Under the pieces are notes generated by a model, which saw only the letters and a list, made by a program, of their open reading frames with translations, had not been told where the DNA came from and did no database searches. A program made the position numbers and the translations under genes. From NCBI RefSeq assembly GCF_019704555.1, contig NZ_AP024745.1, forward strand, positions 6,332,501 to 6,396,500: a stretch of DNA of 64,000 nt, written 5' to 3'. Position 1 is the first letter of the stretch. Every line of letters starts with the position of its first letter. Positions 1 to 64,000 of this stretch are shown piece after piece. Source of the DNA: Actinoplanes sp. L3-i22 (GTDB lineage: Bacteria; Actinomycetota; Actinomycetes; Mycobacteriales; Micromonosporaceae).

Positions 1-32
1 CCCGCTGAGGAGGCCGGCAACCCATCCCCTGA

Positions 33-863
33 TCATGAGAACTCCGTGCTCAGGGCCAGCTCGCGGCCGGCCTCGACATCCGCGGTCAGCGCATCGAGCC
101 GAGCCTTGGCCAGGCCGTAGGAGTCGGAGCCGAGCAGCTGGTGCAGCGGGGCCCCGCCGTCATCGGCAACCCGGATGATCGCGGCGGCGGCCCGCACCGG
201 GTCGCCGAGCTGGGTGCCGGGCATCTTCAGATGGTCCGACGTCATCTCGCGGATCGCCGGGTAGCCGTCGCCGGCATTCGACGCCAGCGCCAGCGACGAC
301 GCGCCCAGGAAGTCGGTGCGGGTGTAGCCGGGCTCGATCACGTTCACCCGGATGCCGGCGCCGGCCACCTCCGCGGCGAGCGCGGCCGACAGCCCCTCCA
401 GCGCGAACTTGGCAGAGCAGTACAGCCCCCAGCCGGGAAAGGCGGTCAGGCCCAGGATCGACGAGACGTTGATGACGTGACCACTACCGGCGAAGCGCAT
501 GCCGGGCAGGACCGCTCGCAGCACGTTCCAGACGCCGAAGATCTGCACGCCGAACATCTGCCGGACCTCGGCGTCGGTGGCCTCCTCGACCGCACCGAGA
601 AATCCATAGCCGGCGTTGTTGACGACGACGTCGATGCCGCCGAAGCGCTCGACGGTGGCCCGGACCGCCTCGGCGACCGCCTGCTCGTCGGTGAGATCCA
701 GTTCGAGGGCGAGCAGCCGCTTCCGGTCGGCGGGGCCCAGGGCCGCTTCGAGACGCCGCGCCGATCGCGTCGTCGCCGCGACGGCGTCGCCTCGCTCCAG
801 CAACTGCGTGACCAGTTCGAGGCCGATGCCCCGGGACGTGCCGGTGATGAACCAGGTGGTCAT
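33..863 (-). CDS. short-chain dehydrogenase/reductase (SDR)
   Basis: Predicted 276-residue cytoplasmic NAD(P)-dependent oxidoreductase of the classical SDR family; the substrate is not predictable. Visible motifs are the Rossmann glycine motif TGTSRGIG (residues 7-14), NNAG (82-85), the serine pair at 134-135 and the catalytic YCSAK (Tyr148, Lys152). The ATG at 863 is chosen because it lies just before the first beta strand (MTTWFITG) and has AGGGAG upstream; a longer open frame continues to 1154 but is not SDR-like. It is transcribed divergently from the XRE-type regulator at 1015, which probably controls it. Family assignment is firm, substrate unknown. Confidence 0.9.
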   Translation of the reverse strand: MTTWFITGTSRGIGLELVTQLLERGDAVAATTRSARRLEAALGPADRKRLLALELDLTDEQAVAEAVRATVERFGGIDVVVNNAGYGFLGAVEEATDAEVRQMFGVQIFGVWNVLRAVLPGMRFAGSGHVINVSSILGLTAFPGWGLYCSAKFALEGLSAALAAEVAGAGIRVNVIEPGYTRTDFLGASSLALASNAGDGYPAIREMTSDHLKMPGTQLGDPVRAAAAIIRVADDGGAPLHQLLGSDSYGLAKARLDALTADVEAGRELALSTEFS

Positions 864-1014
864 GGTGTGCTCCCTACTCGGTGCCGTTCGACGCATCCCA
901 TGGTTCGTCGTCGCGACGGCTCCGGAAACGGCCAGCCAGGCCCAGCTCTGCCTGGGAACGGCATGCCCACCCAGGGCCTGTCCGCGGGCTCGCCGGCGGG
1001 CCATTATTGGGCGC

Positions 1015-1860
1015 ATGACAGATCTGGGCGACTTCCTTCGCAGGTGCCGGGCCGGCCTGACGCCGGAGGCTGCCGGCCTGCCCGGTCCATCGAGCGGGCG
1101 GCGGGTCCGTGGCCTTCGCCGTGAGGAGGTCGCACGGCTCGCCGGGGTCAGCACCGACTACTACACCCGCTTGGAGCAGGGCCGGCACGCCAGCCCGTCC
1201 ACCGCGGTGGTCGAGGCGCTGGCCCGGGTCTTCCGGCTCGATCCAGCGGCGTGCGGCCATCTGGCCGACCTCGCGCGGCCGGTCCGGCGGCAGCCCCGGC
1301 AGCCGCAGACCCAGCGGGTGCGCCCGGCGATGCGGCAGTTCATCGCGTCGATGACCGGGCATCCCGCGCTGATCCTCGGGCGCCGCACCGACGTTCTCGC
1401 GGCGAACGATCTCGCCCGTGCCCTGCTCACCGATTGGACCTTGCTGCCGCCCGCGCAGCGCAACTACACCCGCTGGATCTTCCTCGACCCGGCCGCCCGG
1501 GAGATGTTCGTCGATTGGGCCGCGGTGGCCGCCGAGTCCGTCGGCACACTGCGCCTCTACGCGGGCCGCAATCCCGACGACCTCCGCCTCGGCGAGCTGG
1601 TCAAAGAGCTAAAGGAGAAGAGCCCAGAATTCGGTACGTGGTGGACCGCCCACCAGGTGCACGAGCGCACGCACGGCTTCAAGCGCATGAACCATCCGGC
1701 CGTCGGCCCGATCACCCTGCACTTCGAGGCGATGACGCTCTCGGGTGACGCCGAGCAGACCCTGTTCGTCTATCACACCGACCCGGGCAGCCCGTCCCAG
1801 GACAACCTGCGACTGCTCACCATGCTGACCCTCGACCAGCCGACCCGGACCAGGCGATGA
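1015..1860 (+). CDS. XRE-family regulator with MmyB-like ligand-binding domain
   Basis: Predicted 281-residue DNA-binding protein. An XRE-type helix-turn-helix spans about residues 33-80 (RREEVARLAGVSTDYYTRLE), followed by the MmyB-like ligand-binding domain common in actinobacterial regulators that sit beside oxidoreductase genes. The start is the ATG of MTDLGDFLRRCR, the usual N-terminus of the family; upstream in-frame sequence belongs to the antisense side of the SDR gene. There is no strong Shine-Dalgarno sequence, so a leaderless or short-leader transcript is possible. It is divergent from the SDR gene across 151 bp, the typical arrangement of regulator and target. The ligand is unknown. 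Confidence 0.88.
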   Translation: MTDLGDFLRRCRAGLTPEAAGLPGPSSGRRVRGLRREEVARLAGVSTDYYTRLEQGRHASPSTAVVEALARVFRLDPAACGHLADLARPVRRQPRQPQTQRVRPAMRQFIASMTGHPALILGRRTDVLAANDLARALLTDWTLLPPAQRNYTRWIFLDPAAREMFVDWAAVAAESVGTLRLYAGRNPDDLRLGELVKELKEKSPEFGTWWTAHQVHERTHGFKRMNHPAVGPITLHFEAMTLSGDAEQTLFVYHTDPGSPSQDNLRLLTMLTLDQPTRTRR

Positions 1861-2266
1861 GAGCGCACTACGCGGCCCAGCCCCGGGGACAGCCTGCGTG
1901 CGCCGGCCCGGAGGTGGCCGGCGCCGGCGAACGAGGGTGAGCAACATGCGCGAGCACGGAGACAGCCGGCATGCCGCAGGCCGGTGGCGGGCCGCGGCGG
2001 GCGACAGCGGCGACGGGCAGCGAGGGCCGGCGAGCGGCCAACAGCGGGCGGCAGCGGCCGGCGGGTGACGGGTGACGGCGGCCGGGAGCCGGTGGCGGGC
2101 AACCGCTGGCGGGCGGGCCGCTGGCCGGCGGGCGGGCCGCTGGCCGGGACGGGCGGCCGCTGGCCGGTGGCCGGGTCGAGCGGCCGCGGGCCGGGTCCGG
2201 GCGGCGGCCGGCGGCGGGGTGATGGACGGCGACGGGTGGGCGGGTGACGGCTGGTGGGTGGTGGGG
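1861..2266. other. gene-free GC-rich stretch
   Basis: About 400 bp between the XRE regulator stop and the end of the histidine kinase gene. I see no convincing coding region: open frames exist but encode only Gly/Arg/Ala-rich low-complexity sequence without recognisable domains. The right half holds short GC-rich repeats (see 2115-2167). No clear rho-independent terminator is visible although the flanking genes converge here. Confidence 0.6.
2115..2167. repeat. short GC-rich direct repeats
   Basis: The 14-mer GGGCCGCTGGCCGG occurs at 2115-2128 and 2134-2147, and a variant CGGCCGCTGGCCGG at 2154-2167. The repeats are spaced 19-20 bp start to start. Each contains inverted GGCC elements and could fold locally. 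No function is evident; replication slippage in GC-rich DNA is the simplest explanation. Confidence 0.6.
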
Positions 2267-4096
2267 TCAGGTCGGGGTGGCTGGTGGGGGTGGGGGTGCC
2301 GGCAGGCGGATCGTGAAGGTGCTGCCGTGGGCGAGCGTGCTCTCCGCGGTGAGGGTGCCGCCGTGGGCTTCGGTGAGTTTGCGGGCGATGGCCAGGCCCA
2401 GGCCGCTGCCGCCGGTGGTGCGGCTGCGGGACCCGTCGGCGCGCCAGAAGCGGTCGAAGATGCGGGGCAGGTTCTCCGGGGCGATGCCGACGCCGGTGTC
2501 CCGTACCGAAATCCGGTCTTCGGACGCGGCGAGGGTGACCGAACCGCCTGCCGGGGTGTAGCGGATCCCGTTCGCGACCAGGTTGCCCACCACCTGCCGC
2601 AACCGGACCGGGTCGGCGGTGACGACCGGGTCGCCCTGGACCGCGATGGTCAGCTCGACCCCGGCGGCCTGGGCCGGGGCGCGGTGGCTCTCCGCGACCT
2701 GGGTGAGCACGTCGCGGACGTACGTCGGCTCGGGGTGCACCCGCAGCGTCCCCGCGTCCGCCGCGGCGAGGTCGGTCAGGTCGTCGATGATGTGCTGGAG
2801 CAGCAGCGCCTCGTCGTGCAGCAGCTCCAGCAGCTGGCCGTCGGTGGGCGCCAGATCGTCCTGGGCCGCCTCCAGCCAGCTGCGGATGTTGGTGAGCGGG
2901 GTGCGCAGCTCGTGGGCTACGTCGCTGACCATCGCGCGGCGCTGTGCCTCGGCCCGGTCACGGCGCTCGGTCGAGTCGTTGAGCGCGCGGGCCAGGCGGC
3001 CGATCTCGTCCTGCGTGGACACCGGGACCGGCCGGTGCCCGTCGGCGGCGTCGGTCAGCGCGCGCAACGGCCGGACCAGGCGGTAGCCGACCAGCACGGT
3101 GACCAGGATCGTCGCCAGCAGCACCCCGCCGGTGACGGTCACGATCCGGATCGTGTTCGACCGGGACAGCGTGAACCGGGTCTGGTCGGCGCCGGAGCGC
3201 GGGTCGGTGACGAACAGCAGGGCCGGCGGGGCGACGTAGGCCTGCAGCATCGCGCGGCGGGCCTTTTCGACGCAGCCGCTGATCCGGGCGCTCGACGCCG
3301 AGGCGACCGGCTGGACCTCGGCGACCTTCACCGAGTCCACGGCGCTCGCGTAGAACACCGAGAAGTCCGGCCACACACCGAGCCGGTACTTCGCGGACAG
3401 CCCGGCACAGCTGGTGGCGAGCCGGCCCAGCTGGGCCAGCGGCTTGACCTCGGCCTTGGTCGTCACGAACGCCAGCTTCGACGCGCAGCCGGCCGCGTAG
3501 CTGTCCGGATCGAAACCGGACACGACGATCGAGGGCCGGCCGTTCGGCAGGTCCACGACCCGGCCCTGGGCGCCGACCTTGCGGATGCAGGACAGCGCGT
3601 CGGCCGCGACCTTGTCGAGTTCGTCGCGCTGCGCGGCGGGTACCCGGAACGGGCCGACCGCCCGCGGGTCGATCCGCGCGGCGCCGCCGGTCAGCGCGGT
3701 GTCCCCGTTGAGCGGGCCGCCGGTCAGCGCGGTGTCCACGTTGAGCGGGTCGATCGTGGCGGACGGCCGGGCGGCAGCCAGCGACGGGCCCGGCCCGGAG
3801 TCGGCGAGCACCGCCCGGTCCAGGGTCATCAGCGTGATCCGCCGGTCCAGTTTCGCGGCCCGGGCCTGGATCAGCGCGGGCGCGCCGGACCAGTCGCTGT
3901 GCGTGGCGGCGTAGCCGAGGAGCATGTCGTAGACGCCCTTGTCGTCGGTCAGCGACTGCCCCTGCTCCTGCGAGATGGCCCGGGTGGCGGTGCTCGCGGC
4001 CAGCCACGCCGTCGCCACGATCGCGGCGATCACGATCAGCACCGACGTGACCAGCAGCCGCGTGACCAGGCTGTGCCGCAGCGGCACCCGGATCAC
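2267..4096 (-). CDS. sensor histidine kinase (OmpR-partner type)
   Basis: Predicted 609-residue membrane sensor kinase. TM1 is about residues 13-33 and TM2 about 318-338, enclosing a roughly 280-residue extracytoplasmic domain. Then come a HAMP linker, HisKA with the H-box HELRTPL (His395), and an HATPase with the N-box region VVGNLVANGIRY, the G1 box DTGVGIAP and the G2 box GSGLGLAIA. It overlaps the response regulator stop by 4 nt (ATGA), so the two are co-translated. The ectodomain carries a tandem duplication LTGGPLNGDTALTGG encoded by a 33-bp repeat (3683-3748). The divergent neighbours at 5114-7646 are efflux-type genes, so cell-envelope or drug sensing is plausible, but the signal is unknown. 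Confidence 0.93.
   Translation of the reverse strand: MIRVPLRHSLVTRLLVTSVLIVIAAIVATAWLAASTATRAISQEQGQSLTDDKGVYDMLLGYAATHSDWSGAPALIQARAAKLDRRITLMTLDRAVLADSGPGPSLAAARPSATIDPLNVDTALTGGPLNGDTALTGGAARIDPRAVGPFRVPAAQRDELDKVAADALSCIRKVGAQGRVVDLPNGRPSIVVSGFDPDSYAAGCASKLAFVTTKAEVKPLAQLGRLATSCAGLSAKYRLGVWPDFSVFYASAVDSVKVAEVQPVASASSARISGCVEKARRAMLQAYVAPPALLFVTDPRSGADQTRFTLSRSNTIRIVTVTGGVLLATILVTVLVGYRLVRPLRALTDAADGHRPVPVSTQDEIGRLARALNDSTERRDRAEAQRRAMVSDVAHELRTPLTNIRSWLEAAQDDLAPTDGQLLELLHDEALLLQHIIDDLTDLAAADAGTLRVHPEPTYVRDVLTQVAESHRAPAQAAGVELTIAVQGDPVVTADPVRLRQVVGNLVANGIRYTPAGGSVTLAASEDRISVRDTGVGIAPENLPRIFDRFWRADGSRSRTTGGSGLGLAIARKLTEAHGGTLTAESTLAHGSTFTIRLPAPPPPPATPT
3683..3748 (-). repeat. 33-bp tandem duplication inside the kinase ectodomain
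   Basis: Two adjacent 33-bp units (3683-3715 and 3716-3748) differ at a single base and encode an 11-residue duplication in the sensor domain of the histidine kinase. The unit length equals that of the repeats in the partner response regulator tail (4096-4311). Confidence 0.9.
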
Positions 4097-5022
4097 GCGG
4101 GACCCGCCGAATCTGGCACCGGCCCCGAGGGCAGGCCTGTCGAATCCAGCACCGGCCTCGGGGGCAGACCCGCCGAATCTGGCACCGGCCCCGAAGGCAG
4201 ACCTGCCGGATCCAGCACCGACCTCGGGGGCAGACCTGCCGGATCCAGCACCGACCTCGGGGGCGGACCTGCTGGATCCAGCGCCGGCCCCGAGGGCGGG
4301 CCCGCCGGATCTGGCGCTTTCCCTGAGGGCTGGCCTGCGGCGATCTTGTAGCCGACCCCGTAGACGGTGATCAGCTGGGCCGGCCGCTGCGGATCAGACT
4401 CGATCTTGCGGCGGAGGTTCATCACGTGGACGTCGATGGTCCGCTCGGTCGAGCTCCGGTCGATCCCCCGCGTGTGGTGCAGCAGCTGCGCCCGGGTGAA
4501 CACCCGATCGGGCTGCTCCGCCATCGCGGCCAGGATCGCGAACTCGCCGCGCGTGCACTCGACCTCGACACCGTCCACGGTCACGTGCCGCCCGGTCAGG
4601 TCGACGCCGAGCCGGCCGATCCGCCGCACGTGCGAGCCGGCCGGCTCGGACGCGCCCCGCGACGCCCGGCGCAGGAGCGTGCGCACCCGGGCCATCAGCT
4701 CGCGCGGGCTGTACGGCTTCGTCAGGTAGTCGTCGGCCCCCAGCTCCAGCCCGAGCAGCAGGTCGTCCTCGCTGGTCCGGGCGGTCAGCATCAGCACCAG
4801 CACGTCGGACTCCGACCGCAGCGTCCGGCACACCTGCAGCCCGTCGAGGCCGGGCATCATCACGTCGAGCACCAGCAGGTCCGGCCGCCAGCGCCGGGCC
4901 TCGTCGAGCGCGGCCCGCCCGTCGTGCACGACGAGCGCCTCGTGGCCCGCCGCGGTCAGGTACCGCCGGACCACCTCCGCCTGCCGGGGATCGTCGTCGG
5001 CGACCAGGACCTTCGCACACAT
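4093..5022 (-). CDS. OmpR-family response regulator with repeat tail
   Basis: Predicted 309-residue DNA-binding response regulator. The receiver domain (residues 1-115) has the acidic cluster D9-D11, phosphoacceptor Asp53 (LDVMMPG), Thr80 and Lys102 (TKPYS). A winged-helix Trans_reg_C domain follows (about 135-229, ending TVYGVGYKIA). The family normally ends there, near 230 residues. Here a 79-residue Pro/Gly/Ser/Asp-rich tail continues, made of 11-residue repeats such as DPAGLPPRSVL from residue 238 to the end. It is the first gene of the regulator-kinase operon and diverges from the efflux adaptor at 5114, its likely target. Confidence 0.93.
   Translation of the reverse strand: MCAKVLVADDDPRQAEVVRRYLTAAGHEALVVHDGRAALDEARRWRPDLLVLDVMMPGLDGLQVCRTLRSESDVLVLMLTARTSEDDLLLGLELGADDYLTKPYSPRELMARVRTLLRRASRGASEPAGSHVRRIGRLGVDLTGRHVTVDGVEVECTRGEFAILAAMAEQPDRVFTRAQLLHHTRGIDRSSTERTIDVHVMNLRRKIESDPQRPAQLITVYGVGYKIAAGQPSGKAPDPAGPPSGPALDPAGPPPRSVLDPAGLPPRSVLDPAGLPSGPVPDSAGLPPRPVLDSTGLPSGPVPDSAGPA
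4096..4311 (-). repeat. 33-bp tandem repeats encoding the response regulator tail
   Basis: Six full units plus a partial one, each 33 bp, encode degenerate 11-residue repeats of the form D(P/S)(A/T)G(L/P)P(P/S)(R/G)(S/P)(V/A)(L/P) in the C-terminal tail of the OmpR-type regulator (residues 238-309). Units alternate between PPRSVL-type and PSGPVP-type endings, which suggests expansion of a dimer. Confidence 0.85.
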
Positions 5023-5113
5023 GGCGGCGATGATAGGGCGGCCCCGCGCGGGCGCGGCGAACTTCCTCGCATACCTGACAGCTTTCTAACGATCTCCGGC
5101 CACGCTCGTCGCC

Positions 5114-6388
5114 ATGCATCCGAAGGCCGACGCGCCCACCGCCGTGATCCCGATCGTCCCGCAGCCGCCGCCGCGCCGGCCCGGGCGCGTGAAGTGGCTG
5201 GTGACGGCGCTGGTCGTGGCGCTCGCGGTGGGCGGCGCGACGGTCGCGGTGACCCGCCACCGGGCGGGTCACCGCGAGCCGGTGGCTGAGGAGAGCGCTC
5301 AGGTCGAGACGGTGCCGCTGGCACGCCGTGACCTGTCGACGACGAAGAAACTGGACGGCAGCATCGGTTTCGGCCCGCCGCGCCCCCTCGCCGGGCACAC
5401 CGAGGCGACCGTGACCTGGCTGCCGGCGGTCGGCACCACGATCAAACGCGGTCAGCAACTGTTCCGCGCCGACGACAAGCCGGTCACCCTCTTCTACGGC
5501 AATATGCCGCTATATCGGGCAATAGCGGCGCCCAACCAGATCGGCCGCGACATCCGGATCATTGCCGAAAACCTCAAATCCCTGGGGTACGCCATCGGCC
5601 GCCAGCCGTCACCCGGCGAAAGCGTCACCCCCGCCGCGGCCACAGCCGGAGACACCGCCCCGACCACAGCCGGAGACACTCCCCCGAGCACGGACGAAGC
5701 CACTTCCCCGGGCGCCGGCGCAACTCAGGCGAAGGTGAAGGCGAAGGTGAAGGTGAAGGTCAAGGACGGCGAGAGCGTCCTCACCCCAGCACTGATCAAG
5801 GCGATCAAGAAGTGGCAGGAGGCCATCGGCCGCCCGATCACCGGCCGGATCGCGGTCGGTGACGTCGAGGTGCTGGCCGGCGCGATCCGCGTCGACTCGA
5901 TCGCGGTCCAGCCCGGCTCCCCGGCGAACGCCCCGCTGATGGCGGTCACCCCGACCCGCAAGGTGATCACGGTCGCCGCGGCGCTGAGCGAGGCCGCCGC
6001 CCTGCGACGCGGCGACCGGGTCACGGTGACGCTGCCCGACGACCGTACCGTCAAGGCCCGGATCCTCGCCGTGGGCCGCGACCTGGCCGCGCCGGAGGGT
6101 GGCGTCGCCGCAGGCGAGCCGAAGTTGACGGTTTCGGTCACGGTCGACGACCCGAAGACCATCGACCGTCTCGACGCGGCCGACGTCGCGGTCAACGTCA
6201 CCGGCCGGACCGCCGAGGACGTGCTGGCCGTGCCGATCGAGGCGCTGATCGCGCTGAGCGAGGGCGGCTACGCCGTGCAGGGCCCGAACGGCCTGGTCGC
6301 GGTCGTCACCGGGATGTTCGCCGACGGCTTCGTCGAGGTCACCGGCGCCGGCCTGACCGAGGGCATGCCGGTGGTGGTCGCGTCATGA
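5114..6388 (+). CDS. efflux periplasmic-adaptor-like protein with peptidoglycan-binding-like domain
   Basis: Predicted 424-residue membrane-anchored protein, TM about residues 28-46. Domain order resembles actinobacterial HlyD/MacA-like adaptors: an N-terminal beta-barrel half, a lipoyl-like strand (TWLPAVGTTIKRGQQLFRAD), a peptidoglycan-binding-like segment (about 218-255, ALIKAIKKWQEAIGRP), then the second barrel half with the MFP-like ending. Within it is a low-complexity insertion of roughly 40 residues, including two TAGDT repeats and a run of alternating Lys and Val. It is divergent from the two-component operon and overlaps the next short frame by ATGA. It should work with an ABC transporter in drug or peptide export, but the ATPase is missing here (see 6385-6471). 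Confidence 0.85.
   Translation: MHPKADAPTAVIPIVPQPPPRRPGRVKWLVTALVVALAVGGATVAVTRHRAGHREPVAEESAQVETVPLARRDLSTTKKLDGSIGFGPPRPLAGHTEATVTWLPAVGTTIKRGQQLFRADDKPVTLFYGNMPLYRAIAAPNQIGRDIRIIAENLKSLGYAIGRQPSPGESVTPAAATAGDTAPTTAGDTPPSTDEATSPGAGATQAKVKAKVKVKVKDGESVLTPALIKAIKKWQEAIGRPITGRIAVGDVEVLAGAIRVDSIAVQPGSPANAPLMAVTPTRKVITVAAALSEAAALRRGDRVTVTLPDDRTVKARILAVGRDLAAPEGGVAAGEPKLTVSVTVDDPKTIDRLDAADVAVNVTGRTAEDVLAVPIEALIALSEGGYAVQGPNGLVAVVTGMFADGFVEVTGAGLTEGMPVVVAS
5640..5768 (+). repeat. low-complexity insertion in the adaptor gene
   Basis: A 16-bp sequence CCACAGCCGGAGACAC is repeated at 5640-5655 and 5664-5679, and a 6-bp AAGGTG-type repeat runs from 5732 to about 5765, encoding KVKAKVKVKVKVKD. The stretch interrupts the region that normally leads straight into the peptidoglycan-binding-like domain. 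Confidence 0.8.
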
Positions 6389-6471
6389 TCACGCGGCTCA
6401 CCCACGACCGCGACCTCGCCGGGTCGCTACCCCGCCGGGGAAAAACCCGCGACGGGCGGCCGGCCCGATGA
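6385..6471 (+). pseudogene. remnant of a MacB-type ABC ATPase gene
   Basis: A 28-codon in-frame ORF lies exactly between adaptor and permease. Its ATG overlaps the adaptor stop (ATGA at 6385-6388) and its TGA overlaps the permease start (ATGA at 6468-6471). The product reads MITRLTHDRDLAGSLPRR, then four residues, then RDGR. This closely resembles the extreme C-terminus of MacB/LolD-type ATPases, where the H-loop (ITHDRDLA) is followed by LPRR and a final RDGR strand. Walker A, signature and Walker B are absent. Best explanation: a large in-frame internal deletion of the ATPase gene that kept both translational couplings. Alternatively it could be a chance short ORF, but the family-like sequence and double coupling argue against that. 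Confidence 0.7.
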
Positions 6472-7646
6472 GCCCGCTGGACCTGCTGGACCTGGGCCTG
6501 GTCGGGTTGCGGACCCGCCCCGCCCGGGCCGCGCTCTCCGCCCTGGGGATCGCGATCGGCATCGCCACCATGATCGTGGTGACCGGCATCCCGGCGTCGA
6601 GCCAGGCCGCGCTGGTCACGAAGCTGAGCGCGCTGGGCACGAACACCCTGCAGGCGATGGCGGTGCCGGACATGGATCCGCCGGCCGCGCTGCCGGAGTC
6701 CGCGGTGGAGATGGTCCGCCGGATCGGCCCGGTCACCGCCGGGAGCGCGGTGGCGAACACCCATGCTTTCGTACGCCGTAACGACCGTCTCGACGCGAAC
6801 AACGCCGCCGGCCTGACCGTCCTGGCCACCCGCCTCGACCTGCTGCCGACGATCAACGCCCGCGTCCGGTCCGGGTCGTGGCTGACCCCGGCCACCGAGC
6901 GGTTCCCGGCCGTGGTCCTCGGCTCGGTCGCCGCGAACCGGCTCGGCGTCACCGATCTGCCGCCCGGCACGCCCGCGCCCCAGGTCGTGATCGCCGACCG
7001 GGCGTTCACCGTGGTCGGCATCCTGGCGACCACCCCGCTGACCCCGGACATCGACCGGTCGGTGCTGGTCGGCTGGCCGGTCGCGAAGTCCGAGCTGGGC
7101 TTCGACGGGCATCCGACGGTGCTCTACGTGCAGGCCGAGGAGGCGCGGATCGAGGCGGTCCGCGGCGTGCTCGCCGAGACGATCTCCCCGGAGCGGCCGG
7201 GCGCGGTGACGGTCACCCGCCCGTCCGACGCGCTGGCCGCCAAGCGCGCCACCGAGCGCAGCTTCTCGGTGCTGTTCCTGGCGCTGGCCGGGGTCGCCCT
7301 GGTGGTCGGCGGGATCGGGGTGGCCAACACGATGGTCGTCTCGGTCCTGGAACGCCGGTCGGAGATCGGCCTGCGCCGCGCGCTGGGCGCCACCCGCGGC
7401 CAGATCCGTGGCCAGTTCCTGACCGAGTCGGTGGTCCTGGCCACGGCCGGCGGGCTGATCGGCACGGCGCTCGGCCTGCTCGCCACGGCCGGTTACGCGA
7501 GCTGGCAGGACTGGCCGGTGGTGCTCCCAGCGCGGTCAGCGGCGCTGGGAGTCGGCGGGGCGATCGTGATCGGGGTGCTGGCCGGGGTGTATCCCTGCGT
7601 CCGCGCGGCACGGCTGACCCCGACGCAGGCGCTGGCCACTGTCTAG
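6468..7646 (+). CDS. ABC transporter permease, MacB/FtsX-like
   Basis: Predicted 392-residue inner-membrane permease. TM1 is at about residues 21-40, followed by a large extracytoplasmic MacB-type periplasmic core domain (about 45-260), then three C-terminal TM segments. The FtsX-family hallmark ERRSEIGLRRALGATRGQI lies between the second and third TM. It would couple with the adaptor at 5114 and an ATPase that is deleted at this locus, so it either borrows an ATPase from elsewhere or is non-functional. The start is set by the ATGA overlap with the remnant ORF. It ends 14 bp from the convergent lipoprotein gene. Confidence 0.9.
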   Translation: MSPLDLLDLGLVGLRTRPARAALSALGIAIGIATMIVVTGIPASSQAALVTKLSALGTNTLQAMAVPDMDPPAALPESAVEMVRRIGPVTAGSAVANTHAFVRRNDRLDANNAAGLTVLATRLDLLPTINARVRSGSWLTPATERFPAVVLGSVAANRLGVTDLPPGTPAPQVVIADRAFTVVGILATTPLTPDIDRSVLVGWPVAKSELGFDGHPTVLYVQAEEARIEAVRGVLAETISPERPGAVTVTRPSDALAAKRATERSFSVLFLALAGVALVVGGIGVANTMVVSVLERRSEIGLRRALGATRGQIRGQFLTESVVLATAGGLIGTALGLLATAGYASWQDWPVVLPARSAALGVGGAIVIGVLAGVYPCVRAARLTPTQALATV

Positions 7647-7647
7647 C

Positions 7648-7678
7648 CCTTGAGCTTGGCCTAATCCTTGAGCTTGGC
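7648..7678. repeat. 13-bp direct repeat between convergent genes
   Basis: CCTTGAGCTTGGC occurs at 7648-7660 and 7666-7678, on either side of the lipoprotein stop codon. The inner copy encodes the protein's last residues, the outer copy is untranslated, as expected of a small duplication across the stop. Confidence 0.75.
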
Positions 7679-8215
7679 GGCGGTCGCGCGCTCGCATCCG
7701 GGGATCAGGTCCATCCCCATCGAGATCGAGCGCGCGTCGTTGTCGTCGCCGCCGAGCGCGATGCTGATCCCGTCGTCGCTGACCTCGACGTACTTCACGC
7801 CTTTGCTCTTCAGGCATTTCACGACGTCCCGGGCGAAGTCCTTGGACTCGGGATTCGCCGGATCCTTCTCCCACGGCGGCAGCGGGAAGTACTGCGGCTC
7901 GCAGATCCGGTTCGCCTCGTCGAACTTCGCCGTGTCCTTGTCCGAGCCCGGCTTCGCCACCGCGCCCTTGGCCAGGTCCGACTTCGAGAGGGCGCCGTGC
8001 TCGGCCATGCAGTTGTTGTACGGCGCGAGCATCGCCTCGAACTCCTCGGGCGTGGTGTCCAGGCGTTCGCGCGGGCGCTGCGGCGCCGCCGACGCGGACA
8101 CCGCCGCGGACGGGCTCGCCAGCGTCGCCACCTCGGGGGCCGCGGTCTCCTTGGCCGGCGAACCGCACGCCGACAGGGCGAGCACCGCCACTACCAGTAC
8201 GGGGATCCTGTGCAT
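7661..8215 (-). CDS. secreted lipoprotein of unknown function
   Basis: Predicted 184-residue lipoprotein. The start MHRIPVLVVAVLALSAC gives a short type II signal peptide with lipobox LSAC (Cys17) and a GAGAGG ribosome site upstream; a longer frame starting eight codons earlier would spoil the signal. After an Ala/Thr/Pro/Ser linker the mature domain holds four spaced cysteines (in NNCMAEHG, NRICEPQY, VVKCLKSKG and PGCERAT) that may form two disulfides. I recognise no family with a known function. It converges with the ABC permease and diverges from the diguanylate cyclase gene. Confidence 0.8.
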   Translation of the reverse strand: MHRIPVLVVAVLALSACGSPAKETAAPEVATLASPSAAVSASAAPQRPRERLDTTPEEFEAMLAPYNNCMAEHGALSKSDLAKGAVAKPGSDKDTAKFDEANRICEPQYFPLPPWEKDPANPESKDFARDVVKCLKSKGVKYVEVSDDGISIALGGDDNDARSISMGMDLIPGCERATAAKLKD

Positions 8216-8341
8216 CGATGATTTCCTCTCGTTGACCAACCGGTCGCGGAGGAAGCTTTCCGAGCAGTCGTTTGGAACTGGTCAGATTTCCGGCGGGGCG
8301 GCCGATTCTTCTTGTACGTGCCAGCGGATGCCGGAAGGATC

Positions 8342-9751
8342 ATGAGCCTTACCTCTCCGTGGAACCGTTACCTCGCCGTCGTCACGGCGATGGCCGTGGC
8401 GCACGTCGTCACGGCGCTGGCCGGCGCTCCCGAGTCGATCAAGGGTGGGCTGGCCGCGGCGTCGGTCGCCGCCGGCCTCGGCGCCACGCTGTGGGGTATC
8501 CGCCTGTACCGGCCCGGGGCCCGGTGGCCGTGGATCATGGCCGGCTGCCTGCTCCTGGCCGTGGTCGGCAGCGTGCTCCCGGCCGGGGTGCTGGCCGGCA
8601 ACGCGCCGTCCGCGGCCGACGCGTGCTTCATGGGCGTGTCCACCGGCGGCGCGCTGACCCTGCTGCTGATCCTGCGGCGGCGCAACCCGGGCCGGGACCT
8701 GCCCGGGCTGATCGACGCCGGGATCATCACGGTCTCCGCCGGGCTGTTCTGGTGGATCTACCTGATCGACCCGATCGTCGCCGGCGCCGACGTCGGGCTC
8801 CGGACGCGCCTGGTCGCGGCCGCGTACCCGCTCGGCGACCTGATGCTGGCCGCGCTCGGCGCCCGGCTGCTGCTGGACACCGGCCGCAAGTCGGTCGCCG
8901 TCTACAGCCTGACCGGCTACCTCGCGCTCACCGTCGTCCCGGACACCATCAGCACGCTCGACACGCTCTCCGGCAGTGTCCGGTGGCACGCGCTGAGCGT
9001 CGTGCTCTGGGGGATCTCGCCGCTGGTCGTCGGCCTGTGCTGCATGCACCCGTCGATGCGGGAGCTGGACGCGCCGAGCGCGGTGCCGACCCCGGACATG
9101 GGGAACTACCGGCTCGCCACGCTCGCGGTCGCCTCGCTGCTCGCCCCGGCCACCCTGTTGATCCAGTTCCTGCGCGGGGCCGCGCTGCACATCCCGCTGA
9201 TCTGCGCCACCTGTGGCGTGCTGTTCCTGCTGGTGATCGGGCGGCTGGCCGGGCTGGTCGGGGACATGCGCCGGATGGCGACCACCGACGGCCTGACCGG
9301 GCTGCGGACCCGCCGCTTCTTCCAGGACGCGCTCACCCACGCCGGGCAGCGCGACCACGCCGTGATCCTCTGCGACATCGACCACTTCAAGCAGGTCAAC
9401 GACACGTTCGGGCACGACGGCGGGGACCGGGTGCTGCGCGAGGTCGCGGCCCGCCTGGACGGCGCGATCCGCCAGCAGGACGTGATCGCCCGGTACGGCG
9501 GCGAGGAGTTCGCCGTCCTGCTGCCGCAGACCTCCCCGGAGCAGGCCCGCACGGTTGCCGCCCGGATCCACGCCGCGGTCCGCGACCGGCCGATCGCGGT
9601 CGGCCCGACCGAGTCGATCACCGTCACGGTCTCGGTCGGGGTGGCCTGCACGCCCGACGACACCGACTCGGCCCGCCTGCCGCTGCTCGCCGACCAGCTC
9701 CTCTACCAGGCCAAGGACGCCGGCCGGGACCGCGTGGCCGCCTCCGCCTGA
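8342..9751 (+). CDS. membrane diguanylate cyclase (GGDEF)
   Basis: Predicted 469-residue integral membrane protein that makes cyclic di-GMP. Residues 1 to about 310 form a polytopic membrane domain of roughly 8-10 hydrophobic segments, followed by a GGDEF domain with the active-site motif GGEEF (386-390), so catalysis is expected. An RxxD inhibitory I-site (RQQD, 377-380) lies five residues before it. The ATG at 8342 has GGAAGG just upstream; an earlier in-frame start at 8312 lacks one. No EAL domain is present. The signal sensed by the membrane part is unknown. Confidence 0.92.
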   Translation: MSLTSPWNRYLAVVTAMAVAHVVTALAGAPESIKGGLAAASVAAGLGATLWGIRLYRPGARWPWIMAGCLLLAVVGSVLPAGVLAGNAPSAADACFMGVSTGGALTLLLILRRRNPGRDLPGLIDAGIITVSAGLFWWIYLIDPIVAGADVGLRTRLVAAAYPLGDLMLAALGARLLLDTGRKSVAVYSLTGYLALTVVPDTISTLDTLSGSVRWHALSVVLWGISPLVVGLCCMHPSMRELDAPSAVPTPDMGNYRLATLAVASLLAPATLLIQFLRGAALHIPLICATCGVLFLLVIGRLAGLVGDMRRMATTDGLTGLRTRRFFQDALTHAGQRDHAVILCDIDHFKQVNDTFGHDGGDRVLREVAARLDGAIRQQDVIARYGGEEFAVLLPQTSPEQARTVAARIHAAVRDRPIAVGPTESITVTVSVGVACTPDDTDSARLPLLADQLLYQAKDAGRDRVAASA

Positions 9752-9793
9752 GCACCCCACCCGCCCGGCTCAGCCCGCGATCTGAGCGAACGC

Positions 9794-9825
9794 GGACGGC
9801 CCCGGTCCGCGGACCGGGGCCGTCC
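9794..9825. terminator. bidirectional hairpin terminator
   Basis: Perfect 15-bp inverted repeat GGACGGCCCCGGTCC with a 2-nt centre, followed on the + strand by GTTCT. It lies between two convergent genes and probably terminates both, as GC-only hairpins without a long T run often do in actinobacteria. Confidence 0.8.
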
Positions 9826-9840
9826 GTTCTCAGTGCTGTG

Positions 9841-10743
9841 TCACTCGGCGATCGTCACGGCGACCGTCGCCTGGTTGGCGCCGTCGGTCTGTCCCGAGCC
9901 GATCAGCGCGGTGGCGGTGCCGAGCGAGCCGAGCGGCGTGCCGGCCGGGGCCGTCAGCACCCACTCGAACGTGCGCGTCTCGCCCTCGGCGGTCTGGCCG
10001 TCGACCGAGCAGCCGTTGACGAAGCCGTCCGGCGGGGTCGGCAGGATGCCGCCGCCCGTGCAGACGCCCTGCGGGTTGCTGGCCGCCCACGGGTCGATGC
10101 CGGCCGGCGTCGCGAGCTCGGTCCAGAGTCCGCTGTTCGGGGCATCGCTGTCGCTGCGGACGCTCACCGGGAGAACCCCGAGGAACGAGCCGTCCTCCTG
10201 TCGGTGCAGGGTGACGTCGTTCGCGGTCACGGCGAACTGCGACACGGTGTCCTGCACGTAAGGCTTGGGGTTGGCCAGCTTGCCGGTGGTGGACCGGAAG
10301 ATCGCGTCGAACTGCGCGGTGGAGCCGGCCGTCTCGACCGTGCCCGGGTCGGGGGCGATCTGCGGGAACGGCTGCGGCTTGGCCGGCGACTGGAAGTTGA
10401 TCGTGACCACGCCGTTGGCGCCGGGCTGGATCGGGGTCGCGAGCTCGCAGACGGCGGTGACCCGGCCGGACGAGTTGAGCAGGCAGGGACCGGTGCCGAC
10501 GAACTGGCCGAAGGTGCTGGCGATCGGCTCGGTGATGGTGAGGTAGTCGTTGAACACCCCGCTCGTGCGGTTCTTGATGGTGATCCGGACGCTGCCGGTG
10601 TGACCGTACTGCCCGGGCTCGAAGACCAGGCGGTTCACGCTGAAGGTCACGGTGCCGGCGGCCGCCTGGGCGGCGACGCCGCTGCTCAGGACGAGGGATC
10701 CGGCCGCGAGCGCGATGGCGCCCGCACGCAGGATGGTACGCAT
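9841..10743 (-). CDS. secreted protein of unknown function
   Basis: Predicted 300-residue exported protein. The start MRTILRAGAIALAAGS gives a classical signal peptide with cleavage near the AQA-AAG sequence (about residues 26-29) and has AGGGAG upstream. The mature part is rich in Val, Thr and Gly and reads like one or more beta-sandwich domains (VTFSVNRLVFEPGQYGHTGS, then SVRITIKNRTSG). Two paired cysteine sets are visible (CLL...CEL and CTGG...CSVD). No catalytic motif is recognised. The 5' leader carries a hairpin at 10773-10793. Structural or surface role is a guess. Confidence 0.78.
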   Translation of the reverse strand: MRTILRAGAIALAAGSLVLSSGVAAQAAAGTVTFSVNRLVFEPGQYGHTGSVRITIKNRTSGVFNDYLTITEPIASTFGQFVGTGPCLLNSSGRVTAVCELATPIQPGANGVVTINFQSPAKPQPFPQIAPDPGTVETAGSTAQFDAIFRSTTGKLANPKPYVQDTVSQFAVTANDVTLHRQEDGSFLGVLPVSVRSDSDAPNSGLWTELATPAGIDPWAASNPQGVCTGGGILPTPPDGFVNGCSVDGQTAEGETRTFEWVLTAPAGTPLGSLGTATALIGSGQTDGANQATVAVTIAE

Positions 10744-10772
10744 GATGATCTCCCTATATCGATACCCCGTGT

Positions 10773-10793
10773 GCCGGGCCGCACGGGCCCGGC
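10773..10793 (-). other. hairpin in the 5' leader of the secreted protein gene
   Basis: An 8-bp perfect stem, GCCGGGCC/GGCCCGGC with a 5-nt loop, sits about 30-50 nt upstream of the start codon at 10743. It could stabilise the mRNA or act as an attenuator; the sequence alone does not decide. Confidence 0.45.
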
Positions 10794-10885
10794 GCATCGA
10801 TCGCCGATGAATCTAGCGAAGATCATCAACCTCATCCACCCCGTTTCCTCCACTGTGGTCACAACTTGTAAACATCGATCAACGG

Positions 10886-11959
10886 CTACCTCGCGGTCAT
10901 CCGGCCGATCATCCGCAGCGAGCTCTCGACGGTGTCGAAGCCGCGCGGGAGCATCACCCGCTCGTAGGCGGCGACCGCGTCGATCAGATCCTTTCCGGAC
11001 AGCAGCTCGGCGGCGAGCGTCGCGGCGTCCCGCAGGGCGGCGTTGGCACCGACGCCCCCGGCCGGCGGCATGGTGTGGATCGCGTCGCCGAGCAGGGTCA
11101 CGGGGCCGGGCCGCCACGGACCGACGCGGTCGCCGGCACGGATGGTGATCGGGAAGAACGAGGTGCTGTCGCCGTACCCAATGAGGGTTTTGATTCTCGG
11201 GTCCCAACTGGCTGTAGTCTCGACCACTGTCCGATACGGATCGGGGCCGACCGCGCCCGGCGTGGTGACCATGGCGATCATCAGGTAGCCCCCGGGCCGG
11301 TGCCGGAAGCGGACCGGGGCGAAGCCCACGCCGGTGCCGTCGTCCCCGGCGACCCAGCAGAAGCCCCGCCCGAGCGGGGCCGGGATCAGCGGCTCGGTCT
11401 CGGCGTTGATCGGCATGCGCCCGTAGACGCAGGTCAGGCCGAGATCGCGCGGACCGTGACCCGGAATCAGCTGCTCGCGCACGGCCGAGCCGACGCCGTC
11501 CGCCCCGACCAGCAGATCCCCCTCGTCGGCGCCGCCCTCGGCGAACCGGACCCGGACCCGGCCGGTGCCGGTGATCGTGTAGCCGGCCACCGTCCGCCCG
11601 AAGACGACCCGGTCGGTCAGCAGGCCCCGGCGGAACGTGTCGCGATCCACGTTGGAGATCTCGGCATCGGGGATGCCGGGGAACTCCTGCGCGAAGACCT
11701 GCTCCAGCCGCTGGGTGAGGGTGGCGACCAGGTCCCCGTTGAGCCCGCTGGTGTCGCGGACCCGGTCGAGGACCTCGGGCGGCAGGCACGCCCGCAGCGC
11801 CTCGTTGCCATCGGCGTCGAGGTGCAGGCGATAGCCCTGGTCGCGGGAGTGCGGGGCCGGATCCCGCTCGAAGACGGCGACGTCGAGGCCGCCGCGGTGC
11901 AGTGCCTGGGCGAGGGCGAGCCCACCGATGCCCGCCCCGCTGATCAGTACTCGGGTCAT
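10886..11959 (-). CDS. FAD-dependent monooxygenase
   Basis: Predicted 357-residue class A flavoprotein monooxygenase. The N-terminal dinucleotide-binding motif GAGIGG (residues 8-13) begins at MTRVLISGAG; the FAD ribityl-binding GD motif is GDAIHTMPPAGG. The DG-type motif appears as VGADGVGSAVRE. Substrates in this family are aromatic or polyketide-like, but which one is unknown. A GTG nine bases upstream (11968) is an alternative start; neither has a good ribosome site. It is divergent from a TetR-type regulator at 12042, which probably represses it. Confidence 0.88.
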   Translation of the reverse strand: MTRVLISGAGIGGLALAQALHRGGLDVAVFERDPAPHSRDQGYRLHLDADGNEALRACLPPEVLDRVRDTSGLNGDLVATLTQRLEQVFAQEFPGIPDAEISNVDRDTFRRGLLTDRVVFGRTVAGYTITGTGRVRVRFAEGGADEGDLLVGADGVGSAVREQLIPGHGPRDLGLTCVYGRMPINAETEPLIPAPLGRGFCWVAGDDGTGVGFAPVRFRHRPGGYLMIAMVTTPGAVGPDPYRTVVETTASWDPRIKTLIGYGDSTSFFPITIRAGDRVGPWRPGPVTLLGDAIHTMPPAGGVGANAALRDAATLAAELLSGKDLIDAVAAYERVMLPRGFDTVESSLRMIGRMTAR

Positions 11960-11992
11960 GCCCGACACGGTATCAAGCGTCCGCCTGCTTTT

Positions 11993-12014
11993 GTCAATCA
12001 GGTGAATACTTGAC
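11993..12014. promoter_or_regulatory. candidate TetR-family operator
   Basis: GTCAA (11993-11997) and TTGAC (12010-12014) form an inverted repeat with a 12-bp centre in the 82-bp gap between the monooxygenase and its divergent TetR-type regulator. Placement suits autoregulation plus repression of the enzyme gene; the assignment is inferred. Confidence 0.4.
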
Positions 12015-12041
12015 TGTCTCAGGCGGCGGTATGATCGACCC

Positions 12042-12668
12042 GTGACATCTCCACGTCCGCGCAGGTCACCGAAGCCGCAGGAGCGTCAGCGCGACCCCGA
12101 GCGCACCCGGCAGAAAATCATCGAGGCGGCCGCCGCCGAGTTCGCCGAGCACGGGTTCGCCGGCGCGCGCACCCGGGCGATCGCCGCGCGCGCCGGCGTC
12201 AACCAGCAGCTGGTGTCGTACTATTTCGGCGGCAAGGAGGGGCTGTTCCGGGTGATGACGGAGCAGTGGGTGCACCGCCGCGAGGAGCTGGCCCCGCCCG
12301 GCATGCCGGTCCGCGAGCAGCTCCGGGAATATGTGCTGGAGTCGCTGCGCAACCCCGAGGGCGCCCGGATGTTCGCCTGGAGCGGGCTGCAGTGGACCGG
12401 CCCCGACGACGATCCGGACCGCGACACCCGCACCCAGATGCTCGGCGACAGCGTCACCGAGCTGCGCGCGATCCAGGCCGCCGGCCGGCTGCCGGCCGAG
12501 CTCGACCCGGTCTGCCTGGAGATCATGCTGATGGCCGCGTGCCTGGCCACCACGACGTTGCCGCACGTGATCGAGGGCCTGGTCGGCGCGGATCCGCGCT
12601 CCCCCGAGTTCGTCGAGCACTACGCGAACCAGGTCGCCCTGCTGGCCGAGCACATCGGGCTGGGCTGA
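12042..12668 (+). CDS. TetR-family transcriptional regulator
   Basis: Predicted 208-residue repressor. An N-terminal TetR helix-turn-helix spans about residues 22-68 (RTRAIAARAGVNQQLVSYYF), followed by an all-helical ligand and dimerisation domain ending at 208. The basic N-terminal arm (PRPRRSPKPQERQRDPER) is common in the family. The start is GTG at 12042. It is divergent from the monooxygenase at 10886-11959. Its TGA is directly adjacent to the convergent EamA stop: the palindrome TGATCA at 12666-12671 supplies both stop codons, leaving no intergenic space. Confidence 0.9.
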   Translation: MTSPRPRRSPKPQERQRDPERTRQKIIEAAAAEFAEHGFAGARTRAIAARAGVNQQLVSYYFGGKEGLFRVMTEQWVHRREELAPPGMPVREQLREYVLESLRNPEGARMFAWSGLQWTGPDDDPDRDTRTQMLGDSVTELRAIQAAGRLPAELDPVCLEIMLMAACLATTTLPHVIEGLVGADPRSPEFVEHYANQVALLAEHIGLG

Positions 12669-13511
12669 TCAGGCCGCCGCCACCAGGACCACACCGATCG
12701 CCACCAGGACCGAGGACAGGATGCGGTAGCGGCCGAACGGCTCGCCGAACCGGAGCACGCCGATCACCGCGGCGATCACCACGCTGCTCTCCCGCAGCGC
12801 CGCCACCGGGGCCAGCGCGCCCCGGGTCTGCGCCCACAGCACCAGGCCGTAGGCGAGCAGGGAGAAAACCCCACCCCAAAGACCGATCCAGCGGTACGGC
12901 CGGAGCTGCCCGGCAAGCGCACGCCCGCGCGTCACCGCGGCGATCGCCGGGATCACCGGCCCCTGGAGCAGGAACAACCACCCGGCGTACCCGATGGTGG
13001 TCCCGGCCTCGCGCACCCCGACACCGTCGATGGTGGTGTACGCGGCGATGCTGACGCCGGTCAGCAGGGCCGCGCCGAGCGCCGGGAGCCGCGCCCGGGT
13101 CGGCCGGCCACCCGCGAAGATCAGCAGGATCAGCCCGGCCGACACGGTCACCACCCCGAGCAGCTGGACCGGATGCGGGACCTCGCCGACGAACAGGGCC
13201 GCGCCGACCGCCACCAGCAGCGGCGACGTGCCCCGGGTGAGCGGGTAGACCTGCCCGAAGTCGCCCAGCCGGTAGCCGCGCATCAGCAGCAGCGCGTAGA
13301 TCACGTGCAGCGCCGACGAGATGATCAGAAGCGGCCAGGCCCGGGCGGACGGCATCGGGGCGGCCAGCACCATCGGGACCGCGAGGACGGCGGTGGCCGT
13401 CTCGATCAGCACGAAGCCGATCAGGCGGTCCGGGATGGCGTGGGCGATCGCGTTCCACACCGCGTGCAGGACGGCGGCCAGCAGGACGGCGCCGATGATC
13501 CCGGCCGACAA
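12669..13511 (-). CDS. EamA/DMT-family membrane transporter
   Basis: Predicted 280-residue inner-membrane protein with about ten hydrophobic helices arranged as two EamA repeats (first starting near AVLLAAVLHAVWNAIAHA, second near ALGAALLTGVSIAAYTTID). The drug/metabolite transporter superfamily exports metabolites or amino acids; substrate unknown. I choose the TTG at 13511 because AGGAG lies six bases upstream and the protein then begins right before TM1. Upstream in-frame sequence up to 13646 is basic and non-hydrophobic. It is divergent from the rox leader region. Confidence 0.85.
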   Translation of the reverse strand: MSAGIIGAVLLAAVLHAVWNAIAHAIPDRLIGFVLIETATAVLAVPMVLAAPMPSARAWPLLIISSALHVIYALLLMRGYRLGDFGQVYPLTRGTSPLLVAVGAALFVGEVPHPVQLLGVVTVSAGLILLIFAGGRPTRARLPALGAALLTGVSIAAYTTIDGVGVREAGTTIGYAGWLFLLQGPVIPAIAAVTRGRALAGQLRPYRWIGLWGGVFSLLAYGLVLWAQTRGALAPVAALRESSVVIAAVIGVLRFGEPFGRYRILSSVLVAIGVVLVAAA

Positions 13512-13644
13512 ACGGCGTCTCCTGACGTGCACTCGGACGGGACGTCCACACGATACGGTCCGGCCGCGCGGAACGACTGGACGCGGGCCCGGCCGGGCTT
13601 GTACCTTGCTCTCGACCGCGACACCGCCCGAGGAGGTGAGACCC

Positions 13645-15160
<1,516 letters not shown>

Positions 15161-15282
15161 TCCCGGGTCACGGCGGCGCACCGGCTCCGTCACCGCGGAT
15201 CCACAGGCTCTGGTCAGCCGGTTTTCAGGCTTCCGAGGTTCCATAAGAGCGTGATCTTCGATGGCCGGGAGGGAGAAATCCG

Positions 15283-16635
15283 GTGACCATTCCTGAGCAG
15301 CGTCCGGATACGTCGGCATACGGACCCGGGCAGCATTGGCCGGTCAACACCGGCTGGACTCCGCAGGGGCAGTGGGTGGGCCAGGGCCAGTGGCCGGCCC
15401 CGTCCGGCTGGCCCCCGCAGCCGGAGCCGCCCCGGCGGCGCACCGGCCGGACGGCCGCCCTGGTCGGCGGCGGGCTCGCGGTGCTCCTGGTGACCGCGGG
15501 CGGCGGCTTCGCGGCGGGCTGGTCGATGAAGCCCGCCCCGGCCGCCCAGTCCAGCGCGACCTCGCCCTACCTTCCGTTCGACCCGGGGGCCGGAAGCGGG
15601 TCGCAGTTCGGCGGCGCCGACCCGGGCTCCGGGTCCGGCACCGGCACCGGCACCGGCTCGGGCGGCACCACCGCCTCGGGCGGCGCCACGCAGGACCAGG
15701 TCGCCGCGGTCGCCGCGAAGGTGGACCCGGCGCTCGTCGACATCGACACCGTGCTCGGCGCGCAGAACGCGGCGGCGGCCGGCACCGGCATCGTGATCGC
15801 CGCCGACGGGATCGTGCTCACCAACAACCACGTGGTCGCGGGCGCCACCAGCATCACCGTCACCGACATCGGGAACCACAAGGCGTACCGGGCGGCCGTG
15901 ATCGGATACGACCGCTCGCACGACATCGCGGTGCTGCGGCTCTCCGGCGCGTCCGGGCTGACCACCGCGACGCTGGCGACCGCCACGGTCAAGGAGGGCG
16001 ACCCGGTGGTGGCGATCGGCAACGCCGGCGGCACCGGGGGCACCCCGAGCGCGGTCGGCGGGGCGGTCGCCGCCCTCGACCAGTCGATCACCGCGTCCGA
16101 CGAGTCGACCGGCGCGTCCGAGAAGCTGACCGGCCTGATCGAGGTCAACGCGGACATCGAGGCCGGCGACTCGGGCGGCCCGCTGCTGACCACCTCCGGC
16201 GAGGTGATCGGCGTGGACACCGCGGCGTCGACCGGGTTCCAGTACCAGGCCGCCGGCGGCGACGGCTACGCGATCCCGATCAGCGCCGCGATGAAGATCG
16301 CCGACGCGATCCGGGGCGGGACGGCGTCCAGCAGCGTGCACCTCGGGTCGACGGCGTACCTCGGCATCGAGACGACCAGCAGCGAGCGCGGCTCGCAGGG
16401 CGTGACCGGGCCGGTGGTCCTCGGCGTGGTCAGCGGCTCCCCGGCCGCCTCCGCGGGCCTCGCCCGGGGCGACGTGATCACCGCGGTGGCGGGCACCCCG
16501 GTCGCCTCGGCGACCGACCTGACCAACCTGCTCGACCACTACCACCCCGGCGACAAGGTGCGGATCGCCTGGACCGACGTCAGCGGCCGCTCACTCAGCG
16601 CGACCGCGAAGCTGGCCACCGGCCCGGTCGGCTGA
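15283..16635 (+). CDS. membrane-anchored HtrA/DegP-like serine protease with PDZ domain
   Basis: Predicted 450-residue surface protease. A cytoplasmic Pro/Gln/Trp-rich N-terminus (1-55) precedes one TM segment (about 57-80) and a Gly/Ser/Thr-rich linker with a GTGTGTGSG run. The trypsin-like domain has a full triad: His183 (TNNHVVAG), Asp214 (SHDIAVLRL) and Ser297 (AGDSGGPLL). A PDZ domain follows (about 360-445, with VVSGSPAASAGLARGDVI). It is expected to degrade or sense misfolded envelope proteins. The start is GTG at 15283 with GGGAG upstream. It converges with map across a hairpin terminator. Confidence 0.93.
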   Translation: MTIPEQRPDTSAYGPGQHWPVNTGWTPQGQWVGQGQWPAPSGWPPQPEPPRRRTGRTAALVGGGLAVLLVTAGGGFAAGWSMKPAPAAQSSATSPYLPFDPGAGSGSQFGGADPGSGSGTGTGTGSGGTTASGGATQDQVAAVAAKVDPALVDIDTVLGAQNAAAAGTGIVIAADGIVLTNNHVVAGATSITVTDIGNHKAYRAAVIGYDRSHDIAVLRLSGASGLTTATLATATVKEGDPVVAIGNAGGTGGTPSAVGGAVAALDQSITASDESTGASEKLTGLIEVNADIEAGDSGGPLLTTSGEVIGVDTAASTGFQYQAAGGDGYAIPISAAMKIADAIRGGTASSSVHLGSTAYLGIETTSSERGSQGVTGPVVLGVVSGSPAASAGLARGDVITAVAGTPVASATDLTNLLDHYHPGDKVRIAWTDVSGRSLSATAKLATGPVG

Positions 16636-16645
16636 CCCTCACCAC

Positions 16646-16674
16646 CAGGGCGGCGGGGCTCCTCCGCCGCCCTG
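16646..16674. terminator. hairpin terminator between protease and map
   Basis: An 11-bp perfect stem CAGGGCGGCGG/CCGCCGCCCTG with a 7-nt loop lies 10 bp after the protease stop and ahead of the convergent map stop. Confidence 0.75.
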
Positions 16675-16704
16675 CAGCCGACGCCGAAGCCGAGGCCGAA
16701 CGCG

Positions 16705-17472
16705 TCACGGGCGCCGGGTGAGGACGCGCGGGCCGGTCTCGGTGATCGCGACGGTGTGCTCGGAGTGGGCGGTCCGCGACCCGTCGGCGCTGCGGATCGT
16801 CCAGCCGTCCTTGTCGTACTTGATCTCGTTGGTCGTCGCGCACAGCCACGGCTCGATCGCCACGGTCAGCCCCGGCTCCAGCTTGATGCCGCGCCCGGCC
16901 CGCCCGTCGTTGTTGATGTGCGGCGCCTCGTGCATGGTCCGCCCGACGCCGTGCCCGCCGAACTCGAGGTTCACGGTGTATCCGTAGTCCCGCGCGACCC
17001 CGCCGATCGCCGCCGAGATGTCGCCGAGCCGCCCGCCCGGCTGCGCGGCCTTGATCGCGGCCTCCAGGGCGACCTCGGTCGCCTCGATCAGCTTCAGGTC
17101 GGCCGGGGCGGCGGTGCCGGCCACGACCGAGAGCGCCGAGTCGGTGACCCAGCCGTCGATCGCGATGGCCATGTCGATGCTGACCAGGTCGCCGTCGCGC
17201 AGCACGTAGTCCTTCGGCAGCCCGTGCAGGACCGCGTCGTTGACCGACAGGCACAGCACGTTGCGGAACGGCCCGCGCCCGAACGAGGGCGCGTAGTCCC
17301 AGTAGGACGACTCGGCGCCGCGCTCCTTGATCCGGCGCCGGGCGTGGCGTTCGATGTCCATCAGGTTGACCCCGACGTCGACCAGCCCGGCCAGCTCGGC
17401 GAGCAGCTCGCCGAGGAACTGGCCGGTCACGGCCATCCGGTCGATCTCCGCAGGGGTCTTGAGCTCAATCAC
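16705..17472 (-). CDS. map: type I methionine aminopeptidase
   Basis: Predicted 255-residue cytoplasmic metalloenzyme that removes the initiator methionine from nascent proteins. The five metal ligands of the family are all visible: Asp100, Asp111 (spaced as in the SIDMAIAIDGWVTD segment), His174 (FGGHGVGR), Glu207 (AIEPW) and Glu238 (HSEHT). Length matches the catalytic core without the zinc-finger N-terminal extension. The start is GTG at 17472 with GGAGGG upstream. It is divergent from a small HTH regulator, with a palindrome over both promoters. It is probably an accessory map paralogue, since the housekeeping copy usually lies in a ribosomal protein cluster. Confidence 0.93.
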   Translation of the reverse strand: MIELKTPAEIDRMAVTGQFLGELLAELAGLVDVGVNLMDIERHARRRIKERGAESSYWDYAPSFGRGPFRNVLCLSVNDAVLHGLPKDYVLRDGDLVSIDMAIAIDGWVTDSALSVVAGTAAPADLKLIEATEVALEAAIKAAQPGGRLGDISAAIGGVARDYGYTVNLEFGGHGVGRTMHEAPHINNDGRAGRGIKLEPGLTVAIEPWLCATTNEIKYDKDGWTIRSADGSRTAHSEHTVAITETGPRVLTRRP

Positions 17473-17489
17473 GGTTACCCTCCTTATGC

Positions 17490-17503
17490 GGTATAGTTAT
17501 ACC
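17490..17503. promoter_or_regulatory. operator over divergent map/HTH promoters
   Basis: GGTATA-GT-TATACC has perfect 6-bp arms. It contains TATAGT on the + strand and TATAAC on the - strand, both good -10 hexamers facing away from each other. The 88-residue XRE-type regulator next door is the obvious ligand, so it likely controls itself and map. Confidence 0.6.
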
Positions 17504-17522
17504 ACCGCCGGAGAGGAGCCCG

Positions 17523-17789
17523 ATGATCCGCCCACCGCTCACCCCCAATCTGATCGCCGCCGGCGAGCGCCTCGGCGCCGCCCTGCGCAGCGCCCGCGGC
17601 ACCCGCAGTCAGGCCGAGGTCGCCCTGGCCGCCGGCATCTCCCCGGAGACGCTGCGCAAGATCGAGGGCGGCCGGGTGCCGACGCCGGCGTTCGGCACGA
17701 TCGTCTGCCTCAGCGAGGCGCTCGGCATCCCGGTCGCCGACCTCGCCGAGATCTGGCTCACCGGCACGCCCGCCGGCACGCCTTCCTAA
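17523..17789 (+). CDS. small XRE-type HTH regulator
   Basis: Predicted 88-residue protein that is almost entirely one Cro/C1-type helix-turn-helix: RSQAEVALAAGISPETLRKIE is the core, with the fifth helix ending at IPVADLAEIWL. There is no effector domain, so regulation would depend on abundance or a partner. ATG at 17523 has GGAGAGGAG upstream. It is divergent from map with only 50 bp between the starts, and the palindrome at 17490-17503 covers the promoter region. This map plus small-HTH pairing seems common in actinobacteria from memory. Confidence 0.88.
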   Translation: MIRPPLTPNLIAAGERLGAALRSARGTRSQAEVALAAGISPETLRKIEGGRVPTPAFGTIVCLSEALGIPVADLAEIWLTGTPAGTPS

Positions 17790-17819
17790 ATCAAGGTCAA
17801 CTTCCTAAATCAAGATCAA
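17782..17819. repeat. 19-bp tandem repeat after the HTH gene
   Basis: CTTCCTAAATCAAGGTCAA at 17782-17800 is followed immediately by the same sequence with one change (17801-17819). The first copy includes the stop codon of the HTH gene. The element ATCAAGA also recurs inverted as TCTTGAT near 17850, so the stretch may fold as a terminator for the convergent genes. Confidence 0.8.
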
Positions 17820-17859
17820 CCCCGGTTCGCCGTACGGCGGAAAGCCCGGTCTTGATCTG

Positions 17860-18636
17860 TCAAGCGCTCGCCCGGATCCGTTCCGACAACTCGGGCCAGA
17901 GTCCACGACCCGCGCCGATGGTCAACTCGGTGGTGAACTCCGGCCCGCGACCGCCGAGCACCACCCCCGCCTCCTCGGCGACCAGCGCCCCGGCCGCGAT
18001 GTCCCAGAGGAACGTGTCCAGCGCCACCCCGCCGTCCAGCCGCCCGGCGGCCTGGTAGACGAGGTTGAGCGCGGCCGGCAGCCGCCGGATGTCCCCGACC
18101 ACCGGCAGCAGCTCCCGGATCACCCGGGCGGCCCGCTCCTTGGTCTTCGGGTTCGGCTGGAAGCTCACCCCGACCAGCGCCTTCTCCAGCGACGCCCCGT
18201 CCGGCGCGGTCAGCGGCGCGCCGTTGAGGAACGCGCCGCCGCCGGCGATCGCGCTGAACGTCTCCCCGGCCACCGGCTCGTGCACGACGGCGAGCCGCGG
18301 CCGGTCCTCGTGACGCAGCGCGACGCACACCGACCACGGACCGGTCCGGCTGATGTAGTTCCGGGTCCCGTCGAGCGGGTCGACGATCCACGTCCACCCG
18401 CTGGTGCCGGCCCGGCCACCGCCCTCCTCGGCCTGCACCGCGTCGTCCGGCCAGGCGGCCCGGATGGCGTCCACGATCAGCTGCTCGCTGGCCAGGTCGA
18501 CATCCGAGACGACGTCGTTGACGTGCGCTTTCGGCGCGCCGACCCGCAGCGTGTCGCGTCGTTCGAGCTGGAGTTGCCCGGCGCGCACGGCCACCGCGGC
18601 GACCAGGTCCCGGGCCGCGAGAAGATCTCGATCCAT
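17860..18636 (-). CDS. inositol monophosphatase-family phosphatase
   Basis: Predicted 258-residue Mg-dependent, lithium-sensitive-type sugar or inositol phosphatase. The metal and catalytic motifs are present: QAEEGGG (Glu ligands), WIVDPLDGTRNY (the DPxDGT motif) and the C-terminal LWDIAAGALVAEEAG (WD-AAG motif). These enzymes hydrolyse inositol-1-phosphate, fructose-1,6-bisphosphate, histidinol phosphate or PAP; sequence reading does not separate them. The ATG at 18636 (MDRDLLAARDLV) is chosen because the family N-terminal helix starts there; the in-frame upstream stretch is basic and unrelated. It is divergent from the membrane protein at 18789. Confidence 0.9.
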   Translation of the reverse strand: MDRDLLAARDLVAAVAVRAGQLQLERRDTLRVGAPKAHVNDVVSDVDLASEQLIVDAIRAAWPDDAVQAEEGGGRAGTSGWTWIVDPLDGTRNYISRTGPWSVCVALRHEDRPRLAVVHEPVAGETFSAIAGGGAFLNGAPLTAPDGASLEKALVGVSFQPNPKTKERAARVIRELLPVVGDIRRLPAALNLVYQAAGRLDGGVALDTFLWDIAAGALVAEEAGVVLGGRGPEFTTELTIGAGRGLWPELSERIRASA

Positions 18637-18788
18637 CCCGGCCACGCTAGCCGACGAGCGCGCCGCCGGGGTCCGGGCCGTCGTCACCATCCGGCGTGAC
18701 CATTTTCTGACCCGCGAGATGTTACGGTCTGCGGCCGAAGCCGGTCCTGCCTCCGGCGGCACCGGACGAACGGATCTGGGACGACCCG

Positions 18789-20453
18789 ATGGCCCTTCTC
18801 GACCGCGTCCACGCCGGTCCACGCGTCGCCCTGCCCCACTGGTGGCGCCGGCCCGACGTGGTGGCCGGCTCCCTCGCCGGCGTGCTCAGCCTGATCTGGG
18901 GGCTGTGGCTGGCCCGCGACGCCGGCGACCTGGCCGCGCAGTACGCCTGGACCGCGTTCGTCCGGCACCACCCGGGCTCGGCCTACAACCTGTCCTGGTA
19001 CGGCGGCATCCACCCCGCGACGTACAGCGTGATCTCGCCGTACCTGATGGCCTGGCTCGGCGTCCGGACCACCGGGGTGCTGGCCTGCACCGGGACGGCG
19101 GCACTCGCCGGGTTCCTGCTCTCCCGCTCCGGCGTCCCCCGGCCGCTGCTGCCGGCCCTGTGGCTGTCGGTCGCCGTCTGGGGGAACCTGGCCGCCGGGC
19201 GGGTGACGTACCTCCTGGGGTTGTTCTTCGCGCTCGGCGCGGCGATCTGCCTGCTGACCGGAACCGGGCACGGCCGCCCCCGGCCGGTGGCCGCCGCGGT
19301 GCTCGGCACGATCGCCACCCTGGGCAGCCCGGTCGCCGGCCTGTTCATCGAGGTGCTGGCCGCGGCGCTGTTCCTGACCGGCCGCCGCCGGCACGCCCTC
19401 TGGCTCGCCTCCGGGCCACCGGTGGTGATCGGCGCCACGTCGATGCTGTTCCCGTTCTCCGGCGTCCAGCCGTTCCACTGGTACGCCGCCCTGGTCACGG
19501 TCGGCGCCGCGATCGCCGTCGCGGTGCTGACCCCGGCGAACTGGCGGACGGTCCGGGCCGGCGCCTGGGTCTACGCGGTCGGCGTGGTGCTGTGCTGGCT
19601 GCTGCCCACCCCGATCGGCAGCAACGTCGAGCGCCTCGCCGTCCTGGTCAGCGCCGCGTTCCTGATCTGCACCGCCGCGATCAGCAAGACCCGGGACGTC
19701 AAGACCATCGCGACGTACGTGGTAGCCATCGGTCTCGCCTCGTGGACCGTGATCCAGCCGCTCTACGACTACTCCCGCACCTCGACGGTGACCGCCACGG
19801 TCGCCGACGCCCAGCCGCTGATCGCCGAGCTGCAGCGCCGTAACACCGGGCAGCGCCGGGTCGAGGTCGTGCCGCTGCGCACGCACTGGGAGGCGGTCGG
19901 GATCGCCCCGTACGTCAACCTGGCCCGCGGCTGGAACCGGCAGACCGACGTCCGGCGTCACCCGCTCTTCTACGACAACACCCTGACCCCGGAGTCGTAC
20001 CGCACCTGGCTGCACACCTGGAGCGTCGGCTTCGTCGTGCTGCCCACCGCCGAACCGGACGACGCCGGCGTCGCCGAGGCCCGGATCATCGCGGCCGGCC
20101 AGGCCTGGCTCCCGCTGGTCTGGAGCGACCCGAACTGGCGGATCTACCAGGTCGAGGGTTCCGACCCGCTGGCCTCGACCCCGGCCACGGTCACCTACGC
20201 CGGCCCGGCCGCGGTCACCGTCCACCTGCCCAGCCCCGGCTCCACCCTGGTCCGGATCGCCTGGTCACCGTGGCTGGCCATCCACGGCTCGACGCCGCAC
20301 GCCTGCCTCGCCCAGAGCGGCGAGTGGACCGAGCTGGTCGCCCAGGCCGCCGGCACCTATACGATCGAGGCCCGCTACACCTTCGACCGCGGCACCCCGT
20401 GCCCCACCGCGTCCCCGTCGTCGAGCCCCACTGAGCGGCCGACCCCGCGGTGA
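18789..20453 (+). CDS. polytopic membrane protein with extracytoplasmic C-terminal domain
   Basis: Predicted 554-residue protein. Residues about 22-330 hold roughly ten hydrophobic helices interrupted by a conserved-looking extracytoplasmic stretch (HHPGSAYNLSWYGGIHPATY), which resembles the glycosyltransferase-C or MFS-like proteins of actinobacteria. Residues about 330-535 are soluble and probably outside the membrane, ending in a Pro/Ser/Thr-rich tail. It may transfer or flip a lipid-linked sugar, but no catalytic Asp motif is certain, so I leave function open. The ATG at 18789 precedes MALLDRVHAG. It converges with the SPFH-like gene across a nested hairpin. Confidence 0.75.
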   Translation: MALLDRVHAGPRVALPHWWRRPDVVAGSLAGVLSLIWGLWLARDAGDLAAQYAWTAFVRHHPGSAYNLSWYGGIHPATYSVISPYLMAWLGVRTTGVLACTGTAALAGFLLSRSGVPRPLLPALWLSVAVWGNLAAGRVTYLLGLFFALGAAICLLTGTGHGRPRPVAAAVLGTIATLGSPVAGLFIEVLAAALFLTGRRRHALWLASGPPVVIGATSMLFPFSGVQPFHWYAALVTVGAAIAVAVLTPANWRTVRAGAWVYAVGVVLCWLLPTPIGSNVERLAVLVSAAFLICTAAISKTRDVKTIATYVVAIGLASWTVIQPLYDYSRTSTVTATVADAQPLIAELQRRNTGQRRVEVVPLRTHWEAVGIAPYVNLARGWNRQTDVRRHPLFYDNTLTPESYRTWLHTWSVGFVVLPTAEPDDAGVAEARIIAAGQAWLPLVWSDPNWRIYQVEGSDPLASTPATVTYAGPAAVTVHLPSPGSTLVRIAWSPWLAIHGSTPHACLAQSGEWTELVAQAAGTYTIEARYTFDRGTPCPTASPSSSPTERPTPR

Positions 20454-20479
20454 CCGGCCGGACCGGTCGCGGCGGGGTC
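20441..20479. terminator. nested hairpin between convergent genes
   Basis: Outer arms GACCCCGC (20441-20448) and GCGGGGTC (20472-20479) enclose an inner hairpin GACCGG-CCGGA-CCGGTC (20452-20468). It overlaps both stop codons and probably ends transcription from both sides. Confidence 0.6.
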
Positions 20480-21836
20480 ATGCCCGATCGCCGTCCACGA
20501 GCTCACGCACGCCGGCCGGATCAGGCTGGCGGCCGCCGGCCGCCTCCAGCAGCGCACGGAGCAGGACGTCGAACAGCCCGGGCGACAGTTCCGGCGCGGC
20601 GAACACCTCCGCCTGGCCGGGCAGCCCGGACGGCGGCACCGGCAGACCGATCAGCAGCACCCAGGGACGCAGCCCCGGATTGCCGTCCGCGGCCCGGCCC
20701 CCGGTCAACTGGCCGGCCAGCAGGCCGACCGCCGTCGCGACATCCGTGGTTCCCTCCTCCGCCGGCACCCGGATCTCGTCGCCCTCGTCGAACGGTTCCC
20801 GGAGGACCACCGGCTCCGGACCGGCCGCCACCACCCCGATACCGATGTACCGCACCAGGTCCGGATGCGCGTCCCGGACCTCGAGCAGGTTGCCGATCTG
20901 GGTCTCGAGCTCCTCGCGCCGCCCGGTGGTCGGATCGACGACCAGGTAGAGCGTCCAGGGCGGCTGGCCCCAGGCCGGTAGCGGCTCGGCGCCCGGGATC
21001 ATCCCGGGCGCCGGGCTCAGCAGCTGAGCGGCCGCGCCGACGAACGGCTCCACGTCACTGGACTGGATCAGCCCGTTCGTCAACAACATCTCGAAGAGTT
21101 TCTGCCGGTTGTCGCGGTCCGCCCCTTCGAGCCGGGCGAGCACGTTCAGCGCGGTCTCGGTGTCCTGGGGATTGCGCGCCAGATGCAGCGCGATGAGGCT
21201 GCGGACATCGCCGATCGGCGCGTCCGGCCGGCGGGCCCTCTCCAGTTCGTGCGCCTGCTCCTGCCGAAGTCGTTCGACCTCGTGCCTTGCCGCCGCCGTC
21301 TCGCGATCGAAACCTGCCTCGTAGCGTTTCCGCAGGAAGTCACGGGCCAGCGGGTCGAGCGTCAGATGGACCGCCAAGCGGTACACCGTGATGCCCACCT
21401 CGTAGGGCCGCGGGCTGTCGAAGGCGGTCCGCGCCGCGTGTTCGGCCATCGTCACCTCCACCGCCGAGAATCGCCGGCAGACGTCGCGCAGCTCATCGTG
21501 CAGCCGGGCACGAAGATGGTCCGTCCCCGAGTTGACGCCGCGCCGGACGATCTCCATCGGGTCGTGGACGCGCCAGCCCACCTGGACCTGGGCGGAGAAC
21601 GACAGTGCCTCCTCGACACTGGGCAGCCCGTCGAACGTCAGGACCTCCTCGTGATCGGTGACGTCGACCTCATAGGCGAACCGTGCCGACCGTGGCGCCA
21701 CGCCCCCGTTCGCCACGAAGAGCGAGCCGTCCGCCGTCGAGCAGACCGTCGCCGTGCCGATCCCGGCCATCCGGCGACCGGAGAACAGGCCGACCGCCCG
21801 TTGCGACCGGATGAGAGCCTGGCCGTCACCGATCAT
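20478..21836 (-). CDS. SPFH/band-7-like protein, third gene of unknown cassette
   Basis: Predicted 452-residue protein. Residues about 60-230 look like an SPFH/band-7 core: a beta-rich segment (SAQVQVGWRVHDPMEIVRRG), a helix bearing an RLHDELRDVCRRF-type motif, a strand YEVGITVYRLAVHL, then a charged coiled-coil helix (about 170-205, DRETAAARHEVERLRQEQAH). Residues about 290-400 form a separate alpha/beta domain (WTLYLVVDPTTGRREELE) that I do not recognise. There is no TM segment or signal peptide. Its ATG overlaps the upstream gene by 11 nt (21826-21836), so it is translated with it. Scaffold or membrane-platform role is an inference from the SPFH resemblance, which is moderate. Confidence 0.7.
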   Translation of the reverse strand: MIGDGQALIRSQRAVGLFSGRRMAGIGTATVCSTADGSLFVANGGVAPRSARFAYEVDVTDHEEVLTFDGLPSVEEALSFSAQVQVGWRVHDPMEIVRRGVNSGTDHLRARLHDELRDVCRRFSAVEVTMAEHAARTAFDSPRPYEVGITVYRLAVHLTLDPLARDFLRKRYEAGFDRETAAARHEVERLRQEQAHELERARRPDAPIGDVRSLIALHLARNPQDTETALNVLARLEGADRDNRQKLFEMLLTNGLIQSSDVEPFVGAAAQLLSPAPGMIPGAEPLPAWGQPPWTLYLVVDPTTGRREELETQIGNLLEVRDAHPDLVRYIGIGVVAAGPEPVVLREPFDEGDEIRVPAEEGTTDVATAVGLLAGQLTGGRAADGNPGLRPWVLLIGLPVPPSGLPGQAEVFAAPELSPGLFDVLLRALLEAAGGRQPDPAGVRELVDGDRA

Positions 21837-23814
21837 GAGAGAGAGCTCCTTCGTTCATCGCGGCGAAGACCGCCGCGGCCACGTGGGGTGACGTGCGTGG
21901 GGTGCGGTGCGAGACCCAGGTCGTGGCGAGCGTCCGCAGGATGCGCCGGGTTCGGGGGTGATCGCGGGCCATCGACACCACCAGACGGTGAAACGCCGGG
22001 CGGATCGCCGGCTGTGCCTCGGCCACCGACGCCCAGACGGTCAGGACGGTCCGGGCGTCCGTGTCGTAGAACCGCTCGTTGAGAACCCGTTGCCACAGGT
22101 GCACGACGAGGGCGTCCACCTCGGCCGAGGACTCGGCCAGGGCCAGCAGGGTGGGCCATGAGAACCCGGCCCGGTGCTCCGTGGTCAGATCAGTGGCGAG
22201 GACCAGGAAGGCCAGCTGCCCGGTGCGGTTGCGGGACGGATCGCGCACCCGCACCCACTCGGCGATCGTGCGCAGCACGAGGACGGCCGATCGCGGGTCC
22301 CACTCGACAAGTTCGGCGAGGCTGTCGGCGACCGCGAGCGACGCGGTCTGCTGGCCCGTTCCGGCCAGCGCATCCAGCCGGGTGAGGGCGGCGCCGGGGT
22401 CGACGTGCCCGACGCTCGCGCCGAGGGCTCGTCCCGCCGCCGCGCTCAACGCCGGTGTGCCACTCTCGATCCACCGGTCCAGGGTCCCGCGCACCCGCGC
22501 GTACAGGTGCGGGTCGAGGGAGGGCAGATGCAGGGCGCACGCCGCGGCATCGCGCAGCCTCGGGTCACCGTCCCCGGCCCAGGGCTCGACCACCACGTCT
22601 CGGACATGGTCGAACGCCAGCGTTGCCAGCATGCCCGCGGCCGTCGCAGCGCGGATGCGGACGGCCTCGTCGGGGTCGCCGCCGAGCCCCAGCAGCCAGT
22701 GCAGCAGCACGTGCGGCACGTCGTCGTACTCACTCCAGGCATACCGGAGGACGGCGCTGGGATACGCCGCGTCCCGATACCGGACCGACTCGGTCCGGAC
22801 CTCACCGTCGGGCGTCGTCGCATAGTCGGCGAACACCTCGGCCCGTAACCGTTCCAGGCGCGCGCTCCGCAGATGGTGCCGGGATGCGCGCGGCACATCG
22901 GCGTCGAGCAGCACCGTGACCGCCGGCGCCTCGGCGAAGGCCCGGGCAAGTCGTTCGCCGTGGCGCCGGACCAGGTCGTAGGGCAGTCCGTCGAGCACTG
23001 CCAACGCCAGTGCGTGCCCCCGGTCGTCCCAGCCGGGCAGCGCCGCGAACCAGTCGTCGAGCTCGCCCTCGGCACGCCGCCGCAGGTCCCGCAGAGCCAC
23101 ACCGTCGGCGGGCGCCCGGGCGCCGGTCATCCCCTCCACCAGCCGATCCAACTGATGTGGCCGGTTGCCCAGCGCCGGGCCGATGAGCTGCCCGGGCGTC
23201 ACCCTCGCATCGAGTTCAAAGCAGTCCGCCGCGAGTGCCTGCCGCAGGCCGCCCTCGGGCCGCGCGGCGACCACCAGGCGGGACCGCAGCGGGCCGATCG
23301 CGGCGCGGACCAGGCGCAACAGTCCGGCGATGCGGACATCGTCGGCGTCGTCCCCGGTCTGGTCCAGAAGGTAGCCACAGGAGGCGTGGAACTGCTCGCC
23401 CATCGGAGTGCTCCGCAGGCCGGCCGCAGTGAGCCGGTACATCCCGTCGTGGTTCTGGTCGCGCAGCAACCGCACGGCGGTCGGCACGCTGACGTCCGGA
23501 TCATCGGAGAGCAGGACCGTCATCGGCCGATGGGTGCTGAACTTCAGCAGCTCGGCGTAGCCCGCCGAACCGGTGTCGACCGGGTCGGCCAGCGCCATCG
23601 TCGCGGCATCCAGCGCGGACGGACCGGTGACCGGCGCGGCCACCGCCGGCTCCGGATACTGGTGGTAGATGACGTCGCCGGCCACGAAGTCGCGGCCGGC
23701 CTCCGCCCCGCCGAAGAAGACCCGCCCGGCCAGCCGCCGTGCGCGGGCGAGACGTGAGCCGGCCCCCAGGCCGTTCGGCGGATCGGAGTCCGGGCTCGGC
23801 TCAGGACGCGTCAT
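21826..23814 (-). CDS. STAND-like, P-loop-less HEAT-repeat protein, second gene of cassette
   Basis: Predicted 662-residue cytoplasmic protein without an assigned family. The N-terminus carries the motif RDFVAGDVIYHQ (41-52), nearly the same as in the upstream small protein. Residues about 95-205 follow STAND-NTPase order, with a hydrophobic strand where the P-loop should be (MTVLLSDDPDVSVPTAVRLL; no GxxxxGK[ST]), a Walker-B-like GYLLDQTGDD (147-156) and a sensor-1-like RLVVAARPE. Residues about 240-300 could be the winged-helix region. From about 345 onward there are helical HEAT-like repeats. Overlaps upstream gene by 14 nt and downstream gene by 11 nt. An inactive-STAND sensor or scaffold in a conflict system fits best. 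Confidence 0.72.
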   Translation of the reverse strand: MTRPEPSPDSDPPNGLGAGSRLARARRLAGRVFFGGAEAGRDFVAGDVIYHQYPEPAVAAPVTGPSALDAATMALADPVDTGSAGYAELLKFSTHRPMTVLLSDDPDVSVPTAVRLLRDQNHDGMYRLTAAGLRSTPMGEQFHASCGYLLDQTGDDADDVRIAGLLRLVRAAIGPLRSRLVVAARPEGGLRQALAADCFELDARVTPGQLIGPALGNRPHQLDRLVEGMTGARAPADGVALRDLRRRAEGELDDWFAALPGWDDRGHALALAVLDGLPYDLVRRHGERLARAFAEAPAVTVLLDADVPRASRHHLRSARLERLRAEVFADYATTPDGEVRTESVRYRDAAYPSAVLRYAWSEYDDVPHVLLHWLLGLGGDPDEAVRIRAATAAGMLATLAFDHVRDVVVEPWAGDGDPRLRDAAACALHLPSLDPHLYARVRGTLDRWIESGTPALSAAAGRALGASVGHVDPGAALTRLDALAGTGQQTASLAVADSLAELVEWDPRSAVLVLRTIAEWVRVRDPSRNRTGQLAFLVLATDLTTEHRAGFSWPTLLALAESSAEVDALVVHLWQRVLNERFYDTDARTVLTVWASVAEAQPAIRPAFHRLVVSMARDHPRTRRILRTLATTWVSHRTPRTSPHVAAAVFAAMNEGALSHDR

Positions 23815-24100
23815 CGTCGCCGGGACGCTGCTGATAGGTCACGTCGCCGACGACGAAGTCCCGCCGAGCCGTCACGTCGCCGTGGATCGTGACTCCGCCC
23901 GCCGGAGGCCCGGTTGCCGCGCCCCCGCGGAGACCGAGAACTGTCAGGACGATCGCCGCGATGTTCAGGAACAGGCCGAGAACGCTGGCAAGCTTGTCGG
24001 CCCGATCGAGTCCGGCCCGGATCAGGAAGACGCCGAGGCCGGCCAGGAGGACAGCGGCACCGATGAACAGGCAAGCTCGCGCGGCACGACCCATGCCCAC
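23801..24100 (-). CDS. small two-TM protein with C-terminal RDFVVGDV motif, first gene of cassette
   Basis: Predicted 99 residues from GTG at 24100 (97 from ATG at 24094). Two hydrophobic helices (about 9-27 and 37-57) are followed by a cytoplasm- or surface-facing tail GGVTIHGDVTARRDFVVGDV then TYQQRPGDDDAS. The tail motif RDFVVGDVTYQQ (80-91) matches RDFVAGDVIYHQ at the N-terminus of the next protein. The pattern of a short shared, beta-prone motif on a small membrane protein and on a STAND-like partner resembles homotypic (including amyloid-type) signalling motifs. Its stop overlaps the start of the next gene by 14 nt. No Shine-Dalgarno sequence is visible, so it may be leaderless. Confidence 0.72.
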   Translation of the reverse strand: MGMGRAARACLFIGAAVLLAGLGVFLIRAGLDRADKLASVLGLFLNIAAIVLTVLGLRGGAATGPPAGGVTIHGDVTARRDFVVGDVTYQQRPGDDDAS

Positions 24101-24127
24101 ATACTGTCACGCTGTCCGCACGCGACA

Positions 24128-24146
24128 AGGACAGCGCGTCTGTCCT
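24128..24146. terminator. weak hairpin downstream of the TetX-like gene
   Basis: AGGACAG-CGCGT-CTGTCCT, a 7-bp perfect stem, lies 28-46 bp past the monooxygenase stop and just upstream of the cassette start at 24100. It may be a terminator for the monooxygenase or an operator for the cassette. Confidence 0.4.
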
Positions 24147-24173
24147 ACCCGGACATCCGATGACCGGCCCGGA

Positions 24174-25412
24174 TCAGGTGGCCGGGACGCCGGCTGGTGG
24201 GTAGGCCGGGAGGGGCCAGGCGCCGCCGCGGTCCTCCTTGGCGAAGCGGGCGGCGAGCTCCGGCAGGTGCAGGAACGAGCCGGCCGCGCCCATTGCCCGC
24301 AGCGCGCCGATCCCGAGCCGGCTCCGCGGGAAACCGAAGCGCAGGATGCGTGGGTTGACCTCGGCCTGGATCCGGTCCACGAACGGGCGCAGGGTCTCTT
24401 CGTAGGCGGCCAGGGCGGCGGGCAGGTCCCCGGGACTCTTGTTGATCTCGCCGGCCAGCACGTACGCACCGGCCAGGCCGCCCGAGGTGCCCATCCCGCT
24501 GTACGGCGACGGGCAGTAGGCGGCGTCCCCGACGACGGCCACCCGGCCGCTGGACCAGGTGTCCATCCGCACCTGCAGCACCTCCTGCGAGTAGAAGAAC
24601 TCGGCCGGCTCCATACCGGCCACGAATCGTCCGGTCTGCCAGCCGGCGTCCCGGAACCGCTCGGCCCAGAACCGCTTCTGCCGCTCGACCGGCTGCCGGT
24701 GGATCGCGGACGCCTCGGCGGACCGCTCCCACAGCGCGAAGTAGACCTGCGTCTCGGTGGCGTTGTGGCTACGCCGCATGATCATCCGGCCACCGGGCGC
24801 GTTGTACGTCTCGCGCATGTCGCTGTCCGACCCGATCCGCGGCACGAACCAGTACGCCATGTGGATGCCGACCGGCCGGTACGGCTCCGGCTCACCGGCC
24901 GGCAGCATGGCCCGGCGCACCCGCGACCCCTGCCCGTCCGCCCCGATCAGCAGGTCGAAGTCCTCCTCGACGCCGTCCGAGAACCGCGCCGTGACGTGCC
25001 CCTCGTGCTGCGCGAAGCTCTCCACACCACGGCCGAAGGCGAACTCGGCGCGATCCTTCGTGGCGTCGTGCAGGATCCGCACGAGGTCGCCGCGCATGAT
25101 CTCGTACTCCGAAGTCAGGGTTTGTTTTCCCTGGCCCGAGGTGTTGGCCAGGACCGTGCCCCAGCGCCGGCCGTGCCCGTCGACGAACGCGACGCCGGGC
25201 TCGTGCACGAGTCGGCTCCGGACCGCGTCGAGCAGGCCCATCCGCTCGATCGCCTGGACGCCCTGGCCGCGCAGGTCGATCTGCGCGCCGGTGGCCCGCA
25301 GCGCCGGGAAGCGCTCCGCCACCGTGACCCGGTGCCCGCCCCCGGCCAGCCAGAACGCCGCGGCCTGACCGGCGATGCCGGCACCACAGATGAGGATCTT
25401 GAGACTGGTCAT
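24174..25412 (-). CDS. TetX-like FAD-dependent monooxygenase
   Basis: Predicted 412-residue class A flavin monooxygenase. It has GAGIAG (residues 10-15), the early GAQIDLRGQG segment that parallels the GGTLDL region of Tet(X), the DG-type LLIGADGQGSRVRR, and the GD motif VVGDAAYCPSPYSGMG. TetX enzymes inactivate tetracyclines by hydroxylation; here the substrate is inferred mainly from the divergent neighbour, which is a close TetR relative, and from two tetO-like operators between them. Start ATG 25412 with GAAAGG upstream. The operator at 25421 overlaps its leader. Alternatively it acts on another aromatic polyketide. Confidence 0.85.
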   Translation of the reverse strand: MTSLKILICGAGIAGQAAAFWLAGGGHRVTVAERFPALRATGAQIDLRGQGVQAIERMGLLDAVRSRLVHEPGVAFVDGHGRRWGTVLANTSGQGKQTLTSEYEIMRGDLVRILHDATKDRAEFAFGRGVESFAQHEGHVTARFSDGVEEDFDLLIGADGQGSRVRRAMLPAGEPEPYRPVGIHMAYWFVPRIGSDSDMRETYNAPGGRMIMRRSHNATETQVYFALWERSAEASAIHRQPVERQKRFWAERFRDAGWQTGRFVAGMEPAEFFYSQEVLQVRMDTWSSGRVAVVGDAAYCPSPYSGMGTSGGLAGAYVLAGEINKSPGDLPAALAAYEETLRPFVDRIQAEVNPRILRFGFPRSRLGIGALRAMGAAGSFLHLPELAARFAKEDRGGAWPLPAYPPAGVPAT

Positions 25413-25420
25413 GGCCCAAC

Positions 25421-25433
25421 CTTTCAGTGATAG
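25421..25433. promoter_or_regulatory. tetO-like operator 1
   Basis: CTTTCAGTGATAG is one mismatch from the symmetric form CTATCAGTGATAG, the core of Tn10 tetO. It sits 9 bp upstream of the TetX-like start, over the ribosome-site side of the leader. Centre-to-centre distance to operator 2 is 28 bp, close to the two-operator spacing in Tn10-type tet regulons. Confidence 0.72.
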
Positions 25434-25448
25434 ATTTTTGATGGTTAC

Positions 25449-25461
25449 CTATCACCGATAG
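25449..25461. promoter_or_regulatory. tetO-like operator 2
   Basis: CTATCACCGATAG has perfect CTATC/GATAG arms around a 3-bp centre, the arms of classical tetO. It ends 9 bp before the GTG start of the TetR-like gene, so repressor binding would block its own transcription as well. Confidence 0.78.
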
Positions 25462-25470
25462 ACTGTCAAG

Positions 25471-26004
25471 GTGGCGAAACTGAACCGGGAGACCGTGATC
25501 ACCGAGGCGCTCGACCTGCTCGACGAGGTCGGCCTGGACGCGGTGAGCACGCGGCGGCTGGCGCAGCGGCTCGGCGTAGAGCAGCCCTCGCTCTACTGGC
25601 ACTTCAAGAACAAGGACGTGCTGCTCACCGCGATGGCCGAGGCGGCGATGGCGCCGCACGCGACGGCTCCCCTGCCGGGCCCCGCCGACGACTGGCGCGC
25701 CTGGTTCACCGAGAACTCGCGCGGTTTCCGCCGGACGCTGCTGCTCCGGCGGGACGGCGCCCGCCTGCACGCCGGGACCAGGCCGCGCGGCGAGGACCTC
25801 GACCGGGCGCTGGCCAAGTTCGCGTTCCTGGTCGCGGCCGGGCTGCCCGAGGCCGACGCGCGGACCGCGATGCTGACCGCCGGCCACTTCACCGTCGGCA
25901 GCGTGCTGGAGGAGCAGGCCGCCGACGACGACGCGGGCTTCGCGGAGGCGTTCGAGGCCGGGCTCGCGCTGATCGTCGACGGGCTGGCCGCGCGGCTCCG
26001 CTGA
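25471..26004 (+). CDS. tetR: TetR repressor, tetracycline-responsive type
   Basis: Predicted 177-residue repressor that keeps the numbering of Tn10 TetR. The recognition helix EQPSLYWHFKNK (37-48) differs from TetR mainly by S40 for T40, which explains the tetO-like operators next to it. Drug and magnesium contact positions are largely conserved: Asn82, Phe86, His100, Thr103, Arg104, Pro105 (HAGTRP), His139 (GHF) and Glu147 (VLEEQ); position 116 is Lys rather than Gln. So the ligand is probably a tetracycline or close relative. The C-terminal region is shorter than in Tn10 TetR, lacking the loop between helices 8 and 9. Start GTG at 25471, probably leaderless. Confidence 0.87.
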   Translation: MAKLNRETVITEALDLLDEVGLDAVSTRRLAQRLGVEQPSLYWHFKNKDVLLTAMAEAAMAPHATAPLPGPADDWRAWFTENSRGFRRTLLLRRDGARLHAGTRPRGEDLDRALAKFAFLVAAGLPEADARTAMLTAGHFTVGSVLEEQAADDDAGFAEAFEAGLALIVDGLAARLR

Positions 26005-26017
26005 GTCGTTCGCCACA

Positions 26018-26043
26018 GATATACAAAAGGACCTTATATAAAT
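26018..26043 (+). promoter_or_regulatory. AT-rich promoter region of cfa
   Basis: The stretch GATATACAAAAGGACCTTAT and the following ATAAAT are strikingly AT-rich for this DNA and lie 50-75 bp before the synthase start. TATATAAAT could serve as the -10. The composition may also mark an unwinding or protein-binding site. Confidence 0.4.
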
Positions 26044-26093
26044 GCCGATGACGGGCGGATAGTGACTCGGAGATCCACCCCTCGGAGGTCCTC

Positions 26094-27386
26094 ATGCCGA
26101 CCAAGAACACCCACGAGACCACCGCCGACAGGCTCAAGAGCCTGCTCGAGACGTTGCTGCAGACCCCCTTGCCGGTACGGCTCCAAGCCTGGGACGGCAC
26201 CCGATCCGGCCCCGCCGGCGCCCCGCTGGTGATCGTCCGCCACCGCCGCGCGCTGCGCCGGCTGATGTGGCAGCCCGACCAGCTCGGCCTGGCCCGGGCG
26301 TACGTGGCCGGCGAGATCGACGTCGAGGGCGACCTCTACGACGCGCTCGCCCGCCTCGCCCCGCTGCTCTGGAACTCCCCCGGCGCCCCGGACGTGCCGC
26401 TGCGCGCGATCGCCGGCGAGGCCCTGCGGCTGGGGATCATCGGCAGCCGGCCGAAGCCGCCGCCGGAGGAGATGGTCGTCACCGGCAGCCGGCACAGCCG
26501 GGGCCGCGACCGCCGGGCGATCAGCCACCACTACGACGTCGGCAACGACTTCTACCGGATCGTGCTCGGCGAGAGCATGGTCTACTCGTGCGCCTACTGG
26601 ACGTCGGACGACCCCGGCTACGGGCTGGCCGACGCGCAGCGCGACAAGCTCGACCTGATCTGCCGCAAGCTCGGGCTGCAGCCCGGCATGCGGCTGCTCG
26701 ACGTCGGCTGCGGCTGGGGCGCGCTGGCGATGCACGCGGCCCGGGAGTACGGCGTGCACGTGCTCGGCATCACGCTCTCCACCGAGCAGGCCGACTTCGC
26801 CCGCAAGCAGGTCGCCGCGGCCGGGCTCGGCCACCAGGTGGAGATCCGGGTCCAGGACTACCGCGACCTGGACGACGGGCCGTTCGACGCGATCTCCAGT
26901 GTGGGCATGGCCGAGCACGTCGGCACCGGGCCCTACCGGGAGTACGCGGGGATCCTGTACCGCCAGCTCAAGCCGGGCGGGCGGCTGCTCAACCACCAGA
27001 TCTCCGCGCTGCACCCGGCGCCGGCGGGCGCGCCCCGGCAGCGCAGCTTCATCGACGCGTACGTGTTCCCGGACGGCGAGCTGGCCCCGGCCGGCACCAC
27101 CGTGACGTTGCTGGAGGACGCCGGGTTCGAGGTCCGCGACGTGCACGCGTTGCGCGAGCACTACGGCCGTACCCTGCGGGCCTGGGTGGTGAATCTGGAG
27201 TCGGACTGGGCCGCCGCGGTGGATCTGGCCGGTCCCGGCCGGGCCCGGGTGTGGCGGCTCTACATGGCGGCCTCGGCGCTCGCCTTCGAGCAGGCCCGGA
27301 TCGGCGTCAACCAGGTGCTCGCGGTGAAGGCCCACCGGGACGGGACCAGCGACCTGCCGCCCACCCGCGGCGGCCTGCTCGGCTGA
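26094..27386 (+). CDS. cfa: cyclopropane-fatty-acyl-phospholipid synthase family methyltransferase
   Basis: Predicted 430-residue SAM-dependent enzyme that methylates double bonds of membrane phospholipid acyl chains, or a mycolic-acid-methyltransferase-type relative. N-terminal lipid-binding region 1-130; core motifs ISHHYDVGNDFYRIVLGE, MVYSCAYW, SAM motif I LLDVGCGWGALA, and SVGMAEHVGTG. ATG at 26094 with CGGAGG upstream. It stands alone between the TetR gene and the MEDS pair. The specific modification (cyclopropane, methyl branch) cannot be read from sequence alone. Confidence 0.9.
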   Translation: MPTKNTHETTADRLKSLLETLLQTPLPVRLQAWDGTRSGPAGAPLVIVRHRRALRRLMWQPDQLGLARAYVAGEIDVEGDLYDALARLAPLLWNSPGAPDVPLRAIAGEALRLGIIGSRPKPPPEEMVVTGSRHSRGRDRRAISHHYDVGNDFYRIVLGESMVYSCAYWTSDDPGYGLADAQRDKLDLICRKLGLQPGMRLLDVGCGWGALAMHAAREYGVHVLGITLSTEQADFARKQVAAAGLGHQVEIRVQDYRDLDDGPFDAISSVGMAEHVGTGPYREYAGILYRQLKPGGRLLNHQISALHPAPAGAPRQRSFIDAYVFPDGELAPAGTTVTLLEDAGFEVRDVHALREHYGRTLRAWVVNLESDWAAAVDLAGPGRARVWRLYMAASALAFEQARIGVNQVLAVKAHRDGTSDLPPTRGGLLG

Positions 27387-27430
27387 GCCGGGCCGGCGAG
27401 GCTCTGCGGAACGCGAGGTAGGCTGCGATA

Positions 27431-28273
27431 ATGCGGCGGTCGGCGGTCATCGACACAGCCCGTGGTCTGAGCCTGCACGACCACGTCGGCTGGGTCTTCG
27501 AGCAGCCCGCCGACTTCCGGGCCAACGCCGGCCAGTTCCTCGCCGACGGCCTGGCCGCGCGCGAGCGGATCCTCTACGTCGGCGGCGCCGGGACAGCCAC
27601 GCCGCTCGGCCTCGACGGGCTGGCCGCCGCGATCGCCGGCGGCCAGGCCGAGGTCACCTCGATCGGGCAGATGTACAGCGCCGGCGAGCCGATCGAGCCC
27701 GAGCGGCAGGTCGACCGGTTCTTCGAGGCCGCCGACCAGGCCCTGGCCGACGGGTGGACCGGGCTGCGGATCGCGGCCGACGTCACCTCGCTGGTCCGGA
27801 CCGACCGGCAGCGCGCCGCCTGGATCCGGTACGAGCATCTGGCCGACGCGTTCATCGCCCGGCGGCCGGTCGCCGGGCTGTGCGGCTTCGACCGCACGGT
27901 GCTGGACCGCACCGCCCTGGCCGAGGCGACCTGCCCGCACGCGGCGCTGACCCCGGGCGGCAGCGAGTTCCGGCTCTACGCCACCGGCGGCCCGGCCGCC
28001 GAGCTGGCGCTGGCCGGCGAGATCGACCCGGACAACCGCCGGGTCCTGGCCGCCGTGCTGCGGCACGCCCGGCCGGCCCCGCGGGACGGCCGGCTCACCG
28101 TCGACGCCACCGCGCTGGCCTTCGTCGACCATCGCGGCCTGGCCCTGCTCGCGGCGTACGCGAACCGGCTGGGCGTGACCGCGGTGCTCCGGGCGCGGGC
28201 CGAGAGCGTCCCGAAGATGATCGCCGATCTGGTGCCGATGGGCGGGCTGGAAGTGCAGGTGGTGTCCGCATGA
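27431..28273 (+). CDS. MEDS-domain plus STAS-domain signalling protein
   Basis: Predicted 280-residue cytoplasmic protein. An N-terminal MEDS domain (about 10-175; SLHDHVGWVFEQPADF and the LADGLAARERILYVGG helix) is followed by a STAS anti-sigma-antagonist-like domain (about 185-280). The serine position usually phosphorylated in STAS partners lies near LAFVDHRGLALL, where the sequence reads VDHRG rather than DSSG, so phospho-switching may be lost. It overlaps the next gene by ATGA. The pair looks like a sensory partner-switching module controlling a sigma factor or anti-sigma factor. Confidence 0.85.
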   Translation: MRRSAVIDTARGLSLHDHVGWVFEQPADFRANAGQFLADGLAARERILYVGGAGTATPLGLDGLAAAIAGGQAEVTSIGQMYSAGEPIEPERQVDRFFEAADQALADGWTGLRIAADVTSLVRTDRQRAAWIRYEHLADAFIARRPVAGLCGFDRTVLDRTALAEATCPHAALTPGGSEFRLYATGGPAAELALAGEIDPDNRRVLAAVLRHARPAPRDGRLTVDATALAFVDHRGLALLAAYANRLGVTAVLRARAESVPKMIADLVPMGGLEVQVVSA

Positions 28274-29226
28274 GGTCCGGGGCCGCGGCCGGCCACTCCG
28301 GTTACTTCCACGAGACCGCCTTCTACGGCTCCGACGAGCAGTTCCTCGCCGTGATCGTGCCGTTCTTCACCGACGGGCTGGCCGCCGGCGAGCCGGTGAT
28401 CTCGACGTTCGCCGCCCGGAACCAGGAGCTGGTCCGCCGGGCGTTCGGCGCCGGCAGCGGGATCGAGTTCCTCGACGGCGGCGAGCAGTACGCGCGGCCC
28501 GCCACCGCGATCCGCCACTACCGCAAGCTCTTCGGGGAGTACACGGCCCGGGGCGTGCACCAGATCCGGGTCGCCGGCGACGTCCCGCACCCGGGCACCG
28601 GCGCGCGGTGGGACTGGTGGGCGAGGTACGAGGCGGCCATCAACCACGCGTACGACGACTTCCCGGTGTGGAGCATCTGCCCGTACGACACCCGTACCGC
28701 CCCGGCGGACGTGCTCGCCGAGGTCCGCCGCACCCATCCGCACGTGGCCGACGCCCACCGGCACGCGGCCAATCCGGCCTTCGTGGACCCGGTCGACTTC
28801 CTGCGCGCCCGGTCGGACACCTGGCGTGACCCGATCGAGCAGGGCCCGCCCTGGCTGGAGCTGGTCGACCCGACCCCGGTGCGGGTGCGCGCCGCCGTCA
28901 CCGCGGCCGCCGCCGGCAGCGCGCTGACCCGCGACGACCTCAACGGCCTGCTGGTGGCGGTGAGCGAGGCGGTGGCCAACGGGCTGCTGCACGGCAAGCC
29001 GCCGGTGACCGTCCGGGCGTGGGCGGCGCCCCGGCGCGTCGTGGTCACCGTGACCGACGCCGGGGAGGGCCCCCGGGAGCCGTACGCCGGGCTGCTCCCC
29101 GCGGACCGGCCGGCCGGCAGCGGTGGGCTCGGGCTGTGGATCAGCCACCAGATGTGCGGCTTCGTCGGCCTGCACCGGGGCCCGGAGGGCTTCACCATCC
29201 GCCTGGTCGCCGGCGAGCTCGACTGA
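28270..29226 (+). CDS. MEDS-domain plus HATPase (anti-sigma/histidine kinase-like) protein
   Basis: Predicted 318-residue protein. The N-terminal MEDS domain (about 10-180; YFHETAFYGSDEQFLAVIVP) resembles that of its neighbour, and a C-terminal GHKL ATPase (about 205-318) has the N-box LLVAVSEAVANGLLHG, VTDAGEGP and GGLGLWISHQMC. No phospho-accepting His domain is present, so RsbW-type serine kinase or anti-sigma activity is more likely than a classical sensor kinase. ATGA overlap with the upstream MEDS-STAS gene makes the two a co-translated switch. Its target is unknown; a SigB/SigF-family sigma factor is encoded at 63172 but not linked. Confidence 0.87.
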   Translation: MRSGAAAGHSGYFHETAFYGSDEQFLAVIVPFFTDGLAAGEPVISTFAARNQELVRRAFGAGSGIEFLDGGEQYARPATAIRHYRKLFGEYTARGVHQIRVAGDVPHPGTGARWDWWARYEAAINHAYDDFPVWSICPYDTRTAPADVLAEVRRTHPHVADAHRHAANPAFVDPVDFLRARSDTWRDPIEQGPPWLELVDPTPVRVRAAVTAAAAGSALTRDDLNGLLVAVSEAVANGLLHGKPPVTVRAWAAPRRVVVTVTDAGEGPREPYAGLLPADRPAGSGGLGLWISHQMCGFVGLHRGPEGFTIRLVAGELD

Positions 29227-29229
29227 GCG

Positions 29230-29267
29230 CCCCGGCCAGGGACAAAACGGGCCCCGGCCAGGGACAA
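29230..29267. repeat. 16-bp direct repeat in the convergent gap
   Basis: CCCCGGCCAGGGACAA occurs at 29230-29245 and 29252-29267, directly after the MEDS-HATPase stop and before the end of the CBM2-like gene. No terminator-like stem is formed. Confidence 0.75.
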
Positions 29268-29275
29268 CAACGCGC

Positions 29276-30013
29276 TCAGCTCGTGCAGGGAGTCCCGTCG
29301 ACCCGGCAGTCCTGCGGGGCCGCGTCGATCAGCGTCGCCCCGGTCACCCCGAACGAGATCTCCACCGAGCCGTCCGCCGGGACCCCGGCGGTGTCCGCGT
29401 CCGGCGCGAAGGTCCAGGTCGAGCCGCTCTGGGTCGCGGTAGCGCCGGCCACGTTGGTGACCATCAGCGTCGGCCGGGGCAGGGTCACCGTGAGCGCCCA
29501 GCCGTCCTTGGCCGTCGCGCCGGGGTTCGCCACGGTGACGGTCATCCTGTAGCCGAGCAGCCCGATCGTCGCCGACGAGATCCGGTAGGACGCGGTCAGC
29601 GGCACCACCGCGGTCCCGCTCGCACCCGCCGAGCCGGACGCCACCGGCGGGCGGGACGACGGCCGGGTCGCGGTGACCGCCGCCCCGACGCTCGTCGCGG
29701 CCCGCACGGACGCGACGGCCGACGGCGCGGCGGCGGCCGGCGGGGACGGCGCGGCCGGCAGCGCGTCGGCCTCGTCGGGCGACGCGGCCGGGTCGCCCGA
29801 GCCCCGGACCAGCAGGATCGCCACCAGGGCGGTGCCGGCCAGCGCGACGACCGCGGCGGCGATCAGGACGTAGCGCCCGGCGCCGCCGCGGGTACGGGGC
29901 TCGCGGACCTTCGGGGTCGGCGCGGGTCCGGACAGGACGGTGGAGAGCCGCAGCAACCCGTCGAGGATCACCACGGACAGCGACCGCCGCTGCCGTGGTC
30001 CGGTGTCGTTCAT
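29276..30013 (-). CDS. single-pass membrane protein with CBM2-like extracytoplasmic domain
   Basis: Predicted 245-residue protein. A short cytoplasmic N-terminus (1-45) precedes one TM segment (about 46-70, RYVLIAAAVVALAGTALVAI), an Ala/Pro/Ser linker, and a C-terminal beta domain of about 100 residues. The latter, with YRISSATIGLLGYRMTVTVA, then NPGATAKDGWALTVTLP and a cysteine near the end, looks like a family-2 carbohydrate-binding module. Aromatic binding-face residues are few, so polysaccharide binding is uncertain. ATG at 30013 has GGAGACC just upstream. It is the last gene of the Hsp70-IniR-kinase-DUF742 operon. Confidence 0.75.
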   Translation of the reverse strand: MNDTGPRQRRSLSVVILDGLLRLSTVLSGPAPTPKVREPRTRGGAGRYVLIAAAVVALAGTALVAILLVRGSGDPAASPDEADALPAAPSPPAAAAPSAVASVRAATSVGAAVTATRPSSRPPVASGSAGASGTAVVPLTASYRISSATIGLLGYRMTVTVANPGATAKDGWALTVTLPRPTLMVTNVAGATATQSGSTWTFAPDADTAGVPADGSVEISFGVTGATLIDAAPQDCRVDGTPCTS

Positions 30014-30074
30014 CAGGTCTCCGGGAGTCGGTCTCAGGACGGGGGCGCGGAACAAGCGGTTCAGAACGACCGGC

Positions 30075-30431
30075 TCAGAGTGAGTTCAGGCCGCTGAGCA
30101 GGCGGTCCAGCACGTCCGGGGACGCGTCCCGGCGCCGGGCCTCGATCAGGCCGGCCTCGTGCAGGTCGGCGAGCAGCAGCCGGGTCGCCCCGAGCGGCAG
30201 GCCCAGGTGCGCGGCGATCTCGGAGAGCGCGACCGGCTCCCGGGCCAGCCGCAGCGCCGACCGCTGGTCGGGGGTCAGGCCGTCCGGCTCGGGGACGTCC
30301 GCCATCCGGTGCACGATGGCGCTCATGTCGAGGCCGTCGTGCACCGCCGGGGCGCGTCCGCCGACCCGGGCGTAGAGGCGGACCAGCGGGCCGGCGTCGT
30401 CGTCGTACCACGCCTCTTCGGTCGGGCTCAT
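30075..30431 (-). CDS. DUF742 protein (CvnC-like)
   Basis: Predicted 118-residue cytoplasmic protein of the DUF742 family, which in Streptomyces conservons forms the third component (CvnC). A central winged-helix-like segment reads LAREPVALSEIAAHLGLPLG, then ATRLLLADLHEAGLI; the N-terminus LVRLYARVGGRAPA is typical. ATG at 30431 overlaps the kinase stop by 1 nt (TGATG). The usual roadblock/LC7 (CvnB) and small GTPase (CvnD) partners are absent, so this is a reduced conservon attached to the Ini-type operon. Confidence 0.9.
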   Translation of the reverse strand: MSPTEEAWYDDDAGPLVRLYARVGGRAPAVHDGLDMSAIVHRMADVPEPDGLTPDQRSALRLAREPVALSEIAAHLGLPLGATRLLLADLHEAGLIEARRRDASPDVLDRLLSGLNSL

Positions 30432-32083
30432 CAGTTGATCACCGGTTCCAGGTCGTGGAGGGTGGTGTCGTTGTCGCTGTCGACCGGGCTGATCAGCGCG
30501 GCCGGCAGGTCCACGCCGGCGATCAGGCCGCCGTCGGGTCCGTTGTGCAGGGTGATCGCGATGCCGCTGCGGGCGGCGAACCGGCCGGCCGCGTACAGGC
30601 CCCACCAGGTGCCGCCGGCCGGTGGTTCCGGGTCGGCCAGCACCCGGGCCGCGGTGGCCAGGTCGTCCTCGGTCATGCCGGGCCCGACGTCGGTGACCGT
30701 GATCCGGTACCCGATCCCGTGCCGCTCGCCGAGCACCCGCACCCGGGTCTCGGCGGGCGCGAACGTCGCGGCGTTCTCGACCAGCTCGGCGAGCAGGTGC
30801 ATCAGGTCGGTGATCGCGGGTCCGGCCAGGGCGACCGGGTCGATCCGGGAGGTGGAGACCCGGCCGTACTCGCTGATCTCGGCCGCCGCCGCCCGGACCA
30901 CCTCGCCCAGCGGCATCGGCCGGGACCAGCGCCGGCCGGGGGTGCCGCCGGCCAGCGTGATCGCCTTCTCCAGGTTGCGGCGCATCCGGTTGGCCAGGTG
31001 GTCGGCGCGGAACAGGTCGCCGAGCGTGTCGTCGTCGGACTCCCGGCGGGCCAGCGTGTCGAGCAGGCGCAGCTGCCGGTGCAGCAGGCCCTGGTTGCGC
31101 CGTTCCAGGTCACGCAGCAGCGGGTCGAGTCCGGCGGCCCGGTCCGGCCCGGCGGCGGCCCGCGCCGGCGAGCGGGTGGCGCCGGTGGTACGGCGGCGGG
31201 ACCGCAGGGCGGTCAGCAGCACGGCGATCACCGCGATCAGCCCGACCCCACCGATCAGGCCGGCCCGGACGACGGCGGCGACCGCGGTCCCGGCGGTGGC
31301 GTCGGTCGCGGCCTGGGCGCCGGAGTTCTGCAGCGCCCACAGCTCGGTGTTGGCCCGGTTGTACGCGGTCGACCAGACCGTCCCGTCGTTCTTCCCGGCC
31401 AGCAGCGCGGCCTCCGCGGTGGCCAGGTCGGCGTCGACCGAGGCGGGCAGTCCACCGCCGACCGCGGCGAGCAGCGTCCGGCGGGCGCCGGCCAGGGTGG
31501 ACAGCCGGGCCCGGTCGGCGTCGGTGCGCTTGGCCGTCCCGGACGTGGCGGCCAGCAGCGCGTCCTGTTCGGCCAGCAGCTCCCGGGCCCGGCTCAGCGC
31601 GGACAGGCCGGGCGCCCGGTCGCCGAGCTGGTCCGGGTACACGGTCGGGGTCGTCAGGCCGACCGGGTCGATCAGCGCGGTGTACGCGTCCGCGACCCGC
31701 ACCGGCGTCAGGGCGCGGGCGTCGACCTGCGCCCGTACGTCGGCAAGTTTTCCGGTCCTGGCCAGCAGAAGGTCGGTCTGCCGGACCGCGTCGGAGCCGG
31801 CCAGGTCGCGGGTCCAGCCGTCCCGCGCGGCACTCAGCTCCTGCCGGGCGTGGTCGGTGTGCACGCGCTGGGCGGCCAGCTCGGCGGGCGAGCCGTCGGT
31901 CACCGACTGCCGGCGCTCGGTCTCCAGGGACAGCACCAGCGTGCCGGCCGGACCGCCGAGATCGGTCGCCGCGACCCGGGCCGACATCAGCCGGACCGCG
32001 TCGGCCAGCGCCGGCCCGGCGGCCGCCACCCAGAGCACGACCAGCAACGTCAGGCCGGTGATCACCTTCGTACGGGAGCTCAA
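30431..32083 (-). CDS. conservon-type sensor histidine kinase (CvnA-like)
   Basis: Predicted 550-residue membrane kinase. TM1 is about residues 7-27 and TM2 about 270-293, enclosing a helical nitrate/sulfonate-type ectodomain of about 240 residues. The dimerisation region RQLRLLDTLARRESDDDTLG, with FRADHLANRMRRNLEK after it, and the ATPase N-box LAELVENAATFAP match CvnA-type kinases, which act with DUF742 and roadblock proteins. The TTG start at 32083 overlaps the IniR-like stop (TTGA), so translation is coupled. No response regulator follows; signalling may go through DUF742. Confidence 0.88.
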   Translation of the reverse strand: MSSRTKVITGLTLLVVLWVAAAGPALADAVRLMSARVAATDLGGPAGTLVLSLETERRQSVTDGSPAELAAQRVHTDHARQELSAARDGWTRDLAGSDAVRQTDLLLARTGKLADVRAQVDARALTPVRVADAYTALIDPVGLTTPTVYPDQLGDRAPGLSALSRARELLAEQDALLAATSGTAKRTDADRARLSTLAGARRTLLAAVGGGLPASVDADLATAEAALLAGKNDGTVWSTAYNRANTELWALQNSGAQAATDATAGTAVAAVVRAGLIGGVGLIAVIAVLLTALRSRRRTTGATRSPARAAAGPDRAAGLDPLLRDLERRNQGLLHRQLRLLDTLARRESDDDTLGDLFRADHLANRMRRNLEKAITLAGGTPGRRWSRPMPLGEVVRAAAAEISEYGRVSTSRIDPVALAGPAITDLMHLLAELVENAATFAPAETRVRVLGERHGIGYRITVTDVGPGMTEDDLATAARVLADPEPPAGGTWWGLYAAGRFAARSGIAITLHNGPDGGLIAGVDLPAALISPVDSDNDTTLHDLEPVIN

Positions 32084-34581
32084 TTCTCATCCTTCGTGCC
32101 CAGCAGCGTGCGGAGGCGGATCAGCAGTTCCGGACGGCCGGTGACGTCGAGACGCTGCCGGATCCGGGCGAGGTGGTGTTCGACGGTCTTCGCCGAGAGG
32201 TAGAGGCGTTCGGCGATCTGCTTGTAGGTGAGGCCGTCCAGGACCAGCGCGGCGACCTCGCGTTCCCGGTCGCTGAGCAGCTGCGGGTCGCGCGCGGCGA
32301 CCGGCTGCGCGGCCGGCCCGGCGACGCGTTCCTGCAGTGTGCGGGCGCAGTCCAGGAGCAGCGTCATGGCCTTGCGGTCGGTGGTCCGGATCGCCGCCTG
32401 CCCGACCAGCCGGGCGCCGTCGCCGATCAGGCCGAGCGCGCTGAGCTCGTGCGCCGCCGCGATCACCGCGTCCGGGTCGGCCCGCCCGGCCAGCACCGCG
32501 GTCCACTGGGTGGCCGCGGACGCCACCGCCGCGGTGTACGGGCTGAACTCCCGCAGCCCGGTCAGCGACCCGGTGTGCCGCGCGGCGGCGTCGTGGTCCT
32601 CGGCGAGGATCGCGGCGTGCAGCCGGCTCCAGTGCAGCGGCGCGCTCCACAGCGGCGGGTCGCCGAGCGCGGCCAGCAGCCGGTCGGCCTCGGCCAGGTG
32701 CCCGGCGACCCGGTGGTGCTCGCCGAGGCGGGCCGCGGTGACCGCCAGCTCGCCGAGCGGGAGCAGGGTGAACAGGTCGACCGGCTGGCCGATCAGCGCG
32801 TGACAGGCGTCCGGCCAGGAGCTGCGCAGGCCGACCAGGTCGCTGGCCCGGCGGCTGAGCCCGGCCCGCAGCGCACCGGCGAGGAGCCGGTCGCGGCCGG
32901 GACGCCCGTCCGGGACCGGGGGCCGCCCGCCGCGCTGCATCAGCACCCAGGCCTGCAGCAGGCGGTGCCGGTCGGCGAGCAGCGCGCCGCCGGCGCCGGA
33001 GTGCACCGCGCGGGCCAGCAGCGCGTCGGCGGTGTCGAGTTCGGCGCAGTGCAGGGCGATCGTCGCGCCGAGCGCGGCGGGGGTGTCCGGGAGCAGCACG
33101 GCCGGGCCGGCCGGCTCGATCGTGGTGGCCGCCTGGACCAGCGCGGACAGCGCGGCGGCCGGGGTGCCGGTGACCGACTCGGCCACGCCGCGGGCCATCA
33201 GGGCCACCGCCGAGTGCAGCAGGGTCGGCGGCGCGGTGCCGGACCCGGCCGGTGTCTCCGGGTCGTCCAGGTGTCCGGTGGCGATCCGGGCGATCGACCC
33301 GAAGCCGGCCGCCACCGCCGACGGCGACCAGCGGTAGAGGGCGGCGGCCTGGGCGGTCTGGCCGCGCTGGGTGAGGACGGCGGCGGCGACGTACGCGGCC
33401 TCGGCCCGCTGCTCCGGCGCGTCCGCCGCGAGGGCCTGATCGGCCAGCCGGGACGCCTCGTCGAGGTCACCGGCGAGCGCGGTGGCCAGGGCACGGCGGG
33501 CGGCCGTGCCCTGGCCGGCGCCGGCCGCCGCCGCGAACAGCTCGGCGGCCAGCCGGGGGTCACCGCCGAGGGCCTCCTCGCCGGCGGCCGCGTACACCTT
33601 GCCGAAACCGCCGCCGGCCGCGTAGACCTCGCCGGGACCGAAACCGAGGCCGAGACCGGGACCGAGGCCGCCACCGGCCGAGCCCGCGACCAGGGCGCCG
33701 TCCCGGAGCAGCGGGCGGACCAGGGGCAGGACCGGGCCGCCGCGGGCCAGTTGCAGGGCGGCCAGGCGCTGCCGGACGTCGATCCGCAGACCGATCGGGC
33801 CCAGGGCGGCGATCGCCCGGCGGGCCAGCGGGACGAGCGAGCCGTCGGCGGCCAGCAGGCCGGTGGCGCGACCGGCGTCCACCAGCCGGGCGACCGTGCC
33901 GGCGTCCGGGGCGGTCGCCGCGTCGAGCAGGGCGGCGACCAGGTCGAACGACAGGCCCGCGCCGGCCTCGGCGGCCAGCAGCACCGTCCGTACGTCGGGA
34001 TCGAGGTCGTCCAGATCGGCGGCGAAGCCGGCGAGCGCGCCCAGCGGGATCCGGACCGCCGCGGCGTCGGCCGGGGTGAGCGCGTCCGCGACCCGGGCGA
34101 CGTAGCGGGGCACTCCCCCGGTCTGCTCGGTGACCAGCGCGACCAGCTCGGGCGCGGGATCGGCGACCACCCGCGCGAGCCGGTCGCGGACCTGGGCGGC
34201 GGTCAGCGCCGGCAGCCGGACCGGTGGGCGGGCCCGGCGCAGCAGGTCGATCAGGGCGGGCAGGCCGCGGGGCTGCGGCCACGGGCGGTAGGCGACGACG
34301 ATGCGGGCGCCGGGCCGCTGGGCGTGGGCGATCAGCGCGTCCAGCCGCGGCCCGTCGAGCCGATGCGCGTCGTCGGCGAGCAGGACCTGCTCCCCCACGG
34401 CTTCGGCGGCCTGCCACGGGGTCACCACCGTGACACCCGCCTGTCGCCAGACCGCGGCCAACTCGTGCAGCAGGGTGGTCTTGCCGTGGCCGCCGGGTGC
34501 GCCGATCGCCGCCTGCACCGGGGCGAGCGGGTCGGCGGTCACCTCGGCGAGCAGGCCGGCGGTGGTCACGGGCGCGGTCAT
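32080..34581 (-). CDS. LuxR-type ATPase regulator, IniR-like
   Basis: Predicted 833-residue STAND-like regulator. Walker A is GAPGGHGKTTLL (about 27-38), Walker B about VLLADDAHRLD; then a winged-helix and TPR-like helical region rich in Ala and Leu, and a C-terminal LuxR HTH (about 765-825, LSDREREVAALVLDGLTYKQ then IAERLYLSAKTVEHHL). The gene partners (Hsp70-like upstream, IniB/IniA/IniC-like divergent) match the isoniazid-response regulator IniR of actinobacteria, so it probably activates the divergent iniB-like operon under cell-wall stress. ATG at 34581 overlaps the Hsp70-like stop by 4 nt. A glycine-rich GLGPGLGLGFGPG stretch in the middle is unusual. Confidence 0.85.
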   Translation of the reverse strand: MTAPVTTAGLLAEVTADPLAPVQAAIGAPGGHGKTTLLHELAAVWRQAGVTVVTPWQAAEAVGEQVLLADDAHRLDGPRLDALIAHAQRPGARIVVAYRPWPQPRGLPALIDLLRRARPPVRLPALTAAQVRDRLARVVADPAPELVALVTEQTGGVPRYVARVADALTPADAAAVRIPLGALAGFAADLDDLDPDVRTVLLAAEAGAGLSFDLVAALLDAATAPDAGTVARLVDAGRATGLLAADGSLVPLARRAIAALGPIGLRIDVRQRLAALQLARGGPVLPLVRPLLRDGALVAGSAGGGLGPGLGLGFGPGEVYAAGGGFGKVYAAAGEEALGGDPRLAAELFAAAAGAGQGTAARRALATALAGDLDEASRLADQALAADAPEQRAEAAYVAAAVLTQRGQTAQAAALYRWSPSAVAAGFGSIARIATGHLDDPETPAGSGTAPPTLLHSAVALMARGVAESVTGTPAAALSALVQAATTIEPAGPAVLLPDTPAALGATIALHCAELDTADALLARAVHSGAGGALLADRHRLLQAWVLMQRGGRPPVPDGRPGRDRLLAGALRAGLSRRASDLVGLRSSWPDACHALIGQPVDLFTLLPLGELAVTAARLGEHHRVAGHLAEADRLLAALGDPPLWSAPLHWSRLHAAILAEDHDAAARHTGSLTGLREFSPYTAAVASAATQWTAVLAGRADPDAVIAAAHELSALGLIGDGARLVGQAAIRTTDRKAMTLLLDCARTLQERVAGPAAQPVAARDPQLLSDREREVAALVLDGLTYKQIAERLYLSAKTVEHHLARIRQRLDVTGRPELLIRLRTLLGTKDEN

Positions 34582-35639
34582 CGATCTTCCGACCGGGCCA
34601 CGGCGCGGTGCTCCGCCCGGAGTGCGGCGACCGCGACCGGAGGGCGGGGCGGACGGTCGGCGACCACCTGGCCGGCCCGGGCGATCTGCGGCCACGCGTC
34701 GGTCGGCATCGTGGCGACCGCGGCCGGCGTCTCCTCCGGCGGGTTCAGCCGGCGGGCCTGCGGCCGCACGGCGAGGGCCGCGCCGGCCGCCACCGTCATC
34801 GGCGGGTCCTGGTCGCGCAGCACCGGCACCGGGAAGGCGGCGGCGAGCAGATCAGACACATGGGGATATACGGCCCCAGAGCCCCCGGAGATCAACACCG
34901 CGGAAAGATCACCCGGCGCGATCCGGCAGCCGCGCAGCGTGTGCAGCGCGAGATCCACCGTGGGCTGCAGGATCGCCCGCGCGTCGACCGGAGTCGTGCC
35001 ATCAAGATCAAAGCCGGCCACCTCGTCGACCTCGGCGCTGCCCAGCAGCTCCAGCCGCCCCGGCCCGTGCGGCGCCACCACCGCGACCTCACAGACCGAC
35101 CCGCCGATCCGGTACGTCAGCAGCAGCCCGCCCACGGCCGGCACCCGCCCCGCCGCCTGGTGGCTCTCCACCACCGCCCGGGCCCGGGTGACCAGCGCGG
35201 CGGGCGCCAGACCGGCCTCGCCGAGCGCGGCGTGCAGCAGGTGCAGCCGTCCGCCGCCCCAGCCCGACGGGTGTGCCACCGCGATCCGCTCGGGCTCCTC
35301 GTCGCACTGCTGGACGACCCGGTCGACGACCCAGCGGGCCATCGCGGCGACCATGCCGTGCGCCGGGAACCAGTCGCCGCCGAACAGCATCGGCGCGCTG
35401 TCCCCGACCCGGCGCAGGTAGCCGCCGACCGCGCTGCCGTCCGCCTGCCGGCCCAGGTCACCGGGGACGACGTCGCCCTCCGGGGTCATCGCCAGCGCCG
35501 AGGAGACGGTCCGCGAGCGGATGCCGAGCGGCACCGGCTGCGGCGGCCCCCAGCCGCGGCCGGGACCGGCGTCGGCGCGCCGGCAGACGGCGGCCTTGGT
35601 GCTGCCGGCGCCGATGTCGATCCCCAGGACGTAGGGCAC
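34578..35639 (-). CDS. Hsp70/actin-fold family protein
   Basis: Predicted 353-residue protein with only the actin-like ATPase domain of Hsp70. Phosphate-1 motif LGIDIGAGSTKAAV at residues 5-18, an adenosine motif LISGGSGAVYPHV, and no substrate-binding domain; the C-terminus is Pro/Arg rich. Hsp70-like genes beside iniR are a recurring arrangement in actinobacteria as I recall. GTG at 35639 with GAGGAG upstream. It is the first gene of the minus-strand operon and diverges from the iniB-like gene. Likely role: ATP-dependent partner of the IniR-like regulator or of the dynamin-like proteins. Confidence 0.82.
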   Translation of the reverse strand: MPYVLGIDIGAGSTKAAVCRRADAGPGRGWGPPQPVPLGIRSRTVSSALAMTPEGDVVPGDLGRQADGSAVGGYLRRVGDSAPMLFGGDWFPAHGMVAAMARWVVDRVVQQCDEEPERIAVAHPSGWGGGRLHLLHAALGEAGLAPAALVTRARAVVESHQAAGRVPAVGGLLLTYRIGGSVCEVAVVAPHGPGRLELLGSAEVDEVAGFDLDGTTPVDARAILQPTVDLALHTLRGCRIAPGDLSAVLISGGSGAVYPHVSDLLAAAFPVPVLRDQDPPMTVAAGAALAVRPQARRLNPPEETPAAVATMPTDAWPQIARAGQVVADRPPRPPVAVAALRAEHRAVARSEDR

Positions 35640-35724
35640 GTGGTCGCTCCTCGATAGGTGAGTCGCAACGTTCGTACCAGATGTCCGAGCTGTGATCGTC
35701 CCCCAAAAATTCGCGGGCGTGATT

Positions 35725-35740
35725 CCCCTAATCCCCTAAT
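35725..35740. repeat. tandem CCCCTAAT octamer
   Basis: Two adjacent copies of CCCCTAAT (35725-35732 and 35733-35740) lie in the divergent gap between the Hsp70-like and iniB-like genes. A facing GGGG at 35748-35751 makes a loose dyad. They could be promoter-proximal binding sites. Confidence 0.5.
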
Positions 35741-35780
35741 CCGGATCGGGGACGGTGGCCCGATGTCCAGATGAGGCGGC

Positions 35781-35808
35781 GTCCGTACGTTGTGGTTCGG
35801 TACCGGAC
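35781..35808. promoter_or_regulatory. imperfect dyad upstream of the iniB-like gene
   Basis: GTCCGTAC (35781-35788) and GTACCGGAC (35800-35808) form an inverted repeat with one bulged base, centred about 33 bp before the ATG at 35828. It is a candidate binding site for the IniR-like regulator or for repression of the iniB-like promoter. Confidence 0.35.
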
Positions 35809-35827
35809 ACGGCCTCAAAGGAGCCTC

Positions 35828-36601
35828 ATGGACTCGTTTCCGACGTTGCAGGAATTCGTCCTCAACCTGATCTACGACCCGGCCGCCCGCTCGGCGTTCG
35901 AGGTCGACCCGGAGTCGGCGCTGCACGCGGCCGGCCTGAGCGACATCACCGCGGCCGACGTGCAGCAGGTGATCCCGCTGGTCGTCGACTCGGCGCCGGT
36001 GACCGGCCTGCCGGGCCTGGCCGGCGGCGCCGACGACCTGACCACCGGGGTGGCCAACCTGGACGTCGCCGGGGCGGTGTCGCACCTGCAGGCGATCACC
36101 GCGCAGGTCGCGCTCAGCCCGGCCGGGCACCTGAACGCCGAGGTCACCAGCGGCTTCAGCGTGAACGCCGCGGTGCTCGGGGTGGCCGGCGACAGCAACT
36201 GGGGTGGGCTGGGCGCGGACCCGGGCGCGCACCTCGACAGTCACCTGGACAACCACCTGGTCACCGACGTGGTGGTCCCGGTGCCGCAGGTCGACCCGGG
36301 CCTGCACGCCGGCGTCGGGAGCGTGCTCGACAGCGGAGTGGACACGATCGGCCACCTTCCGTCATCGGTTCCCATCGATCACGTCCCGAGCCTTGACGAC
36401 TCCGGCCTCGGCGGGGCAACCTCATCGATCGGATCGGTGATTACGCCGGATTTGGGACATGTGCTGTCGCACGACCCGGTCACCACCGTGCACGACACCG
36501 TCAGCGGCGTCACCGGAACCGTCGGTGACGTGCTGCACGGCGTGACCGGTACGCCGGCTCAGGAGGCCCCGCACGGGCTGCTGGGCGACCTGCACCTGTA
36601 G
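35828..36601 (+). CDS. IniB N-terminal domain protein
   Basis: Predicted 257-residue protein. Residues 1-48 (SFPTLQEFVLNLIYDPAARS, FEVDPESALHAAGL) form the IniB N-terminal domain that marks these stress-induced operons. The rest is Gly/Asp/His/Val-rich low complexity with recurring HLDSHLDNHLV-, GHVLSHDPV- and VTGTVGDV-type units and no predicted enzymatic fold. No classical signal peptide. ATG at 35828 with AAGGAG upstream. It is first in the iniB-iniA-iniC-like operon and diverges from the Hsp70-IniR operon, its probable regulator. Confidence 0.83.
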   Translation: MDSFPTLQEFVLNLIYDPAARSAFEVDPESALHAAGLSDITAADVQQVIPLVVDSAPVTGLPGLAGGADDLTTGVANLDVAGAVSHLQAITAQVALSPAGHLNAEVTSGFSVNAAVLGVAGDSNWGGLGADPGAHLDSHLDNHLVTDVVVPVPQVDPGLHAGVGSVLDSGVDTIGHLPSSVPIDHVPSLDDSGLGGATSSIGSVITPDLGHVLSHDPVTTVHDTVSGVTGTVGDVLHGVTGTPAQEAPHGLLGDLHL

Positions 36602-36627
36602 GAGAACGAGAGACGGAGCGGGCGCGA

Positions 36628-38553
36628 ATGACGAACTGGGAGACCGGACCCACGGCCTATGCGGGTCCGGCCTCCCTCGCCCCGCCGGCGCGGGTGCCGT
36701 CCCCTCGGACGGAACCCGATCCGCTGCGAGCCTCCGGGGCCCCGCTCTGGCTCGACGTGCTCGACGCGACCATCCGGACCTGCGCCGAGCACGGCCGCTC
36801 CGAGATGGCCGAGTGGCTGTCCCGCCGCCGCGCCCAGCTGCTGCACCCGGAGCTGCGCGTGCTGGTCGTCGGCGCCGCTCAGCAGGGCCGCAGCCAGCTT
36901 ATCAACGCGCTGATCAATGCCACCGTGTGCGGTGCCGGGGTGCCGACCGTGGTCCGGCACGCCGCGGCGCCGGCCGCGCACCTGATCCGGCGCGGCTCGC
37001 CGGCCGCCGACTGGACCGCCCCGGTCGGCGTGCAGGACCGGATCCCGCTCGGCCTGGACGCCCTGGACGCGTCGATCGCCGAGGCCACCGCCCGGCTCCC
37101 GGCCGGCGCGCCGGTGCACGCCGAGGTGGCGGTGCCCCGCTCGCTGCTCGCCGGCGGCCTGGTGCTGATCGACACGCCGCCGCTGCCCGGGCTGCCCGGC
37201 CCGGCCGACCGCGACGTCCGGGCGGTCACCGACCTGGCCACCAGCGCCGGCGCCGACCTGGTGGTCTACGTCTGCGAGGCCGGCCGCGGGCTCGACGACC
37301 CGGAGATCGCGCTGCTGCGCGGCCTGTCCCGGTTCTTCCCCGGGCTGCTGGTGGTCTTCACCAAGACCGACTACGCCGTCGACTGGCGGCGCAACCTGGC
37401 CGACGGCCGGGACCGGCTGGCCCGGGCCGGCGTGCCCGCGGCCACCACCGCGGTCTCCTCGGCGCTGCGCCTGCACGCGCTGCGGGCGGACGACACCGCC
37501 CTCAACGGCGAGTCCGGCTTCCCCGAGCTGATCGCCCACCTGCAGAAGACGGTGGCCGCCAAGCCCGGCTCGCTGGCCCGCGAGACGGTCGGCCGGCTGA
37601 GCCGGATCACCCTCGAGGAGCTGGCCGCACCGCTGCGCGACGACCTGGCCGCCCAGCGCGACGCCGGCATGCCGGAGGCCGTCGCCCGGCTGCACGCCAC
37701 CCAGCGGCGCCTCGACGACCTGCGCAAGTGCGCGGTCCGCTGGCAGAACGCGCTGTCCGACGAGATCGGCGACCTGATGTCCGACATCGAGCACGACCTG
37801 CGCGAGCGGACCCGGGCGGTGCTCGCCGAGGCCGACCAGTACTTCGCCACCGCCGACCCGGCCAAGGCCTGGGACGAGTTCGAGCCGTGGCTGCGCGGGT
37901 CGTTGCAGGAGCTGGCCGAGACCAGCACCACCTGGCTGGCCGAGCGGACCGAGTGGATGGCCTACCAGGTCGCCTCCCGGTTCCCGGCCGAGGCCGGCGA
38001 GGTGCTGCCGCCGCCCGCGCTGGTCGCGGCCGGTGCGCCCGGGGACGACCGGGTGCCCGGGCTGGACGCGCCGCCGGTCGCCAAGTTCAGCCCCGGCCAG
38101 AAACTGTTCATCGGGCTGCGCGGCTCGTACGGCGGCGTGGTGATGTTCGGCCTGGTCACCAGCCTCGCCGGGATGTCGCTGATCAACCCGATCTCGATCG
38201 GCGGCGGCGCGATCTTCGGCGGCAAGACGATCCGCGACGAGAGCAGATCGCTGCTCACCAAGCGCCAGGCCGAGGCCCGGCAGATCGTCGCCCGGCACGT
38301 CGACGACGTCTTCGTGCGGCTCAACAAGGACGCCCGCGACACCGTCCGCCGGGTCCAGCGCGCCCTGCGCGACCACTTCACCGCGGTCACCGAGGACCTG
38401 CAGGAGATCATCATGGACTCGTTGCGCAACGCGAAGGCCGCCGCCGACCAGGACGTCGCCGCCCGTGAGCAGCACAGCCGCCGGATCGAGCGGGAACTCG
38501 CCGCGCTCGCCCAGCTGCACACCCAGGCGCTCGCCCTGAACGGCCGCGCGTGA
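36628..38553 (+). CDS. dynamin-like GTPase, IniA-like, with altered P-loop
   Basis: Predicted 641-residue dynamin-superfamily protein. The G1 motif is GAAQQGRS (82-89), with Arg88 where the invariant Lys of GxxxxGKS should be. G3 appears as LIDTPPLPG and G4 as FTKTD. A long helical stalk follows, and a hydrophobic hairpin (about 500-535, YGGVVMFGLVTSLAGMSLIN) suits membrane insertion, then a C-terminal coiled coil. Mycobacterial IniA is a membrane-active dynamin-like protein. The Lys-to-Arg change may weaken GTP hydrolysis. It starts 26 bp after the iniB-like stop and overlaps the next gene by GTGA. Confidence 0.87.
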   Translation: MTNWETGPTAYAGPASLAPPARVPSPRTEPDPLRASGAPLWLDVLDATIRTCAEHGRSEMAEWLSRRRAQLLHPELRVLVVGAAQQGRSQLINALINATVCGAGVPTVVRHAAAPAAHLIRRGSPAADWTAPVGVQDRIPLGLDALDASIAEATARLPAGAPVHAEVAVPRSLLAGGLVLIDTPPLPGLPGPADRDVRAVTDLATSAGADLVVYVCEAGRGLDDPEIALLRGLSRFFPGLLVVFTKTDYAVDWRRNLADGRDRLARAGVPAATTAVSSALRLHALRADDTALNGESGFPELIAHLQKTVAAKPGSLARETVGRLSRITLEELAAPLRDDLAAQRDAGMPEAVARLHATQRRLDDLRKCAVRWQNALSDEIGDLMSDIEHDLRERTRAVLAEADQYFATADPAKAWDEFEPWLRGSLQELAETSTTWLAERTEWMAYQVASRFPAEAGEVLPPPALVAAGAPGDDRVPGLDAPPVAKFSPGQKLFIGLRGSYGGVVMFGLVTSLAGMSLINPISIGGGAIFGGKTIRDESRSLLTKRQAEARQIVARHVDDVFVRLNKDARDTVRRVQRALRDHFTAVTEDLQEIIMDSLRNAKAAADQDVAAREQHSRRIERELAALAQLHTQALALNGRA

Positions 38554-39995
38554 TCGACGACGAGGAGCTGGAGCAGCGCGTCTACCGGCTGCTCAACGAG
38601 GCCGCGCACGTCTACCGGGCGGTCCCGCCGGCCGCCGCGCTGCTGCGCACCACGCTGGACCGGCTCGCCGACCCGCTCCGGCTGGCCGTCGCGGGCCCGC
38701 CGCAGTCCGGCAAGTCGACCCTGGTGAACGCGCTGATCGGCGAGGAGCTGGCCCCGGTCGAGCTGCCCGGCGAACGGCTCACGACGGTCGCCTACCGGGA
38801 CGCCACCCAGCCGGCCGCCCGGTGGCACGACGCCGAGATCCCGATGGTCCGCACCGGGCACGGCCTGCGGCTCACCCCTGACGCGCGGCACGACCGGCGG
38901 CCGGACGACCCCGGCCGGGCCACCATCGCCTGGCCCAGCCGGGTGCTGCGCCGCACCGAGCTGTCCGACACGCACCTCCCGCCTGCGCAGGCGCTGCGCG
39001 ACGCCGACGCCGTCCTCTACGTCACCCCCCAGCTCGGTGCCGGCGACATTCAAAACCTGCAGACCACGATTGACGTACGGGGTCAGCTCGCCGCCCCGAT
39101 CCACGTGCTGGTCGTGGTGTCCCGGGCCGACACGGTCGGCGGCGGCCGGCTCGACGCGCTGCTGACCGCCAAGCAGCAGGCCCGGCGCCGCCGCCGCGAG
39201 CCCCGGGTCGGCGCCCTCTGCCAGGACGTCCTCGCCGTCGCCCCACTGATCGCCGCGACCGCCCGCACCCTGACCGACGACGAGTTCAGCACGCTGGCCA
39301 CCCTCGCCGCGCTGCCGAAGTCCGAGTCGGAGCCGTACCTGCTCTCCACCGACCGGTTCACCGCGGCCGGCGCGCTGGCCCCGGTCGACGCCCAGCGCCG
39401 CGTCCACCTGCTGCAACGGCTCGGCCTCGGCGGCGTCCGGCTGGCCCTGACGCTCACCCGGACCGGCTGCGACACCGGCGCCGCCCTCGCCGAACGCCTC
39501 CAGGAGCACAGCGGCCTCAAGGACCTGCAGGCGTCGATCGCCGAGCTGTTCACCAGCCGCCGGGCGGTGCTGCGCGCCCGGTCGGCGCTGACCACGCTCG
39601 ACCACCTGCTGCGCACCCATCAGGTCCCGCCGGCCGCCAAGCTGCTGGCCGACCTGGAACTGCTCGTCGCCGACACCCACGAGCTGCGGGAGCTGCGCCT
39701 GCTGTCGGCGCTGCGCGGGGGCCGGGTCGCGCTGCCGCCGGAGCACGCCCCGGACGCCCGCCGCCTGCTGGGCGGGACCGGCACCAGCGTCGGCGAGCGG
39801 CTCGGCATGTCCCCGGACGCGACGGCCGAGGACACCTGGACCGCGGCCGGGGCCGCCGCGAGCCGGTGGCGCGACCTGGCCCACGGGCGTGCGCTGTCGC
39901 CGGCCCAGACCCGCGCCGCCGAGACCGTCCTGGCCACCTGCGACATGATCGCCAACCGCCTGGAGCATCTCGCCGCCCCGGCTCCGCTCTACTGA
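38550..39995 (+). CDS. dynamin-like GTPase, IniC-like
   Basis: Predicted 481-residue partner of the IniA-like protein. G1 is canonical, GPPQSGKST (49-57). The segment that should hold G3 (DxxG) reads DADAVLYVTPQLG with no DxxG, and G4 is VVSRAD rather than TKxD. The rest is helical (about 250-480). No membrane hairpin is obvious. The GTG start at 38550 overlaps the IniA-like stop (GTGA). It seems to bind nucleotide with a good P-loop but an incomplete switch region, the reverse of its neighbour, so the two may form a hetero-oligomer. Confidence 0.85.
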   Translation: MIDDEELEQRVYRLLNEAAHVYRAVPPAAALLRTTLDRLADPLRLAVAGPPQSGKSTLVNALIGEELAPVELPGERLTTVAYRDATQPAARWHDAEIPMVRTGHGLRLTPDARHDRRPDDPGRATIAWPSRVLRRTELSDTHLPPAQALRDADAVLYVTPQLGAGDIQNLQTTIDVRGQLAAPIHVLVVVSRADTVGGGRLDALLTAKQQARRRRREPRVGALCQDVLAVAPLIAATARTLTDDEFSTLATLAALPKSESEPYLLSTDRFTAAGALAPVDAQRRVHLLQRLGLGGVRLALTLTRTGCDTGAALAERLQEHSGLKDLQASIAELFTSRRAVLRARSALTTLDHLLRTHQVPPAAKLLADLELLVADTHELRELRLLSALRGGRVALPPEHAPDARRLLGGTGTSVGERLGMSPDATAEDTWTAAGAAASRWRDLAHGRALSPAQTRAAETVLATCDMIANRLEHLAAPAPLY

Positions 39996-40015
39996 CCCTT
40001 TCTTTCCATCGACGG

Positions 40016-40040
40016 GTGTCAGCACTCCGGTGTTGGGTAA
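40016..40040 (+). promoter_or_regulatory. possible SigB/SigF-type promoter
   Basis: GTGT (40016-40019) and GGGTAA (40035-40040) are separated by 15 bp, similar to the GTTT-N15-GGGTA pattern of SigB/SigF-class sigma factors. It lies directly before the start at 40050. A weak match; listed because a SigB/SigF-family sigma factor is encoded at 63172. Confidence 0.28.
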
Positions 40041-40049
40041 CCGGGTGAG

Positions 40050-40922
40050 ATGCGAGGCGGAGTTGCGCAACGCGCGGACGGCGGGGCCGGGGTGTCCCGG
40101 CGCGTCGTCCGGCTGTTCGTGCTGCTCGGGCTGGCCTTCGTGGCGTATCTCGGGCTGATGCTTTTCGATCATGCGGCGCGCGCCGACACCGGATCGATCG
40201 GTCAGCCGGTCGCTCACACCGCTGTGCCGAAACTGGTCGACTCGGTAAAGACCGCGGCAACCGGCGTAACCAAGGTTGCCCCGAAGCACAAGTCGATCAC
40301 GCCGAAGGTCCACGTCGCGAAGGTGCCGGCGAAGGTCCGGGTGCAGGTCAAAGTGCCGAAGGTTGGTAAGACCGCGTCCCATGTGGTCCGGGACGTTGCC
40401 CGGACCACGGTGCCGGTGGTGCGAAGGTCGGTCGCCCGGAAGGTGTTGCCGACCGCCGTCGAGCTGCTCTCTCCGCCCGTACCGTCGGATCTGTTGCAGG
40501 CCGGACCGCCCGCCTTGCCGCAGCTACCCGCCCTGCCCTCGCTGAATTTCCCGGCGCAGCCGCAATTGCCCAGCTCGCCGCCGGCGGAGATCGCCACACT
40601 GCCCGCACTTTCCTCCGGCCCGGCCCAGGCCGACGTCGTGCCGCTGCCGCCGGCCCAGCCTTCGATCGAGGCGTCGCCCAGCAGTCTGACGCCCCATGTG
40701 CCGGAAAGGGCGCCGGGGACGACGCCGCCCCCGGGCGCGCCGCAGCAGCCTGACCGGTCGACACCCACCGGGCAGACAGCCAACTCCGGCGGCGGCACCG
40801 CGCCCGCGACGGGCACCGTCCCGTCGTCGTGGCAGCCCCAGCTCGCGGCCACCGGCCGCGGCCTGGCCAGTGATCTGCTCGCCCGCGGACGCACCGTCCG
40901 CTACGCGGGCCCGCCCAGCTGA
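40050..40922 (+). CDS. exported basic/proline-rich protein of unknown function
   Basis: Predicted 290-residue protein. An N-terminal hydrophobic helix (about 20-40, RLFVLLGLAFVAYLGLMLF) acts as signal anchor or signal peptide. It is followed by a strongly basic Lys/Val segment (about 60-115 with KSITPKVHVAKVPAKVRVQV) and then a Pro/Ser/Ala-rich half. No enzymatic domain is recognised. The basic-plus-proline pattern suits binding to anionic wall polymers. GTG at 40092 is an alternative start. It follows the ini-like operon on the same strand, with less extreme codon bias than its neighbours. Confidence 0.7.
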   Translation: MRGGVAQRADGGAGVSRRVVRLFVLLGLAFVAYLGLMLFDHAARADTGSIGQPVAHTAVPKLVDSVKTAATGVTKVAPKHKSITPKVHVAKVPAKVRVQVKVPKVGKTASHVVRDVARTTVPVVRRSVARKVLPTAVELLSPPVPSDLLQAGPPALPQLPALPSLNFPAQPQLPSSPPAEIATLPALSSGPAQADVVPLPPAQPSIEASPSSLTPHVPERAPGTTPPPGAPQQPDRSTPTGQTANSGGGTAPATGTVPSSWQPQLAATGRGLASDLLARGRTVRYAGPPS

Positions 40923-41002
40923 ACCACCTCCCGCAGGAATCCGGAAACCGGCCGGCCCGAGTCCGGCCGTCCCGAAGCTCCGACCCTGGCTGGGAGGCCA
41001 TC

Positions 41003-41611
41003 ATGATCCGCATTCTGCTCGTCGAACCCGTGACCCTGCTCCGCGGCGCCCTGGCCGCGACCCTGTCCCTGGAGGACGACCTCGACGTGGTCGCCGACCT
41101 GGGCGACCTCGATCCGGCGCTGGACATGGCCCGCGCGGTGTCGCCCGACGTCGCCGTGGTCGACATCGCGCTGCTGGCCGGCGACGGCCTGGCGACGTTC
41201 GACCGGCTGCGCGCCGGGCAGCCCGGCTGCGCGACCCTGGCACTGGCCGGCCCGGACGAGCCGGTGCTGCTCAACCGGGCGCTCGACCGGCGCGTCGGCG
41301 GGGTGGTCAGCACCCAGGCCGCCCCGTGCGAGCTGGTCCGCGGCATCCGCGGCCTGGTCCGGGGCGAGCGGGTGATCGACGCGGGCCTGGCCGTGGCGAT
41401 GGTCGCGGCGCCGCGCAGTCCGCTGTCGGCGCGCGAGCTCGACGTGCTGAGCGTCGCCGCGTCCGGGGTGCCGTCCACCGAGGTCGCGGCCGAGCTGCAT
41501 CTGAGCACCGGCACCGTCCGGAACTACATCTCGGCGATCCTGCGCAAGACCGGCGCCCGCAACCGTCTGGAGGCGGTCCGCCTCGCCGAGAACGCCGGCT
41601 GGCTGGCCTGA
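41003..41611 (+). CDS. NarL-type regulator with degenerate receiver
   Basis: Predicted 202-residue DNA-binding protein. The receiver domain (1-118) keeps the phosphoacceptor-position Asp in VAVVDIALL (about 54), but the acidic pair is reduced to LLVEP, and the conserved Lys is replaced (VSTQAAP). A LuxR HTH follows (about 140-200, LSARELDVLSVAASGVPSTE then VAAELHLSTGTVRNYI). Loss of key residues suggests phosphorylation-independent control. ATG at 41003 has GGGAGG upstream. No kinase gene is adjacent. Confidence 0.85.
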   Translation: MIRILLVEPVTLLRGALAATLSLEDDLDVVADLGDLDPALDMARAVSPDVAVVDIALLAGDGLATFDRLRAGQPGCATLALAGPDEPVLLNRALDRRVGGVVSTQAAPCELVRGIRGLVRGERVIDAGLAVAMVAAPRSPLSARELDVLSVAASGVPSTEVAAELHLSTGTVRNYISAILRKTGARNRLEAVRLAENAGWLA

Positions 41612-41614
41612 CCT

Positions 41615-41649
41615 GGCTCAGCCGCACCCACCGGGGGTGCGGCTGAGCC
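41615..41649. terminator. strong hairpin terminator
   Basis: Perfect 15-bp inverted repeat GGCTCAGCCGCACCC with loop ACCGG, 4 bp after the regulator stop and before the convergent secreted-protein stop. It probably works in both directions. Confidence 0.85.
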
Positions 41650-41664
41650 GGTGTCACCGATCGA

Positions 41665-42213
41665 TCAGAGCTGGCCGAGCAGCGCCAGGATCGCGTTCAG
41701 GAGCGCGGCCAGGCCGCCCGCGGTCGGGGTGCCGTCGAGCAGGTGGGTGATCGCGCACAGCAGGTTGCCGAGCAGGTTGCCGGGCGCCTGCACCGCGGTG
41801 ATCAGCAGGTGCACCTGGTTCAGGTCGACCACCAGGCCGAGCAGGTCCAGGTGCAGCGGCCCGAGCACCAGGTTCAGCACCTGGCACGTCGCCGCGGCGA
41901 TGGTCACCGGCATGCTGACGGTCCGCGAGACGGTCCCGACCGTGTCCCCGGACGAGTCGGTGACCGTGCCGGTCAACAATCCGGTGGCCAGCAGGTCGCC
42001 GTTCCGCGTCGAGAAGTTCGACGGGGTGAAGGTGCCGGCGAACGAGCCGCCGTTCTCCGCCGTGCCGGTGACCGGGGTCGCGAGAGCGGTCACCGGGGCC
42101 GCGGCCGCCGGGGCGCTGGGCGCGGCGCTGGCCACTCCCGCACCCATGAAGCTGAGCCCCATTGCCGCGAGCACTGTTACGACGACCATCGATAGCCGTT
42201 GCCGAGATGTCAT
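41665..42213 (-). CDS. small secreted protein of unknown function
   Basis: Predicted 182-residue exported protein. A signal peptide (about 1-31, MVVVTVLAAMGLSFMGAGVA then SAA) is followed by a beta-rich half (VTGTAENGGSFAGTFTPSNF) and a Leu-rich, hydrophobic C-terminal half (LLGLVVDLNQVHLLITAVQA) with two cysteines, Cys in ATCQVLNL and in LLCAITHLL. ATG at 42213 has a perfect AGGAGG upstream. The family is frequent in actinobacteria without assigned function, as I recall. It diverges from the MerR/LuxR regulator over a structured intergenic region. Confidence 0.8.
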   Translation of the reverse strand: MTSRQRLSMVVVTVLAAMGLSFMGAGVASAAPSAPAAAAPVTALATPVTGTAENGGSFAGTFTPSNFSTRNGDLLATGLLTGTVTDSSGDTVGTVSRTVSMPVTIAAATCQVLNLVLGPLHLDLLGLVVDLNQVHLLITAVQAPGNLLGNLLCAITHLLDGTPTAGGLAALLNAILALLGQL

Positions 42214-42276
42214 CGTTCCTCCTGCCGATAAAGGGTTCTGCTGTCATCGGCAAGCCTCGTCGCGGGCGGGGTCGCG

Positions 42277-42338
42277 CCCCAGTGAGCGGAGTCAGCGAGA
42301 CCGCTGACATCTGTCACGTTTCGATCCGCTCACTGGGG
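42277..42338. promoter_or_regulatory. two-tier inverted repeat in divergent intergenic region
   Basis: Outer arms CCCCAGTGAGCGGA (42277-42290) and its exact complement (42325-42338) form a 14-bp perfect stem. Directly inside the left arm, GTCAGC-GAGACC-GCTGAC (42291-42308) makes a second hairpin. It lies between the secreted-protein start (42213) and the MerR/LuxR regulator start (42400), and may be a protein operator or a structured leader RNA. Confidence 0.65.
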
Positions 42339-42355
42339 CCGCGGACCTGGACGCC

Positions 42356-42389
42356 TATAGTAGGTTCACCGAACCTTCACTGAACCTTC
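42356..42389 (+). promoter_or_regulatory. regulator promoter with GAACC repeats
   Basis: TATAGT (42356-42361) is a good -10 hexamer. It is followed by GGTTC-ACC-GAACC (42363-42375) and by GAACCTTC repeated at 42371-42378 and 42382-42389, 11 bp apart, so on the same face of the helix. Probably autoregulatory sites for the MerR/LuxR-type protein starting at 42400. Confidence 0.45.
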
Positions 42390-42399
42390 CGGACGGGCG

Positions 42400-43944
42400 A
42401 TGGACGACCTCGGGCTGATCAGCATCGGCAGCGCGGCCACGGCCGCCGGGGTGCCGCCCTGGCAGCTGCGCTCCTGGGAGGACGCCGGCCTGCTGACCCC
42501 GGTCCGCGCCGCGAACGGGTACCGGCTCTACTCCCCCGCCGACGTCCGCCGCGCGATCGAGCTGCGCACCGCGGCCGGCAGCACGAACCGGCTCGGCGTG
42601 TTCGCGGCGCACGGCGACGAGCGCCCGGCCGCGCCGGCGACGGCGGCCCTGACGGCGGCCCCGCCCCCGGCGGACGGCCGGAAGATGCGGATCCTGCGCC
42701 GCCTGGCCCACGCGATCCGGCACGTCGACGACCTCGACCACGTCCTCGCCACGGCGCTGGACAGCGCGCTGGGCATGGTGAACGCGCAGATCGGCGCGCT
42801 GTCGTACGCGGACATCGCCACCCAGCGCTACGTGCTGGCCGCGCACCGCGGCCTCTCCGACGCCTACGTCCGCGGCATCGACACGTGGAACCTGCACGAG
42901 GGCCTGGCCGGCGAGGCGTTCGGCCTGCGCGAGCCGCTGACGATCGCCGACCTGAGCACCAACAGCACGGTCTCCCGGGAGGTCGTGCACGCCGAACGGC
43001 TGCGCGGGTACGTCTGCGTGCCGCTGCTGCGCGGCCAGCGCCGGCTCGGGATCGTCGAGGTCTTCGACCGCGAGCCCCGGGTCTTCTCCGCCGACGACGT
43101 GCAGTCCCTCGAACTGATCGGCGCGTGCGTGAGCTCGATCGTGGAGAGCATGGTCCTGACCCAGGAGCTGCGCTTCCTGCGCGCCGAGCGGGCCAAGGTG
43201 CTGCGCGAGTGGACCGTGCAGGCGCTGTCCGCCGCCGACACCGAGCGGGCCGAGCTGGTCCGGGTGCTGCGCGCCGAGGCCGACGTCCTGGCCGGGACCG
43301 GCACCGGCGGCCCGGCCGCGGCCCGGGTCCGGTCGCTGGCCGGGCGGATCGAGTCCGCCGAGCGCGAGTGGGTGGACATGGTCCCGCTGATCCGCGAGCA
43401 GATCGTCGACGGCTGGTCCGAGCACGCCCGCAAGCGCGTGCACCTGGAGGTGGCGGACTGGCCGGCGACCCTGCCGCTGGAGCTGACCACCCGGCTCTAC
43501 CTGCTCATGCACAGCCTGGTGGCGCTGGCGGTGCGGGCCGCCGAGTCCCGGGTGACGCTCCGGCTGAGCGGCGACGACCAGGTGATGTGGATCCAGGTGT
43601 GCGACGACCGGGCGGCCGCGCCGAGCGCCGACCAGATCTCCTCGTTCGCCCCGGAGGTGGTCAGCTCGGTCAAGCGGCTGGGCGGCAGCCTGATCACCGT
43701 GCGGGACGCGTCCGGCCTGCTCGGCGTGCGGGTGCTGCTGCCGCTGTCGGCGGCCCGGCCGGAGGGGCACGCGCTCACCGCGCGGGAACGACACGTCCTG
43801 GAGGCGCTGTCGGTCGGCACCAGCAACCGGGTGATCGCCGCCGACCTGGGCATCTCCCCGAAGACCCTGCAGAACCACCTGACCGCCATCTACCGCAAGC
43901 TCGGCGTCACCAGCCGGGCCCAGGCGGTCCGGTTCCTGCGCTGA
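42400..43944 (+). CDS. regulator with MerR HTH, GAF, kinase-like core and LuxR HTH
   Basis: Predicted 514-residue transcription factor. An N-terminal MerR-type HTH (about 6-60: ISIGSAATAAGVPPWQLRSW, NGYRLYSPADV) is followed by a GAF sensor domain (about 105-255), a helical plus HATPase-like region (about 265-445) without clear ATP motifs, and a C-terminal LuxR HTH (about 452-514: LTARERHVLEALSVGTSNRV, LGISPKTLQNHLTAIYRKLG). Two DNA-binding domains at opposite ends are unusual. It precedes the amine-catabolism genes by 79 bp on the same strand and probably controls them, with the GAF domain sensing a metabolite. Confidence 0.87.
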   Translation: MDDLGLISIGSAATAAGVPPWQLRSWEDAGLLTPVRAANGYRLYSPADVRRAIELRTAAGSTNRLGVFAAHGDERPAAPATAALTAAPPPADGRKMRILRRLAHAIRHVDDLDHVLATALDSALGMVNAQIGALSYADIATQRYVLAAHRGLSDAYVRGIDTWNLHEGLAGEAFGLREPLTIADLSTNSTVSREVVHAERLRGYVCVPLLRGQRRLGIVEVFDREPRVFSADDVQSLELIGACVSSIVESMVLTQELRFLRAERAKVLREWTVQALSAADTERAELVRVLRAEADVLAGTGTGGPAAARVRSLAGRIESAEREWVDMVPLIREQIVDGWSEHARKRVHLEVADWPATLPLELTTRLYLLMHSLVALAVRAAESRVTLRLSGDDQVMWIQVCDDRAAAPSADQISSFAPEVVSSVKRLGGSLITVRDASGLLGVRVLLPLSAARPEGHALTARERHVLEALSVGTSNRVIAADLGISPKTLQNHLTAIYRKLGVTSRAQAVRFLR

Positions 43945-43966
43945 GATCCGGGAGGGGTCCTATCCC

Positions 43967-44010
43967 GGCAGCGCGGTAAAGAGCCCATGGAGCTGCGGTA
44001 ACGCGCTGCC
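43967..44010 (+). promoter_or_regulatory. candidate operator before the catabolic operon
   Basis: GGCAGCGCG (43967-43975) and CGCGCTGCC (44002-44010) are perfect inverted arms 26 bp apart. GCGGTAA also repeats directly at 43973-43979 and 43995-44001, 22 bp apart (two helical turns). The site ends 13 bp before the first dehydrogenase start. Candidate target of the upstream MerR/LuxR regulator. Confidence 0.45.
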
Positions 44011-44023
44011 TAACTTCGTCGCC

Positions 44024-45559
44024 ATGAAGATGCTGATTGACGGCACGTGGGTCGGAGCGGGCGACCGCAAGGTCATCGAGGTGACGAACCCCGCGACGGG
44101 CGAACTCGTCGACACGGTCCCGCAGGCGACCGCGGCCGACGTCGACGACGCGGTCCGCGCCGCCCGCACGGCCCAGAAGTCGTGGGCGCAGACCTCCGCG
44201 CTGGCCCGCTCCACGATCATGCTGGACTTCGCCGGGCGGGTCCGGGAGTCGCAGCGTGAGCTGGCCGAGCTGCTGACCCGCGAGGGCGGTTCGGCGCTGG
44301 CCGAGAACATGGACGAGATCCGCTGGGTCGCCGAGGCCACCGAGTTCTACGCCCAGATGGCCCGCAACGTCGGCGGCCGGATCGTGCCCTCGCAGGAGCC
44401 CACCCTCACCAACCTGGTGGTCAAGCACCCGATCGGGGTGGTCGCGGCGCTGGCCCCGTGGAACTATCCGGCGCTGCTGCTGGCCTGGAAGATCGCCCCG
44501 GCGATCGCGGCCGGCAACACCGTGGTGGTCAAGCCCCCGCCGGAGACCCCGCTGACCGTACTGCGGATGATCGAGCTGTTCGACGCGCCGCCCGGGGTGA
44601 TCCAGGTCGTCACCGGCGGCCGGGAGACCGGCATCGAGCTGGTCGAGCACCCCGGCGTCGACATGGTCGCGTTCACCGGTTCCCTGGCGGCCGGGCAGGC
44701 GATCATCCGGTCGTCGGCCGAGCGGGTGAAGCGGGTCTCGCTGGAGCTGTCCGGGCACGACCCGTTCATCGTCTGCGACGACGTCGACCTGGACGACGCG
44801 GTCGAGGCCGCGCTCTGGGCCGGCTTCACCAACGCCGGTCAGGTGTGCACGTCGGCCGAGCGGGTCTACGTCATGCGCGGCATCTACGACGCGTTCGTCG
44901 AACGGCTGGCGCGGCGCGCGGACGAGCTGGTCGTCGGCGACCCGATGGACACCGGCACGGACGTCGGCGCGCTCGGCACCCCGGAACAACTGGACAAGAC
45001 CATCGCGTACGTCGAACGGGCCCGGCTCGCCGGAGGCGAGATCCTGGCCGGCGGCGAACGGATCGCCGGACCCGGGCTGTTCTTCCGCCCGACGGTCATC
45101 ACCGGCCTCAGCCACGAGTACCTGACCGAGGCCGGCGAGGTGTTCGGCCCGATCATCCCGGTGCTCCCGGTCGACTCGTTCGACGAGGCACTCGACAAGG
45201 CGAACGACAGCGCGATGGGCCTCGGCGCGAACGTGCTGACCACCAATCTGGAACGGGCCTGGCGCGCCAGCAAGGAGCTGCGGTTCGGCCTGGTCTGGAT
45301 CAACAACCCGCTGGTCGACAACGACGCCGGCCCGTTCGGCGGCCAGCGGTCCAGCGGCCTCGGCCGGGAGCTGGGCGAGGAGGGCCTGGAGGCGTTCATG
45401 GAGACCTCCCACGTCAGCTTCGACTACCGCCTGGAGCGCAAGTACTGGTGGTACCCGTACTCGCACTACTCCGACGTGATGGGCCTCAACGACGGCCGCG
45501 CCGCGGGCTTCCTCGGCGGCCACGCCGGAGCCACGGCGGCCACCCAGGCCGGCCAGTGA
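44024..45559 (+). CDS. NAD(P)-dependent aldehyde dehydrogenase
   Basis: Predicted 511-residue ALDH-superfamily enzyme that oxidises an aldehyde to the carboxylic acid. The cofactor region is APWNYPALLLAWKIAPAIAA (about 146-165), the general base Glu is in SLELSGHDP, and the catalytic Cys in NAGQVCTSAERV. A C-terminal extension with KYWWYPYSHYSDVM and a Gly/Ala tail is longer than in the typical 480-residue enzyme. It is first in a five-gene operon and overlaps the next gene by GTGA. Amino- or hydroxy-aldehydes from polyamine breakdown are the inferred substrates. Confidence 0.9.
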   Translation: MKMLIDGTWVGAGDRKVIEVTNPATGELVDTVPQATAADVDDAVRAARTAQKSWAQTSALARSTIMLDFAGRVRESQRELAELLTREGGSALAENMDEIRWVAEATEFYAQMARNVGGRIVPSQEPTLTNLVVKHPIGVVAALAPWNYPALLLAWKIAPAIAAGNTVVVKPPPETPLTVLRMIELFDAPPGVIQVVTGGRETGIELVEHPGVDMVAFTGSLAAGQAIIRSSAERVKRVSLELSGHDPFIVCDDVDLDDAVEAALWAGFTNAGQVCTSAERVYVMRGIYDAFVERLARRADELVVGDPMDTGTDVGALGTPEQLDKTIAYVERARLAGGEILAGGERIAGPGLFFRPTVITGLSHEYLTEAGEVFGPIIPVLPVDSFDEALDKANDSAMGLGANVLTTNLERAWRASKELRFGLVWINNPLVDNDAGPFGGQRSSGLGRELGEEGLEAFMETSHVSFDYRLERKYWWYPYSHYSDVMGLNDGRAAGFLGGHAGATAATQAGQ

Positions 45560-46674
45560 CCACCATGCGCATGCGAGCGGCGATCTTCGACGGGCCCGGT
45601 CACGATCTCGTCCTGACCGACATCGACATTCAAGATCCAAAACACGACGAGGTACGGGTCCGGATCACCGCCGCCGGTATCTGCCACAGCGACTACCGCG
45701 TCCTGGCCGGCGAGTGGGGCGCGACAACCCCGCTCGTGCTCGGTCACGAGGGCGCCGGGATCGTCGAGTCGGTCGGCGCCGGCGTGCACAGCCTGCGCCC
45801 CGGCGACACCGTCGCGCTGTCCTGGACGCCCAGCTGTAACCGCTGCCGGTACTGCGTGACCGGCCGCCCGCAGCTGTGCCGGTCGGCGGTCGCCAACGCG
45901 TACCGCAACGTGCTCCCGGACGGCACCACCCGGCTGTCCCGCGACGGCGAGGACGTCTACAGCTACCTGTCGGTCGGCTCGTTCGCCGAGTACGTCGTCG
46001 TCCCGGAGAGCGGCGCGATCCGGATCGACCCGGGCATCGACCCGGCCGTCGCCGCGATCGTCGGCTGCGCGGTCACCACCGGGGTGGGCGCGGCGATCAA
46101 CACCCGGCCGGTCCGGGTCGGCGAGTCCGTCCTGGTGATCGGCGCCGGCGGGGTGGGCCTCTCGGTGATCATGGGCGCCGCCCTGCAGTCGCCGGGCCGG
46201 CTGATCGCGGTCGACATCGCCGACTCGAAACTGCAGCTGGCGAAGTCGTTCGGGGCCACCGACACGATCGACGCCACGGCCGGCGACGTCGTCGAGGCGG
46301 TCCGCGAGCTGACCGGCGGGGAGGGCGTCGACCTGGCGTTCGAGGCCAGCGGCCGGGCCGCCGGGGTCGAGCAGGCCTACGCCAGCCTGGCCGCCGGCGG
46401 CACCGCGGTCGTCGTCGGGCAGGTGGCGACCGGGGAGCGGATCTCCATCGACCCGATGGCGATGTCCGGGCGCGAGCTCACCCTGACCGGCAGCAACTAC
46501 GGTTCGGCCCGCCCGGCCGTCGACTTCGGCCGGATCCTGGACCTCTACCGGCGCGGCCTGCTGCCGCTGGACCGCCTGGTCACCGGCCGGATCCGGCTGC
46601 CGGAGCTGACCGACGCGTTCCGCACGATGGGCCGCTCGGCCACCGAGGGCCGCTGGGTGGTCGAGTTCCCGTGA
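45556..46674 (+). CDS. zinc-dependent alcohol dehydrogenase
   Basis: Predicted 372-residue medium-chain dehydrogenase. Catalytic zinc residues are in GICHSDYR and LGHEGAGIVESVG; the structural zinc site is the four-Cys PSCNRCRYCVTGRPQLC; the Rossmann motif is VIGAGGVGLSVI. It would interconvert an alcohol and aldehyde feeding the adjacent ALDHs. The GTG at 45556 overlaps the ALDH stop (GTGA); ATG at 45565 or 45571 are alternatives. It overlaps the next gene by GTGA too, so the first three enzymes are translationally linked. Confidence 0.9.
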   Translation: MTTMRMRAAIFDGPGHDLVLTDIDIQDPKHDEVRVRITAAGICHSDYRVLAGEWGATTPLVLGHEGAGIVESVGAGVHSLRPGDTVALSWTPSCNRCRYCVTGRPQLCRSAVANAYRNVLPDGTTRLSRDGEDVYSYLSVGSFAEYVVVPESGAIRIDPGIDPAVAAIVGCAVTTGVGAAINTRPVRVGESVLVIGAGGVGLSVIMGAALQSPGRLIAVDIADSKLQLAKSFGATDTIDATAGDVVEAVRELTGGEGVDLAFEASGRAAGVEQAYASLAAGGTAVVVGQVATGERISIDPMAMSGRELTLTGSNYGSARPAVDFGRILDLYRRGLLPLDRLVTGRIRLPELTDAFRTMGRSATEGRWVVEFP

Positions 46675-48071
46675 CCGCCTCGCACGATCGCCACGGCAAT
46701 CCCTACCGGTCGCGGTCGCTCTGGCTGGACCGGCTCGGCGACCTGACCCGCCGGCCGGCGCTGACCACCGACCTCGACGTGGACGTGGCGGTCGTCGGCG
46801 GCGGCTTCACCGGCCTCTGGACCGCCTACCACCTGGCGCTGCGGCAGCCCGACCGGCGGATCGCGGTCATCGAGGCGGAGATCGTCGGCTACGGCGCGGC
46901 CGGGCGCAACGGCGGCTGGGCCGGCGCGGGTATCGCCGGGAGCGCCGGTCGCTACGCCCGGCGCAGCGGCTGGCCCCGCACCCGGGAGGCGGCCGCCCTG
47001 GTCGAGCAGGCCGTCGACGGGATCGGCGGAGTGACCGAAACCGAGCGCATCGACTGCGGCTTCGTGAAGGGCGGCACCCTGGCCATCGCGACGACCGGGC
47101 CGCAGTGGGACCGGCTGCGCGCCCGGTTCGAGGCGCAGACCGGCACCGGCATGCTGGAGTCCGGCAGCAAGCTGCTGGATGCCGCCGAGGCCCGGGCCCT
47201 GGTCGCGACGCCGGGCCTGGTCGGCGGCAGTTTCACCCCGCACTGCGCGCGGATCGACCCGGCCCGGCTCGTCCGCGGTCTGGCCGAAGCCTGCGAGGCG
47301 CGCGGCGTCCAGATCTTCGAGGGCACCCCGGCCACCGCCGTCGCGGCCGGAACGGTCCGGACCGCCGGCGGCACGGTGACCGCCCGGTCGGTGCTGCTGG
47401 CCACCGAGGCGTGGACCACCGGCCTGTCCCGGTCCACCGCCTCGTTCCTGCCGCTGACCTCGATGATGATCGCCACCGAGCCGCTGCCGGCCGCGGTCTG
47501 GGACGAGCTCGGCTGGCCGCACGGCCTGACCGTTCGCGATCAGCGGCACCTGTTCTTCTACGCCCAGCGGACCCCGGACGACCGGATCGCGATCGGCGGG
47601 CGCGGCGCCCCCTACTCGCTGCGCGACCCCCTCGCCGAGTTCGACGCGCGCAACAGCGAGGTCTGGGCGCGCCTGGAGAAGACCCTGCACGAGCACTTCC
47701 CGGCGACCGCGCGCTACGCGGTCACCCACCGCTGGGGCGGCGCGCTGGCGGTGCCGCGGGACTGGAGCATGTCGGTCGGCTACCACCCGGCGACCGGCCT
47801 GGGCCACGGCGGCGGCTACTCCGGGCACGGCGTGATCGCGTCCTACCTGGCCGGCCGCGCGCTCGCCGACCTGGTCGCGGGGCTCGACACGCCGTACACC
47901 CGGATGCCCTGGATCGGACACCGCAGCCGCCGGTGGGAACCCGAGCCGCTCCGCTACCTCGCCGCCAACGCGATCGTGCGCCTGCTCGAATCCGCCGACC
48001 ACCACGAGGACACCACCGGCCGGTCCGCCCGTCGCGTGCGTCTGCTGCGCCCCGTCCTGCCACCCGCTTGA
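46671..48071 (+). CDS. DAO-family FAD oxidoreductase (PuuB-like)
   Basis: Predicted 466-residue flavoprotein. The FAD-binding motif VAVVGGGFTGLWTAYHLA lies near residues 36-55, then GRNGGW (about 78), and the C-terminal GGGYSGHGV motif typical of gamma-glutamylputrescine oxidase and related amine oxidases. It oxidises an amine to an aldehyde plus ammonia and peroxide, the step that would feed the following ALDH. Start GTG at 46671 overlaps the alcohol dehydrogenase stop. No gamma-glutamylputrescine synthetase gene is in the window, so the substrate may be a free amine. Confidence 0.87.
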   Translation: MTASHDRHGNPYRSRSLWLDRLGDLTRRPALTTDLDVDVAVVGGGFTGLWTAYHLALRQPDRRIAVIEAEIVGYGAAGRNGGWAGAGIAGSAGRYARRSGWPRTREAAALVEQAVDGIGGVTETERIDCGFVKGGTLAIATTGPQWDRLRARFEAQTGTGMLESGSKLLDAAEARALVATPGLVGGSFTPHCARIDPARLVRGLAEACEARGVQIFEGTPATAVAAGTVRTAGGTVTARSVLLATEAWTTGLSRSTASFLPLTSMMIATEPLPAAVWDELGWPHGLTVRDQRHLFFYAQRTPDDRIAIGGRGAPYSLRDPLAEFDARNSEVWARLEKTLHEHFPATARYAVTHRWGGALAVPRDWSMSVGYHPATGLGHGGGYSGHGVIASYLAGRALADLVAGLDTPYTRMPWIGHRSRRWEPEPLRYLAANAIVRLLESADHHEDTTGRSARRVRLLRPVLPPA

Positions 48072-48083
48072 GGAGCCAAAACC

Positions 48084-49532
48084 ATGAAAACCACGATTGA
48101 CGTACGGACGTTGCCGGCGGCCTGGATCGGCGGCGAGCCGGTCGAGGGTGACGGCACCGCCATCGACGTCATCGACCCGTCGACCGGCGAGACCATCGCC
48201 GCCGTCGGGCGCGCCGCCCGCGACACCGTCGAACGCGCCGTCCGCCGCGCCCGGGACGCCTTCGACGACTGGGCCGACACCACCCCGGTGCAGCGCGACG
48301 ACCTGCTCAACGCCCTGGCCGCCCGCCTGCTGGAGCAGAAGGACGACCTCGCCCGCCTGGAGGCCCGCAACACCGGCAAACCGCTGCGGGTGGCGCTCGG
48401 CGAGATCGACAGCGCCGCCGACCAGCTCCGGTTCTTCGGCGGCGCCGCCCGCGTCCTGGAGGGCAAGGCCGCCCGCGAGTACCTGCCCGGGCGCACCTCG
48501 TTCGTCCGGCGCGACCCGGTCGGCGTGATCGGCCAGATCACCCCGTGGAACTACCCCCTGGTGATGGCGATCTGGAAGATCGGGCCGGCCCTGGCCGCGG
48601 GCAACACCGTCGTGCTCAAGCCCAGCGAGCTGACCCCGCTGAGCACGCTGCGCCTGGCCGAGCTGGCGGCCGGGATCCTGCCGCCCGGGGTGCTCAACGT
48701 CGTCGCCGGCGACGGGCCGGGCACCGGCAACGACCTCACCACGGTGCCCGGCGTCGACATGCTCTGCGTGACCGGCAGCGTGGCCACCGGGCAACGGGTG
48801 CTGCGGAACGCGGTGCCGCGGATCGCCCGTACCCATCTTGAATTGGGTGGAAAAGCTCCGGTGGTGGTCTTCGCCGACGCGGATCTCGACCTGCTCGTCG
48901 ACCAGATGCGCGTCGCCGCCTTCTGGAACTCCGGACAGGACTGCACCGCGGCCGCCCGGATCCTGGTCCAGGACGACGTCTACGACCGGGTGGTCGACGC
49001 GCTGGCCGGGATGGCCGCGACGATCCGGGTCGGCGGACCGTTCGCCGAGGGCGGCAGCGACATGGGACCGGTGATCTCCGAGACACACCGGCAGCGGGTG
49101 CTCGGCTACCTCGACCGGGCCGTGGACGCCGGGGCACGGATCGTGACCGGCGGCAACGCGCTGCCCGGGCCCGGCTGGTTCGTCGCGCCGACCGTCGTCA
49201 CCGGCGTCAGCGCCGACGCCGAGATCGTGCGCAGCGAGGTGTTCGGGCCGGTCGTCACGGTCGAGCGGTTCGGCGACGAGCAGCAGGCCCTGACCCTGGC
49301 CAACAACAGCGACTACGGCCTGAGCGCGTCCGTCTGGACCAGCCGGCTCGACCGGTCGATGCGGATGGCCCGGAAGCTGCGCTCCGGCGCGGTCTGGCTC
49401 AACGACCACCTCACGGTGGCCGACGAGATGCCGCACGGCGGCTACAAGATGTCCGGCTACGGCAAGGACCTCTCCACGTACGCGATCGAGGACTACACGG
49501 TCGTCAAGCACGTCATGGCACGCATCTCCTAG
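48084..49532 (+). CDS. aminobutyraldehyde/betaine-type aldehyde dehydrogenase
   Basis: Predicted 482-residue ALDH, usual family length. Cofactor region ITPWNYPLVMAIWKIGPALA, general base in THLELGGKAPVVV, catalytic Cys in NSGQDCTAAARI, and C-terminal GGYKMSGYGKDLSTYAIEDY, which is characteristic of gamma-aminobutyraldehyde and betaine aldehyde dehydrogenases. It converts 4-aminobutanal to GABA or a related reaction. ATG at 48084 has GAGGAG upstream, 12 bp after the oxidase gene. It gives the operon a second, different ALDH. Confidence 0.9.
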   Translation: MKTTIDVRTLPAAWIGGEPVEGDGTAIDVIDPSTGETIAAVGRAARDTVERAVRRARDAFDDWADTTPVQRDDLLNALAARLLEQKDDLARLEARNTGKPLRVALGEIDSAADQLRFFGGAARVLEGKAAREYLPGRTSFVRRDPVGVIGQITPWNYPLVMAIWKIGPALAAGNTVVLKPSELTPLSTLRLAELAAGILPPGVLNVVAGDGPGTGNDLTTVPGVDMLCVTGSVATGQRVLRNAVPRIARTHLELGGKAPVVVFADADLDLLVDQMRVAAFWNSGQDCTAAARILVQDDVYDRVVDALAGMAATIRVGGPFAEGGSDMGPVISETHRQRVLGYLDRAVDAGARIVTGGNALPGPGWFVAPTVVTGVSADAEIVRSEVFGPVVTVERFGDEQQALTLANNSDYGLSASVWTSRLDRSMRMARKLRSGAVWLNDHLTVADEMPHGGYKMSGYGKDLSTYAIEDYTVVKHVMARIS

Positions 49533-49568
49533 CACCTTTCTCCCTGGCGTCTCCTGAGAGGAACCACG

Positions 49569-50990
49569 GTGACCACCCCCATACCGCACACCCTGACCTG
49601 GCGCGACGGCTTCGCGCTGACCCTCGTCATCCCGATGGGCATCTTCGCCACCCTCGGGCCCCTGATCGGCAGCGTCGGATCGGGCACGGTCGCCGCGCTC
49701 TACGTCGCCTGCGGCGTCCTCGCGATGATCCAGAACTTCTTCCACGCCGAGATGGCGTCGATGTTCCCGGACAAGGCCGGTGGCATCCCGCTCTACGCCC
49801 ACGAGGCGTGGAAGAAGTACCTGCCGGCGATCGGCGCCGTGGTCACCTTCGGCTACTGGGCCGGCTGGGCGTTCAGCAACGCGGTGTACGCCCTGCTCAT
49901 GGGTCAGCTGATCCAGGGCGAGTTCTTCCCGGACGCGACCTGGAGCTTCTCCACCGGCACGTCGCAGCTCGGGCTGCCCGGCCTGATCGGCATCGCCACG
50001 CTGATCGTGGTGTGGCTGCTGAACGCGTACGGCGTCCGGCAGACCGCCCTGATGAACAAGATCCTCGGCTCGCTCGCGGTCCTGCTCATCGTGATCCTGG
50101 TGGTGCTCCCGGTGCTCCAGGGCAACTTCCACAGCTCCGGCATCACCTGGGGCCTGACCTCGGACGGGCCGTGGCACGGCTGGCGGCTGGTCTTCGCGTT
50201 CCTGTTCGTCTTCGCCTGGACGACGTACGGGACGGAGGCCGCCGCGGTCTTCACCCCGGAGTACCGCAACCCGCGCAAGGACACCCCGAAGGCACTGCTC
50301 TCGTCCGGCGCGTTCACCGTCGTCATGGCCGTCGCCCTCACCCTGGGCCTGGGCGGCACCCTGGGCGACAAGCTGATCGCCGAGGACCCGGGCTCGATGT
50401 ACGTCCAGGCGTTCGCCAAGGTGATCGGCCCGGCCTCGGCCGTGATCACGATCCTGCTGGCCGCCGCCCTGTTCGTGATCATGAACTCGTGCACCGCGGT
50501 GGCCGGGCGCGCGCTCTACGCCCTGGCCAAGGACGACATGACGGTCAAGCAGTTCAACCACCTCAACGAGCGTGGCCTGCCGGCCCGGGCGATGTTCGCC
50601 GACCTGGTCCTGAACGTCATCATGATCGTCTTCGTGGGCAACACGCTCGGCATCATCTTCGCCTCCAACATCGGCTACCTGGTCGCCACGGTGATGGTGC
50701 TGATCGGCTTCGTCCTGCTCCGCAAGGACCGCCCCGACTGGCCCCGGCCGATCCGGGTGCCCGGCGTCCTGGTCCCGCTCGCCGCCCTACTCGCCCTGGT
50801 CAACGCGGTCTTCCTGGGGGTCGCCTTCCTGTTCCCGGGCGACGCCGGGTACGGCGGGGTGGCCGAGCAGATCATCGGCGTCGGGGTGCTGCTGGCCTCG
50901 CTCGCGCTCTACGCCTACCGCCGCTACGTCCAGGACCGCCACGCGGCGCCGGCCACCCCGCTCCCCGACCGGATCGAGACCGGCCAGTGA
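49569..50990 (+). CDS. APC-superfamily amino acid/polyamine permease
   Basis: Predicted 473-residue membrane transporter with about twelve TM helices. The TM1 signature reads GFALTLVIPMGIFATLGPLI, with the unwound GSVGSG region after it, and TM6 contains FAWTTYGTEAAAVFTPEYRN. The C-terminus is cytoplasmic. As last gene of the amine-catabolism operon it probably imports putrescine or a related amine. GTG at 49569 has GAGAGGA upstream. Confidence 0.9.
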   Translation: MTTPIPHTLTWRDGFALTLVIPMGIFATLGPLIGSVGSGTVAALYVACGVLAMIQNFFHAEMASMFPDKAGGIPLYAHEAWKKYLPAIGAVVTFGYWAGWAFSNAVYALLMGQLIQGEFFPDATWSFSTGTSQLGLPGLIGIATLIVVWLLNAYGVRQTALMNKILGSLAVLLIVILVVLPVLQGNFHSSGITWGLTSDGPWHGWRLVFAFLFVFAWTTYGTEAAAVFTPEYRNPRKDTPKALLSSGAFTVVMAVALTLGLGGTLGDKLIAEDPGSMYVQAFAKVIGPASAVITILLAAALFVIMNSCTAVAGRALYALAKDDMTVKQFNHLNERGLPARAMFADLVLNVIMIVFVGNTLGIIFASNIGYLVATVMVLIGFVLLRKDRPDWPRPIRVPGVLVPLAALLALVNAVFLGVAFLFPGDAGYGGVAEQIIGVGVLLASLALYAYRRYVQDRHAAPATPLPDRIETGQ

Positions 50991-50996
50991 GGTCGT

Positions 50997-51014
50997 GTAC
51001 CGCGGATGCGGTAC
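50997..51014. promoter_or_regulatory. palindrome GTACCGC-N4-GCGGTAC, copy 1
   Basis: GTACCGC-GGAT-GCGGTAC has perfect 7-bp arms. It lies 7 bp after the permease stop and about 210 bp upstream of the orphan kinase gene at 51224. The same palindrome occurs upstream of the MMPL gene (54719) and in variants upstream of the ABC operon (57310), so it is a probable regulon operator. Confidence 0.65.
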
Positions 51015-51091
51015 CGGAGATGACCGCGGTGGGTTGATGCGCCGGCGCGGAACCGGCGCGATGCTGGCAACCGCTGTCCCTCTCCCCCCTG

Positions 51092-51129
51092 GAGCCCGGG
51101 TGGACGCCCCGCCACGTCCACCCGGGCTC
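51092..51129. terminator. hairpin terminator after the amine-catabolism operon
   Basis: GAGCCCGGGTGGACG and its exact complement form a 15-bp stem with an 8-nt loop, about 100 bp past the permease stop. A second, smaller stem GCGCCGG/CCGGCGC lies at 51039-51059. Either terminator or attenuator of the downstream kinase gene. Confidence 0.75.
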
Positions 51130-51223
51130 GCCCCGTTCCGCCGGAATGCCGATCTCCGTGATCGTGGGCCGTCCGGCCTGGTGATATTGGCCTACCAAGT
51201 CGATCCGGCGGGTGCGAGGACGA

Positions 51224-52375
51224 GTGACTGAGAACGGCCGCTACGCGTGGCGGATCTGGCTGCCGCCGCTGCTGGTCGTCATGATCATGGTCTGCAGCGT
51301 CGCCTATCAGGACGGCCGGGCGAGCCGGGCGCCGACCGGCGCCCAGCTGATCCTGATCTTCCACAGCGCGGCCGCGCTGCTGGTGCGGCAGCGCTATCCG
51401 CTGGCGGTGGCCGTCGTGACGGTCGCCGCCGGCGTCGTCCTCCCGGTGACCGCCCACCACCTGGTGCTGGTCGACGTCGCCGCCATCGTCGCGCTCTACA
51501 CCCTCGCCACCCTGCGGGGCCGGCGGATCTCCTGGATCACCGGCGCGGCCGCCGCCGTGGCGCTGACCGCCGCGGCCATCCCCTGGCAGGCCGATGGCCT
51601 GTTCGACATCGGCAACCTGATCCCGGCCAACTACGTCGGGCTGGCGGTCGCGGTCGGCTACGCGATCCGCAACCAGCGGGCCCTGCTCGCCGAGATCCAC
51701 GAACGCGCCGCGCTCGCCGAGCGCACCCGCGAGCAGGAGGCCCACCAGCGGGTCCGGGAGGAGCGCATCCGGATCGCCCGCGACCTGCACGACGTCCTGG
51801 CCCACCACATCACGCTGGTCAACGCGCAGGCCGGCGTCGCGCACCACCTGATGGCCGAGCACCCGGACAAGGCCCGCGAGGCGCTGGCCGGAATCCGGGA
51901 CACCAGCCGGGCCGTCCTCGACGAGCTGCGCGCGACGGTCGGCCTGCTGCGCCAGGACGACGACGCCGCGCCGAGCCGGCAGCCGGTGCCCGGGATCACC
52001 GACCTCGACGCGCTGTTCGACGGGTTCCGCTCCGCGGGCTTCGCGATCGAGGTCACCCGCTCCGGCGAGCCCGCGCCCCTGCACGGCGTGGCCGACCTGG
52101 CCGCCTACCGGATCGTCCAGGAGGCCCTGACCAACGCCGGCAAGCACGGCACCGAGCGGCACGCCGGCGTGGACCTGCACTACACCCCGGCCGGCCTGCA
52201 CCTCACCGTCACCAACCCGGCCCACCCGGCCCGCCGCGGCGACGGCACCAGCCACGGCCTGATCGGCATGCGCGAACGGGCCCAGGCCGCCGGCGGCACC
52301 CTGACCACCGCGATGGACACCGCCGGCACCTACACCGTGCACGCCCGCCTCCCCCTGCACCCGGCACAGACGTAG
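51224..52375 (+). CDS. NarL-type sensor histidine kinase without adjacent regulator
   Basis: Predicted 383-residue membrane kinase. Four or five TM helices lie within residues about 9-150 with short loops, then HisKA_3 with the phospho-His motif RIARDLHDVLAHHITLVNAQ (His about 184) and a HATPase with the N-box [15 protein letters not shown] and G-box SHGLIGMRERAQ. GTG at 51224 has GAGGAC upstream; a GTG 12 bp earlier is an alternative. NarL-type kinases are normally followed by their LuxR-type regulator, absent here. The palindrome shared with the 57-61 kb operon suggests it may signal to the regulator at 60461. Confidence 0.88.
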   Translation: MTENGRYAWRIWLPPLLVVMIMVCSVAYQDGRASRAPTGAQLILIFHSAAALLVRQRYPLAVAVVTVAAGVVLPVTAHHLVLVDVAAIVALYTLATLRGRRISWITGAAAAVALTAAAIPWQADGLFDIGNLIPANYVGLAVAVGYAIRNQRALLAEIHERAALAERTREQEAHQRVREERIRIARDLHDVLAHHITLVNAQAGVAHHLMAEHPDKAREALAGIRDTSRAVLDELRATVGLLRQDDDAAPSRQPVPGITDLDALFDGFRSAGFAIEVTRSGEPAPLHGVADLAAYRIVQEALTNAGKHGTERHAGVDLHYTPAGLHLTVTNPAHPARRGDGTSHGLIGMRERAQAAGGTLTTAMDTAGTYTVHARLPLHPAQT

Positions 52376-52408
52376 GGCCCGTGCCGCTGCGGCGGCACGG
52401 GCCCTACG
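52371..52408. terminator. 17-bp stem terminator
   Basis: CGTAGGGCCCGTGCCGC, loop TGCG, and its exact complement. The stem overlaps the kinase stop codon and stands before the convergent MMPL stop, so it can end both transcripts. Confidence 0.85.
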
Positions 52409-52426
52409 GGTCGGGGCGTCAGCGGA

Positions 52427-54631
52427 TCACTGGTGGTGGCCGGCGCCGGCGAGCACCGCCGGCTCGTGGTCGGCCGGTGCTTCCGCGGGGCCCTCGACGG
52501 ACACCTTCGGGGTGATCTTCTCGGCCCAGCGCGGGTAGAACCAGTTGGCCCGCCCGATCAGCGTCATCAGCGCCGGGATGAGCGTCATCCGGACCACGAA
52601 CGCGTCGATCAGCACGGCCACCGCGAGACCGATCCCGATCATCGAGACGATGCGCTCGCCACTGAAGCCGAACGAGGCGAAGACGAACAGCATGATGGTG
52701 GCCGCCGCCGCGATGACCTGGGCGGTCTCGGTCAGGCCGACCCGGATCGAGCGGAGGTTGTCCCGGGTGTGCGTCCACTCCTCGTGCATCCGGCTGACCA
52801 GGAACACCTGGTAGTCCATCGACAGGCCGAACATGATGCCCATCACCAGGACCGGGACCAGGTAGGTGATCGGCGCGCCGGTGCCGACGCCGAGCAGCCC
52901 GGTGCCCCAGCCGAACTGGAAGATCGCGGTGACCGCGCCGAGCCCGACCAGGATGGTGGCGATGTTGCTGATCGCGCCGATCAGCGGGACCAGCAGGCTG
53001 CGGAAGGCAACGGCGAGGAGCAGGAAGCCGAGCAGCGCGATCAGCCCGAGGTAGAGGGGCAGCTTGCTCAGCAGCGCCTCGGCCAGGTCGATCGTGCTCG
53101 CGGTGCTGCCACCGACGTACACCCGCAGGTTGTTGCCGTTCTCGGCGGTCGTGATGACCTGGTCACGCAGGTTGGTGACCAGGTCGGTGGTCTCCTGGGT
53201 CTGGGCGCTGGTGACCGGGGTGACGGTGGCCACCGCGATGGTCTGGCCGTCCTTGATCGGCGCGGCCGAGACCGAGGCGACGTCGGCGACCGACGGCAGC
53301 TGCTTGACCAGGGCGGTGAACGCGGCGGCCGACGCGGCGTCGGGCACCTCGGCGACCAGCAGCAGGGAGGCGTCGAAGCCGGCGCCGAACCCGGCGGCCA
53401 TCAGCTCGTAGTAGTTGCGGGAGTCCGAGCCGACCGGGTCGCTGCTGGCGTCGGCGTCGCCGATCCGGATGCTCAGCACCGGCGAGGCCAGGATCACCAC
53501 GGCCAGCACGGCGCCGGCGACCGCCCGCAGCGGGTTGCGCTGCACCAGGCCGGCCCAGCGGGCGCCCCGGGTCGGCTTCGCCGCGACCGGGACGGCCGGG
53601 ATCCCCTCGGCCAGAGCCTTGCGCTGGCGGCGGGAGAGCACCTTGCGGCCGAGGATGCCGAGCAGGGCCGGCAGCAGGGTGATCGCGGCGGCGACGGTGA
53701 ACAGCACGGTGACGGCGGCGGCCTGGGCCATGCCGGTGAGCACGCCGAGCTTGACGACGTACATGCCGAGCAGGGCGACGATCACGGTGAGGCCGGCGAA
53801 GACGACGGCCCGGCCGGACGTGTTGACCGCCTTGACGATCGCCTCGGGGACGCTGTCGCCGGCCATCATCGCCTTGCGGTAGCGGTTGACGATGAACAGC
53901 GCGTAGTCGATGCCGACGCCGAGACCGATCAGCGCGCCCATCGTGATGCTGGTCGAGGCCAGGTCGATCACGTGCGCGGCCAGGACGACGACCAGCAGCG
54001 AGGTGGCGACGCCGACGATGCCGGTGATGATCGGCAGGGCCGCGGCCCACGCGGAACGGAACACCAGGAACAGGATGACCAGGGCGGCGAGCAGGCCGAC
54101 GACCTCCGGGCCGTGCGAGCCGCCGGGGATCGTCTCGAAGGCCTGATCGCCGAGGGCGACCTGGACGTCCGGGCTGCGCAGCGCGGTGGCCGCGGTCTCG
54201 ATAGCGGCGGTGTCGGTGTCCTTGGCGACGGTGATCGTCGCGTACGCGGTGCTGGTCCTGGTGTTGATCTGGCTCTTGCCGGCCGCGTCGTAGGGGCTGA
54301 CCACGCCCTGCACGCCGGGCAGCGCGCTGATCTGCTTGAGCATGGCGGTGAACTGCTGCTTGACGGCCGCCGAGTCGACCGCGGCGCCGGTGTGCCAGAC
54401 GATCGTGCCCGACTCGGTCGCGGCGCCGGATCCCTGGGAGCCGGCCTGCTGGGCGCCCATCTGGGCCATCAGGCTGTAGGCGGTCGCCGACTCGCTGTCC
54501 GGCATGCCGGGGTCCTCGGAGAACGCCGTCCCCGACCCGATCGTCAGCGCGACCAGAGCGACCAGAGCGGCGACCCAGCCGCCGAGAACGGCGAACCGCC
54601 ACCGGAAGCAGCCACGGGCAAGTGATGTCAC
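52427..54631 (-). CDS. MMPL/RND-family membrane transporter
   Basis: Predicted 734-residue transporter with two MMPL repeats, each made of one TM, an extracytoplasmic loop and five TM. TM1 is about residues 15-35, the first loop about 36-165. Motifs: GIDYALFIVNRYRK in the first half and MDYQVFLVSRMHEEW in the second. These export lipids, siderophores or drugs by proton motive force. I choose GTG at 54631 (VTSLARGCFRW) with GAAAGG upstream; in-frame sequence reaches 54700 but has no ribosome site. Copy 2 of the shared palindrome lies about 90 bp upstream. Confidence 0.9.
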   Translation of the reverse strand: MTSLARGCFRWRFAVLGGWVAALVALVALTIGSGTAFSEDPGMPDSESATAYSLMAQMGAQQAGSQGSGAATESGTIVWHTGAAVDSAAVKQQFTAMLKQISALPGVQGVVSPYDAAGKSQINTRTSTAYATITVAKDTDTAAIETAATALRSPDVQVALGDQAFETIPGGSHGPEVVGLLAALVILFLVFRSAWAAALPIITGIVGVATSLLVVVLAAHVIDLASTSITMGALIGLGVGIDYALFIVNRYRKAMMAGDSVPEAIVKAVNTSGRAVVFAGLTVIVALLGMYVVKLGVLTGMAQAAAVTVLFTVAAAITLLPALLGILGRKVLSRRQRKALAEGIPAVPVAAKPTRGARWAGLVQRNPLRAVAGAVLAVVILASPVLSIRIGDADASSDPVGSDSRNYYELMAAGFGAGFDASLLLVAEVPDAASAAAFTALVKQLPSVADVASVSAAPIKDGQTIAVATVTPVTSAQTQETTDLVTNLRDQVITTAENGNNLRVYVGGSTASTIDLAEALLSKLPLYLGLIALLGFLLLAVAFRSLLVPLIGAISNIATILVGLGAVTAIFQFGWGTGLLGVGTGAPITYLVPVLVMGIMFGLSMDYQVFLVSRMHEEWTHTRDNLRSIRVGLTETAQVIAAAATIMLFVFASFGFSGERIVSMIGIGLAVAVLIDAFVVRMTLIPALMTLIGRANWFYPRWAEKITPKVSVEGPAEAPADHEPAVLAGAGHHQ

Positions 54632-54718
54632 GACGGTTACCTTTCGAGGGAGAATTCCGACCTCGTCCAGAGTCGCCGTGACGTGGCGTTTCGTCGTCAA
54701 CCCAGCGCCGTGGCCGGT

Positions 54719-54736
54719 GTACCGCAGGTGCGGTAC
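54719..54736. promoter_or_regulatory. palindrome GTACCGC-N4-GCGGTAC, copy 2
   Basis: GTACCGC-AGGT-GCGGTAC, perfect arms, between the P-type ATPase stop (54741) and the MMPL start (54631), so upstream of the MMPL gene. Same element as 50997-51014. Confidence 0.68.
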
Positions 54737-54740
54737 GCCG

Positions 54741-57257
54741 TCATTCGTCCAGCGGCCGGCTGAGACCCAGGACCCGGTCGAGCCATCGATGGCGGAACGC
54801 GGCGCTGAGCGTGGCGAACCAGGGCAGCAGCGCGAGGTGGACGACCAGGTAGACCACCCGGACGTGGGTGATCAGGCCGAAGTACGAGGACAGGGCCGGC
54901 ACCAGGACGACCGCGCTGAAGACCAGCAGCAGGCCGACGACCAGCAACGCGGGCCGCCGGTCACCGGTCGGCCGGGTCCAGGCGGCGAAGATCCGGGCCG
55001 GCGGGGCGAGGAACAGCAGCAGGACGAACGAGGCCAGGCAGAAGAACGTCGACAGGCCGGTCTGGGCGGTGATGGTGGCCGACGCGGTCGCGAAGTCCGT
55101 GCCGCTGCCGTAGGCGAGGCCGGTGTAGCGCTCGAACTCGGCCACCACCTTGGCCGGGGCGAGCCCGGAGCTCAGGCCGCGCAAGGTGAGCTGGTAGAGG
55201 GCGGCGTAGATCGCGGCGCTGAACGAGGCGGTGATCACCGCCGCGGGGATCACGAACCGGGCCATGTTGCTGAGCAGGCGCGGGTCCGGTGGCGCCGGCT
55301 TCGCCCAGACGGTCAAGGAGAACGTCGGGATGCCCACGGTCAGCAGGGTCAGCCCGACCTGGGCCGGCGAGTACGGGAAGCCCAGCCCGAGCATGGTCAC
55401 GGTGAGGATCACCAGGCCCTGGGTGGCGACCCGGGCCAGGAAGACGTACAGCGAGATGCTGATCCCGGCGATGATCCGGCGGCCCTCCCGCCGGGCCGGC
55501 AGCAGCGCGGCCAGGGAGTCACCGGTCAGCACGATGTCGGCCACGTCCCGGGTGACCGCGCTGCCGCTGCGCATGGCGACGCCGACCTGGGCCTGCTTGA
55601 GGGCGCGGGCGTCGTTGACCCCGTCACCGATCATCGCGACGTACCGGCCCTGCCGGCGCAGCGACCGGACGATCCGCTCCTTGTGCTCGGGCGCGACCCG
55701 GCCGAAGACCGTCGTGCCGGCCACGACGCGGTCCAGGGCGCCGTCGTCGAGCCCGTCCAGCGCGGCGCCGGGCACCGGCTCGCCGGGCTCGATGCCGGCC
55801 GACGCGGCGACCGCGGCGACGGTCCGGGGATCGTCGCCGGAGAGCACCTTGAGCGCCACGCCGCCCTCCTGGAAGCCCCGGACCGTGTCCGGCACCTCGG
55901 GACGCAGCTCGTCGGCGAGCACGATCAGCCCGACCGGTCGCAGCCCCGGCAGGCACGGCCGGCCGTCGCCGTCGCGGAGCTCCGCGCCCGGCTCCTCGGC
56001 CCGGGCCAGCAGCAGGACCCGCAGGCCCCGCTCGGTGCGGCTGCTGATCCCGCCGTCGTCCAGCGCACGGCCGAGGTGCCCGGCCAGGGCGTCCGGGGCG
56101 CCGAGGATCCAGGTGCCTTCGTCGGCGGTGACGCCGGACCAGCGCAGCGCGGAGCTGAACGGCACCTCGTCGTGGATCGTCCACCCGGTCGCGGGCAGCG
56201 CGGCCATCAGCGACCGGGCGGTCTGGTTCGGGGCGGCGGCGTTGTGGACCAGACCGCCGAGGGCCCGGGTCACCTCGGCGTGCTCGTGCCCGCCGAGCGG
56301 CACGAGCTCGTCCAGCGCGAGGCGGCCGGTGGTCAGCGTGCCGGTCTTGTCGGTGCAGACCACGTCCACGTTGCTGACCGACTCGACCGCGTTGACCTGC
56401 TGGACCAGCGCCCCGGCGCGCGCGATCCGGGCCGCGCCGGCGGTGTAGGCCACCGCGATCAGCAGGAACAGCCCATAAGGGATCAGACCCGACAGTACGG
56501 CCGTGATCTGCACGACGCGCAGCAGCGAGAACCCCTCCAGCGCGGCCTGCGCGAGGATGGCGCCGGCCATCAGCACGGTCAGGGCCATGACCAGCCGTAC
56601 CACGAAGTCGATCCGCCGCTGCAGCGGCGTCTTGTCGGTGGTCGACCGGCGGGCCTCGGCGGTGAGCCGCCCGGCGTAGCTGTGCGCACCGACGTCGCGC
56701 GCCCGCTGCCGGCCCTCGCCGGCCACGCACAGGCTGCCCGAGCGCAGGTCGTCGCCGGGCTGCTTGGCCACCGGGTCGGACTCGCCGGTCAGCAGCGACT
56801 CGTCGGCCTCGACCCGGTCACCGTCGAGCAGCGGGCCGTCGACCACGATCTGGTCGCCGGCGCGGATCCGCAGCAGGTCGCCGCGCACCACCCGATCCGC
56901 GGCGACCGCCACCTCGGCGCCGTCGCGGATCACCACGACGTGGCCGGCGTCCAGCAGCTGCAGGCGATCGAGCTTTCGTTTGGCCCGGACCTCCTGCGCG
57001 GTGCTGAGCAGCGCGTTGATCAGGCCCAGCCCGACGCTGATCAGGGCGTCGCTGTAGCGGCCCAGGCTGAGCAGCGCCACGCCGATCACGAACAGGATGA
57101 CGTTGAAGAACGAGAACAGGTTGGTCCGCAGGATCGCGCGATAGGTGCGCGAGCCGCCGCCGGGCACGGTGTTGCCCGCACCGTTCCGCCGCCGGGACTC
57201 CGCCTCGGCCGCGGAAAGCCCGGCCGGCGGGGCCGGGAGCGCCACTGACTGCGTCAT
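54741..57257 (-). CDS. HAD-type P-type cation ATPase (CtpE-like)
   Basis: Predicted 838-residue P-type ATPase. Actuator motif LLTGESDP, phosphorylation site CTDKTGTLTTG, and hinge MIGDGVNDARAL are intact. The TM4 region reads VLSGLIPYGLFLLIAVAYTA, with no heavy-metal CPx motif, and there is no N-terminal metal-binding domain. This layout resembles mycobacterial CtpE-type ATPases implicated in calcium transport; the ion is inferred. ATG at 57257 (MTQSVALPAPP) is chosen because the upstream stretch covers the palindromic operators. It may share control with the divergent ABC operon. Confidence 0.88.
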   Translation of the reverse strand: MTQSVALPAPPAGLSAAEAESRRRNGAGNTVPGGGSRTYRAILRTNLFSFFNVILFVIGVALLSLGRYSDALISVGLGLINALLSTAQEVRAKRKLDRLQLLDAGHVVVIRDGAEVAVAADRVVRGDLLRIRAGDQIVVDGPLLDGDRVEADESLLTGESDPVAKQPGDDLRSGSLCVAGEGRQRARDVGAHSYAGRLTAEARRSTTDKTPLQRRIDFVVRLVMALTVLMAGAILAQAALEGFSLLRVVQITAVLSGLIPYGLFLLIAVAYTAGAARIARAGALVQQVNAVESVSNVDVVCTDKTGTLTTGRLALDELVPLGGHEHAEVTRALGGLVHNAAAPNQTARSLMAALPATGWTIHDEVPFSSALRWSGVTADEGTWILGAPDALAGHLGRALDDGGISSRTERGLRVLLLARAEEPGAELRDGDGRPCLPGLRPVGLIVLADELRPEVPDTVRGFQEGGVALKVLSGDDPRTVAAVAASAGIEPGEPVPGAALDGLDDGALDRVVAGTTVFGRVAPEHKERIVRSLRRQGRYVAMIGDGVNDARALKQAQVGVAMRSGSAVTRDVADIVLTGDSLAALLPARREGRRIIAGISISLYVFLARVATQGLVILTVTMLGLGFPYSPAQVGLTLLTVGIPTFSLTVWAKPAPPDPRLLSNMARFVIPAAVITASFSAAIYAALYQLTLRGLSSGLAPAKVVAEFERYTGLAYGSGTDFATASATITAQTGLSTFFCLASFVLLLFLAPPARIFAAWTRPTGDRRPALLVVGLLLVFSAVVLVPALSSYFGLITHVRVVYLVVHLALLPWFATLSAAFRHRWLDRVLGLSRPLDE

Positions 57258-57309
57258 GCAGCCGGTTCTACCAGCGACGTCGCCCGGTTGCGGCAATTCG
57301 GCGGCCGGG

Positions 57310-57327
57310 ATACCGCAGCCGCGGTAC
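57310..57327. promoter_or_regulatory. palindrome ATACCGC-N4-GCGGTAC, copy 3
   Basis: ATACCGC-AGCC-GCGGTAC differs from copies 1 and 2 by one base in the left arm. It lies 53 bp upstream of the P-type ATPase start and 120 bp upstream of the ABC ATPase start. Confidence 0.6.
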
Positions 57328-57343
57328 CCCGGCCGGGACGCGT

Positions 57344-57357
57344 GGTACCGCGGTACC
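57344..57357. promoter_or_regulatory. compact palindrome GGTACCGCGGTACC
   Basis: A perfect 14-bp palindrome built from the same GTACCG/CGGTAC half-sites but without the 4-bp spacer. A weaker copy GCACCGCGGTAC follows at 57376-57387. Three related sites in this 189-bp divergent region suggest cooperative binding of the NarL-type regulator encoded by the operon. Confidence 0.6.
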
Positions 57358-57375
57358 ACCGCGCCCGGGAAGATC

Positions 57376-57387
57376 GCACCGCGGTAC
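57376..57387. promoter_or_regulatory. weaker compact site GCACCGCGGTAC
   Basis: Differs by one base from the palindromic core GTACCGCGGTAC; 60 bp before the ABC ATPase start at 57447. Third site of the cluster. Confidence 0.45.
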
Positions 57388-57446
57388 GACGGATCGGCGC
57401 CCGCCCGGCCCTAGCGTTTGCCCCGAACAGACGCGAGAGGACAGCG

Positions 57447-58373
57447 ATGATCGAGGCACGGCAGCTCACCAAACGGTACGGCGACAAGACCGCCGTCGAC
57501 GGGATCGACTTCACCGTCCGGCCCGGGGCGGTCACCGGGTTCCTGGGGCCGAACGGGGCCGGCAAGTCCACCACCATGCGCATGATCATCGGGCTGGACG
57601 CGCCGACGTCCGGGACGGTGACCGTGAACGGGCGCCGCTACGCCGAGCACACCGCCCCGCTGCACGAGGTCGGCGCGCTGCTGGAGGCCCGGTCGATCCA
57701 TCCCGGACGGTCGGCGTTCGACCATCTGATGGCGCTCGCGTACACCAACGGCATCTCGCGGGCCCGGGTCCACGAGGTGATCGAGCAGGCCGGGCTGCAG
57801 ACGGTGGCCCGCAAGCGGGCCGGCGCGTTCTCGCTCGGCATGGGCCAGCGGCTGGGCATCGCCGCGGCGCTGCTCGGCGACCCGCAGACGATCATGCTGG
57901 ACGAGCCGGTCAACGGGCTCGACCCGGAGGGTGTGCTGTGGATCCGGAACCTTCTCACCGGGCTGGCCGCGGAAGGCCGTACCGTATTCGTCTCCTCGCA
58001 TCTGATGAGTGAGATGGCGCTGGTGGCCGACCACCTGGTGGTCGTCGGCCGGGGCCGGGTGCTGGCCGACACCACGGTGCAGGAGCTGGTCCTGCAGGCC
58101 GGCGGGGACGCCGTCGTGGTCGCCACCGCCGACCCCACGGAGCTGCGCCGGGTGCTGGCCGGTCCCGGTGTCGAGATCACCGGGCGGCCGGGCTCGGAGC
58201 AGCTGACCGTGACCGGGCTGCCGGCCCGCACGATCGGGCTCAAGGCGGCCGAGCACGGTCTCGCCCTGTTCGAGCTGACCGCCAAGACCGTCTCTCTGGA
58301 GGAGGCCTTCATGGACCTGACCCGCGAATCCGTGGAGTACCACGCGACCGGCATCCCGGTGAGCGCGGCATGA
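57447..58373 (+). CDS. ABC transporter ATP-binding protein
   Basis: Predicted 308-residue cytoplasmic ATPase of an ABC-2-type exporter. Walker A GPNGAGKST (about 35-43), signature FSLGMGQRLG (variant of LSGGQ), Walker B TIMLDEPVNGLDPEG, H-loop VSSHLMSEM. The C-terminal third is the extension common to bacitracin- and lantibiotic-type exporters. ATG at 57447 with GAGAGG upstream. It overlaps the permease by ATGA and heads an ABC-ABC-kinase-regulator operon. Confidence 0.92.
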   Translation: MIEARQLTKRYGDKTAVDGIDFTVRPGAVTGFLGPNGAGKSTTMRMIIGLDAPTSGTVTVNGRRYAEHTAPLHEVGALLEARSIHPGRSAFDHLMALAYTNGISRARVHEVIEQAGLQTVARKRAGAFSLGMGQRLGIAAALLGDPQTIMLDEPVNGLDPEGVLWIRNLLTGLAAEGRTVFVSSHLMSEMALVADHLVVVGRGRVLADTTVQELVLQAGGDAVVVATADPTELRRVLAGPGVEITGRPGSEQLTVTGLPARTIGLKAAEHGLALFELTAKTVSLEEAFMDLTRESVEYHATGIPVSAA

Positions 58374-59173
58374 CCGTCGACACCCGCCTCAAGGTCACCG
58401 GGCCCCGGGTCCTGCGCTCCGAGTGGGCCAAGCTGCGGTCGTTGCGCTCGACCTGGATCACGCTCGGGCTCGCGCTGTTGTTCCTGCTCGGCCTCGGCGT
58501 CATCGCCACCCTGCGCTACAAGTCGGGGATCGGCGACGACCGGCCGGCCGATCGGGACTTCGCCGACGCCACCACGTACAGCCTCTCGCTGTTCGGGGTG
58601 TCGTTCGCGCTGATCGCGATCGGCGTGCTGGGCGTGATGACCTCGTCCGGCGAGTACACCTCCGGCATGATCCGCTCGACGCTGGCCGCGGTGCCCCGCC
58701 GACTGCCGATGCTGTGGTCGAAGGCGGCCGTCTACGGCGCGCTCGCGTTCCTGGTCGGCGTGGCCGGCGCCGTGCTCGTGTTCCTGATCGGCAGCGGCAT
58801 CCTCTCCGGCACCACCATCGCGATGAGCGTCTCGGACGACGGGGTGCTGCGCGGGGTGCTCGGCGTCGGGCTCTACCTGGGGCTGGTCGGCGTGATCGGG
58901 GTGGCCCTGGGCGTCCTGCTGCGCTCGACCGCGGGCGGCATCTCGCTGCTGATCGGCACGTTGCTGCTGGTCCCCGGCCTGAGCCAGCTGCTGCCGGCGT
59001 CCTGGCGGTCGAACCTCACGCCGTACCTGCCGTCCGACGCGGGCGAGTCGATCTACGCCCTGCACCACGTCGACGGCACGCTGTCGGCCGGCGCCGGGCT
59101 GCTCGTCCTGCTCGGCTGGACGGTGCTCGCGCTCGGCGGCGCGGCGTACCGGCTGACGCGCTCGGACGCCTGA
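58370..59173 (+). CDS. ABC-2-type transporter permease
   Basis: Predicted 267-residue membrane protein with about six TM helices (first near WITLGLALLFLLGLGVIATL, then a cluster from about 80 to 265) and an EYTSGMIRSTLAAVPRR segment typical of ABC-2 permeases coupled to RagA- or BcrA-type ATPases. The ATG overlaps the ATPase stop by 4 nt. With the ATPase it likely exports a peptide, lipid or drug. Confidence 0.88.
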   Translation: MTVDTRLKVTGPRVLRSEWAKLRSLRSTWITLGLALLFLLGLGVIATLRYKSGIGDDRPADRDFADATTYSLSLFGVSFALIAIGVLGVMTSSGEYTSGMIRSTLAAVPRRLPMLWSKAAVYGALAFLVGVAGAVLVFLIGSGILSGTTIAMSVSDDGVLRGVLGVGLYLGLVGVIGVALGVLLRSTAGGISLLIGTLLLVPGLSQLLPASWRSNLTPYLPSDAGESIYALHHVDGTLSAGAGLLVLLGWTVLALGGAAYRLTRSDA

Positions 59174-59198
59174 GCGCCGGTTGGTGGAGGATGGTGCC

Positions 59199-60464
59199 GT
59201 GAGCAGCGAGGACAGCGCGGCCGGGGCCCTCATCGGGCACCCGGTGGCCGCCCGGCTGTTCCAGGCCGGGCGGCGTCTGCGGGAGCTCGACGCCCGCCGC
59301 CCCTGGCTGCTGGACACCGCCGTGGTGCTGCTGGTCTTCCTGGTCACGTGCACGACCGACCTGCTCCCCCGGCACGGCCACGACGACTCGCCGCTGATCA
59401 TCACGGATCGCCCGGTGGCACAGACCCTGGCCCTGCAGGCGGCCCTGGTGCTGCCGCTGTGGTGGCGGCGCCGGGCCCCGCTGGCCGCGTTCAGCGCCGT
59501 GCTGGCCGCGCTGCTGGTGGAGTGGGCCGCCGGGATCATCCTGCGCGCGGACGCCGCCGTCCTGGTCGCGATCTACAGCCTGGTGCTGCACGGCCGTCTG
59601 CGCCGGCTGCCCTGGGCGGTGCCCGGGCTGGCCGTCGCGGTCACCGTGGTGCTGGTCCGGCTGTCCGGCGTCGTCCGGGTCTGGGACGTGCTGTTCTTCG
59701 TCGCCAACGTCGGCACCGCGGCGGTGGCGCTGGGCTTCGCCGTCCGGATCCGCCGCGCCCAGCTCGCGGTGCTGCGCGAACGCGCCGTCCGGCTGGAGGT
59801 CGAGCGCGATCAGCGCAGCCGGCTGGCCGCGGCCACCGAGCGCACCCGGGTGGCCCGGGAGATGCACGACATCCTCGGCCACAGCCTGTCGGTGATCATC
59901 ACGCTCGCCGACGGCGGCAAGTACGCCGCGGACCTCGACCCCGAGCGCGGCAAGGAGGCGCTGCGGTTGATCGGCGACACCGGGCGTACCTCCCTGGCCG
60001 AGCTGCGCCGGATGCTCGGCCCGCTGCGCGAGCAGAACGGTGAACCGGCCCTGAGCCCGCAGCCGGGCGTCGCCGACCTGGACCCGCTGTGCCGGCAGAT
60101 CCGGTCCGCCGGGCCGCAGGTCGAGTACCAGAGCGCCGGCGTGCTGGACACCCTCGACCGGGGTGTGCAGCTGGCGGCCTACCGGATCGTGCAGGAGGCG
60201 CTGACCAACGCGCTCAAACACGCCGGGCCGCGCACCCGGATCCGGCTGAGCCTGCGCCGGCAGGACAACGAGTTGCGGATCTCGGTCCGCGACACCGGGC
60301 CGGGCGACGGTGACCGGCCCGAACCCGCCGCCGGCGAGGGCCACGGCGTGCTCGGCATGCGCGAGCGCGCCGCCATCTACGGCGGGACGGTCACCGCCGG
60401 GCCGGCCCCGGACGGCGGCTGGGTCGTGGACGCCGGACTAGATCTGGAGAACGCGCCGGCATGA
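59199..60464 (+). CDS. NarL-type sensor histidine kinase
   Basis: Predicted 421-residue membrane kinase. Four to six TM helices lie within about 35-190, then HisKA_3 with the phospho-His motif [20 protein letters not shown] and HATPase N-box [16 protein letters not shown] and G-box [19 protein letters not shown] at 59199 is chosen because TGGAGG lies 9 nt upstream; in-frame TTG at 59181 precedes that site. It overlaps the regulator by ATGA. With the ABC pair upstream it resembles RagABKR-type and antibiotic-detox operons. Confidence 0.9.
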
Positions 60465-61126
60465 TCACCGTGCTCATCGTGGACGACCAGCCGCTGCAGC
60501 GCCTCGGCTTCCGGATGCTGCTGGAGAGCCACCCCGACACCCAGGTGGTCGGCGAGGCCCGCAACGGTGTCGAGGCGGTGCGGCAGGCCAAGGAGCTGCG
60601 CCCGGACGTCGTGCTGATGGACGTCCGGATGCCCGGGCTGGACGGCATCGAGGCCACCCGGCGGATCATCGCGGACGGCGGCCGGTCGCACGTCCTCATG
60701 CTCACCACGTTCGACCTGGACGAGTACGTGCACGCCGCGCTCCGGGCCGGGGCCAGCGGCTTCCTGCTCAAGGACGCCTACCCGGAGGAGCTGCTGTCCG
60801 GCATCCGCGCGGTCGCCGGCGGCGACGCGGTGATCGCGCCCGCGCTCACCCGGCGCCTGCTCGACGCGTTCGCGGACCATCTGGACGGGGGCCGGCCGTC
60901 GAACGACCCGTGGCTGGCGACGCTGACCGACCGGGAACGCGAGATCCTGGTCGCGATCGGCCGCGGCTGGACCAACGGCGAGATCGCCGCGCGCCTGGTC
61001 CTGTCCGAGTCGACGGTGAAGACCCACGTCGGCCGGGTCCTCGCCAAGATCGGCGCCCGCGATCGGATCCAGGCCGTCATCTTCGCCTACGACCTCGGCC
61101 TGACCAGCCCGAACAGCCCGGGCTGA
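60461..61126 (+). CDS. NarL/LuxR-type response regulator
   Basis: Predicted 221-residue regulator with an intact receiver: VDDQP acidic pair, phosphoacceptor in LMDVRMPG (about Asp54), Thr and Lys (LLKDAYPEE). A LuxR HTH ends the protein ([20 protein letters not shown], then [20 protein letters not shown]). It is the partner of the kinase at 59199 and the best candidate to bind the GTACCGC palindromes. ATG overlaps the kinase stop. Confidence 0.92.
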
Positions 61127-61135
61127 GGGCAAAAT

Positions 61136-61831
61136 TCAAAGACTCAGAATCAGCTTGCGTACGTCGTCAGGCCGCGACAGAAACGGATGATGACCGGCGT
61201 CGATCTCGACAGTCCGGCCGGCCCGCCTGGCGAACTCCCGCTGCATCCGGGCCGGCGTGCCCCGGTCGTCGGCGCACACCAGGTAGGTCGACGGGATGTC
61301 GTGCCAGGCGGCCGCCCCGACCGGCTGCCCGGTCACCCGGACGCTCTGCCGCGCGAGGTGTTCCGGCGCCTGGGCCCACACGTCCGCGTCGCAGTCCTGC
61401 AGGAACGTGTCGACGAGCAGGCCGGGGTCGACCCCGAAGGTGCCAGCGACCGGGTCGATGTCCAGGAACGGGGCGGGCCCGCCGTCGCCGAAATCGGACA
61501 GGCTCTGCCCGATCTCCGGCAGGTAGCTGGAGATCAGGAGCAGGTGCCGCACCGAGCCGATCCCGGCGGCCGCCTCCGCGGTCACGATGCCGCCGTAACT
61601 GTGCGCCACGACGATCGTCGGCTCGTCGCCGTCCAGCAGCACCCGCCGTACGGCCGCGATGTCCTCAGCCAGGCCGGGGCCGTCGGTCCCGGCCGCAACC
61701 CCGGCCTCGCCGCAGCTGGGGAGCGCCGGCGTCACGCTCGCCACGCCGTGCTCCGCCAGCAGCGCCGCCGTCCGGTGCCACCACCACGATCCATCCCGCA
61801 CGCAGGCGCCGTGCACGAACACCACTCTCAT
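61136..61831 (-). CDS. alpha/beta-fold hydrolase
   Basis: Predicted 231-residue serine hydrolase. The oxyanion segment FVHGACVRDGSWWW lies near residues 4-17, the nucleophile elbow VAHSYGG about 84-90, the acid Asp in LVCADDRGT, and the His in AGHHPFLSRPD. Substrate unknown; the closest pattern is esterase or methyl-salicylate-esterase-like proteins. ATG at 61831 with GGAGGT upstream. It is divergent from the TetR-family gene at 61911 and converges with the regulator at 61126 with 9 bp between. Confidence 0.88.
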   Translation of the reverse strand: MRVVFVHGACVRDGSWWWHRTAALLAEHGVASVTPALPSCGEAGVAAGTDGPGLAEDIAAVRRVLLDGDEPTIVVAHSYGGIVTAEAAAGIGSVRHLLLISSYLPEIGQSLSDFGDGGPAPFLDIDPVAGTFGVDPGLLVDTFLQDCDADVWAQAPEHLARQSVRVTGQPVGAAAWHDIPSTYLVCADDRGTPARMQREFARRAGRTVEIDAGHHPFLSRPDDVRKLILSL

Positions 61832-61879
61832 CACTACCTCCACGTCCGCCCTGGTCAGGCCGTCCCGATCAACGGTAGA

Positions 61880-61895
61880 CGTAGCGATCGTTACG
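61880..61895. promoter_or_regulatory. candidate TetR-family operator
   Basis: CGTAGCGATCGTTACG is palindromic at 14 of 16 positions. It is the only clear dyad in the 79-bp gap between the hydrolase and its divergent TetR-type regulator. Confidence 0.5.
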
Positions 61896-61910
61896 CGAAA
61901 AGATGGGGCG

Positions 61911-62462
61911 ATGGGACGGCGGACGCAGCCCGAGATCAGGGAACGGTTGCTCGACGCGTGCACCGATCACGCGCTCGCGCACGGCCTGCCCGACCGGCTC
62001 GGGCCACTGGCGCGCGGCACCGGCACGTCGGCGCGGATGCTGATCTACCACTTCGGCACCCGGGACGCGCTGCTGCGGGCCGTGCTCGGGCGCGCCCGGC
62101 AGCGCCAGCTCGACACGTTCGGTGACCTGCTGCGGGCCCGGCCCGGCGAGGACTACCCGGCCACGCTGCGGCAGGCCTGGGCCGCGATGACCGGGCCGGC
62201 CGGGCGGCCGTTCCTGCGCATGTTCGGTCAGCTGCAGCGAAGCTCGGACCTGTGGCCGGACTTCCGGCGGATCGCGACGACGGACTGGCTGGAACCGCTC
62301 GCCGCCGGCTTGCGCACCATCGGCCGGGAGGAACTCGCCACCCTGCTGCTGGCCGTGATCCGCGGCCTGCTGATGGACCTCGACGCCACCGCCGACACCA
62401 CCCGCGCCGACCAGGCCTTCCACCAGTTCCTCACGATGCTGGACCCGGCGCCGGCGCCGTGA
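61911..62462 (+). CDS. TetR-family transcriptional regulator
   Basis: Predicted 183-residue repressor. The HTH (about 10-52) has the variant core LGPLARGTGTSARMLIYHFG, followed by a helical ligand-binding domain. ATG at 61911 (MGRRTQPEIRERLLDAC) without clear ribosome site, probably leaderless. It is divergent from the alpha/beta hydrolase, its likely target, and overlaps the convergent Zn-ribbon-like gene by 32 bp. Confidence 0.87.
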   Translation: MGRRTQPEIRERLLDACTDHALAHGLPDRLGPLARGTGTSARMLIYHFGTRDALLRAVLGRARQRQLDTFGDLLRARPGEDYPATLRQAWAAMTGPAGRPFLRMFGQLQRSSDLWPDFRRIATTDWLEPLAAGLRTIGREELATLLLAVIRGLLMDLDATADTTRADQAFHQFLTMLDPAPAP

Positions 62463-62811
62463 CGCCCTCCGGATCGCGGGCGGCCAGCACGACCGCGACC
62501 GCGACGCCACGGCGGACGGCCAGCCGGCGCCGCCGCCGCACCTGCGCGCCGGTGCGCGGCCGGAATTTCGGCTCGCGACCACAGCCGCACGCCTCGAAAC
62601 CCTCGTAGCGCAGCCCCGCGGCGAGCACCGCGGCCACGGCTGCCCAGCCGGCGGCGTCCCGGCGCCGCGGGGCGGCGAAGTCCCGGCCCGCGAGCACCAT
62701 GGGTGCACGGCACCGCGGACACGGATGGTCCACTCCGTCCTGCGGCTGCTTGCCGCTACTGCGACACGGCACGCACACGTAGTGAACCCGGTAAGGGCTT
62801 CCCCAGCACAT
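62431..62811 (-). CDS. Zn-ribbon-like conserved hypothetical protein
   Basis: Predicted 126-residue protein. Two CxxC pairs (CVPC and CPRC) at the N-terminus make a zinc ribbon, followed by a conserved-looking AAPRRRDAAGWAAVAAVLAA segment and a CGCGREPKFRPRT motif, then a basic stretch RRRRR. Proteins of this pattern are common in actinobacteria, often mis-annotated as deoxyxylulose-5-phosphate synthase; there is no evidence for that activity. The C-terminal 10 codons overlap the TetR gene in antisense. Confidence 0.78.
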   Translation of the reverse strand: MCWGSPYRVHYVCVPCRSSGKQPQDGVDHPCPRCRAPMVLAGRDFAAPRRRDAAGWAAVAAVLAAGLRYEGFEACGCGREPKFRPRTGAQVRRRRRLAVRRGVAVAVVLAARDPEGVTAPAPGPAS

Positions 62812-62838
62812 CCGGATGGCCCGCCCGACCCGCGCGCG

Positions 62839-63138
62839 TCAGCCGGTGACCATGCGGATCAGGGCGTTGCCGCCCAGCATGATCAGGTCCGCGCCGGCGA
62901 CGAAGGCCATGCTGCGCCGCATCCAGTGCGCGCTCTCCTCCGGGTCGGCCCCGGTGATGCCGCGCGCCGCGTAGACCAGCGCGGCCAGCACCAGCGGGAT
63001 CCCCGGCAGGAGCAGGAACGCGTTCGACCGCGGCGCGTTGCCGCCGGTCACCAGCAGGGTCAGCATCACCGCCGGGAGGACTCCGAACAGGAGCACGGCG
63101 ACCCCGCCGTACCAGCGCAGTGTCCGCACGTCCGTCAT
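62839..63138 (-). CDS. small integral membrane protein
   Basis: Predicted 99-residue protein with three hydrophobic helices (about 10-31, 41-59 and 75-95). Nothing further is recognised. It lies between the Zn-ribbon-like gene and the sigma factor gene, all on the minus strand, with a 33-bp gap to the latter, so it may be co-transcribed with the sigma factor. Confidence 0.72.
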   Translation of the reverse strand: MTDVRTLRWYGGVAVLLFGVLPAVMLTLLVTGGNAPRSNAFLLLPGIPLVLAALVYAARGITGADPEESAHWMRRSMAFVAGADLIMLGGNALIRMVTG

Positions 63139-63171
63139 GCGGCAGAGCTTAGCCGCGCGGTCGCCGGACGG

Positions 63172-63978
63172 TCAGGCGGGGACGCCGCCGAGGCCGGTCC
63201 GCAGCTTCGCGAGCGCCTTGGTGAGCAGCCGCGACACGTGCATCTGGGAGATCCCGATCTGCTCGGCGATCTGCGACTGGGTCAGGTTCCCGTAGAAGCG
63301 CAGGCTGATGATCTTCTGCTCGCGCTCGTCCAGGGCCGCCATCGCCGGGCCGAGCGCGACCCGCAGCTCGGCCTCCTCGAAGCCGGCGTCCAGGCAGCCG
63401 AGCGTCTCGCCGAGCTCCGAGCCGTTCTCGCTGACCGGCGTCGACAGGCTGGCCGAGTTGTAGGCGCGGGCGCCCTCCAGGCCCTCGATCACCTCGTCCT
63501 CGGTGACGCCCAGGTGCTCGGCGATGTCCGCGACGGTCGGCGAGCGGCCCAGCGTGTGGCTGAGCGTGTTGTTCGCGCCGGTGATCGCCAGGCGCAGCTC
63601 CTGCAGCCGGCGCGGGACCCGCACCGACCAGGTCTTGTCCCGGAAGTGCCGCTTCAGCTCGCCGACGATGGTCGGGATCGCGAAGCCGGCGAAGTCGACG
63701 CCGCGGTCCGGCTCGAACCGGTCGGCGGCCTTGATCAGCCCGAGCACCGCGACCTGGTAGAGGTCGTCGCGCGGCTCGCCCCGGTTGGCGTACCGGCTGG
63801 ACAGGTGCCGGGCCAGTGGCAGCCACGCCTCGATCGCGCGGTCCCGCAGGCCGGGCCGGGACGGGTGCCCGGCGGGCAGCGCCGCCATCGCGGTGATCAG
63901 GTCGCTGGCCAGGTCCGTGCTCGCGGACGCGTCGACGTGCACATCGGCGTGGACTGCGGGTTCGGTGATCACGGTCAT
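63172..63978 (-). CDS. SigB/SigF/SigG-family RNA polymerase sigma factor
   Basis: Predicted 268-residue alternative sigma factor. Region 2 (about 45-115) includes EPRDDLYQVAVLGLIKAADR and IPTIVGELKRHFRDKTWSVR; region 3 is about 130-190; region 4 (about 205-260) has LDEREQKIISLRFYGNLTQS and QIAEQIGISQMHVSRLLTKA. The class handles stress and development and is usually held by an RsbW-type anti-sigma factor. None is adjacent, but MEDS-STAS and MEDS-HATPase proteins are encoded at 27431-29226. Its start is near the window edge, so upstream genes are not visible. Confidence 0.93.
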   Translation of the reverse strand: MTVITEPAVHADVHVDASASTDLASDLITAMAALPAGHPSRPGLRDRAIEAWLPLARHLSSRYANRGEPRDDLYQVAVLGLIKAADRFEPDRGVDFAGFAIPTIVGELKRHFRDKTWSVRVPRRLQELRLAITGANNTLSHTLGRSPTVADIAEHLGVTEDEVIEGLEGARAYNSASLSTPVSENGSELGETLGCLDAGFEEAELRVALGPAMAALDEREQKIISLRFYGNLTQSQIAEQIGISQMHVSRLLTKALAKLRTGLGGVPA

Positions 63979-64000
63979 CCGGCTGCGCTCCTCGGTGTCG

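Follow-up and report, generated by a model that had tools for sequence, protein, structure and literature searches.

A short motif shared by a putative two-transmembrane effector and a receptor-like STAND/HEAT protein suggests a BASS-like homotypic switch in Actinoplanes sp. L3-i22

BASS amyloid signalosomes pair a Bell effector with an NLR (Dyrka 2020, via PMC7889193, PMC8086366, and PMC12261475); as described in the cited passages, the genes are adjacent or overlapping, a short motif is found at the effector C terminus and the receptor N terminus, the effector can be a small transmembrane (TM) protein, TIR effectors are mentioned, and the hosts include filamentous actinobacteria. The EAD-coupled and iSTAND ternary systems, according to the portions of the literature cited here, are built on an inactive STAND core, to which a repeated adaptor couples TIR, cyclase, or protease parts that can be exchanged (PMC7159879 and PMC8195603), also contain vWA and Band-7 domains, and are said, in the case of iSTAND, to be almost absent in actinobacteria (Kaur 2020, PMC7159879; Kaur 2021, PMC8195603). 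Avs5, a SIR2-nSTAND3-repeat protein, has an nSTAND3-type core followed by C-terminal helical repeats, and its effector is in the same chain (cited portion of PMC12931631).

In a 64,000-nucleotide stretch of the Actinoplanes sp. L3-i22 genome (the window), we analysed three genes, A, B, and C, that resemble each of these systems in part. As in BASS systems, adjacent genes carry similar motifs at the C terminus of the putative effector and the N terminus of the putative receptor, a likeness of layout and motif placement. Unlike the BASS receptors of the cited passages, the one encoded here is of a degenerate STAND-like/HEAT type and has the SPFH-vWA gene as its partner, and the cyclase effectors with CRP regulators that occur among its relatives are not mentioned in those passages. 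The locus differs from the EAD-coupled and iSTAND systems, as far as the cited portions describe them, in that no MoxR was present among 16 neighbour proteins scanned, the adaptor is a short motif, and Band-7 and vWA occur together in C; and it differs from Avs5 in that the effector is a separate gene and nSTAND3 is matched by only 3 of 25 B proteins, the window's B not being one of them. The features of the locus are as follows.

23801..24100, minus strand: gene A (99 aa), a two-TM mini-protein and putative membrane effector whose C-terminal tail carries the motif; starts with GTG, alternative ATG possible at 24094 (minus strand)
24017..24073, minus strand: first hydrophobic helix of A, about residues 10-28 (sequence, family alignment, hydropathy)
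23930..23992, minus strand: second hydrophobic helix of A, about residues 37-57 (sequence, alignment, hydropathy)
23828..23893, minus strand: tail motif of A, VTIHGDVTARRDFVVGDVTYQQ, residues 70-91 (motif comparison)
21826..23814, minus strand: gene B (662 aa), receptor-like, with head motif, degenerate P-loop region, and HEAT-type solenoid
23659..23694, minus strand: head motif of B, RDFVAGDVIYHQ, residues 41-52 (model pLDDT below 50 here)
23245..23529, minus strand: degenerate P-loop region of B, about residues 96-190 (SDDPDVSVPT in place of Walker A)
21844..23097, minus strand: HEAT-type helical solenoid of B, about residues 240-657 (structure model)
20478..21836, minus strand: gene C (452 aa), SPFH plus vWA-like protein
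21216..21791, minus strand: SPFH domain of C and the following helix, about residues 16-207 (fold comparison)
20526..20969, minus strand: vWA-like domain of C, about residues 290-437 (low model confidence, block pLDDT about 40-71)

The overlaps of 14 nt (A/B) and 11 nt (B/C) agree with the initial annotation. Automatic gene calling placed the start of B at 23685, which would truncate the head motif; we prefer 23814 because both the shared motif and the gene overlap favour it. Scans of the three proteins against Pfam, NCBIfam, and PADLOC returned nothing above cut-off, and two weaker matches without other support, CLC_0170 for A (23 bits against a cut-off of 30) and FdhE for C (below cut-off), were dropped; the B and C profiles found no credible relative among PDB sequences. 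By hydropathy, A has two hydrophobic segments, the second preceded by the family loop GLDRADKxAS, and the same three scans gave no sign of a catalytic domain in it.

The B family combines a degenerate STAND-like P-loop with HEAT repeats, so that the STAND-like/HEAT assignment made earlier holds for the family, although the window's B itself has lost the P-loop residues and has no recognisable Walker A. Across 81 loci, Walker A is canonical (GK[ST]) in 7, and in 52 its lysine is replaced by R; among 25 B proteins, 3 matched HEAT_2 and none matched NB-ARC or NACHT. Fold comparison of the predicted structure of C confirmed the SPFH fold proposed for it and revealed, in addition, a vWA fold, meaning that C is not SPFH alone. 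By sequence, Band_7 was matched by 2 of 21 C members (best E 0.0019), the window's C not among them. The MIDAS position, read by eye, is VDPTT in the window's C and DES in 8 of 9 long relatives inspected, and hydropathy detected no TM segment in C.

The A tail and the B head share the motif RDFVxGDVxYxQ, with 9 of 12 residues identical (RDFVVGDVTYQQ, 23828-23863, 36 nt, in A; RDFVAGDVIYHQ, 36 nt, in B). The DNA of the two copies is identical at 29 of 36 bases, and of the 7 differences, codon reading shows 4 to be synonymous. The near-identical 12-residue motif reported previously is thus real, and the similarity is longer than was claimed, as the best alignment includes GVTIHGDVTARRDFVVGDVTYQQRP in A and GRVFFGGAEAGRDFVAGDVIYHQYP in B. 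A degenerate DNA pattern for DFVxGDV has three exact matches in the 12.0-Mb genome, namely the A and B copies and a third in an open frame of 75 aa that nothing else supports; allowing one mismatch gave 31 matches genome-wide, with reading frames inspected for 5. In the model of B, the head motif falls in an unstructured part (pLDDT below 50 for residues 32-84).

We found relatives of B in 159 of the 300 genomes sampled from the host's family, Micromonosporaceae, and, with one relative's B as query, in 2 of 101 genomes of an order-wide sample (the query's own genome included), so the B family looks centred on the host's family, a single query being less sensitive than a profile. Upstream of B in 74 loci we detected a class III cyclase profile in 49, TIR in 14, both in 7, and neither in 4, using profiles made from members of the same set at E up to 0.01; Pfam confirmed TIR for one effector and matched none of 22 cyclase-like effectors, for which a PDB profile search did give matches. 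Only the window's A, among these 74 upstream genes, has two hydrophobic segments. Of the 49 cyclase-only loci, 41 have a CRP-type cNMP-binding regulator nearby; none of 21 loci with TIR does. The cyclase loci resemble Pycsar and other systems built on class III cyclases in their cyclase and, in many cases, a protein that binds cyclic nucleotides, but their cyclase is tail-tagged beside B and its likely reader is a CRP-type regulator, and the window locus has neither cyclase nor cyclic nucleotide reader.

Over 48 diverse loci, effector tails matched the heads of their own B proteins with a score of 2344, compared with 1423±51 for permuted pairs (0 of 20,000 permutations as high), and in 35 of the 48 the tail fitted its own head better than that of the nearest relative. 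The proposed homotypic motif thus co-varies across relatives, and the window pair ranks first of 48 in both directions. By eye, the paired motifs span only some 12-25 residues; those of L054 and L050, GIAQTG and GIVQTG, resemble RHIM/BASS3. In this analysis 7 of 81 loci (L051, L063, L071, L079, L096, L099, and L102) were left out for want of an upstream ORF passing the coding filter, the window's A was chosen by length, as it was in the count of upstream effector classes (its coding-filter score of 2.9 would pass), and gene starts in relatives, being called automatically, are approximate. In 62 of 81 loci B is followed by a relative of C; of the expected three-gene co-occurrence, the B-C pair is kept and the exact A-B-C trio is not. 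Judged from sequence, the B-C core is modular, with TIR or cyclase partners in related loci that are paired with it by way of other matching motifs. Because sensor relatives are wired alike to quite different outputs, the arrangement has the look of a modular switch of immune type, with components exchanged during evolution.

Gene A falls in a two-TM family in which, at other sites, the tails of members match STAND-like proteins encoded next to them; this bears out the candidacy of A as a two-TM effector, whereas B or C relatives occurred in none of the stretches around 38 A-family loci. The tail/neighbour comparison left out 22 of 39 loci (L151 for lack of an A match, and 21 because no downstream ORF passed the filter); three loci among those left out, L150, L154, and L158, nevertheless showed matching neighbours. 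Within the genus, a search with A alone at E up to 1 hit 66 of 67 genomes, for the most part through noise from TM segments; the A profile at E up to 1e-4 hit 54 of 67, still counting long frames that match by their TM segments only. By these comparisons, the window joins a putative two-TM membrane effector to a B-C receptor. The near surroundings do not bear out a defence island, as PADLOC matched 3 of 9 flanking genes with protease, oxidoreductase, and methyltransferase-type hits that we read as generic.

The best reading, which we consider somewhat more probable than not, is that A, B, and C form one homotypic switch with BASS-like signalling. B would be the receptor, its HEAT solenoid sensing a trigger, with C as a membrane-linked scaffold; on activation, B would oligomerise and its exposed N-terminal motif would become a template. 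The A tail, whose pairing with the B motif is seen in the sequences, would dock on it homotypically, the docked motifs most likely adopting a β-arch or amyloid-like stack, as proposed for BASS systems. Docking would cluster the two-TM hairpins of A, which may then harm the membrane of the host itself, or dissipate its potential, in a suicide or arrest response. A broader proposal, to which we give slightly less than even prospects, is that the locus represents an undescribed receptor-pair family (pseudo-STAND/HEAT plus SPFH-vWA) of Micromonosporaceae-type bacteria, with private co-varying amyloid-like plugs and at least three outputs (membrane hairpins in the window, TIR enzymes, and cyclases read by the co-encoded CRP regulator), in which templating would lead to death and also to transcription, with the window as an effector swap that occurred naturally.

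That the tail/head similarity is a functionless product of chance, or a gene-duplication by-product of glycine/aspartate-rich linkers, is very improbable: none of 20,000 both-shuffled pairs reached the A/B score of 63 (maximum 58), and matching is pair-specific over the 48 loci, whose effectors differ in fold, even though a weaker control, shuffled A against whole B, reached 64 among 2,000 and several relatives lack a clear motif. A second rival reading has the twin motif serve as non-amyloid homotypic docking, a small β element or EAD-like adaptor tethering A to B, with B-C regulating A as a membrane complex and no polymerisation trigger. Pairing statistics cannot tell amyloid from other homotypic binding, and the relatives' effectors, which look like enzymes, might only have to be brought close to one another. 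The shortness of the motifs, the unstructured B head, and the RHIM/BASS3 likeness of the L054 and L050 motifs argue against such docking, which we regard as rather unlikely; EADs, in the cited portion of Kaur 2020 (PMC7159879), are small domains common to core and effector genes, and most are α-helical.

Gene A could instead be a membrane anchor or sensor for B and the SPFH protein, with B-C as the output, e.g. a membrane microdomain scaffold or stress response. SPFH proteins scaffold membranes, A shows no catalytic domain, and C has no TM segment, so A could supply the membrane link. We nonetheless think this unlikely, as A occupies the position of the TIR or cyclase genes, relatives with those genes retain B-C with no two-TM protein encoded upstream, and A-family members with matching tails adjoin STAND-like proteins, neither B nor C being present in the 38 A-family stretches.

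Together with its relatives, the locus offers effector-receptor pairs in the tens, natural and diverged and each with its private motif, so that the specificity of homotypic immune signalling can be tested by tail swaps. It would also tie SPFH membrane scaffolds and cyclic-nucleotide transcription to bacterial NLR-like motif signalling, a link not found in the literature searched, which covered BASS in part, so that it may be known. Further, this B-C design retains receptors in which no nucleotide-binding motif can be recognised. If the receptor-pair family is as proposed, amyloid-type templating would lead to transcription as well as death.

The window contains three minus-strand genes, referred to here as A, B, and C:

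24100-23801, minus strand: A, a 99-aa mini-protein with two transmembrane segments (two-TM)
23814-21826, minus strand: B, a 662-aa STAND-like/HEAT receptor-like protein
21836-20478, minus strand: C, a 452-aa SPFH- and vWA-like protein

The open reading frames and their overlaps were confirmed as proposed in the initial annotation, as was the RDFVxGDV-type motif said to be shared by the C-terminal part (tail) of A and the N-terminal part (head) of B, with 9 of 12 residues identical. A degenerate DNA pattern for DFVxGDV has three exact matches in the 12.0-Mb genome, namely the copies in A and B and one inside a 75-aa frame that is doubtful as a coding sequence. The A-B alignment scored 63, compared with a maximum of 58 when both sequences were shuffled (0 of 20,000 pairs reaching 63). 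However, because a weaker control, in which shuffled A was aligned with whole B, gave scores of up to 64 across 2,000 shuffles, the twin motif judged from the window alone is suggestive, and the relatives at other loci decide.

Among the loci with a B-family gene (81 in all, 74 of them with a countable upstream gene), most effectors (i.e. products of the gene upstream of B) have a tail similar to the head of their own B. For 48 loci with B bodies less than 55% identical, the cognate scores summed to 2344, compared with a permuted mean of 1423 (sd 51, maximum 1685; 0 of 20,000 permutations as high); the motifs co-vary, a pattern named beforehand as support for homotypic signaling. The own B ranked first for 21 of the 48 effectors (median rank 2), and the window pair ranked first in both directions. 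Kinship alone does not account for this match, because the own head scored better than the nearest relative's in 35 of 48 loci and worse in 13 (Wilcoxon p 7e-5), and tail and head similarity remained correlated with body similarity partialled out (partial correlation 0.12, reached by 2 of 2,000 permutations). Examples of matching stretches are GGRLAGRDF/GGQLAGRDF (L098), FGNHNTMRN/LGNNNTMHN (L056), and GIIVGDYGTV/GIIVGDNATM (L066). Counting against pairing, seven of the 48 pairs rank 27th-48th (L048, L049, L058, L088, L092, L095, and L106), and some tail-head alignments cross proline-rich linkers.

Using cyclase and TIR profiles built from members of the same effector set, we assigned 49 of 74 countable effectors to cyclase, 14 to TIR, 7 to both, and 4 to neither (the window, two BTAD-type proteins, and one without assignment). 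A search with the cyclase profile recovered an adenylate/guanylate cyclase of known structure (3mr7, E 1.4e-9), whereas 22 cyclase-like effectors gave no Pfam match; the TIR domain in L032 was confirmed by Pfam (E 1e-9). Hydropathy indicates two hydrophobic segments for no effector but the window's and a single one for eight others. The effector class switches at least 9 or 10 times on the B tree, depending on the grouping of states. The BTAD-type regulators upstream of B in L053 (4852-5790, by Pfam) and L109 (by resemblance only) have tails similar to the neighboring B head, which suggests that a transcription factor may serve as a tail-tagged effector. Relatives of a CRP-type cyclic nucleotide-binding regulator (L036:1459-2145; Pfam cNMP_binding 6e-17, HTH_Crp_2 3e-13) were counted anywhere within the fetched stretch by tblastn (E up to 1e-6). 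They occur in 41 of 49 cyclase-only, 0 of 14 TIR-only, and 0 of 7 loci with both (45 of 81 overall). Other accessory genes recur as follows:

Accessory genes and loci with relatives
L036:4685-5359, vWA gene: 26 of 81
L036:3694-4695, PP2C gene: 20 of 81
L042:11075-12217, kinase-like gene: 14 of 81

The window contains no relative of these three genes or of the CRP-type gene, fitting a minimal membrane output. Elsewhere in the window are two adjoining MEDS-domain proteins (27431-29226), one with a STAS and the other with a HATPase domain, and a trypsin-like PDZ protease (HtrA-like, 15376-16635) that lies ∼4 kb from the cassette and is probably unrelated to it. The same genome carries a second B relative (L052, C1:9166000-9180000, at 4256-7077) with a cyclase-type effector. 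The effector tail (MFGNGNTQ) matches the head of this B (MYGNGNNQ), and the fetched stretch also includes a CRP-type gene.

In 62 of 81 loci, including the window, a profile built from 21 of those 62 detects a relative of C no more than 4 kb downstream of B. In the predicted model of C (pLDDT 67 overall, 72-93 across residues 31-200), residues 16-207 resemble SPFH structures (stomatin, prohibitin, HflK/C, and vault), bearing out the SPFH-like identity first proposed, and residues 290-437, modeled with low confidence, resemble vWA domains. In the B tree, the window's B falls inside a set of 31 (SH-aLRT 100), all accompanied by C. It is divergent, with a branch length of 1.31 and at most 33% identity (548 columns), and its decay is therefore possible; the best local match in a genus search was 39%. 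In one clade, a 165-170-aa protein with at least two hydrophobic segments (L043:6841-7353; relatives in 7 of 81 loci) follows C and is possibly another membrane effector.

The co-occurrence envisaged for the trio holds for B and C but not for A, since none of 38 fetched loci of the A family contains a B or C relative. Members of this family are two-TM mini-proteins that share a GLDRADKxAS loop but vary in their tails, which match the downstream gene (880 versus 592 ± 40 permuted, maximum 789 of 20,000; 17 countable loci), the own partner ranking first in 9 of 17. Six partners, taken to Pfam because their heads matched, all gave NTPase-type matches (AAA_16, nSTAND_NTPase5, NACHT, or NPHP3_N), and for two of them the match exceeded the curated cut-off; TPR repeats were strong in two. 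Because A-family tails match STAND-like partners and the 38 loci lack B and C, A looks, from these comparisons, like a kind of effector that is commonly encoded next to STAND-like proteins and is here coupled to a B-C receptor. A further A-family protein in the same genome (L179, C1:5741500-5748500) has a tail, GSGDIDSSGGGDANTGV, matching the head, GSGNVTQTGGGFANTGI, of a downstream 819-aa frame.

Our literature search, of partial coverage, found no description of the B-C pair. EADs, iSTAND, and Band-7 plus vWA in other systems are treated in Kaur 2020 (PMC7159879) and Kaur 2021 (PMC8195603); BASS, Bell, and NLR in Daskalov 2021 (PMC7889193) and Dyrka 2021 (PMC8086366); BASS-related matter in PMC12261475; and Avs5 in PMC12931631. 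PMC10907252 was also consulted. The analysis shows how the genes are ordered, that the motifs match and co-vary, which folds are predicted, that effectors are exchanged, and that cyclase and CRP genes are linked. In the mechanism we propose, phage or other stress would be the trigger, B would oligomerize, and the motif would template A as amyloid, which may then harm the membrane.
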